IMG/VR virus record: IMGVR_UViG_3300021087_000056
Span: 1 to 30,600 of that record
Direction: 5' to 3' (one strand)
DNA: 30,600 nt
Source: a virus
Shown here in pieces: positions 1-30,600 of this stretch. Position 1 is the stretch's first letter. Every line of letters begins with the position of its first letter. The notes beneath the pieces are model-generated. The model did no database searches. It saw only the letters and a list, made by a program, of their open reading frames with translations, and had not been told where the DNA came from. The translations under genes and the position numbers were made by a program.

Positions 1-153
1 CTCATCGTCTTTTATCATTTTTTTCCACTTGGTTAGGGTACTCTTGGCAGACTTAAGAGTCTTGGCATTGATCTTAAGTACATGACCTGCAACATATGCA
101 TCTGATATCTTGTAGGCGCCACTGTTGGTTTGGTATACGTAGTATGTCATCAT
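1..153 (-). CDS. 51-residue hypothetical protein, left-edge copy (stop codon outside window)
   Basis: This is the left-edge copy of the gene at 30425-30580, in the terminal overlap. The start ATG at 151-153 follows directly on another ATG, and all 51 codons are present; the stop would lie just beyond base 1. Residue 13 is Ala here and Thr in the right copy because of the two-base difference. The upstream gene's TGA (150-152) overlaps this ATG, which suggests translational coupling. Confidence 0.6.
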   Translation of the reverse strand, partial: MMTYYVYQTNSGAYKISDAYVAGHVLKINAKTLKSAKSTLTKWKKMIKDDE

Positions 154-173
154 TGTTTATTTTTTTTAAGTAA
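1..173. repeat. Left copy of terminal overlap (circle junction)
   Basis: Bases 1-173 match 30428-30600 base for base except at 117-118 (CG here, TA at 30544-30545). The simplest reading is that the sequence is a circular or circularly permuted genome written with a short overlap, giving a unit of 30427 bases. The difference turns a GGCGCC site into GGTACC and changes one residue of the 51-residue protein encoded there. A true direct terminal repeat on the packaged DNA is possible but would normally be identical at both ends. Confidence 0.9.
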
Positions 174-359
174 GTAATTATGTTTAACTATTCTGATAGT
201 ATTTCTAAGACATGATCCACAGCCATTGGGCTTTTTAGCTTCACCTGTTAGTCTGTTGTAAATGTCATAGAGATGTTGTCGAGTCATGGTGTCTAGTCTC
301 AAACTAGTGTACATGAGGTTCTCTCTTTGTTGTAACCATTGGTAGTCTTCGTTTGTCAT
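150..359 (-). CDS. Small CxxC protein, 69 residues, unknown function
   Basis: This encodes 69 residues from the ATG at 357-359. That start was chosen because it overlaps the TGA of the upstream gene (ATGA), as is usual in this operon; the open frame extends to 479 but the extra part lies inside the neighbouring coding region and is low-complexity. The C-terminal half holds a GCGSC motif (two Cys spaced CxxC) followed by a basic tail rich in Lys and Arg. A single CxxC pair could bind metal as a dimer or be redox active; neither is shown. Its stop overlaps the start of the 51-residue gene. It sits at the end of the early/middle operon just before the terminase genes. Confidence 0.7.
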   Translation of the reverse strand: MTNEDYQWLQQRENLMYTSLRLDTMTRQHLYDIYNRLTGEAKKPNGCGSCLRNTIRIVKHNYLLKKNKQ

Positions 360-607
360 ATCTTGTGTATTTGTCTGTTTATAATTTCTGCTGTGATGGC
401 TGCTATCCCAGATATAAATATACTTTGAGCGCCATGTGTAAATACAGTAAATCCTAATGTAACCCAAAATGTACTGCACATAACACAGTTAAATGGTTTA
501 CGATCTAGTTTTAACCTACTGAGTAGTGACTGATATAGAGGTGTTTCATGTATGAGGTTTACACATGAGGCTAGACCTACTATAGTAATAAGAGTTTTAA
601 AAATCAT
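356..607 (-). CDS. Small membrane protein with CxxC motif
   Basis: This encodes 83 residues. Two hydrophobic stretches (about residues 2-18 and 46-74) flank a soluble part containing NCVMC at about 40-44, a CxxC pair. This looks like a small inner-membrane protein with a Cys pair near the membrane face. The start ATG (605-607) overlaps the last codons of the sigma-like gene (stop at 597), and its TGA overlaps the next ATG. The function is unknown. A role in lysis or in changing the host envelope is possible from size and topology, but its position beside a regulatory gene rather than lysis genes argues for caution. Confidence 0.7.
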   Translation of the reverse strand: MIFKTLITIVGLASCVNLIHETPLYQSLLSRLKLDRKPFNCVMCSTFWVTLGFTVFTHGAQSIFISGIAAITAEIINRQIHKI

Positions 608-1142
608 AATCTATTCCTTGTTTTTTTAGTTCGAGTCTGATATATTGTTTGGCTTCGTCTACTGCATGTGAGATGCTATTTCTTGGTATACCTGTTTTAC
701 GAGCCAACTCTGAGTAGTTAGGTGTAATCATATACATTTGAAACAGAGTAGCTCTAAACCATAAACCAGTTTTATCACATGCCATGTCTTCTATAATACC
801 TTCTATTGCTGTGACTACATAATCCTGTTCATGGTCATACTCTTCATATGGTTGATTCAGTATGTTAGGATCTATGGCTAGTCTGTCATCTAAACTATGT
901 ACTCTGTTCTTTTGACGATACAGTGTATGGTACTGACTAGTCGATGAATTATAACTACGCCATATAATACCTGAGAGAAACTGCATGGCCTTACCAGCAT
1001 CTACTAGTTCTTGACCTCTTTCATGTTCCATAAACTCTGCGATGGCATAGTGTGCAACCTCTTCCCATTCATGATTACCTTTACATATCTTTTGAGCCAT
1101 AATGCATATGTCTTCGTAGCGCTCTGTTAAGAATTTATTCAA
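597..1142 (-). CDS. Sigma-70-like RNA polymerase sigma factor (putative)
   Basis: This encodes 181 residues. The N-terminal part (about residues 3-60) is helical and resembles sigma region 2. The C-terminal part (about 135-175) carries the helix-turn-helix pattern YSELARKTGIPRNSISHAV typical of sigma region 4, where NSISHAV would be the recognition helix. An acidic linker lies between. The start is TTG at 1140-1142, overlapping the upstream stop; an internal ATG (1098-1100) would remove part of the first helix, so TTG is preferred. Phages of Bacteroidota often carry such small sigma-like factors for late transcription. If it is active here it could direct polymerase to the late genes downstream. 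The call rests on the HTH pattern and layout, not on a database match. Confidence 0.55.
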   Translation of the reverse strand: MNKFLTERYEDICIMAQKICKGNHEWEEVAHYAIAEFMEHERGQELVDAGKAMQFLSGIIWRSYNSSTSQYHTLYRQKNRVHSLDDRLAIDPNILNQPYEEYDHEQDYVVTAIEGIIEDMACDKTGLWFRATLFQMYMITPNYSELARKTGIPRNSISHAVDEAKQYIRLELKKQGIDYDF

Positions 1143-1395
1143 ATCTTTCTAATATATCTTTTAACAACAGACAACGTTCGTATTGTTCTGTTGATTCTAA
1201 TCTTGTGATATCTGATGCGATCTCATCTAAGGCCTCTTCTAGTTGCATATTGTTACGATCATAATAGTACTCAAAGACAGTCTCTTGACATCTCTCTTTC
1301 ATCTCTTCGGTTTCGAGACAATAGTTATCGAATATCAATTCTGTTAGTTTACGTCTTCTCATCTCTGTCTTGTTTTCTAATATAACCTTCAGCAA
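1135..1395 (-). CDS. Hypothetical helical protein, 86 residues
   Basis: This encodes 86 residues, charged and predicted fully helical, with no recognised domain. The longest start (1395) overlaps the upstream gene by 47 bases; an internal ATG at 1360-1362 (MRRRKLTEL) reduces the overlap to 14 and may be the real start. The last codons overlap the TTG start of the sigma-like gene, so the two are probably translated in a coupled way. A partner of the sigma-like protein is a guess from position only. Confidence 0.6.
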   Translation of the reverse strand: MLKVILENKTEMRRRKLTELIFDNYCLETEEMKERCQETVFEYYYDRNNMQLEEALDEIASDITRLESTEQYERCLLLKDILERFE

Positions 1396-1831
1396 CTCTG
1401 CTAATTGAAAACTCTGTTACTTGATATGTATTCTTTCTGTATCTACCATGAGTCTCTGCTATTTTATCTTGCAGAATATTATGGTTAACACAACCTAAGA
1501 TATACATCCATATTAGACGTTCTCTTTCTCTCGAGAACTCAATGTACTCTACAGATTTCTGACGACCTCCACGGTTAGGTAGATATGGCAACTTAAATAT
1601 CAAAGTATGATCATATGGTTCGCCAAACTCCATTAGACCAGTTTCCTGTTCTTGTAACCATTTAACTAGACCGTCAGCTCTTTTATTACAGATAACACCT
1701 GCATCCTCTTTATGTAGACTGTACCAATCATCATGACCATACTTCATAGTTACTCTGTGAGCAAATGCAATTAGTAATAGTATTGATTCGTCTTTAACAT
1801 CTTTGGCCCAATATGGTATTTGTACTCTCAT
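1349..1831 (-). CDS. Hypothetical protein, 160 residues
   Basis: This encodes 160 residues with a mixed fold, many aromatic residues and a basic C-terminal third (about residues 125-160, ending RKQDRDEKT). I do not recognise a family. The start ATG (1829-1831) directly follows the TAG of the upstream gene without a spacer. Position in the small-gene cluster between the origin candidate and the sigma-like gene suggests a DNA- or transcription-related early or middle function, but nothing in the sequence proves it. Confidence 0.65.
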   Translation of the reverse strand: MRVQIPYWAKDVKDESILLLIAFAHRVTMKYGHDDWYSLHKEDAGVICNKRADGLVKWLQEQETGLMEFGEPYDHTLIFKLPYLPNRGGRQKSVEYIEFSRERERLIWMYILGCVNHNILQDKIAETHGRYRKNTYQVTEFSISRVAEGYIRKQDRDEKT

Positions 1832-2155
1832 CTATTTTAGTTTTTGGACAGCTGAGTGTAATTCATCTAGCTGCATTGATAATTTTGCTTTTTGTTCTTT
1901 AACCAGTTTACATAATTCAAAGGCCTCATAACCTTCTAAGTCTCGCATAGTCTCTTGTGACCATATCTCTAGTTCTCTTTGCATTGCGTCTAACTCTACG
2001 AGTTGTACCTGATGTGGTATCTGTTTTAAACGATCTGTTAAGGTGTTACCATAGTCATAGTAATACCAATCTCTGACATGTTTATGTTTACAGAAACGTA
2101 TAGCTTCTATTTCTAATAGGTCTAATGGTTTGAAGTAATCTGATTGATTGTACAT
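1832..2155 (-). CDS. Hypothetical protein, 107 residues, helical C-terminus
   Basis: This encodes 107 residues. The first 45 contain several Tyr, His and Trp residues (DWYYYDYG). The last 60 form one or two long charged helices (VKEQKAKLSMQLDELHSAVQ) with coiled-coil character. No family is recognised. It ends immediately before the next ATG and lies 27 bases after the preceding gene in the same operon. Confidence 0.65.
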   Translation of the reverse strand: MYNQSDYFKPLDLLEIEAIRFCKHKHVRDWYYYDYGNTLTDRLKQIPHQVQLVELDAMQRELEIWSQETMRDLEGYEAFELCKLVKEQKAKLSMQLDELHSAVQKLK

Positions 2156-2182
2156 ATTGTATATATTTGTATTTTTTAGTTG

Positions 2183-2419
2183 TTAATAATTGGGGTGGTC
2201 GATAATCTGTCGCACCAGTTGCTTTAGATGACGTTTAACTGTCTTGCCTTTGTGTTCATATTCTATTCGAATTAGTTGATCTCTAACCATGTCTCTGAGC
2301 AGTCTCTTGACTTGTATGTCTTTATGAGTCCACTCTCGAATATGTCTATCATTAGGATCTGACTTGATCAAGATGTTATCTAAAATAATTTGTTTATAGT
2401 GTACTAGTGTTGGTATCAT
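2183..2419 (-). CDS. Small basic protein, possible DNA-binding
   Basis: This encodes 78 residues, strongly basic (clusters such as HKGKTVKRHLKQLVRQ) and predicted helix-strand-helix. The stretch from about residue 28 to 65 could be a winged-helix-like fold, with IRIEYEHKGKTVKRH as the wing. It is the first gene after the 223-base gap with iteron-like repeats, which is a typical place for a replication or partition regulator that binds those repeats. That role is inference from charge and position; no family is recognised. Confidence 0.6.
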   Translation of the reverse strand: MIPTLVHYKQIILDNILIKSDPNDRHIREWTHKDIQVKRLLRDMVRDQLIRIEYEHKGKTVKRHLKQLVRQIIDHPNY

Positions 2420-2642
2420 GTTAGTTATACTTAGTTTGTTTAAAATGTTTAAAAGTAAAAAGTCTTACTTTTTCAGCCTTTTCAAGAACTGCACCAGATC
2501 CTACCACTAACAGTGGTTGAAAACTATGCAGGTTCTCCAGATAGGTTAAAAGTCTTACTATTAGATTATACTAGTATAAAAAAGCAACTGGTGAGTCCCA
2601 AACAGCATTTTACAGTAAATCTAAAGTAAGACTTTTTCACCA
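2420..2642. other. Non-coding gap with iteron-like repeats; candidate replication origin
   Basis: This 223-base gap separates the primase-helicase from the next operon. It holds three copies of AAAAGTCTTACT: direct at 2458-2469 and 2548-2559, inverted at 2625-2636. The outer copies extend to a perfect 15-base inverted pair (2457-2471 and 2623-2637). The first copy lies inside a hairpin with arms AAAAGTAA and TTACTTTT. A second hairpin, ACCACT-AAC-AGTGGT, lies in the middle. Iterons beside a primase-helicase gene are a common phage origin layout. It must also hold the promoter or read-through leader for the gene starting at 2419. No tRNA or open reading frame is seen here. Confidence 0.45.
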
Positions 2643-4865
2643 CTAAAAGATGTCCATGACAGTTTCTCTATCAAATATCCACCAATTACCTCTTCGAGTT
2701 GGTTGTTTTTCTAGAATCTTAGGGTATTTTGGATCGAATCGAAGACTATCAGGTCTTGTAATAGTTGTTGATCTATCCTTTTTAAACTCATTCTTCATAC
2801 ACATTTTAATCTCTTTATTATTAGGCATACCTTTTTTACCTAAACCTAACTGATCTTTGATTGAGTCTAAGTCTGCAAAACATTTATCTTGATCTTCGTG
2901 TATCTCAAAGTGTTTACAAATACTATCGAGTATCTGTTCATATAACTCTGAGTTTGAAAGGTCTTGCATAAATCCCTTTATCTTAGTAACATAATCTTCA
3001 GGTGCAAAATACAATCTACTGTGACTAGTATCTAGATTACCATCTTTATCTAACCTTAATTCAGGTGCTACATAAGTTAATAAGTAGTGTGCAAAGTGAC
3101 CCATTTCTGCTTCAACTTTTTCCTTATACTGACTGATTTTAGTAGTAGGTGCAGTATCCATTTCTCTAACCCAAAATCTAGTAGCCTTACCACTTAGATG
3201 TAATGCATCATAGTTATTAGATGAAAAAACAAATTTACTATGTATTGGTGATTTATACTGTTTACCATATTTAGGATTAACAGTCTGTTGTCCATTCTCA
3301 GTAATCCAATCCTTTAGATTATCCATCACTGCCTCTGGGTTTTTCCAATTACCAGATTCCTCAACAACTACTAATTGTGATTCAGCTAAAAAGTCTGTAA
3401 AGTCTGATTCTAATTGTTTACCGCCGATTTTTTTATAGGCTTGTTTACCAATTAAAGAGATTAAGATTTGAATAACTGATGTCTTACCACTCTCTTCACC
3501 ACCTACAAAAAGAATAGCAGGTAGTTTAGCTTCTGGATATAGGATTGAAATAGCACAGTACTGTAAAGCCATATCATACTGATCACCAAAACCATGACGT
3601 AGTCCTGTTTCTATAGTATCCCATTTACCAGGTGTAGCTTGCCAGTCTGGACGTATAAATCTATTCCTAGTTTTTCCATCTGCTCCTAAGTTATTCGGAA
3701 ACTGCTCAGAGGTATAATCAGGTTTATACCCAAACTTATCATATAATAAAGGTGGTGTACTACGACCTCCATAAAGTTTCTCAAACATAGTTTTAGTCCA
3801 TGGAATTAATTCATCAGTAACTGAATCTATTTTAAAGTATTCAGTACCAACTGCAAGATAGCGATCTATTTCTTCTGGTCTAAATTCTATTTCAGTCTTA
3901 GGTATATCATCTCTATCATAACCTCTACGCTTTCTTTCTAAGGCTTCTGATTCGTCTTGTGCTTTGTAATATTCTCTACGTTCTTCCATTGTAGGTACAT
4001 AGATAGGATCGCCATCTGCTTCAAAATTATTAGCTGACTTAATACCAGTTGAGACTTCACCAAACTTACTCATTAATAATGTATCTACTTCATCACCAGT
4101 TAAACCAGCTCTTAGTAAACAATAGACCATTTTAATCTGATAGTTATGTTTGTTACCATCTTCATATACGTCGTCCTTCATAAAGTATTTGATAATCCAA
4201 TCCCATTTAAGATCAGCATCTGCTTGCGAGTGTACACCGACATAATCAGTACGCACAGTAGGTACTTGAATAAAATCTAATGGATCTACATCATTCTTAG
4301 ATAACCACTCATCTAGCAGCTTTAAACTAGTACGTGCACCAATCCATTTAACTTTCTGAATTCTATCATGTATGTTTGGTCTCTTCTCACTTAATTCTAA
4401 TTTAGTGTTAACACCATAAGGACTACGAGTAAATCTACCAGGATCTTTACATGCTTCATCTATTTTACCACCGAATTTTTCAACCACAGTCTTCATAGCT
4501 TTAAAGTATGCAGTATACATAGTTCTATCACCTAAGTCATGATCTAATGCTACAATAAAATGTAATGATTTATTACTACTATCTACTATAGTTGAGAATG
4601 GTAGTCCACACTTCTTCATTATTTCTGCTTGATCTCTTTTACTAAAGTGATCCATCTCAAATAAGAAGTTACTAAAACGTGTAACATTTTTATAGCTTCG
4701 AGTAGTTCCTTTTTTCATAGGATTAATAGACACATACTCTTGTGATTCAGCAATCTTACTTACAGGAAATGTTTTGTTTTCGAATTTATGACCCATGCAA
4801 GTATACTCGCCTGAATTAAATAGGCAATCTATCCATTCTTTTGTTTGTTTAGTTTCTTTAGTCAT
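2643..4865 (-). CDS. Primase-polymerase / SF3 helicase fusion
   Basis: This encodes 740 residues. The N-terminal 200 resemble an archaeo-eukaryotic primase (PrimPol) domain: FLFEMDH at 67-73 as the metal-binding motif (E70, D72), SLH at 100-102 as the SxH nucleotide motif, and DEACKDPGRFTRSPYG at 136-151 as the third conserved block. The C-terminal half is a superfamily 3 helicase: Walker A GGEESGKTS at 455-463, Walker B LVVVEES at 498-504 and sensor FSSNN at 547-551. A charged linker (about 290-330) joins them. Such proteins prime and unwind DNA at the phage origin. It follows directly on the preceding gene (2 bases) and ends next to the iteron gap. No DNA polymerase gene is seen, so it probably works with the host replisome. 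Replacement of the first motif Asp by Glu is the only oddity. Confidence 0.9.
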   Translation of the reverse strand: MTKETKQTKEWIDCLFNSGEYTCMGHKFENKTFPVSKIAESQEYVSINPMKKGTTRSYKNVTRFSNFLFEMDHFSKRDQAEIMKKCGLPFSTIVDSSNKSLHFIVALDHDLGDRTMYTAYFKAMKTVVEKFGGKIDEACKDPGRFTRSPYGVNTKLELSEKRPNIHDRIQKVKWIGARTSLKLLDEWLSKNDVDPLDFIQVPTVRTDYVGVHSQADADLKWDWIIKYFMKDDVYEDGNKHNYQIKMVYCLLRAGLTGDEVDTLLMSKFGEVSTGIKSANNFEADGDPIYVPTMEERREYYKAQDESEALERKRRGYDRDDIPKTEIEFRPEEIDRYLAVGTEYFKIDSVTDELIPWTKTMFEKLYGGRSTPPLLYDKFGYKPDYTSEQFPNNLGADGKTRNRFIRPDWQATPGKWDTIETGLRHGFGDQYDMALQYCAISILYPEAKLPAILFVGGEESGKTSVIQILISLIGKQAYKKIGGKQLESDFTDFLAESQLVVVEESGNWKNPEAVMDNLKDWITENGQQTVNPKYGKQYKSPIHSKFVFSSNNYDALHLSGKATRFWVREMDTAPTTKISQYKEKVEAEMGHFAHYLLTYVAPELRLDKDGNLDTSHSRLYFAPEDYVTKIKGFMQDLSNSELYEQILDSICKHFEIHEDQDKCFADLDSIKDQLGLGKKGMPNNKEIKMCMKNEFKKDRSTTITRPDSLRFDPKYPKILEKQPTRRGNWWIFDRETVMDIF

Positions 4866-4866
4866 T

Positions 4867-5244
4867 TTATTTAATTGTTTTTAATTCATCTAATGCAGTT
4901 TGTAAAACTTTTACAAGTTGTTCTCTTTCAGATTGACCTTCTATAATAAGTTTAAAACCATGTTTAGTCCTATTAACTTGAATACTATCATAACCATACT
5001 CATGCATATAATCAGTTTCAATTTCTAGTTCTACTAAACCTCCATTACCGCCATCACCAGGTTTATATCCATTATGAACCAATCTCATATCTAAATAGTG
5101 TGCGCCTATAGTTTTTTGAGTTACTACTACTGTTTGATTACCATAAGTAGTTTTACCAGGTATTTCGTATGCTAAATAATTGCGATGATTAGTATCGTCT
5201 GGCCATACATCTTGTGATTCGTCTCTAATTGTTATTGCACTCAT
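4867..5244 (-). CDS. Hypothetical protein, 125 residues
   Basis: This encodes 125 residues, mostly beta-strand by pattern, with a Gly-rich loop PGDGGNGG near the middle and a short C-terminal helix. No family is recognised. It lies between the HTH protein (2-base gap) and the primase-helicase (1-base gap), so the three are one translation unit and it may serve in replication, for example as a single-strand-binding or accessory factor. That is inference from context; no OB-fold signature can be asserted by eye. Confidence 0.7.
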   Translation of the reverse strand: MSAITIRDESQDVWPDDTNHRNYLAYEIPGKTTYGNQTVVVTQKTIGAHYLDMRLVHNGYKPGDGGNGGLVELEIETDYMHEYGYDSIQVNRTKHGFKLIIEGQSEREQLVKVLQTALDELKTIK

Positions 5245-5246
5245 AA

Positions 5247-5648
5247 TTATTGGTTTTTAAATTTAGTTAGTAAATATCCTGATTCAAATGGTGCTCTCAT
5301 AATTCCACCACTCATCATAAATTTACTGATTACTCTTTTTACACTCGAAGTACTAATACTACATGCTTCTGCAATTGCATTAACAGATTGTGGCCATGTA
5401 GATCTGTGATGCATAAAAAGCAGTACTGCTTTCTCATACTGATTTAGATCTGACTCATAGATATAGTCTTGTTCTTCTGAGATTGAATCACCTCGTTTAG
5501 TATCAAACTCTTTGTCTTCTTTTAGTACTGGTTCCATCATAGGAGCCATAGCCTTTCTTAGTTCATCTCTTAGGCTTTCGATTGATTCGATTAAACCTTG
5601 TTTTGTTTCTACTCCATCTAAGAAGTAATTGATTTCCTGTTCATTCAT
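5247..5648 (-). CDS. Winged-helix/HTH DNA-binding protein, likely replication regulator
   Basis: This encodes 133 residues. The N-terminal half is acidic and helical. Residues about 70-125 fit a winged helix: YEKAVLLFMHHR, then AIAEACSISTSSVKRVISKFM as the helix-turn-helix, then a wing with GGIMRAPFESGYLL. This arrangement is typical of DnaD-like or replication-initiator DNA-binding domains in phages. It is the first gene of the replication operon, downstream of a palindrome at 5669-5686 that it might bind to control itself. Helicase loading or origin binding is likely, but no family is assigned with certainty. Confidence 0.7.
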   Translation of the reverse strand: MNEQEINYFLDGVETKQGLIESIESLRDELRKAMAPMMEPVLKEDKEFDTKRGDSISEEQDYIYESDLNQYEKAVLLFMHHRSTWPQSVNAIAEACSISTSSVKRVISKFMMSGGIMRAPFESGYLLTKFKNQ

Positions 5649-5668
5649 TGTATAAAAATTTATTTAGG

Positions 5669-5686
5669 TGTAACTTCGTTGTTACA
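5669..5686. promoter_or_regulatory. Palindrome, candidate operator of replication operon
   Basis: TGTAAC-TTCGTT-GTTACA is a perfect 6-base inverted repeat with a 6-base centre. It lies 21 bases before the ATG of the HTH gene and just downstream of a promoter-like pair. A dimeric regulator, possibly the HTH protein itself, could bind here. It shares the half-site GTTAC, in reversed order, with the palindrome at 7279-7296. Confidence 0.4.
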
Positions 5687-5689
5687 TTA

Positions 5690-5720
5690 ATTATATAGTA
5701 TATATCAACATAGTTTCAAA
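5690..5720 (-). promoter_or_regulatory. Candidate promoter of replication operon
   Basis: Read on the minus strand, TTTG (5717-5720) is followed after 19 bases by TATATAAT (5690-5697). The spacing and the TTTG fit the Bacteroidota -33/-7 layout, though the -7 box matches TANNTTTG only in part. The predicted transcript would start at the palindrome and lead into the HTH gene. The rest of this 155-base gap holds a weak hairpin (TAGTTCT / AGAACTA, 5761-5781) after the stop of the upstream gene. Confidence 0.3.
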
Positions 5721-5803
5721 AAAAAGACAGATTTCATAAAATATTTGATTTTTAGACTATTAGTTCTATTAGAAAGAACTATTTGTTTCATTATAGATAA
5801 GGA

Positions 5804-6295
5804 TTAGTTACTCATTTCCATAAACATTTGAGCGTCTTCACCAAAGATATCGTGCATTTGCTCGTCAGTATATGAATACAAAGCTTGTGGACCATAATAA
5901 TCAAAGTGATAATCTAAGTCTAAATAGACATCCGCTAAATCATCACATACCATTGATTTCTGTTCTACTCCTAAAAACATAACGTTATGACTAACGTCCC
6001 ATGATATTTGTTCTAATAATTCTTCACCATCTACGACTTTATCAGTTCTAAAGAATACTTCTGAGATTAGAGTTTCTCCATTCTTAGTTTCATAAGTTGT
6101 ATATCCATTATACGCTGCGGTAATTCCTTGATGTCTCCACATCTCTTGTGTGAATGTTGATACCCACTCTAATAGTTCTTCTTTGTCTTTGATATAGAAT
6201 ACATCAAATTTTAGTAAGTGTTCTACTTTAGCATCCTCATTCCATGATAATTGTTCTAATGCTTCGTTACGTTGTTCAGTTGAAATTGTTCTCAT
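5804..6295 (-). CDS. Acidic early protein, 163 residues, unknown function
   Basis: This encodes 163 residues, strongly acidic and rich in Tyr, Phe and Met. A short motif occurs twice, ALEQLSW near residue 12 and LLEQISW near residue 93, each followed by a similar stretch, which hints at an internal duplication. No family is recognised. It has its own copy of the early promoter cassette (6322-6387) and an A/T-rich leader. Small acidic proteins expressed separately at the start of a phage genome often act against host functions, sometimes as DNA mimics; that is a possibility only. Confidence 0.75.
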   Translation of the reverse strand: MRTISTEQRNEALEQLSWNEDAKVEHLLKFDVFYIKDKEELLEWVSTFTQEMWRHQGITAAYNGYTTYETKNGETLISEVFFRTDKVVDGEELLEQISWDVSHNVMFLGVEQKSMVCDDLADVYLDLDYHFDYYGPQALYSYTDEQMHDIFGEDAQMFMEMSN

Positions 6296-6321
6296 TTTGT
6301 TTTGTTTTTATTGATTAATTA

Positions 6322-6387
6322 ATTATTATACTACTAATATACCACTAATATTTGATATAAAAAAATTATTTAGCGTTTATTTTCAAA
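6322..6387 (-). promoter_or_regulatory. Early promoter cassette, copy A
   Basis: This is one of four near-identical elements. Read on the minus strand: an A/T block containing AAACGCTAAATAATTTTTTTAT, then TCAA, exactly ten variable bases, then TATATTAGTAGTATAAT, then the leader of the gene starting at 6295. The last part holds both a TATAAT and a TATATTAG box. The fixed spacing in all copies and position before a start codon support a promoter or activator-plus-promoter unit. Confidence 0.6.
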
Positions 6388-6392
6388 GTTTT

Positions 6393-6602
6393 TTATCCTT
6401 GCCATTCAGGTTGTACTGATTTTCTATGGCATTTGTATATTACTTGTTCAACACATCTAATATAACTCAAATTCTCATGTGAAATAAAGCAAGTGTTAGA
6501 ATGTTGTTCTAATCTAATATTGTGTTTTGTACAATACTCTTTTACGGGAAAGTAAATAGGATCAGTTTCAGTGTTGATTGTTGGACAAATTGTGTAATTC
6601 AT
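6393..6602 (-). CDS. Small Cys-containing early protein, 69 residues
   Basis: This encodes 69 residues with five Cys and several His (for example EYCTKHNIRLEQHSNTC and CVEQVIYKCH). The spacing does not form an obvious zinc finger. No family is recognised. It has its own copy of the early promoter cassette directly upstream and a Shine-Dalgarno-free leader, so it is expressed separately rather than as part of a coupled operon. An early anti-host role is possible from position only. Confidence 0.65.
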   Translation of the reverse strand: MNYTICPTINTETDPIYFPVKEYCTKHNIRLEQHSNTCFISHENLSYIRCVEQVIYKCHRKSVQPEWQG

Positions 6603-6628
6603 TTTGTTTAGTTTTATTTGTTATTGTT

Positions 6629-6694
6629 ATTATTACTCTACTATATTACCACAAATTATTGAGATAAAAAAATTATTTAGCGTTTATTTTTAAA
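6629..6694 (-). promoter_or_regulatory. Early promoter cassette, copy B
   Basis: This copy has the same block order as copy A: AAACGCTAAATAATTTTTTTAT, TCAA, ten bases, then a box diverged to TAATATAGTAGAGTAAT. It fills the gap between the stop at 6695 and the start at 6602. The following leader AATAACAATAACAAATAAAAC is nearly the same as in copy C. Confidence 0.6.
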
Positions 6695-7051
6695 TTATTT
6701 TGAATAAGATAAATCATAGAAAATAGGCTCTTCTGCATTTTGCTTTGCGAACTTTGCTTCAAGTCTATCTTCGCGGTCTAATTCATTTAGACGTGCTTTG
6801 TATGAGCCATTGAAACAATTAGTATCTATAGTTTGATGAATTGTTCCGTCTGATTGCCATTTACCTTCAGCAATTTGAGCATTGCGCATATCAAAGATAT
6901 AACCTTTATTTATTTTTGTGATGTTCATACCGACTTCTATAAATGCAGAGGTTTCGATAATTGTAATACGTGTAGGGTTTTTACCTAACTTTTTTAGGTT
7001 TTCAATAAAGCTTTCTAATACTAATACTGAGTTTTTGTTTTGATTTTTCAT
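6695..7051 (-). CDS. First early gene, hypothetical protein of 118 residues
   Basis: This encodes 118 residues. The N-terminus is helical and basic, the middle is beta-rich (ITIIETSAFIEVGMNITKI), and the C-terminus is charged. No family is recognised. It is the gene closest to the main control region and has two promoter cassettes upstream (C and D), so it should be the first and perhaps most strongly expressed gene after infection. The ATG at 7049-7051 follows an A-rich leader without a Shine-Dalgarno site. Confidence 0.7.
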   Translation of the reverse strand: MKNQNKNSVLVLESFIENLKKLGKNPTRITIIETSAFIEVGMNITKINKGYIFDMRNAQIAEGKWQSDGTIHQTIDTNCFNGSYKARLNELDREDRLEAKFAKQNAEEPIFYDLSYSK

Positions 7052-7078
7052 TTTTACTTGTTTTTATTTGTTATTGTT

Positions 7079-7144
7079 ATTATTATACTACTAATATACC
7101 AAATCTTTTTGACATAAAAAAATTATTTAGCGTTTATTTTTAAA
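7079..7144 (-). promoter_or_regulatory. Early promoter cassette, copy C
   Basis: On the minus strand it reads AAACGCTAAATAATTTTTTTAT, GTCAA, ten bases, then TATATTAGTAGTATAAT and a leader of about 28 bases to the ATG at 7051. It matches copies A and B in order and spacing and is the cassette nearest the first gene. Confidence 0.6.
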
Positions 7145-7173
7145 ATAATTTCTTTAGAAGGTAAATAACCTCC

Positions 7174-7239
7174 ATTAGTATACTACTAATATACCACAAA
7201 TAATTGACATAAAAAAATCTGGAGTGATTTATTTTTAAA
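7174..7239 (-). promoter_or_regulatory. Early promoter cassette, copy D (no gene directly behind it)
   Basis: This is the fourth copy. Its distal block differs (ATCACTCCAG where the others have ACGCTAAATA), but TTTTTTTATGTCAA, the ten-base spacer and TATATTAGTAGTATACT are kept. No gene lies between it and copy C, so it is a tandem upstream promoter for the first early gene or makes a short leader RNA. The changed block may give different control. Confidence 0.5.
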
Positions 7240-7278
7240 ATAATTTGAAACAAAAAAAAAACTGGATATATAAGGTAT

Positions 7279-7308
7279 GTTACTAATCTTAGTAACGTTA
7301 TAGTTTTG
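7279..7308 (+). promoter_or_regulatory. Candidate plus-strand promoter with operator palindrome
   Basis: GTTACTAA-TC-TTAGTAAC (7279-7296) is a perfect 8-base inverted repeat. Five bases later comes TAGTTTTG (7301-7308), an exact match to the Bacteroidota -7 box TANNTTTG on the plus strand. The palindrome fills the space between this box and where a -33 box should lie, a classic operator position; no good -33 TTTG is present, so activation may be needed. The only thing downstream is the short RNA region ending at 7372. Confidence 0.4.
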
Positions 7309-7312
7309 TACT

Positions 7313-7372
7313 ATTTATTATATTTTACTTGTTTGAAGCCAGTGTTCTTGATCGTCACTGGCTTCTTTTTTT
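7313..7372 (+). ncRNA. Putative short RNA (about 60 bases) opposite to all neighbouring genes
   Basis: This is inferred from a -7 box at 7301-7308 and a strong plus-strand terminator at 7335-7372, with no open reading frame between them. There is no plus-strand gene anywhere upstream in the window that the terminator could serve. The RNA would be an A/U-rich 5' tail plus the terminator hairpin. It lies outside the early transcripts but inside the control region (7052-7464), which has no protein-coding gene. Start position and existence are inference. Confidence 0.35.
7335..7372 (+). terminator. Rho-independent terminator (plus strand)
   Basis: GAAGCCAGTG (7335-7344) pairs perfectly with CACTGGCTTC (7356-7365) around an 11-base loop, followed by seven T. 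This ten-pair G/C-containing stem stands out in the A/T-rich surroundings. On the minus strand it lacks a T tract, so it acts on plus-strand transcripts. Confidence 0.85.
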
Positions 7373-7375
7373 GCA

Positions 7376-7415
7376 TAAAAAAGCCCCTGTAAAAAATGGC
7401 TTAAATACAGGGGCT
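7376..7415 (-). terminator. Rho-independent terminator of the late operon (minus strand)
   Basis: AGCCCCTGTA (7382-7391) pairs perfectly with TACAGGGGCT (7406-7415). Read on the minus strand the stem is followed by a T run (7376-7381). It lies 49 bases after the stop of the last late gene (7465), so it should end the long late transcript before it enters the early control region. Confidence 0.88.
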
Positions 7416-7464
7416 CAACCTAAATAAATCAATGGCACATGACAGCCATCAATACTATATATAT

Positions 7465-8196
7465 CTACGAAATTCTAATCTTCAGTGCACCGTTTGTATG
7501 ATATACACCACCTAAAGGTACTCCCGCTGCAGAGGCTGCTGCATCATCTGCGAAGTTAATGTTTAAGTAGTTTTGTATTTCTAACAACTTAATACTTAAA
7601 GTATCACTGTATGCTGCTGTAATTCCATCACCTAGTGCTATGGCACCATATGCAGTAGTATTTGCACCATTTCCAATTGCCACACTGGCACCTCCAGTTG
7701 CCGTACTGTTTGCTCCAATGGCTGTACTAGAACCACCTTGGGCAACACATGAACGCCCAATTGCAGTATCATTTGAATTAACTGCATCAGAATCATTTCC
7801 ATATGCTTGAGATTCTAAACCAGTTGCTTCACAACCTTTACCCACACTGGTACTTTGAGTTGAACTTGCAACCGAGGCATCACCTATAGAAATCGATTGA
7901 CCACCTGAAGCGTTTGCTGCAGTACCAGTTAAACTAGCAGCTGACTGCATAGAGTTTGATCCTGATCCTGCTTCTAAGCCTGCAGCTCCACCACCACCAA
8001 CTCCAACTACTGTTGCTCCTGTAAAATCTACAGTTCCAGATGGGAAGTTGATTTGGTTTGTTTTAATTTCCATATTGATGGCATTACCTGCACCATCTGT
8101 TATTCCTTTTGCAGTACCACTTATAGCGGCATTGTCTGTTGTTTTGAGTAAACCTTCGTAACTCGTATTAATTGCATTTCCTGTTAAAGTTGCCAT
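7465..8196 (-). CDS. Fibre protein with YadA-like head repeats
   Basis: This encodes 243 residues. Residues 101-197 are seven 14-residue repeats (such as STAIGANSTATGGA and SVAIGNGANTTAYG) matching the YadA head repeat, which folds as a trimeric left-handed beta-roll in adhesins. The N-terminus (about 1-60) looks like a virion-attachment domain. A Gly/Ala-rich linker follows (60-100). The end, NFADDAAASAAGVPLGGVYHTNG, resembles a C-terminal module common in phage fibres. It is probably a trimeric receptor-binding or decoration fibre. It is the last gene of the late operon, next to the spike and PKD proteins. Confidence 0.75.
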   Translation of the reverse strand: MATLTGNAINTSYEGLLKTTDNAAISGTAKGITDGAGNAINMEIKTNQINFPSGTVDFTGATVVGVGGGGAAGLEAGSGSNSMQSAASLTGTAANASGGQSISIGDASVASSTQSTSVGKGCEATGLESQAYGNDSDAVNSNDTAIGRSCVAQGGSSTAIGANSTATGGASVAIGNGANTTAYGAIALGDGITAAYSDTLSIKLLEIQNYLNINFADDAAASAAGVPLGGVYHTNGALKIRIS

Positions 8197-8217
8197 ATCT
8201 TTGTGTTATTTGTTTTT

Positions 8218-9972
8218 TTATGAATAAATTGGTGTTATACTATCAATCAGTCCGTGGAATGTATCTGTACTGTCACCATCAGCTAATCTTAGTTGTATTA
8301 AAAAATCTGGATCACATGCATTAATCCATGCCATTGATCTAGCACTATTAGTTACAGTTGAATCGCTATATGTAGTATTTGCAAAGTTTATATTACCTAG
8401 AGATTGATTATATGATCCACCAATTGGTGTTGTTACTGAAAAACCAGATGCTTGTCCAGATATTTTCTTATATCTAAATGTAACTCCAGTTAAACGTTGA
8501 CCTGCATTTCCTGCTGGAAAAGCTGCGATAGTACAACCACTGTTAAATCCAGCATAAGATATACCTGTAGTTTGAACTAGTTCTAAACAACTATTACCAG
8601 TTTCTTGATCTACTAAATTTTGTTTACTAAAGATAGTTCCATTATCAGAGGTCCATAAACCATCTGTATCTTCGAATGTTTGACCAGCATTTGATAGTGT
8701 TCCTGGTTGGTTAGCTACTGCCACAGTTGAAAAATCAGCATCTTTTATACTATCACCTGATGGTAACTTAACATATGAATTACCATTAACAGCGTTATCA
8801 CTACTATTTAGAATAAAACTAATAGGAGTGTCTGATGCTGCTTTACCATTTCTAACTACTTTAAGACTACTTGGTGTTAATTGTCCTACACCACTTATAA
8901 TAGTTGGTGTTTTGTAAAAAGCAGAGCTACCATAATCTGCATCATCAATACCCATTATGACGATGTCTCCTGAAATATTGTAATTATATGATTGGTTAAG
9001 CAGAGTAGCGGCTCCAAAATCATTACCATTTTGTGAATAACCAACTAAACCTTTGGCAATACCACCACCTCTTTCCATCTTTCTATCTCTGTTAACATTG
9101 ATATAAAGTTTTTGTGGTGCCATATTACTTATTGCTTCGTCTCCTTGATTAGAGTAAACCATATAGTTTTTATCCATAGGTGCACCATCACAATCATTTA
9201 TATATAATGGAGTTGATCCATCTGCTAATGGTCCTGCATAGAAACCTTGGTCACCGGCTCCTGCTTTAGCATTTAATAAAATAATATTAGTTGCATATGC
9301 GTATTGACCAAATTGAACTTTGATACCATATTCGTATTTACAAAATGCTAAGTTTCTAAATAATGGCGATAGACCATCCCAGTTACCAATACTAGCACCA
9401 CTTACATTCATATCGAATTTTGTTCCAGATCTACCACCTACACTAACTCCTCCGTTAACCCAGTATGTATAACCTATAATAGAAGTAAATGTAGCATCAT
9501 AACCACATTCTACTACAGCTCCACTAAAATCTGCAGTTATGTTTTCTTGTGTAGTATAACTGTCAATAACATCGTTTACTTTTGTAATAGTAACTGTTAA
9601 ACCAGTTTGATTTGGATAGATGTGATAACCTCTTGTAGTTAAAGTAGTTGCAGTAATTGCTTCTACTTCTGTATGCATCCAACCATTAAATTCTACACCG
9701 TCTGTAATATTAGGTGAGATGATAATGATATCGCCTACAGATAAACTACCAGTTAAATCTGAACCAGTTGTTATTTGATTAGTTCTTTCTAAAGTAGCAA
9801 AACTAGCAGCAGTATCTACATCCGTAGTAGTAGAACCAACAACTTTAATTAAATCGCCAGTAGTTGCACTCGATGTTGTAAGAGCATGACTAATAGTCTG
9901 CCAAGGTGTTCCTGTACTACCGTCACCAGTAGAATCAGAACCTGTTAAATAATTTACGTGATAATTAGCCAT
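8218..9972 (-). CDS. Tail-spike-like protein, probable beta-helix
   Basis: This encodes 584 residues. The start NYHVNYLTGSDSTGDGSTGTPW is the usual opening of a parallel beta-helix (GSD.GDGS..PW.TI..A). A long Gly-, Asn- and Ser-rich middle fits stacked strands, and the last 150 residues form a beta-sandwich-like module. Such proteins are spikes or depolymerases that bind or cut host surface sugars; I cannot point to catalytic residues, so enzyme activity is open. Its start overlaps the 76-residue gene by 8 bases. Confidence 0.7.
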   Translation of the reverse strand: MANYHVNYLTGSDSTGDGSTGTPWQTISHALTTSSATTGDLIKVVGSTTTDVDTAASFATLERTNQITTGSDLTGSLSVGDIIIISPNITDGVEFNGWMHTEVEAITATTLTTRGYHIYPNQTGLTVTITKVNDVIDSYTTQENITADFSGAVVECGYDATFTSIIGYTYWVNGGVSVGGRSGTKFDMNVSGASIGNWDGLSPLFRNLAFCKYEYGIKVQFGQYAYATNIILLNAKAGAGDQGFYAGPLADGSTPLYINDCDGAPMDKNYMVYSNQGDEAISNMAPQKLYINVNRDRKMERGGGIAKGLVGYSQNGNDFGAATLLNQSYNYNISGDIVIMGIDDADYGSSAFYKTPTIISGVGQLTPSSLKVVRNGKAASDTPISFILNSSDNAVNGNSYVKLPSGDSIKDADFSTVAVANQPGTLSNAGQTFEDTDGLWTSDNGTIFSKQNLVDQETGNSCLELVQTTGISYAGFNSGCTIAAFPAGNAGQRLTGVTFRYKKISGQASGFSVTTPIGGSYNQSLGNINFANTTYSDSTVTNSARSMAWINACDPDFLIQLRLADGDSTDTFHGLIDSITPIYS

Positions 9973-10195
9973 TGAGTTCTTGTATTTTTATGCGTGTTAA
10001 TTGATCTATTTCAGTTATAGATAAACCAGTTACATCATATGTATAATAGTTTGTTGATTTATCTGTAACTACACCTTCATCTACTACTAATACTTCTTCA
10101 GTAATAACTAGATTGTGTGTTTGTGTACCATCTACTGTTAATGTACCTTGGTTAAGGTTTGCGTAGTATGGTGCGTCTGTGTAATTGTAATCCAT
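9965..10195 (-). CDS. Small structural protein, 76 residues
   Basis: This encodes 76 residues: a Tyr-rich N-terminus, beta-strands, then a short helix (SITEIDQLTRIKIQEL). No family is recognised. It overlaps the spike gene and follows the PKD gene by one base, so it is part of the host-recognition cluster and could be an adaptor or chaperone for spike or fibre assembly. It also resembles short non-catalytic fibre stubs. Confidence 0.6.
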   Translation of the reverse strand: MDYNYTDAPYYANLNQGTLTVDGTQTHNLVITEEVLVVDEGVVTDKSTNYYTYDVTGLSITEIDQLTRIKIQELNG

Positions 10196-10196
10196 A

Positions 10197-11195
10197 TTAT
10201 AGAGTTTCTAATTTATTTGTTAATAATCCGTTACTAAAGTCTGTTCTTGATAATGGGTCACTAACTACATTGTAAAATATACCATTAGCAAATTCTGTTA
10301 TAGGATCTACAGTAGATGGTACAAATACTTCTATGTAATTTGTTTTAGTTTCAGTATCTGATGCACCTGTTTTAGATGCTGTTAGAGCGACTTCATATAA
10401 ACCAGCAGTATTATATACTACACTAGGATTCTGTGCACTAGATGTAGCTGGTGTACCTCCTGGTAATGTCCAAGACCATTGGGTTGGGTTACCTGTTGAT
10501 GCATCTGTAAATGTAACTGTATCACCTTCAGTTGGCGTTACATTATTTGCATTAAAGTCTGCAACAATTGGTAGAACTGTAACAGTCATATAGTTAGAGA
10601 CTGTCTTTATATTTGAGCCTTGTGCATTAGTAACTTCTAAACTAACACCATATACACCAGGAGTACTGTATGTTACTGATGGATTTTGTATAGTGTAGTT
10701 TTCTTGGTCTGCTGCGGTAAATACCCATGCCCAACTAGTTGGTACGCCAGTTGAAGTATCAGTAAATTGTACTGATTGACCTTCTATAATAGTTACAGAA
10801 TCAGATGTAAAGTTGGCTACTGGTGCAACTGGTGTTCCAATCTCCCATACTCTTGCTTCTGCTTCCCAATTATTTGTATCTTGATCCCATATGAATGGTA
10901 TACTTGGTGCAGCTCCTGATGCTTGTGCAAGTGCCATCCACCATGTTCCTCCTGTAGGATATGTTATACCATAATAATCAGCAAGAGCGATAGTCCAACT
11001 ACCATATATTGGTTGAGTAATGCCAAAATGATTACAAAGTGCTTGTAACCATGATACATTTACTGGCTCTGTAATACCTAAATATTCACAATAAGCTTGT
11101 AGGTAACTACCATTAACTGGTTGAGTTACTGCTCCATTAGATTGTGTATATACGTATTGTTGTACCGCACTCGAAATTCCTGTATCAAAAGCCAT
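10197..11195 (-). CDS. Virion surface protein with 18-residue repeats and two PKD domains
   Basis: This encodes 332 residues. Residues 25-96 are four exact-period 18-residue repeats with consensus xPVxGSWxxALxxYxGIT (25-42, 43-60, 61-78, 79-96). Two PKD-type Ig-like domains follow (about 126-207 and 211-292), with the typical VTFTDASTGNPTQWSW and YEVALTASKTG patterns. The end has a short repeat (FANGIFYN / FSNGLLTN). PKD domains on virions bind cell-surface carbohydrate or stabilise tails and heads. The gene leads the host-recognition cluster after the holin candidate and is likely a tail-fibre or decoration protein. Confidence 0.7.
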   Translation of the reverse strand: MAFDTGISSAVQQYVYTQSNGAVTQPVNGSYLQAYCEYLGITEPVNVSWLQALCNHFGITQPIYGSWTIALADYYGITYPTGGTWWMALAQASGAAPSIPFIWDQDTNNWEAEARVWEIGTPVAPVANFTSDSVTIIEGQSVQFTDTSTGVPTSWAWVFTAADQENYTIQNPSVTYSTPGVYGVSLEVTNAQGSNIKTVSNYMTVTVLPIVADFNANNVTPTEGDTVTFTDASTGNPTQWSWTLPGGTPATSSAQNPSVVYNTAGLYEVALTASKTGASDTETKTNYIEVFVPSTVDPITEFANGIFYNVVSDPLSRTDFSNGLLTNKLETL

Positions 11196-11201
11196 ATTCC
11201 T

Positions 11202-11384
11202 TTATTGTTGTTTTAATTTAGCAATTACATCTACACAAGATTGTCCACCAATGTAAACTGCTGCTATAGTTACCCAATCAGATGATGTTAAAGCACTAGC
11301 AAATAAACCTAAACTAGCGATAATAAATACCATTAGTTTTCTACTTATAAATTTATTTAGTAATGTGTCTAGTCTTCTTTTCAT
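11202..11384 (-). CDS. Small membrane protein, holin candidate
   Basis: This encodes 60 residues. A basic N-terminus (KRRLDTLLNKFISRK) is followed by two hydrophobic stretches (about residues 17-32 and 36-48) with a short turn (SSDW), then a charged tail. Size, two membrane passes and charged ends fit a class II holin. It lies between the connector and fibre genes; no endolysin is seen beside it. A second candidate is the 62-residue protein at 16876-17064. Confidence 0.55.
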   Translation of the reverse strand: MKRRLDTLLNKFISRKLMVFIIASLGLFASALTSSDWVTIAAVYIGGQSCVDVIAKLKQQ

Positions 11385-11449
11385 TTGATAAATATATTTT
11401 TAATCTTTTTATATTAGACTCTGTCCTTTTAGTAGTCAGAGCTATTAAT

Positions 11450-12025
11450 TTAGTCTGGCATACAGAATGGACTTGTGTTCGCATATCTAAAAAAGTTATT
11501 ATCTGTTATTATTCTTTCTGTTTGTAATCCACTAAAATAAGGTGAATCTGTATTTCTTGGCATACCGTTGTTTTCCCATGTTAACCACTCGTTAAACATA
11601 TTAGGATTTTGTATTAGAAACTGTCTTAGTCTTTTATCATAAAACTGTGCTGTGTCCATTGTAGTTTCTCTAAGATATTGTAATTCTTGTAAAGTAGTAG
11701 GTGCAGTTTCTTCTGACGTACCATTTAAGATACCTTTTTCTACCATCTTATATTTTAAGTGTGGTAATAATAAGTATAAAGAGAATTGCATTAAAGCTGG
11801 ACCTACATAGTCTCTTAAAAACATTTCTTCATTAGCTGTTAAATCGTTTGCTTTTACACCGTCTTTTAATCTGTTAAAGAACTTAGTTCCCAAACTGTCT
11901 TGGGTATATGTCTCTTGTGCATTTAAAATTGATGGTGTAAGAACATCGATACGTATATTATTATCTAATGACGTCCATTGAATTAAGCGTTGTTCGCTAA
12001 CTAAAAGTACTGTTTCGTTTGCCAT
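11450..12025 (-). CDS. Head-tail connector / adaptor protein (putative)
   Basis: This encodes 191 residues, mostly helical. The opening, with LVSEQRLIQWTSLDNNI and an invariant-looking LGTKFF, is of the type found in head-tail adaptor proteins of phages from Bacteroidota. It lies directly after the portal gene (one-base overlap, TAATG), where head-completion proteins usually sit. It would form a ring under the portal. The call rests on position, length and general look, not on a definite motif. Confidence 0.5.
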   Translation of the reverse strand: MANETVLLVSEQRLIQWTSLDNNIRIDVLTPSILNAQETYTQDSLGTKFFNRLKDGVKANDLTANEEMFLRDYVGPALMQFSLYLLLPHLKYKMVEKGILNGTSEETAPTTLQELQYLRETTMDTAQFYDKRLRQFLIQNPNMFNEWLTWENNGMPRNTDSPYFSGLQTERIITDNNFFRYANTSPFCMPD

Positions 12026-13173
12026 TATTCCTGTGGTATATTATTTTCGTTTGTGTCTTCTGGAGCTGCTTCTTCTGTATCTACAGGTTGAGCCTCTATT
12101 TGATTTGGTATAACTTCTATTTTTACATTTAATCCAGATAGTTTAAGAATATAACCAAATGATGTTAAAATCTTTTTTCTTTTAGGTTGTACTACTGTTC
12201 CCATAAAATGTGCATAAGCAATTCTAATTTCATCAGCAACAGAACTAAAACCACTTCCATTAGCAATTCCCAACAGAGCGGGTGATGTGATGCGCCAACT
12301 TGTAAGTATACGTGTTGATATACGTTCTTCTAATGTTATATAAAAATCTGAATTTGCAGCTTCTATTGGCGTAACTTCTGGTGCATTATCTGCATCTGAG
12401 AATGATAAAAAGAAACGGCCTGCGTTTTCCTCGCCTGCATATGTCTCCTGTATGTTATTGTACACCTCACGTCTACTTTCAGGATCTGGAATACCATTTC
12501 TGAATGAAATAAACAAACTTGGAGCGAGGCCCGAAGATATGTTATTTACATGAAATCTCGAGACTTTTGCGTCTAATGTAATGTCTGCAACTGCTGCTTG
12601 ATATGTTGGTAAAGGATAAAAATCATTACCTGGTGTATATTGATAATAGTAAAATATTTGAGATGCATTATCTCCTTTATTATCAGTAGCATCAAATGCT
12701 CTATATGTTTGTACTGGATTCTTTCTAAGTTGAGCCCAGTTAGAAGAAAAGTGATATTCACATACTTCATCATCTTCATCCATTTTACCAGATCTTACAT
12801 TAGCAAAAGGAATGTGATAAATTTCAGCTATGTGTGTACCATCTTTAGACCAGATTACATTTAAACTGTATGCATTAAAAAGTGTATAATCTAATACAAT
12901 CTTCTCAAAGATATCATCTATAGTCTCTCCATGTGTGTTTACATATTCATCTCCAAAATTTAGAATACCTTGTCCGAATATACCATCTTTTACTGCTTGT
13001 GCACATGTATGGTGCATAGCACTAGAATTGTATAATTCTATCATTCTCTGTGGAAACAGATTTTCTTCACCATAGTAAACCCAATCTTTATTAGTTATTT
13101 CTTTAATTAATGGTAAAGAAGGTGCTGCAAATTGAGATCCAATTATTGAATATAAGTTTTCGTTATCTTTCAT
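12025..13173 (-). CDS. Portal protein
   Basis: This encodes 382 residues. Portal features include an N-terminal segment with NKDWVYYGEENLFPQRMIELY, a middle core with LDYTLFNAYSLNVIW and HVNNISSGLAPSLFISF, and the C-terminal wing/stem region LEERISTRILTSWRI followed by PALLGIANGSGFSSVADE. The last part is Pro- and Glu-rich. Portals form the dodecameric DNA gate at the head vertex and dock the terminase. Unusually, this gene lies downstream of scaffold, capsid and tail-tube genes rather than directly after the terminase. Confidence 0.75.
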   Translation of the reverse strand: MKDNENLYSIIGSQFAAPSLPLIKEITNKDWVYYGEENLFPQRMIELYNSSAMHHTCAQAVKDGIFGQGILNFGDEYVNTHGETIDDIFEKIVLDYTLFNAYSLNVIWSKDGTHIAEIYHIPFANVRSGKMDEDDEVCEYHFSSNWAQLRKNPVQTYRAFDATDNKGDNASQIFYYYQYTPGNDFYPLPTYQAAVADITLDAKVSRFHVNNISSGLAPSLFISFRNGIPDPESRREVYNNIQETYAGEENAGRFFLSFSDADNAPEVTPIEAANSDFYITLEERISTRILTSWRITSPALLGIANGSGFSSVADEIRIAYAHFMGTVVQPKRKKILTSFGYILKLSGLNVKIEVIPNQIEAQPVDTEEAAPEDTNENNIPQE

Positions 13174-13178
13174 CTTTA

Positions 13179-13553
13179 TTAAGTATATTGTGGTCTATAG
13201 AATACATCCGATACTCTCTCTTCTGTTTCTACACCTGAGTTATAGTTTAATGTATTTATCTCACCTCCTGGGTTAGTAATTATCTTAACTAAACCTTCTT
13301 GTAAACTCAGACCGCCTGTTTTTAAAGACCAGTAATAAACACCATTTTTATGAGAATCACCAAATCCATCAGGGAAAGTAATCTGTAACATACTATATCT
13401 CGCATTAGTAGAAACTAATTGTGTTTCAACCATAACAGTCGATTGATGAGATGATTGAGATCTAATAGTAAATTGATATGGTAAATCACCTATATTAGCT
13501 AAGTTAATAGCAATATTTTGTACAGGTTCTTCTTCGTTTACGTATATAGTCAT
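13179..13553 (-). CDS. Hypothetical structural protein, 124 residues
   Basis: This encodes 124 residues from the ATG at 13551-13553 (MTIYVNEEEP). The open frame continues to 13658, but that extension is hydrophobic A/T-rich sequence antisense to the start of the nucleotidyltransferase gene, so the shorter start is preferred. The protein is beta-rich and has no recognised family. It sits between the tail-tube candidate and the portal, so it is probably a head or neck structural protein. Confidence 0.6.
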   Translation of the reverse strand: MTIYVNEEEPVQNIAINLANIGDLPYQFTIRSQSSHQSTVMVETQLVSTNARYSMLQITFPDGFGDSHKNGVYYWSLKTGGLSLQEGLVKIITNPGGEINTLNYNSGVETEERVSDVFYRPQYT

Positions 13554-13605
13554 ATATAAATCTATTGTTCTTATATCTAAATATAAAAACAGCGTGAGTT
13601 GTAAT

Positions 13606-14118
13606 ATGAATATATATTGTATGAAAAAACAAACTATTAGGTATGGTAAATTTACCAATTCAACTTGGCAAACTATAAATGGTTTGGCATCAGTTGAACA
13701 TGTTATCGCTCGTATAAAGGATGAAATAGACTGGAAAGGTTACTCTCTGTGGGTTCATGGGAGCATCCTAAACGACGTCGATACCCATGATATAGATCTA
13801 ACTATAATGGGTGTGTTTATACCTCAGAGAATAAACCAGTTACTCGAGGCTATAGTAAAAATAGGATTCCAAGAACAGGTCTATTGTGATGTTAAATTTA
13901 GTATTAGTAATCAACTATATGATCCTACAAAGGACTCTGTTAAAACTATTAGATATGCTTGTTATCAACCTAAAATTCAATTCGATGATGCTACATATAC
14001 TGCAGCAGAGTCTATAGGTGGTCTATATGTTAAAGAGGTTCAGTTTCCAATGCCTAAGACGATAGGTAAAACTATGAGAGAAGGTTTTGTATACAAGAGA
14101 CCACTGAGATTGGTTTAA
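13606..14118 (+). CDS. Nucleotidyltransferase-fold protein (orphan, opposite strand)
   Basis: This encodes 170 residues from the ATG at 13606; ATG 13621 and GTG 13594 are alternatives. The core reads VHGSILNDVDTHDIDLTIMG: a GS pair followed after eight residues by DxD (D62, D64), and a third acidic residue in YCDVKF (D95). This is the pattern of the nucleotidyltransferase superfamily, with three metal-binding carboxylates. No partner domain follows, so the target is unknown; the superfamily includes tRNA, antibiotic and toxin-antitoxin (MNT-type) transferases. It is one of only two plus-strand genes, ends in its own terminator, and splits the tail-tube and 124-residue structural genes. It looks like an inserted accessory gene (moron). 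Confidence 0.65.
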   Translation: MNIYCMKKQTIRYGKFTNSTWQTINGLASVEHVIARIKDEIDWKGYSLWVHGSILNDVDTHDIDLTIMGVFIPQRINQLLEAIVKIGFQEQVYCDVKFSISNQLYDPTKDSVKTIRYACYQPKIQFDDATYTAAESIGGLYVKEVQFPMPKTIGKTMREGFVYKRPLRLV

Positions 14119-14120
14119 AT

Positions 14121-14160
14121 AAAAAAAGGTAACCATTTCTGATTACCTTTCTTTAATATT
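14121..14160. terminator. Bidirectional terminator between convergent genes
   Basis: AAAGGTAA (14125-14132) pairs with TTACCTTT (14143-14150) around a 10-base loop. On the minus strand the stem is followed by TTTTTTTATTT, and on the plus strand by a weaker TTTAATATTT. It lies between the stops of the nucleotidyltransferase (14118) and the tail-tube candidate (14175) and can end both transcripts. If it works fully on the minus strand, the portal and later genes need their own promoter. Confidence 0.7.
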
Positions 14161-14174
14161 TACTTTATAAAAAC

Positions 14175-14690
14175 TTACGCTTCTATAATAGATGGTAAAA
14201 TAGTGTACATTGGATCTTTTTCCATACCTGTTACGGTAAGTTCATATCCATTTCTATCTGCATAAGCAACCCCTGAAACAGAAGTTCCTGCTGTCATATA
14301 TGCACCTCTTTCGATACCGATTGAGAAAAAGACTCCGTTGTTGTCTTTAGCTGCTACGATTAGGTCTTGATTTTGTGCCATAAGAAGTATTTCATTCCTA
14401 GAAGCCGCACTCATCTTATTAAAAACCATTACTAAATCTTGTTGATATGTTACAGTACCATTCTCTTGTGAAGGAGTAATAGTTTCTGTTAAACTAGAAG
14501 TTTGTCTTGGTGTTTCAAATTTTATCCAATCGGCAGGTACTAAACTATTTCCACCAACGGTGATTGTTTGGATTTCGCCAGCTGTTTCAGTAAACGCTTC
14601 AACGGGACCGTTTGTAATATAAATCACATCGATACCACCCTGCGAGTCTGCACAATTATACGTGAATCCGTTTGTTATGTTACATGCCAT
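14175..14690 (-). CDS. Major tail tube protein (putative)
   Basis: This encodes 171 residues, nearly all beta-strand with a short helix near residue 115 (MSAASRNEILLMAQ). The segment VVAAKDNNGVFFSIGIERGAYM followed by GYELTVTGMEKDP fits the beta-sandwich of siphovirus tail-tube subunits (strand, ligand loop, ELTVTG near the C-terminus). It follows the capsid gene after a hairpin. Tail-tube subunits stack as hexameric rings around the tape measure. A head-decoration protein is the main alternative. Confidence 0.55.
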   Translation of the reverse strand: MACNITNGFTYNCADSQGGIDVIYITNGPVEAFTETAGEIQTITVGGNSLVPADWIKFETPRQTSSLTETITPSQENGTVTYQQDLVMVFNKMSAASRNEILLMAQNQDLIVAAKDNNGVFFSIGIERGAYMTAGTSVSGVAYADRNGYELTVTGMEKDPMYTILPSIIEA

Positions 14691-14717
14691 AATTAATGTT
14701 GTATTTTTTAGTTAATA

Positions 14718-14747
14718 AAACCAGAGCTACCTAAGTAACTCTGGTTT
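14718..14747 (-). terminator. Hairpin after the capsid gene (attenuator or processing site)
   Basis: AAACCAGAG and CTCTGGTTT form a nine-pair stem that can extend inward by a wobble pair and TAC/GTA to leave a four-base loop. On the minus strand it is followed by TTTTATT, only a partial T tract. It begins shortly after the capsid stop (14755). It may stop part of the transcripts or protect the capsid mRNA end, favouring capsid over downstream products. Confidence 0.6.
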
Positions 14748-14754
14748 AAATGAT

Positions 14755-15657
14755 TTATGCTAAATCGTTTGTTGCGAAAACGTTTACTTGAGAAACGCCT
14801 ACACCGATCCTCCAACTTGCCTTAAAGAGTACTGCATCTTGTGACACAGAATATTGGAATCTAAAATTGTCTAAATCATCAGCTCCTAAACCTGTTGCAG
14901 CGATAATGAATTTAGATGGCCCGGCGAAAGCATTCGAACTTCCTACTAATCCTGAACTCATTACAATTTTTGCATTAGTTCCAGGTAACATTAAGATCTC
15001 ATTACCTTCAACTGATTGATGGTTATAAAGATTTTGGGCTACTAGGGCTCTAACTAAAATTCTGTAGTTTGCTGGTGAACATACAATAACGATATCGTCT
15101 CTATTGATAACTGATTCGTCGATTGCATCATATAAATCTAAAGCTTGATCTACAGCATTTGCTACGGTCCAAGCGGCAGCTCCTGCAGGTACAGTTGCTC
15201 CGTTAGCTCCAGTAATCTGTGCTTTTAAACCTGTAGTTGCACCGAAACCATTAATTAAAAAGTCTTCAGTAGCTTTAGTTAATTTTGCTGAGTATGATTC
15301 AGCGATAATTTCTTCCATGGGGATGAAATCATTGTCACCAGAACCTGACATGTATGCACTCATGTAGGTGGCCCTAAGGTCTTCGGGACATAGAGTCGTC
15401 TTACTTTGAAGAGATTCGATTGTGACAGGCACTTGAGTATAAACTACCTGTCCGTCACCTGGGTAACCGCCACAAGAAAGAGCTGAAACAGGTAATTCTG
15501 CATCAACCAAATTGATTGTGAATTGTCCTGAAGTCATTCCTGTTCTAAGATCAGTAAATGCTAAAAGGTCTGTGTTAAGGACTGATTTTGCAATCAATTC
15601 CATTGATAATTCGTCTGTATATGCACTTAAGGCTGAGACGTTAAATGATGTTGCCAT
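14755..15657 (-). CDS. Major capsid protein (HK97-type fold, putative)
   Basis: This encodes 300 residues, the expected length for a mature HK97-type subunit without a long delta domain. Supporting points: an N-terminal arm, a spine-helix-like region around residues 115-140 (EEIIAESYSAKLTKATEDFL), IVIVCSPANYRILV as a core strand-helix, and the end FKASWRIGVGVSQVNVFA typical of capsid proteins. It lies between a scaffold gene and the tail-tube candidate. An A-rich leader of nearly 30 bases separates it from the scaffold. Confidence 0.75.
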   Translation of the reverse strand: MATSFNVSALSAYTDELSMELIAKSVLNTDLLAFTDLRTGMTSGQFTINLVDAELPVSALSCGGYPGDGQVVYTQVPVTIESLQSKTTLCPEDLRATYMSAYMSGSGDNDFIPMEEIIAESYSAKLTKATEDFLINGFGATTGLKAQITGANGATVPAGAAAWTVANAVDQALDLYDAIDESVINRDDIVIVCSPANYRILVRALVAQNLYNHQSVEGNEILMLPGTNAKIVMSSGLVGSSNAFAGPSKFIIAATGLGADDLDNFRFQYSVSQDAVLFKASWRIGVGVSQVNVFATNDLA

Positions 15658-15685
15658 AATTGTTATTTGTTTTTTTTGTGTTTAA

Positions 15686-16267
15686 TTATTTTTGTTTGCG
15701 TAATTTTGCTAAGTACTTCATTCTAGCTTCTGTTTGTTCTAGTCTTTCTTCAGCTACTTTTGCAAAAGTGTTTTTAACTCTAGGTGCTGCTGGTTCTGCG
15801 GCCATAGCTGCATACTTTTTCTTAAGTTCAACAACCTCTTCAGTTAAATTAGCTACTTCTTCAACGAAAGGTGCAATTAATTCTGCAACTCCTTCTAAAA
15901 GTTCTTTAGCTGGTTCAGCAGCTACTTCGCTAACTGGTACTTCAACTTCAACCTCTTCCATAGCTTCTTCAACGATTTCTTCTTCGTCTGCTAATTCTTC
16001 GTCTCCTGCTTCTTCGATCTTAGTGATTTCACCATTCTCTCCAACAGTTACGATTTTTCCATCTGTTAGTTCATGTTTTCCAGCAGGTGCAAATGGATCT
16101 TCAGAAACTCCGTCTCCCGCTCTTACAAATAGGATTGCTCCATCTTGTAATTCACCTTCAACATAAACTTCCGTTCCATCAACTAGCGTAGCTTCAGCCA
16201 GTTTAACTTCAACTGTCTCATTGCTCAACATAACCTTAAGACGTTTCAATGCTTGATTTACGTTCAT
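15686..16267 (-). CDS. Capsid scaffold protein (putative)
   Basis: This encodes 193 residues. The first 85 form a compact beta module (VDGTEVYVEGELQDGAILF, then LTDGKIVTVGENGEI); the next 50 are extremely Glu-rich; the last 60 form coiled-coil helices ending in a basic tail (RMKYLAKLRKQK). Acidic helical proteins with a basic capsid-binding tail directly before the capsid gene are scaffold proteins. The N-terminal beta module may be an added domain. It should be removed by the protease encoded at 17054-18838. Confidence 0.65.
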   Translation of the reverse strand: MNVNQALKRLKVMLSNETVEVKLAEATLVDGTEVYVEGELQDGAILFVRAGDGVSEDPFAPAGKHELTDGKIVTVGENGEITKIEEAGDEELADEEEIVEEAMEEVEVEVPVSEVAAEPAKELLEGVAELIAPFVEEVANLTEEVVELKKKYAAMAAEPAAPRVKNTFAKVAEERLEQTEARMKYLAKLRKQK

Positions 16268-16296
16268 AATGTATTGATTTTTTTTGTTAATTGTTC

Positions 16297-16315
16297 ATCA
16301 GACTTAGTGTCTGAT
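16297..16315. other. Hairpin in the scaffold leader
   Basis: ATCAGAC-TTAGT-GTCTGAT is a perfect 7-base inverted repeat. It lies 30 bases before the scaffold ATG and 27 before the plus-strand endonuclease ATG, so it sits between divergent genes. It could be a regulator site or a stabilising 5' mRNA hairpin. Confidence 0.4.
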
Positions 16316-16341
16316 ATTATTAAATATAAATACCGTGCACA

Positions 16342-16830
16342 ATGACAAAACTTTTAAACAAACTGACAAAACCATATATAATAGATATGGAATACTATAT
16401 TTACCACATACCAGGTGTCAAGATTGGCATGACAGAAGATTTAGAAAAGAGAATGAGTGATCAAGGATTTACTGAATGGGAAATCTTAGAGACACACGCA
16501 TGTATTTATGAAGGTAGTCGTAGAGAATTAGAACTACAAGCAGAATATGGTTTACCTATAGATGCTATACCATATTTTAAAATAGTTAATATTTCAACAC
16601 CTATTAGTACTAGAAAAGGAGGACTAGGTTTAGTAAATAGTGATAAGTTTTTTAATGTATGTAGTAGAGGTGGTAAAGCTGGTAGAAAGCTAACCTTTGA
16701 ACAAGCTGAAGAGATTAGAGCTAAGTATGTACCTAGAAAATATACTGCTAAGATGTTAGCCGAAGAGTATGGCGTGCGGTTTGTAACTATTAGAAAGATA
16801 ATCTATAAAGAGTCCTATATTACTCCTTAG
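16342..16830 (+). CDS. GIY-YIG homing endonuclease with C-terminal HTH
   Basis: This encodes 162 residues. The catalytic domain starts at about residue 16: YYIYHIPGVKIGMTEDLEKR holds the YIY and KIG equivalents of GIY and YIG and the catalytic Arg, and the Glu of SRRELELQAEYG is the metal-binding residue. The C-terminal part (about 112-158, LTFEQAEEIRAKY...AKMLAEEYGVRFVTIRKII) is a helix-turn-helix DNA-binding module common in phage homing endonucleases. It is inserted on the plus strand between the small membrane gene and the scaffold gene. It is a selfish gene that likely cuts related phages lacking it. ATG 16387 is an alternative start. Confidence 0.8.
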   Translation: MTKLLNKLTKPYIIDMEYYIYHIPGVKIGMTEDLEKRMSDQGFTEWEILETHACIYEGSRRELELQAEYGLPIDAIPYFKIVNISTPISTRKGGLGLVNSDKFFNVCSRGGKAGRKLTFEQAEEIRAKYVPRKYTAKMLAEEYGVRFVTIRKIIYKESYITP

Positions 16831-16873
16831 TCGTAGTAGATCCACAATGACATACCTTACATGTACATTCCAT
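16820..16873 (-). CDS. Possible 17-residue Cys-rich peptide
   Basis: Two bases after the TAA of the 62-residue membrane protein an ATG opens a 17-codon frame: MECTCKVCHCGSTTTKE. Four of its first ten residues are Cys, in a CxCxxCxC pattern that suggests a metal-binding knuckle. It ends inside the last codons of the plus-strand endonuclease. It could be a real micro-protein, the start of a longer gene cut off when the endonuclease was inserted, or chance. Confidence 0.25.
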   Translation of the reverse strand: MECTCKVCHCGSTTTKE

Positions 16874-16875
16874 AC

Positions 16876-17064
16876 TTATTTGTCTTCTTTGTTTCTTCTG
16901 CGTCTGATCTCATAGATTCTGACTACATTAAATACTATACCTGTTATTAGAAGTGCCATAGTAAGACCTTCATTCCAACCCATTACCATACTGCCTGTGC
17001 CTGCAACTGTTACTACATTTGCAACTGTATCTTTTGTTTCTGTTATCATAATTTTATTTGGCAT
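16876..17064 (-). CDS. Small membrane protein, holin-like
   Basis: This encodes 62 residues. Two hydrophobic segments (about 13-28 and 32-50) with a short WNEG turn are followed by a basic end (RRRRNKEDK). That layout fits small holins, but here it sits between the protease and scaffold genes rather than with lysis genes, so a role in head morphogenesis at the membrane is an alternative. The start overlaps the protease stop; an internal ATG five codons later is also possible. Confidence 0.5.
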   Translation of the reverse strand: MPNKIMITETKDTVANVVTVAGTGSMVMGWNEGLTMALLITGIVFNVVRIYEIRRRRNKEDK

Positions 17065-18838
17065 TTCTTTCTAGAAACTGACCAGCTATACTAAAACCAT
17101 TCAGCTTTCCTTCTTTTATTAATTCCCAAGTCTCCTTGTTATTTATTTTATAAGACACATACCAATCACCTTTAGCTGGATTAAATCCTAATGCTTTAGC
17201 TTTGTCCATTTCAGGATCTTCAACAATCCAAGATTCTAATAATGTATTTTCTTCTGTTGCTTCCATAGAGTGATCTATGTCAGTCATATGTTGTTTGTGT
17301 TGTTTTAAAAACTTTTCTGATAGTTTTTTGATAGTTTCATCTGAGAAATAAACATGGAACACATTACCATCTTCATCTCTACGTGGTATCATTTGAAATG
17401 CCTTCATTGCAGGTCCAGTAATAACCATTTGATCGTCATCTTCTGCAAACTTCCATTCACTACTCATACGTGCATTGTTTCTTACATAACCTGTAGGTGA
17501 TGGTTGTTTACTATTTTGACTTTTACCAGCATCTCCTGCTGCAGGTCCTTCTGAGATAACTACATTTCTACCTCCAAGACCTCTAAATACGCGAACGGCC
17601 TCAAACCAGTGGGTGCAATTCACGCCCCCAGCGTATTCAAATACTGAATATGAGAACTTACCAGCTTCTGCAAATCCACTATTGATAGAGTTCATTCTAT
17701 TAATCTCTGATCTAGTATAGATTTTACCTAATGCTAATAAGGCTCTACAAAAGTTTCTTTGTGCAGATGGTCCAGTATATCTGAATTGTTGCTCAGGTAC
17801 TTCTTCACCTGCATTAGCACTGATTCTAGATAACACATCTAACGCATCAGCACCTCTTAGGTATTCGCCAATCGTCTCGAAATTAGTTTTAGATAGATTT
17901 ACATATGATGTTAATTCAATGTCTAAGACTTCACCAAAATCACTCTGAGAAGCCATCTCTAAAATAGCTTTTTGTAGTTTTTCTTCTCTAATTTTATTTA
18001 ACTTTGTTTGTGCCCACCTAATACCAGAGTCTCCACCCCAAGCATCCCACATAATACCTCCACAACCTTCTGTATATGGAACATCACTATGTTGTCTATG
18101 TCTTTCGAATGAAGCCATACGTGCTATAGTCTCTTCTGAGATAGGTTTACCATCTGCTAATTGTCTTGCACGTGTCCAACCTACTTGAGTTCCACAATCA
18201 CTACCATTCTCTTCTTTCCATTCAATGGCTCTCTTAGCATTATTTCTTGCACCTTCTGGATAATCTGTAAAAGATTCAAATTCCATAGAGTTAGTAATAG
18301 GAATACAGTTAGGAACTTCTCTACCATTTTTTATTTTAGTACCATACGCAACATAACCTGCAGTGCATGGATTTTCTGGTAAAAACATTTCGTCGTGTGT
18401 TTCACAAGGCATGTAATAAGTAGTACCTTCTACATCATGTGTGTGAGATCCTGAGCAACCCATAGCTTTAGCAGCCTCTTCTGCGAGTGCCTTAGTAGGA
18501 AACAATTGATCTGTATAATCAGGTAATTGGTCTGTATTAATTTCAAATTCATCTTTACGTTGATCTTCTTTGAAACTATTATAACAAATAGCAGTAGCTT
18601 GTTCTTCGTCATAACCTTCTTTGATTAATTGAGGAATACAACGTCCTAAATACTTGTCTTCAGACTCACCAGGTAATTTATCTACAAATTGTTCTGCAGC
18701 AAATACTGCCCAATGTACACCAATTGCTGGTTCTTCTACTAAAGACATGATTTCTATTCCAACATCCTCAAATTCTTCTTCAGAAATATCATCTATTTCT
18801 ACTTGTAACTCTACTATCTTGTTTATTTTGCTGCTCAT
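17054..18838 (-). CDS. Composite prohead protease (XkdF / S78_2-like) with large insert
   Basis: This encodes 594 residues. The C-terminal 135 match XkdF-like serine proteases: MVITGPAMKAFQMIPRRDE, a catalytic His in DIDHSM (H523), and a catalytic Ser in NGFSIAG (S583). The usual beginning of the same family (IEIMSLVEEPAI...WAVFAAE) is at residues 28-48, so about 400 residues appear inserted inside it. The insert holds several Cys-rich modules: one with CIPQL and AICYNSF (55-92), HTHDVEGTTYYMPCETH (132-148), ARNNAKRAIEWKEENG through GCGGIMWDAWGGDSG (197-272), and RNFCRALLALGKIYTRSEIN to GGVNCTHWFE (361-413). The protease should mature the capsid and scaffold made downstream. Confidence 0.75.
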   Translation of the reverse strand: MSSKINKIVELQVEIDDISEEEFEDVGIEIMSLVEEPAIGVHWAVFAAEQFVDKLPGESEDKYLGRCIPQLIKEGYDEEQATAICYNSFKEDQRKDEFEINTDQLPDYTDQLFPTKALAEEAAKAMGCSGSHTHDVEGTTYYMPCETHDEMFLPENPCTAGYVAYGTKIKNGREVPNCIPITNSMEFESFTDYPEGARNNAKRAIEWKEENGSDCGTQVGWTRARQLADGKPISEETIARMASFERHRQHSDVPYTEGCGGIMWDAWGGDSGIRWAQTKLNKIREEKLQKAILEMASQSDFGEVLDIELTSYVNLSKTNFETIGEYLRGADALDVLSRISANAGEEVPEQQFRYTGPSAQRNFCRALLALGKIYTRSEINRMNSINSGFAEAGKFSYSVFEYAGGVNCTHWFEAVRVFRGLGGRNVVISEGPAAGDAGKSQNSKQPSPTGYVRNNARMSSEWKFAEDDDQMVITGPAMKAFQMIPRRDEDGNVFHVYFSDETIKKLSEKFLKQHKQHMTDIDHSMEATEENTLLESWIVEDPEMDKAKALGFNPAKGDWYVSYKINNKETWELIKEGKLNGFSIAGQFLERNAK

Positions 18839-18855
18839 ATTAATATGTATCTAAT

Positions 18856-20631
18856 TTATAATCGTGCTAAGTCGGATATTTTAGCATCTGCTTCTTGTTG
18901 CGATGTCATTTCATCTGAAACAACATATGCTCTAATCACATTAGCACCACTACTACCTTGTTGGTCACCTAAAGTAACTACATTTTCTGCTTCTTGACCC
19001 TGTGTTGCAGATGCTAATGCTTCTGTAGGATCAAAACGAGGTCCAGAAGGTAGTGTGGGTGCTGTTTGACTACCTCCTGGTGCTGTCTTATTTCCAGGTG
19101 TCTTTGTTGAGATGATTTTCTTAACACTTAAAGCACCTGTTGCGACAGCGATTGCCGCTGCAATACCTTTAATAATAGGACCACCGACTGTATCAGCATA
19201 AGCTGATTGTGCACCTTTATAAGTATTGATAACCGTGGCAGAAACCGCAGCAGCTTTTCCAACTGCCGATGACTCTCCCGAAAGTTGAGCTATAGCTCCA
19301 AATGCATTACCTGCCACATCTAATTTTGCATCAGCAACATCTTTTTCTAGTTGCTTTTCATAATCAGCTTTGTCTTTAGCTTCTTTTTTAGCTGTAGCTA
19401 CTCTTGCACTATCTTCATCTGCATACTTTTGTTTCAGTGCATTACTGGCTTCTAATTGACTCTTTTCTAACTCATCTGTCAGTATACCCTGTTCTTCAGC
19501 CTTTAGGATTAATTCTTCATAATATAAATCTAAGTCTTCTAAAGCTTTAGCTCTCTGTTCAGCTTCTGAGTTAGCCTCTGCGTCTCTAATAGATTTCTTT
19601 AGATCTGCTAGTTCTTGTGCTTTTTGTTTAGCATTTTCTATAGCTTCATCTTCTGCTGCTTTATCTGCTGCTAACTTTTCTTCTCTTGCTTTAGTTTCGT
19701 CTGCTTGATTTTGTAACTTATAACCATCTCTTTTATTTTTAAGAGCTGCTAATTGTTTTTCTGTTTCTGCAACAGTTGCTGCACCTGCTTCCGCAGTTTC
19801 TTCAGGATCAAAAAGTAGATTAGCTAAACCACCAGTCACTGCATCTTCTAAGTTAGTTGCAATATCAATACCTGGTATTTTACTAACTGCAGCTGTCATC
19901 ATATCAACAGTCTTTAGTAATAAAGTAACAGGAGCCATTAAGAAACGTATAACGTTTTGTGCAATGTCCTTGTTTCTTTGCATTGCCTCCTCTTGTGCCT
20001 TAGTTTGTAGTCTTTGTTGTTCTAAGACTTGTTCTGTTGCTGAAATAACTTCATCAGTCTGTTGGATTTTAAGATCTCTGATTTCTCTTTCAGATTTACC
20101 TTGTAATTTCAGACTATTTTCAGAACTAGTAGTAGCATCTAAACTCTGTTGTCTAGCTGCGGCTGTAGCTTGTGTATCTGCAAGTAATTGTTTTTGATCT
20201 GCACTAACACCACTAATAGCACCAATAATATCATCCCAATATGCAACGATTAAACCAAGTGCTACAACAATGGCACCAATACCAGTTGCAATTAGACCTT
20301 TCTTTAAAGCTGAAGCTCCTTTGACACCAGATTTGAATGAGGTAACCAGACCTTTACCCATGGCCTTTATACCTTTACTAACTTCTTTAATCTTGGTTCC
20401 TATACCACCAAAGGCTTCATCAATAACTTTGATACCACCTTCAGCAGCTTCTCCTGCTTCTTGACCTGATTTACCAAGATCTTGGGCTTCTTTAGCAGTT
20501 TTCTCTAAAGTTTTCTCAGTTTTCTTCGACTGTTTCTCTACATCTTTTAAAGCATTTTCTAATTCTTCAACAGAGGTGACTGTTTTTTGAATTCCTTCTA
20601 CTTCAAATATTATCTTTACATCTTGTGCCAT
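18856..20631 (-). CDS. Tail tape measure protein (putative)
   Basis: This encodes 591 residues. The opening MAQDVKIIFEVEGIQKTVTSVEELENAL is typical of tape measures in phages of Bacteroidota. Coiled-coil heptads rich in Lys, Glu and Ala fill residues 20-90, 140-225 and 285-450. Hydrophobic membrane-like segments lie at about 112-131 and 226-246, with an Ala-rich helix near 475-505. The tape measure sets tail length and enters the host envelope at DNA ejection; 591 residues imply a short to medium siphovirus tail. It follows a 39-of-42-identical intergenic repeat. Confidence 0.7.
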   Translation of the reverse strand: MAQDVKIIFEVEGIQKTVTSVEELENALKDVEKQSKKTEKTLEKTAKEAQDLGKSGQEAGEAAEGGIKVIDEAFGGIGTKIKEVSKGIKAMGKGLVTSFKSGVKGASALKKGLIATGIGAIVVALGLIVAYWDDIIGAISGVSADQKQLLADTQATAAARQQSLDATTSSENSLKLQGKSEREIRDLKIQQTDEVISATEQVLEQQRLQTKAQEEAMQRNKDIAQNVIRFLMAPVTLLLKTVDMMTAAVSKIPGIDIATNLEDAVTGGLANLLFDPEETAEAGAATVAETEKQLAALKNKRDGYKLQNQADETKAREEKLAADKAAEDEAIENAKQKAQELADLKKSIRDAEANSEAEQRAKALEDLDLYYEELILKAEEQGILTDELEKSQLEASNALKQKYADEDSARVATAKKEAKDKADYEKQLEKDVADAKLDVAGNAFGAIAQLSGESSAVGKAAAVSATVINTYKGAQSAYADTVGGPIIKGIAAAIAVATGALSVKKIISTKTPGNKTAPGGSQTAPTLPSGPRFDPTEALASATQGQEAENVVTLGDQQGSSGANVIRAYVVSDEMTSQQEADAKISDLARL

Positions 20632-20670
20632 ACTATTAAATATAAATTATTAGTCTATTGAATTATCTAT
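20629..20670 (-). repeat. 42-base intergenic repeat, copy 1 (candidate late promoter)
   Basis: This run up to the ATG of the tape-measure gene matches 28266-28307 at 39 of 42 positions. On the minus strand it holds ATAGATAATTCAATAGACTA followed by AATTTATATTTA. TATATTTA matches seven of eight positions of TANNTTTG, but it lies only five bases from the ATG, so it may instead be a translation-initiation or phage-sigma element. Confidence 0.6.
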
Positions 20671-23600
20671 TATATACAAAATTGGTCTGTTGCTTCTACA
20701 TCTAAACCAGCTGTAGGTTTAGGTGGTTTACGTGCACATACAGTAATTGAATTACCAAATGCTAAAGTACCAATTAATTGATTACCATCACAATCTGTGT
20801 ATTTGTAATTACCTTCTGGTATTGCACCGTTATTAGTAATAATGTATTCTATACATGTTGCAAGGCTACACTGTGCTTCTGATGTACATGTTGTTGAACT
20901 TACATTAATTTGAACACTAGGATCACTAACTGTTACTGAACCAAATTCTGCACAAATGGTAACTGATTGACCAGAACCAATTGATTGATTACTATATGTA
21001 GTACCATTAAATGTGTAACTATAAGTTTGATTTACAAAACCAGTATTATTAAGAGTAGTACATTTTTGTGCTGGAGGTGGTGTAATACCTTGGCAATCAT
21101 CACAATCTAAATACTGTGTAGGGTTAAGTGAATCATTATTACCTACAGGATCTTGTAATTGTAATATCTCTACACATATACCAGCATTAGGTCCATCTTG
21201 TATCTTATAGACTCCACCAACATTTAATTGTGTTGCACTATCAAACTGTCTATGTGGGAACGATTGAGTATCACAAGCATATGCATAATATGTAAAACCA
21301 GTTGCACATGAAGCACAGTCTTTAAATAGATCTTGTACAGATTCTGCAGCTACATTTAAACTAGTTCCTCTTACTATCCAACAACCTTGTACACCCACTA
21401 GTTCTACAACTTGATTATTTGCTAAGACTACTGCGAGATCTACATATTTATAAACACCTTGATCATCACATGCTTCTACTTGATAACTTGTAAAATTACC
21501 AGAAGCAGTTTCACATGTTTCACAATCAGCATATACTGTAGTTATTTGATATTCAGCTGCATCTTGTGTAATCCCAATAACTACATAACATCTAATATCA
21601 TTTATTATTTGAACTACATCACCTGCTTGTAGTTGACTTGCATAAGTGGCTACTAATGGATTTGTTGAAACTTGTTGACAATTATTTAAGAGTTCTCTAA
21701 TCTCATAATTTTGTACACCAGAATCACATGTTAAAGTAACAGTTTCTACAGCAGATTGACATCCATTATTATCTTCTAAATAATATAAGTAATCACCTTC
21801 ACATAAACCTGTTCTAGTATCTGGTAAAACGGCAGTATAACCATCTTGATAAATTATATCAATAGGTGTTGCTCCACTAGTTGCAGTAACCTCTATAGAA
21901 CCATTACATGGTGCAGGACCACAATCTGTTGGATTTGTAACTATAGGTGCAGCACCAGTAACAGGTGTTGAATTATTATTAGCGATTGTAAATCCAACAA
22001 TACTAGTTCTACCAAATGTATCTACAACTACTAATTCGTCTTGACCTAATGGTACGTTAGGAACTGTAAAGATGTATGTACCTGCACCTACTGGTGCGTT
22101 ATAGACACCTGTTTGACCAGTTCCTGTTATAGTCCAAGTAAATGGAGGTGTACCATTGGTAGTTACTTGGATCTCACCATTATCTCCAAAACATGTTCCA
22201 TCATATTCTATAATACTAAAACCTGTTAGAGGTTCGTTAGGCCAAAATACTCGCTGATCTTTTAGTGTAATTAATTCACATTTAACTGCAGTTCTATTAC
22301 CTATTTGTACATCTATAATCTTTTCAGGTCTATAATACTTGCCATCTATAAAAATAACATCATCAAATGTTAAGTTTTGTAGATCTACACTATTGAGTGT
22401 AAAGTATGCTGTAATCTTTCTACTAAATTTATTGTATAAAGATGAAATATAACGACCCCAATAGTTGTTAAATAAAGTATTAGGTGTCTCAAGATACTCT
22501 GAACCTGGATTTGGATCTAAATAATATTTAATATCATTAGCAAAATCAAGAGTAAGTGTACTCAAAGCTGGTACTGGCGGTGTAGCAGCTGGATCTCCTG
22601 CTATATTTTGAACAGGCCACCATTGAAAGCTACTAACTAATGGGTAATAGCCATATGCTGTCGCATTAGTAGCAAGGAACCAGTGAAAATGAAGGTTGTC
22701 TATTTGTTGTTTACCATTATAGAAAAGAAATCTAGTCTTAGGTTTAATAGCAACTCTCTTGGGATTATTAGCTGCATCGTCACCATCAGCATCAAATATT
22801 TGAGGTAATATAAATTCAGGATCTAGATGTGAACCACCTTGTACTATTTGATCAATAGGAGTTGGTGCTATACCTTTTACTTTTATTTCTCTTTTACCTT
22901 TTAGTAATTCGTTTTGTGAATCAAACCTTAACCAACCATAAGCATGTTTTTGATTATCTTGATGAAACTTATTAATAAAATCTTGATCTTCTGCATGTGT
23001 AAATTCTATTTGCGAAGACTGTGTGTTAAATAAAGGTTCTGCTATAAAATCTTTTTCTCTAATTAATTTACTAGTCCAATCATAAACATCTCCTGAACCA
23101 ATGAAATCTTGCCATGGTTCAATAATAAAATGATTAGGTGTAGTAGTACTTGGTTGCATTACTAATCTAAACTGAGTAATAATATCTTTGATAAAATCAA
23201 TTTGTTGATATTCACAATCTAAGTCTCTAACTGGATTGTATTCACCAGGTGCAGCATTACAATGCCAATATGCTTGACCTACATTTGAAGGACCCTGAGA
23301 TTGAGAACCATTGTAACTTTCTATAAAGACTTGGAAAATAGCTGATGCACCTATTTGATCTCCTGCACTTAATTGTCTACTATCAAAACTAAGACTCGAC
23401 CAGTTTCCACCTGTAGCCCAGTTACCTGTTGCAAGTGTTTGTAGAATAGAACCACCTACACTATCTACTAGACATAAAACAACTCTAGAGTCTATATCTG
23501 TATAACCTGTATCTGAGTTTTCTTGTTGTGCATCTACTTGTGCACCACAATCGAAACTATAATAAGCTTCAGCACCAGGTGTTATACTACTAGCACCAGT

Positions 23601-24683
23601 TGAATTAAAATAAGAACCACCACTTTGACTTCCAGTATCAGTAATTCCAATAAAATAATTAGGATGATTAAAAACTATATTAGGACAATACATGTAACTG
23701 TTAACATCATTCTCACCGTTACCTCCAGAGAAGGCGTTGAACACACCACTAGTTTGTTGTGTTGATGTATAACCAATATTTTCTATATTACCAAAAGCAC
23801 TAACATACATTTGTTTAAATGTAGGAGAGTTTAAGAAATCTGATTCATATGTATAACCAGCATTCTGAAATATTTGATCCCATATTCTTTTAGATCTAAA
23901 CATAGGTTTAAATCTACTAACATCTAGTCCAACTCCTTGAGCACTAGCATCACAAAAACTATTAGGCATACCTTTACCTGATATAGTTAGTTTAGATAAA
24001 GTATCATTATTATCATAAGCATTACCATGATCGATCAATGGAAAAAGAAGATCTCCATCAATGTGTCCTGCAGTTAACTGTGTAGCAGTTGGTGGTATAC
24101 CAAGAGTTGGATCATAGGCATTTGGTGCTCCATAACCACCAGGATATGCATTCCAACTGGACTCTAATACAGCTTGATCAATTACTTCTGTGTATTTAGC
24201 TACTGCATTACTAGATGAACCAATTCCATAATCTAAGACTACATTACCAGCTGCATCTTCCCACTGAAAGTCTGTTAAAGTTAACTGACACATAGTCAAT
24301 TCACCAATAGCAGAGCTAAAGTCTCTCGTCTCTCCTAAGAAGAGTAATTCATAATCTATCTTATCTAGATCTTCATTAATATAGATCTTCTGTAGGCGCA
24401 CGTGACCTGTCTTAAACTCAGCACCATCTACTAAGATCTCTGCTGGTTTCTTTATAGTAACATCAAAGTCTGTACCATCGATTGCAAATGCATTCTTAAA
24501 GAATATATTATTTACTCTGGTTGCAGGTACTTTAAATGTTCTACTAAATACTGAAGTAGCATCAGCACTGGTTACATCTTCTATTGATAATGTAAGTTTA
24601 ATTGGCTGTGTCTCATACAACTCTATAAAAATAGATGTGCTAGGATCAGCTCCTTCAAATGGTAGACATTTTAATTGTATCAT
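20670..24683 (-). CDS. Very large tail protein with SprB-like and Cys-rich repeat modules
   Basis: This encodes 1337 residues, the largest protein here. Residues 1 to about 820 form a body probably belonging to the tail tip or baseplate. Residues about 828-900 and 915-986 resemble the SprB repeat of flavobacterial gliding adhesins (GEIQVTTNGTPPFTWTI ... GAGTYIFTV ... VVDTFG). Three Cys-rich repeats of about 60-70 residues follow, each ending in DCxxC (DCETC 1053-1057, DCASC 1122-1126, DCDDC 1193-1197). A last module (about 1205-1337) contains NYKYTDCDGNQ and ITVCARK. The modular end likely binds the host surface. It starts right after the 511-residue tail protein. Confidence 0.65.
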   Translation of the reverse strand: MIQLKCLPFEGADPSTSIFIELYETQPIKLTLSIEDVTSADATSVFSRTFKVPATRVNNIFFKNAFAIDGTDFDVTIKKPAEILVDGAEFKTGHVRLQKIYINEDLDKIDYELLFLGETRDFSSAIGELTMCQLTLTDFQWEDAAGNVVLDYGIGSSSNAVAKYTEVIDQAVLESSWNAYPGGYGAPNAYDPTLGIPPTATQLTAGHIDGDLLFPLIDHGNAYDNNDTLSKLTISGKGMPNSFCDASAQGVGLDVSRFKPMFRSKRIWDQIFQNAGYTYESDFLNSPTFKQMYVSAFGNIENIGYTSTQQTSGVFNAFSGGNGENDVNSYMYCPNIVFNHPNYFIGITDTGSQSGGSYFNSTGASSITPGAEAYYSFDCGAQVDAQQENSDTGYTDIDSRVVLCLVDSVGGSILQTLATGNWATGGNWSSLSFDSRQLSAGDQIGASAIFQVFIESYNGSQSQGPSNVGQAYWHCNAAPGEYNPVRDLDCEYQQIDFIKDIITQFRLVMQPSTTTPNHFIIEPWQDFIGSGDVYDWTSKLIREKDFIAEPLFNTQSSQIEFTHAEDQDFINKFHQDNQKHAYGWLRFDSQNELLKGKREIKVKGIAPTPIDQIVQGGSHLDPEFILPQIFDADGDDAANNPKRVAIKPKTRFLFYNGKQQIDNLHFHWFLATNATAYGYYPLVSSFQWWPVQNIAGDPAATPPVPALSTLTLDFANDIKYYLDPNPGSEYLETPNTLFNNYWGRYISSLYNKFSRKITAYFTLNSVDLQNLTFDDVIFIDGKYYRPEKIIDVQIGNRTAVKCELITLKDQRVFWPNEPLTGFSIIEYDGTCFGDNGEIQVTTNGTPPFTWTITGTGQTGVYNAPVGAGTYIFTVPNVPLGQDELVVVDTFGRTSIVGFTIANNNSTPVTGAAPIVTNPTDCGPAPCNGSIEVTATSGATPIDIIYQDGYTAVLPDTRTGLCEGDYLYYLEDNNGCQSAVETVTLTCDSGVQNYEIRELLNNCQQVSTNPLVATYASQLQAGDVVQIINDIRCYVVIGITQDAAEYQITTVYADCETCETASGNFTSYQVEACDDQGVYKYVDLAVVLANNQVVELVGVQGCWIVRGTSLNVAAESVQDLFKDCASCATGFTYYAYACDTQSFPHRQFDSATQLNVGGVYKIQDGPNAGICVEILQLQDPVGNNDSLNPTQYLDCDDCQGITPPPAQKCTTLNNTGFVNQTYSYTFNGTTYSNQSIGSGQSVTICAEFGSVTVSDPSVQINVSSTTCTSEAQCSLATCIEYIITNNGAIPEGNYKYTDCDGNQLIGTLAFGNSITVCARKPPKPTAGLDVEATDQFCI

Positions 24684-24684
24684 A

Positions 24685-26220
24685 TTATCCTCTCATTGAT
24701 TTAGTGTTAGACGCTAATCTGAAATTAACTGTATATTGAAATAGTTTATCTTTTCTAATTGTTTTTTGGTTATAACTAGTTTTAGTAATTACAACAGGAA
24801 CCCATTGATTAGCATAAGGTCCTGATGCAAATCTAACCTTTACTTCTGCACTTTGATGTAAGTGTTTTAGTAGTTGTGCTTCTTCATCATTCATATAGTT
24901 AGACATAACAGTAAAATCATTCTCTATCTTTTGACTGTATGTAGTATAACCTCTGTCTTGTAGATCTACTGAGTAATTGGTTCCATTATAATCTGCAGCT
25001 CCTTTTAAGAAGTTATTGTTTCTTGTATTAGTGTTATGATTTACTCTCTTAGTAAATGTAAACTGATCTCTATAACCTAATGAGTTTTGCCATGCAAATT
25101 GGATGTGTGAATAGTCATTACACTCAGCTGATAATTGCTCTATACCTGTGACAACACCTTGACCACTATAAATCTTTTTATGTGCAATGTTATATCTTTG
25201 AGCTCTCCATGCAGCTGCGTTCATTAGAGGTGTTTGTTGTTGACCATCTGGTGAACATGATACTGGACCATACACTACTGGTACTATATAATAGTGTGTA
25301 CAACTAGGTTGAAGTACACCTACTGGAAAGTTAGCAGGTCCTGATGCAACTGTGATCACTTGAAATGGTCCACTAATTCCAGTACCTTGTCCTATTGAAA
25401 GGTTAGGTCCTCCTCCAGATGATTGTGTATTTGCTAAGATGTTATTAGAAATAATAGCACCTGCATAATTAAACTGTAACACATAAAAAGCTTCAATACC
25501 ATTTACATTAGGTGCTGGTATCGGTGACCCTAATTGAACTTTCTGATAAAATGATTTAGTACATTGATCATCCATATACACATTGTGCATATCAATACCA
25601 CCAATACTAGGATAACCCCCATTTGCTGTAAGTAGTGTATCTCCAGTTGCAGTGTCAGGTATAGTCCACATATTATCTGATAATGGACCAGCTGCTCTTT
25701 CAATTACTGAACATACTGGATTTGAGTCATCACCTTCTATTTCAGGTCTATATGGATCTGTATTAAATGGTACTTCAAAATATTGTTTACTACCTGCAAT
25801 ACATGTAAAGATATTAGATATAGTTGTAAATCCTGCAGGATCTATTACACCGTCATTTTCTTGACTGTATTGAATCTGATATTCTAATAGAGTTGGACCA
25901 GCGAGTGCCATACGTGTATTCTGTGCAACAAACCCACCGAGATCAAAATGTAAACTATCTATATCATTTGATAATGGTCCTACATAATTTTGTAAGATAT
26001 TTTGAATATCAAAGATAGCCTTACCTTGTCTGTTAGGAGTTTGTCTAAGTTCTGCTATTGGATCGGGATTACCTACTACAAGAATTCTTACTACATATTT
26101 AGTAAAGCCAGTATCTATATTAGATAATGTAATTGGATTAGGACCATATGCCAAATCAAAGGGCTCAAAAGAGCCAGCTGCTGCTTCGCCGTTTGGTGTT
26201 TGTTCTACGTTAATTGCCAT
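24685..26220 (-). CDS. Tail protein, 511 residues (putative distal tail component)
   Basis: This encodes 511 residues, beta-rich throughout, with a helix-strand end (NYMNDEEAQLLKHLHQSAEVKVRF) and a C-terminal WVPVVITKTSYNQKTIRKDKLFQYTVNFRL that resembles the structural end of distal tail or baseplate proteins. No catalytic motif is seen. It lies between the neck protein and the giant tail protein with one- to two-base spacing. A distal-tail or hub role is inferred from order and length. Confidence 0.55.
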   Translation of the reverse strand: MAINVEQTPNGEAAAGSFEPFDLAYGPNPITLSNIDTGFTKYVVRILVVGNPDPIAELRQTPNRQGKAIFDIQNILQNYVGPLSNDIDSLHFDLGGFVAQNTRMALAGPTLLEYQIQYSQENDGVIDPAGFTTISNIFTCIAGSKQYFEVPFNTDPYRPEIEGDDSNPVCSVIERAAGPLSDNMWTIPDTATGDTLLTANGGYPSIGGIDMHNVYMDDQCTKSFYQKVQLGSPIPAPNVNGIEAFYVLQFNYAGAIISNNILANTQSSGGGPNLSIGQGTGISGPFQVITVASGPANFPVGVLQPSCTHYYIVPVVYGPVSCSPDGQQQTPLMNAAAWRAQRYNIAHKKIYSGQGVVTGIEQLSAECNDYSHIQFAWQNSLGYRDQFTFTKRVNHNTNTRNNNFLKGAADYNGTNYSVDLQDRGYTTYSQKIENDFTVMSNYMNDEEAQLLKHLHQSAEVKVRFASGPYANQWVPVVITKTSYNQKTIRKDKLFQYTVNFRLASNTKSMRG

Positions 26221-26222
26221 AA

Positions 26223-26696
26223 TTATTCAAATGTGTTTATTTCTTCTTCTATTCTTAGTGCTACTTCTGCGATGAGATCATTTACATCAAAGAATTTTTG
26301 TCTGTTTAAACCTCTCTCTGCAATTGATCTTCTAACAGGAAATGGTAGCGATCCACCAATAGTTTGTTTTTTAAATTTAAATGTGTGTCCTTTAGGTATT
26401 GTCCCGAAAGAACCAACAAAACTAGTTTCTGTTGCTTCGGTGTTTGCATTCTCATCAGTTCCATTTACACCATAGTTTTGAAACACACCATAATCTAACA
26501 TCTCTAATGCTAGTGAGTCTTGTGTAACTTGAAATGATATACTTGCGGTTAGGTTACCTGTTTTACCTTTTGGTGCCTTTGCTTTTAGGTCAGCCGTTAT
26601 CTCTTGACCTATGCCAGTTAAGATATCTGATAGATCTGTTGCACGTCTACCAAACTCTTGTAATTCACCGATAAATTCATCAACTGATTTACTCAT
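26223..26696 (-). CDS. Neck / tail completion protein (HK97 gp10-like, putative)
   Basis: This encodes 157 residues. The pattern of an N-terminal helix, IGQEITADLKAKAPKGKTGNLTASISF and then a beta-hairpin with DYGVFQNYG fits the HK97 gp10-like family: APxxTGxLxxSI followed by a YGxxxxxG strand. The end is a long helix. Such proteins form the interface between head completion proteins and tail. It overlaps the tail-terminator candidate by one base and lies just ahead of the tail proteins. Confidence 0.7.
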   Translation of the reverse strand: MSKSVDEFIGELQEFGRRATDLSDILTGIGQEITADLKAKAPKGKTGNLTASISFQVTQDSLALEMLDYGVFQNYGVNGTDENANTEATETSFVGSFGTIPKGHTFKFKKQTIGGSLPFPVRRSIAERGLNRQKFFDVNDLIAEVALRIEEEINTFE

Positions 26697-27607
26697 TAGA
26701 CTAGTCTATATATTTTAACTGTACCAAATACTACGTTACTAATCGTTGGTATATTTACAGGCACTTCACTAGTATCAGGATAGTATTGATTAGGATCATA
26801 ACCAAGTCCTACGAAAAGTGTGTTGTCATCTGGTCCTTCATCCTCTAAACTAATAATAGTATCTCCTACTATAGCTTGTAGATTAACAGTCTGAGAATCA
26901 TATGCCTCTTGTGCAAAGAATTTAGGAGAATCAGTTCCTTGCCATATAGTTAAGTATGGCACATCAAATGGTGCAGTACCACCAGTTGTAAATGGAGCGA
27001 CATTACCTAGTCTTACATCCCATTCTATTTTGTAAGTCTCAATAGCTTGTGGTATTAACCACTGAACCATATTACCAAAGTTATAATCATATGTCTGTGC
27101 TGGTATTTGGAAACTATCTACTAATTCCCATTCTTGAATAGGTGCGATACAATCATTTAGACCTTGAGGTACTTCTATACTTAGACTTGCTGTCATACCA
27201 CTAACTGCATCTTGGAATCTCTCATTAAATGGTTGATAACTAATATTAGTTCTAACTACTTCTGGTAGATCTTTAAAACCATAATATAGATTTGCTAAGA
27301 CATCATCAATCATTTGCTGACACTGACTCTGAATAGCTAACTGGTTGTTATATGGTTGGTCATCTACTTCACCTCTTGTCATGTCCATTACAATCATATT
27401 AAAGTTGTAAGTAATAGTTGAACCTGAACGAGAGTGTGTACCTGGATTTAAGAATAGGTATGGGTAATCTGCTTGTACTGCTGAGTCTCCGCTAGTATTC
27501 TCAAATCTAGTTTTTAAATCACTGAGGTCGCCATAACCAAAATCAGCTAACTGAAAGTGGTTGTCGACTACTGATTGGATCCTATTTACGATTTCTTGAT
27601 AAGTCAT
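26696..27607 (-). CDS. Tail terminator-like protein with C-terminal extension (putative)
   Basis: This encodes 303 residues. The first 150 (an N-terminal helix with NRIQSVVDNHFQLADFGYGD, strands YNFNMIVMDM, a helix SQCQQMIDDVLANLYYGF, and a final ASLSIEVPQGLNDC) resemble siphovirus tail terminators, which cap the tail tube. The other half is a beta-rich domain with WLIPQAIETYKIEWDVRLG, not usual in that family, and may be a surface or sugar-binding module. Its ATG lies 26 bases inside the upstream gene. Confidence 0.5.
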   Translation of the reverse strand: MTYQEIVNRIQSVVDNHFQLADFGYGDLSDLKTRFENTSGDSAVQADYPYLFLNPGTHSRSGSTITYNFNMIVMDMTRGEVDDQPYNNQLAIQSQCQQMIDDVLANLYYGFKDLPEVVRTNISYQPFNERFQDAVSGMTASLSIEVPQGLNDCIAPIQEWELVDSFQIPAQTYDYNFGNMVQWLIPQAIETYKIEWDVRLGNVAPFTTGGTAPFDVPYLTIWQGTDSPKFFAQEAYDSQTVNLQAIVGDTIISLEDEGPDDNTLFVGLGYDPNQYYPDTSEVPVNIPTISNVVFGTVKIYRLV

Positions 27608-28268
27608 TTTGTCTCTTTTGTTGTAATTGTTTAAAGTTCTCTTCTAACTGTAGTTCCTTACGAAGGCTCATAAAGTTAAGTATCTTCTTTAATGGTTGTT
27701 CTGTAATGGCATCTAATCTTAGGACGTCATTGTCTGCAAGATCTACTATGATGCGATACCAACCTTTAGCTATCTTTTGTGGATCTACGTCGTCTAAGTC
27801 TTCTTCATCTCTGTCTTCTGGTTTGTCATTTAAACCAAATAGAGCGGCGTATGATCTGTATGTATGCACTCTGAATTTCTGATACTGTTCTATGATCCAT
27901 AGAGCTTCATCAGACCATGGTGTTCTAATTTGTAGACACTTTATAATCTCATCTATATGTTTTTCTACACCATTAGTAATCCAAATATCTAGATCTACAA
28001 ACTCTCCAAAGTTAATAGTATTAAAGTCTTTGATATCAGTTTTAGCTCGAGCATTCATCAAGACTATAACAAATGATATAGCTAGAGTCATACTATCTAG
28101 AGTTGCAGATTTAAATTGCTCTGCATCTGTTTCTAAGACACAGGCTAAAATATATGGCCAATCTTTGACATCTGCATAGTCCCATTTAAGTAGAGCTTCC
28201 CACTGTGAAATTGATAGTCTCGAGGGTAACTCTAACTTGGTATCATTAATTGTTAATTTAACTGCCAT
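27582..28268 (-). CDS. Tail assembly chaperone candidate
   Basis: This encodes 228 residues. A short beta opening (VKLTINDTKLELPSRL) precedes SISQWEALLKWD and a long helical body ending in a Gln- and Lys-rich tail. This opening is found in tail-assembly chaperones that hold the tape measure, and the position ahead of the tail genes agrees. No slippery site for a frameshifted second form is visible in its 26-base overlap with the next gene. It is preceded by the second copy of the 42-base repeat. Confidence 0.45.
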   Translation of the reverse strand: MAVKLTINDTKLELPSRLSISQWEALLKWDYADVKDWPYILACVLETDAEQFKSATLDSMTLAISFVIVLMNARAKTDIKDFNTINFGEFVDLDIWITNGVEKHIDEIIKCLQIRTPWSDEALWIIEQYQKFRVHTYRSYAALFGLNDKPEDRDEEDLDDVDPQKIAKGWYRIIVDLADNDVLRLDAITEQPLKKILNFMSLRKELQLEENFKQLQQKRQNDLSRNRK

Positions 28269-28307
28269 ACTAATAAATATAAATTTATAGTCTATTGAAT
28301 TATCTAT
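28266..28307 (-). repeat. 42-base intergenic repeat, copy 2 (candidate late promoter)
   Basis: This matches 20629-20670 at 39 of 42 positions, including the ATG of the gene behind it. Both copies fill the short space between a stop and the start of a tail gene. Conservation in two non-coding places points to a cis-acting site for the late genes. Confidence 0.6.
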
Positions 28308-28316
28308 CTTAGTTTA

Positions 28317-29582
28317 CTACAAGTACTTAAACCCTGAGTCTGTCTTGTTACTATTACCTTGGATAGCATATTGGCCATACTGTTTGTTTTGTAACCTGTT
28401 CCAGTTAGCAATTGAAAGTGCAATTACAATATCATCATGAAACGGTGGACGTGCTGCATATTTAATAGATCTGGATTGTGGATTGTATGTCATCTCAAAT
28501 ACTTCGAGTTCTCTATGTAGTTCAGGATACAGAGTAGCTGATGGTATCTTAACAGAGCCATCATTGAAACCCATAATCAAGGACTCGACTATGTCTCTCT
28601 TAGATTGGTTTGAGGTGTTAAAACCATGTGCATCTTGATATCTTTTACGAATACCCTCTAGCACTACAGTTCCCATACTATTTGTTTCTATCATTAGAGT
28701 AGCTGTATACTTCTGAGCTAATTGGATGATTCTGGTCGACATGTCTTCCCATTCCTTATGATTATCACGGTAAATATCTACGACTGCACCAGAAGAGTCC
28801 ATTACCACTGCAACAGTGTAGTCGCCAGATTGGGCTAAATCAACACCCATATAACATTTACCTTGAGGTCTTGGAAATCTTTCAAATGTATTAGAGTTAA
28901 AGTTTTGAAATACTTGTGATTCACCTTCTAAGAATTCGCCTAAGTACTCAGCTCTAAAGATAGCATCAGGTAATGATCTCTTAGCAGCTTCGACTTCTTC
29001 CATATTAATATAAGGATTATCATATTGTTCCATCCTAACTGAAGTATGTGAAGGGTATGATGTGTCTTGACCCATTTGAAACATCTCATAGAACCATGAT
29101 TGGCGACCACGTGGTGTAGAGAATAGGACACACTTTTTACCATGTACTAGGGCTGTTGGTTGAATAGCACGTTTCCATGCATCTTCTGTTTGATATGCAG
29201 CTTCATCTAGAAATAAGTACGAAAATGTGTACCCTCTTAGTCCATCTTCTCGCTCTGAGGATCTAAAGTAAATCTTAGAACCAGTTTTAAGTTTTATCTC
29301 ATGATTTGAAAAGTTAGTTGCTTCTACAATACCAGAGTCTTTAATGGCTTCGTATAGATCTTCCATTAGTTTTCTAGCTTGTGAGTAAATAGGAGCTACT
29401 ACACCAATCTTAGAGCCTTTGTCATTAATACCATAATACAAGAGTAGATTAACAAGAAGTAAAGATTTACCTTGCTGTCGTGGTGAGACCACAGTAATAT
29501 ACTTTTCAGGTCCATGGATTATGGCATCTATTACTCTTTGTTGTCCTCCATGTGGATTAAATCCAATTGCTTTTTTAGACAT
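28317..29582 (-). CDS. terL: Terminase large subunit
   Basis: This encodes 421 residues. ATPase: Walker A SPRQQGKS at 33-40, Walker B YLFLDEA at 122-128 with the catalytic Glu, and coupling motif LFSTPRG at 153-159. Nuclease: the first Asp in GVDLAQSGDYT (D248), Glu in MIETNS (E299), and the final Asp pair in FHDDIVIALS (D383/D384). These are all the parts of a DNA-packaging motor with RNase H-like headful or site-specific nuclease. It is short for the family but complete. It follows the methyltransferase-like gene by three bases. Which packaging type it uses cannot be told by eye. Confidence 0.95.
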   Translation of the reverse strand: MSKKAIGFNPHGGQQRVIDAIIHGPEKYITVVSPRQQGKSLLLVNLLLYYGINDKGSKIGVVAPIYSQARKLMEDLYEAIKDSGIVEATNFSNHEIKLKTGSKIYFRSSEREDGLRGYTFSYLFLDEAAYQTEDAWKRAIQPTALVHGKKCVLFSTPRGRQSWFYEMFQMGQDTSYPSHTSVRMEQYDNPYINMEEVEAAKRSLPDAIFRAEYLGEFLEGESQVFQNFNSNTFERFPRPQGKCYMGVDLAQSGDYTVAVVMDSSGAVVDIYRDNHKEWEDMSTRIIQLAQKYTATLMIETNSMGTVVLEGIRKRYQDAHGFNTSNQSKRDIVESLIMGFNDGSVKIPSATLYPELHRELEVFEMTYNPQSRSIKYAARPPFHDDIVIALSIANWNRLQNKQYGQYAIQGNSNKTDSGFKYL

Positions 29583-29585
29583 AGT

Positions 29586-30092
29586 TTATAAGTTTGTCCA
29601 TTTTATTTGTCCAGTGTATCCTCGTTGTTTCCATACCCATCCTAACTGAAAGCCCATTTGTGGCCATGGTTTTGTTCCTGGATTTTCTTTAGGAGATTTG
29701 ATAGTATAAACTTCTCGTATTCCAAATCCTGCTTCTTCCATGTCTTTTATTCGTGCTGATAAAGCTAAGTCATGGTTAATAGTAATTAAGTATGCTATGT
29801 TGTCTGCTATTTTATATGAGTGTTGACACCACTTTCTATAAATACTCCATGGCGGATTAGTGACTATCCAGTCTACTTTATCTTTATACTCAAAGAAGTC
29901 TTTACCTTCTGAGTATTCACACCAATCTTTATCACCAGGTAGTTGATTATAGAATGCTCCTAAGCCTCTACATGGATCTAATACTTTACCGTGAATTGGA
30001 AGAGTATCAATCATAGTTTTCGCTAACCACTCAGGTGTCATGACAATATCATCTTCCGCTTTGTTTTTCTTGGGAACTATAGATCTACTCAT
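29586..30092 (-). CDS. DNA adenine methyltransferase-like protein
   Basis: This encodes 168 residues. MTPEWLAKTMIDTLP leads to VLDPCRGLGAFY (SAM-binding motif I, DPxxGxG type) and VDWIVTNPPW (catalytic motif IV, NPPW), the signature of N6-adenine or related amino methyltransferases. No separate target-recognition domain is seen, so it is a minimal form; specificity and activity are open. It sits between the small and large terminase genes, overlapping the former by 8 bases. It could mark phage DNA against host restriction or affect packaging-site recognition. Confidence 0.75.
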   Translation of the reverse strand: MSRSIVPKKNKAEDDIVMTPEWLAKTMIDTLPIHGKVLDPCRGLGAFYNQLPGDKDWCEYSEGKDFFEYKDKVDWIVTNPPWSIYRKWCQHSYKIADNIAYLITINHDLALSARIKDMEEAGFGIREVYTIKSPKENPGTKPWPQMGFQLGWVWKQRGYTGQIKWTNL

Positions 30093-30432
30093 CTATCTCT
30101 ATGTCTTCTAGGCCTTCGAGTGAATCTAAGCGTGCGGCTACTGATGGTCCAAATTCAAACTTCATGTCTTTAAATAGATCATCACCATTAGCACCAGTTA
30201 ATTCTGTTCTGGCTAGTTTAGGTATTACAAAGTCTGATAACTTAACCATTAGATCAAAGGCTTTCGCTGGATCTTCTGCGGCTACAGCCTGAATCCATTG
30301 ACTCATATTCTCTAAGTTACCTTCGACTAATCTTTGGTATGCTTCTCTGACCTCTTGAGTGTTCTTGTTCTTGGAACCCTTAGGTCGACCATCTCTGTTT
30401 ATGTTGGCATCTCCGCCTCTGAATTTACTCAT
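30085..30432 (-). CDS. terS: Terminase small subunit (putative)
   Basis: This encodes 115 residues. The opening NRDGRPKGSKNKNTQEVREAYQ is a typical start of phage small-terminase-like proteins (GRPKGSKNK tail plus helix). A helical core follows (about 33-75), then a C-terminal acidic tail (LEGLEDIEIDE) that could contact the large subunit. It would bind the packaging site and load the motor. Its ATG overlaps the last codon and stop of the 51-residue gene. Order small subunit, methyltransferase, large subunit supports the call. Confidence 0.65.
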   Translation of the reverse strand: MSKFRGGDANINRDGRPKGSKNKNTQEVREAYQRLVEGNLENMSQWIQAVAAEDPAKAFDLMVKLSDFVIPKLARTELTGANGDDLFKDMKFEFGPSVAARLDSLEGLEDIEIDE

Positions 30433-30580
30433 CGTCTTTTATCATTTTTTTCCACTTGGTTAGGGTACTCTTGGCAGACTTAAGAGTCTTGGCATTGATC
30501 TTAAGTACATGACCTGCAACATATGCATCTGATATCTTGTAGGTACCACTGTTGGTTTGGTATACGTAGTATGTCATCAT
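30425..30580 (-). CDS. 51-residue hypothetical protein, complete copy
   Basis: This encodes 51 residues from the ATG at 30578-30580 (a second ATG follows directly). It has Tyr-rich strands, then SAKSTLTKWKKMIKDDE as an amphipathic helix. No family is recognised. Its end overlaps the small-terminase ATG, and on the circle its start overlaps the stop of the CxxC protein, so it links the early/middle operon to the packaging genes without a gap. The left-edge copy (1-153) encodes Ala rather than Thr at position 13. Confidence 0.7.
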   Translation of the reverse strand: MMTYYVYQTNSGTYKISDAYVAGHVLKINAKTLKSAKSTLTKWKKMIKDDE

Positions 30581-30600
30581 TGTTTATTTTTTTTAAGTAA
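30428..30600. repeat. Right copy of terminal overlap (circle junction)
   Basis: This is the second copy of bases 1-173, with TA at 30544-30545 in place of CG. It holds nearly all of the 51-residue gene that leads into the terminase operon, so genes at the left and right edges of the window are contiguous on the circle. The two-base difference suggests that more than one variant was sampled. Confidence 0.9.

Follow-up and report, generated by a model that had tools for sequence, protein, structure and literature searches.

The stretch of plus-strand DNA at 7279-7372 is best explained as encoding a structured small RNA, phage-specific and about 93 nt long, that would act in trans through the loop of its 3' hairpin, a reading in which, taken whole, we have moderate confidence. 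(The window analysed is an entire IMG/VR virus record of 30,600 bases.) The unit begins upstream of the RNA with a predicted promoter box, TTGAAAC-N17-TATAAG, at 7245-7274 on the plus strand, whose exact 17-base spacer is kept in relatives. The RNA itself would consist of a 5'-terminal hairpin, GTTACTA-ATCT-TAGTAAC, at 7279-7296; an A/T-rich linker at 7297-7334, which includes a TAGTTTTG box (7301-7308); a 3' terminator hairpin at 7335-7365, with stem arms GAAGCCAGTG (7335-7344) and CACTGGCTTC (7356-7365) enclosing the loop TTCTTGATCGT (7345-7355; class I); and a run of seven Ts at 7366-7372, an intrinsic terminator tail that is also kept in relatives. (A technical note: the RNA start at 7279-7281 is deduced from the promoter box and the 5' stem, and the RNA end is set at the T-run.) That promoter and terminator are the RNA's own, and that its structure and loop are under selection, is supported by comparison with related phages.

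Essentially all the genes of the window, and all the convincing ones (terminase, portal, tape measure and primase are recognised among them), lie on the minus strand, so that the initial annotation was right to find no plus-strand gene upstream. The small-RNA locus is flanked by the last of the late genes (7465-8196) and the first of the early ones (6695-7051). On the early side the minus strand carries a leader repeat in four nearly identical copies of 75-100 nt (6302-6395, 6600-6705, 7047-7155 and 7170-7250; TTTTTTTATgTCAA..TGGTATATTAGTAGTATAATAATAACAATAACAAATAAAA): three precede early genes, and the fourth, a divergent early-operon leader/promoter repeat at 7170-7250, has no gene directly behind it. 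One copy of the same repeat is found in the related locus L055, at 4230-4122. A direct DNA search of phage isolates with the window gave no match. A flavobacterial host is likely, because the isolate relatives of the portal are phages of Nonlabens, Bacteroides, Parabacteroides and Phocaeicola (together with one Microcystis phage), and because three contigs of the same phage group, each of about 24 kb, are found inside a Flavobacteriaceae MAG, FRAM18_bin221 (L405, L406 and L408; CAJIZF010000005.1, CAJIZF010000008.1 and CAJIZF010000007.1). Contig 5 of that MAG bears the RNA unit (L414, position 473).

The initial annotation had listed a palindrome, a box, an A/T-rich stretch, a stem and a T-run at this place, and all of these are present in the sequence, the palindrome at 7279-7296 reading GTTACTAA-TC-TTAGTAAC. 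Taken singly, they carry little weight: perfect palindromes with 8-base arms and a spacer of at most 4 number 3 in the window where 4.6 are expected, and for TANNTTTG boxes the count is 50 where about 40 are expected, so that the palindrome and the TANNTTTG box, each alone, are within chance. Since they are singly at chance level, the elements could not by themselves decide the RNA question. Folded as RNA, 7279-7371 yields -25.3 kcal/mol (z = -5.6), and none of 200 shuffles did as well. The decisive support for an RNA is the conservation of the unit in related phages.

Related loci were collected in more than one way. A terminase-based search gave 24 loci of 59-100% identity; in three of them (L040, L037 and L055) the sequence reaches the junction, and all three show the unit. 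A loop-pattern search added L162 and the more distant L278 (portal 43% identical), and a search with the phage's sigma-like protein (discussed below) contributed 77 relative loci. The window, L040, L037, L055, L298 and L300 were reached through proteins, and a promoter scan that makes no use of the loop recovers most of the units again. In these phages the unit stands at the junction of late and early genes and has the same order: promoter box, RNA with a 5' stem, A/T-rich linker, terminator hairpin. Homologous units are found in more than 20 distinct relatives, and the 23 that were folded all have negative z values, from -2 to -7.3. Promoter and terminator directly flank the RNA and are conserved together, as is expected of an independent small-RNA gene. 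What the initial annotation had taken for a short, separately transcribed, non-coding RNA on the plus strand of the control region thus gains likelihood from the conservation of the unit.

The orientation of the unit is not fixed. It is antisense to the genes in the window and in L037, L040, L055, L162, L278, L298, L300, L302, L303, L306, L314, L316, L317, L320 and L329; it is sense to the genes, often just before an early promoter, in L178, L044/L045, L333, L335, L342, L345, L349, L350 and L354. Because it occurs in either orientation and always at the same junction, the unit behaves as a gene of its own. (Sense units with other loops lie on the plus strand at 204-350 in L044, 512-620 in L333, 5120-5280 in L335, 5483-5600 in L345 and 7861-8010 in L350. 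In a different marine phage, TGAAACAA..GGTATAATTAGTAT stands directly before an apparent tRNA gene, at position 330 of L177 and position 4352 of L181.) A unit that stays at the late/early junction whichever way it points might also be a replication or packaging element: an RNA that serves as primer or forms an R-loop at an origin, or a packaging RNA. We regard this as quite improbable: GC skew is unchanged at the junction, a strong terminator directly ends the RNA, the terminase genes are about 8 kb away and no Rfam family matches.

For the 3' helix, covariation was counted on five sequences, with L055 left out. All 50 cells of its 10 pairs are paired (100%, as against 33-60% in slid controls), 5 of the 10 pairs have changed on both sides, and the covariation amounts to 0.59 as against 0.00-0.21 in the slid controls. 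A covariance model (R1) built on the same five sequences recovers the omitted L055 at E = 1.3e-4, and its weaker matches, in L298 (E 0.0017), L300 (0.0058), L320/L322 (0.011) and L317 (0.22), all lie on the strand opposite to the genes. Retention of the stem in related genomes was the test on which the initial annotation had staked its RNA; the compensatory changes and the recovery of L055 favor one. The shape is kept while the letters change, which means that evolution preserves the RNA itself. A conserved protein is ruled out by the loop lengths of the relatives (11, 13, 14 and 15 nt), because differences of a single base between close relatives break the reading frame; the stretch at 7279-7372 also has no ATG, in agreement with the earlier statement that it holds no frame for a protein.

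The loop behaves differently from the stem. The stems vary (GAAGCCAGTG/CACTGGCTTC in the window; AATACCAGTG/CACTGGTATT, AATACCGGTG/CACCGGTATT, GAGCCCACTG/CAGTGGGTTC and AGATAGCGGGG/CCCCGCTATTT elsewhere) and the loop core CTTGATCGT does not: it is identical in seven phages (the window, L040, L037, L162, L055, L278 and L298), a constancy that is inflated to the extent that L162 and L278 were found by way of the loop. In an eighth phage, L300, the loop differs by one base from CUUGAUCGU. This constancy holds only within a clade, CUUGAUCGU being the loop word of the window's clade; other clades carry other or unrelated loops, with UUAAGCCAUUUU-like and AUGNCCAUUUU-like words in L317, L302-L309, L314, L320 and L414, the word GACGUUCUGUU in L178, L316 and L329, and unrelated loops in other sense units. 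(Scans for loop patterns alone returned mostly unrelated sequence, and solely those matches with a flanking stem were kept.) Selection on RNA structure, combined with a constancy specific to the loop, is what the comparison supports.

Could the hairpin be "merely" a terminator? Two terminators face each other here, the one at 7335-7372 and that of the late operon on the minus strand at 7381-7416 (loop TTTAAGCCATTTTT, constant in relatives), and the pair might simply insulate the late and early operons from each other, with promoter and loop retained by common descent and no functional RNA involved. Moreover, the loop of the late-operon terminator, UUAAGCCAUUUU, is itself constant in the window, L040, L037, L162, L298, L300 and L329, so that constant loops are not special to the small RNA. 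We nevertheless consider a simple insulator unlikely. Unless the plus strand is transcribed, a terminator on it would serve no purpose, and no plus-strand gene lies upstream; the unit has a promoter of its own with strict spacing, as well as a 5' stem under selection; and this hairpin keeps its loop and varies its stem, whereas in a terminator it is normally the loop that is freest to vary. (In the late-operon terminator, too, a changing stem surrounds a retained loop, TTAAGCCATTTT, in L040, L037, L162, L298, L300 and L329, and its loop word recurs in the small-RNA hairpin of L317.)

The palindrome at 7279-7296 had been proposed as a protein-binding operator. Is it instead an RNA stem? Twenty-four units, each found by its promoter together with a terminator downstream, were examined for a stem between the start of the predicted RNA and sequence further along it, with dinucleotide shuffles as the control. 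By this simple test a 5' stem is found at p < 0.05 in 17 of the units and is not significant in the remaining 7; Fisher's combination over 20 less redundant units gives p ~1e-14, a value that is optimistic to the extent that some of the units are related. In most units the stem begins at the predicted first base, and the RNA start predicted from the promoter box of the window coincides with the start of the palindrome. The 5' arms differ among phages (GTTACTA, TATCAACA, TGTCAATC, TGTAGATTG, TGATTACTG), and the spacer between the arms ranges from 4 to about 90 bases. Because letters and spacing change while pairing stays, the comparison identifies the palindrome as the RNA's own 5' hairpin and not as a DNA operator. 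The exact palindrome has 29 matches in 2.9 million viral contigs, which is about the number expected by chance, and only in this same phage is the hairpin alongside.

The TAGTTTTG box at 7301-7308 is not conserved and is probably not a promoter here. An operator at 7279-7296 controlling a TANNTTTG promoter at 7301-7308, with an RNA of about 60 nt, was the arrangement envisaged in the initial annotation. Both elements exist and the hosts are probably Bacteroidota, in which TANNTTTG is the usual -7 box. That arrangement has become very improbable indeed: the box lies inside the predicted RNA, and TANNTTTG occurs in the window about as often as by chance and is not enriched in the phage group together with a -33 TTG (TTG-N17-23-TANNTTTG occurs 2.28 times per 10 kb in the group and 2.31 times in unrelated contigs); moreover, relatives replace the palindrome with stems of other letters and long spacers that do not resemble an operator. 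The density of TTG...TANNTTTG is raised in a distant isolate, Nonlabens phage P12024S (5.6 per 10 kb), in which the promoter box of the present group is absent.

That box, at 7245-7274 in the window, would lengthen the RNA from the 60 bases first estimated to about 93 nt. In 762 kb of sequence from 77 relatives, [TA]TGAAAC and TATAA are separated by exactly 17 bases in 74 instances (near-duplicate contigs among the relatives cause this number to overstate the independent cases), by 18 in 12, and by the other spacers tested in 0-2; in 143 unrelated viral contigs (1.2 Mb) the corresponding counts are 0 at 17 and 5 at 18. With its -35 TTGAAAC, its TATAAT-like -10 and its fixed spacing, the box resembles promoters of the Sigma-70 and ECF types and is unlike the TTG...TANNTTTG promoter of the Bacteroidota. 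It also stands before protein genes, for example on the minus strand at 5719-5690, before the gene at 5247-5648. (At that place the segment 5719-5660 comprises a TTGAAAC-N17-TATAAT promoter followed by a hairpin, TGTAACAACGAAGTTACA; L345 (at 5679) and L316 (at 168) have this hairpin behind the box as well. Hairpins at the 5' end may be a general feature of the transcripts of this phage group.)

A candidate reader of the box is encoded at 597-1142 on the minus strand, by a protein that is conserved in the 77 related contigs and is ECF-sigma-like in its predicted fold. Pfam sigma-70 models stay below their cut-off on this protein (14.2 bits at best, as against 25.3), and a Foldseek search returned nothing below E 0.001 (best E 0.03). 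Its AlphaFold model (mean pLDDT 83, pTM 0.42) has as its best PDB matches nearly all sigma factors: region 4 superimposes on that of E. coli sigmaE with Z 9.5 and 2.1 A over 68 residues, and VIA-align matches the whole to M. tuberculosis SigL with Z 10.2 over 160 residues, at an rmsd of 13.0 with the domains set differently, although mostly helical models may reach Z values of such size by chance. The model suggests folds of sigma regions 2 and 4, region 2 less certainly than region 4. Bacillus ECF sigma factors are known to use TGAAAC as a -35 word, and this encourages the assignment of the TTGAAAC box to the 597-1142 protein.

How might the RNA work? Its expression, stability, target and function, like its action in trans and the assignment of its sigma factor, are what we infer from these comparisons. 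Transcription would start at about 7280 from the TTGAAAC-N17-TATAAG box, proceed along the plus strand against all the protein genes and end at the T-run at 7372. The product would carry a hairpin at its extreme 5' end, which probably shields it from decay, then an unpaired A/U-rich linker and the 3' terminator hairpin. The same promoter box stands before early protein genes, so that the RNA is probably co-expressed with those genes, perhaps by way of the ECF-like sigma factor. The constant loop, UUCUUGAUCGU, is probably the working part, contacting another RNA (most likely one of the host) or a protein. The translation starts of the window phage and its relatives show no conserved complementarity to the loop, which makes a host RNA or a protein the likelier partner. 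(Other pairings were considered and set aside: within the window, the loop is complemented exactly only by the opposite strand of the gene itself; kissing with the loop of the opposing terminator is worth only -2.0 kcal/mol; and self-pairing through the GAUC core of the loop, at -4.8 kcal/mol, is possible but is not claimed, because 4-base palindromes are common by chance.)

A constant loop that lacks a conserved complementary site in phage translation starts also suits an RNA that does not regulate by base pairing at all and serves instead as a binding site or decoy for a protein, such as a host RNA-binding protein, an RNase or RNA polymerase. The switching of loop classes between clades as whole words, in the manner of recognition sites, can be cited in its favor; clade-specific words could equally track different RNA targets in different hosts, however, and no partner protein is indicated. 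The decoy and the immunity signal that the initial annotation suggested are both functions that the RNA may have. We give a protein decoy serious consideration at a clearly lower probability than an RNA acting in trans through its loop. A more far-reaching reading can be put forward only tentatively, as somewhat more apt to fail than to stand: that the RNA belongs to a widespread, undescribed family of marine flavobacterial phages, with a terminator hairpin whose clade-specific loop word is aimed at host RNA or protein, early transcription by a phage sigma factor, and a gene that flips its orientation at a fixed late/early junction.

The small RNAs of Bacteroidota phages are little explored, and a keyword search of 5.39 million open papers found no description of one. 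Dozens of marine phages share the present RNA family, whose promoter and structure are defined and whose loop is constant, so that any control of the host by RNA in these phages can be tested directly and cheaply; a promoter word specific to the phages, and the sigma factor that probably reads it, come out of the same comparison. In 149 Flavobacteriaceae genomes no homologue was found: three weak model matches are ordinary terminators with other loops, in the number that chance would provide. Across the window and 11 relatives, none of 4227 Rfam families reaches its curated threshold. The match of lowest E, to the Vibrio sRNA VrrA (RF01456; 23.4 bits as against a threshold of 50, E = 0.066), is treated as chance, like the other hits below threshold; VrrA and the present RNA are alike in being built of hairpins, with a terminator as the last element. 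Small regulatory RNAs encoded by phages are exemplified by the c4 RNA of P1 and P7 and the CI RNA of P4. The RNA described here differs from these in having its own promoter, in a 3' hairpin that is its own terminator, and in that no complementary phage leader was found; it would resemble them as a short, separately acting phage RNA with exposed-loop hairpins, encoded in a control region. Phage small RNAs are a known kind, of which the present family, with its anatomy, appears to be an undescribed member.
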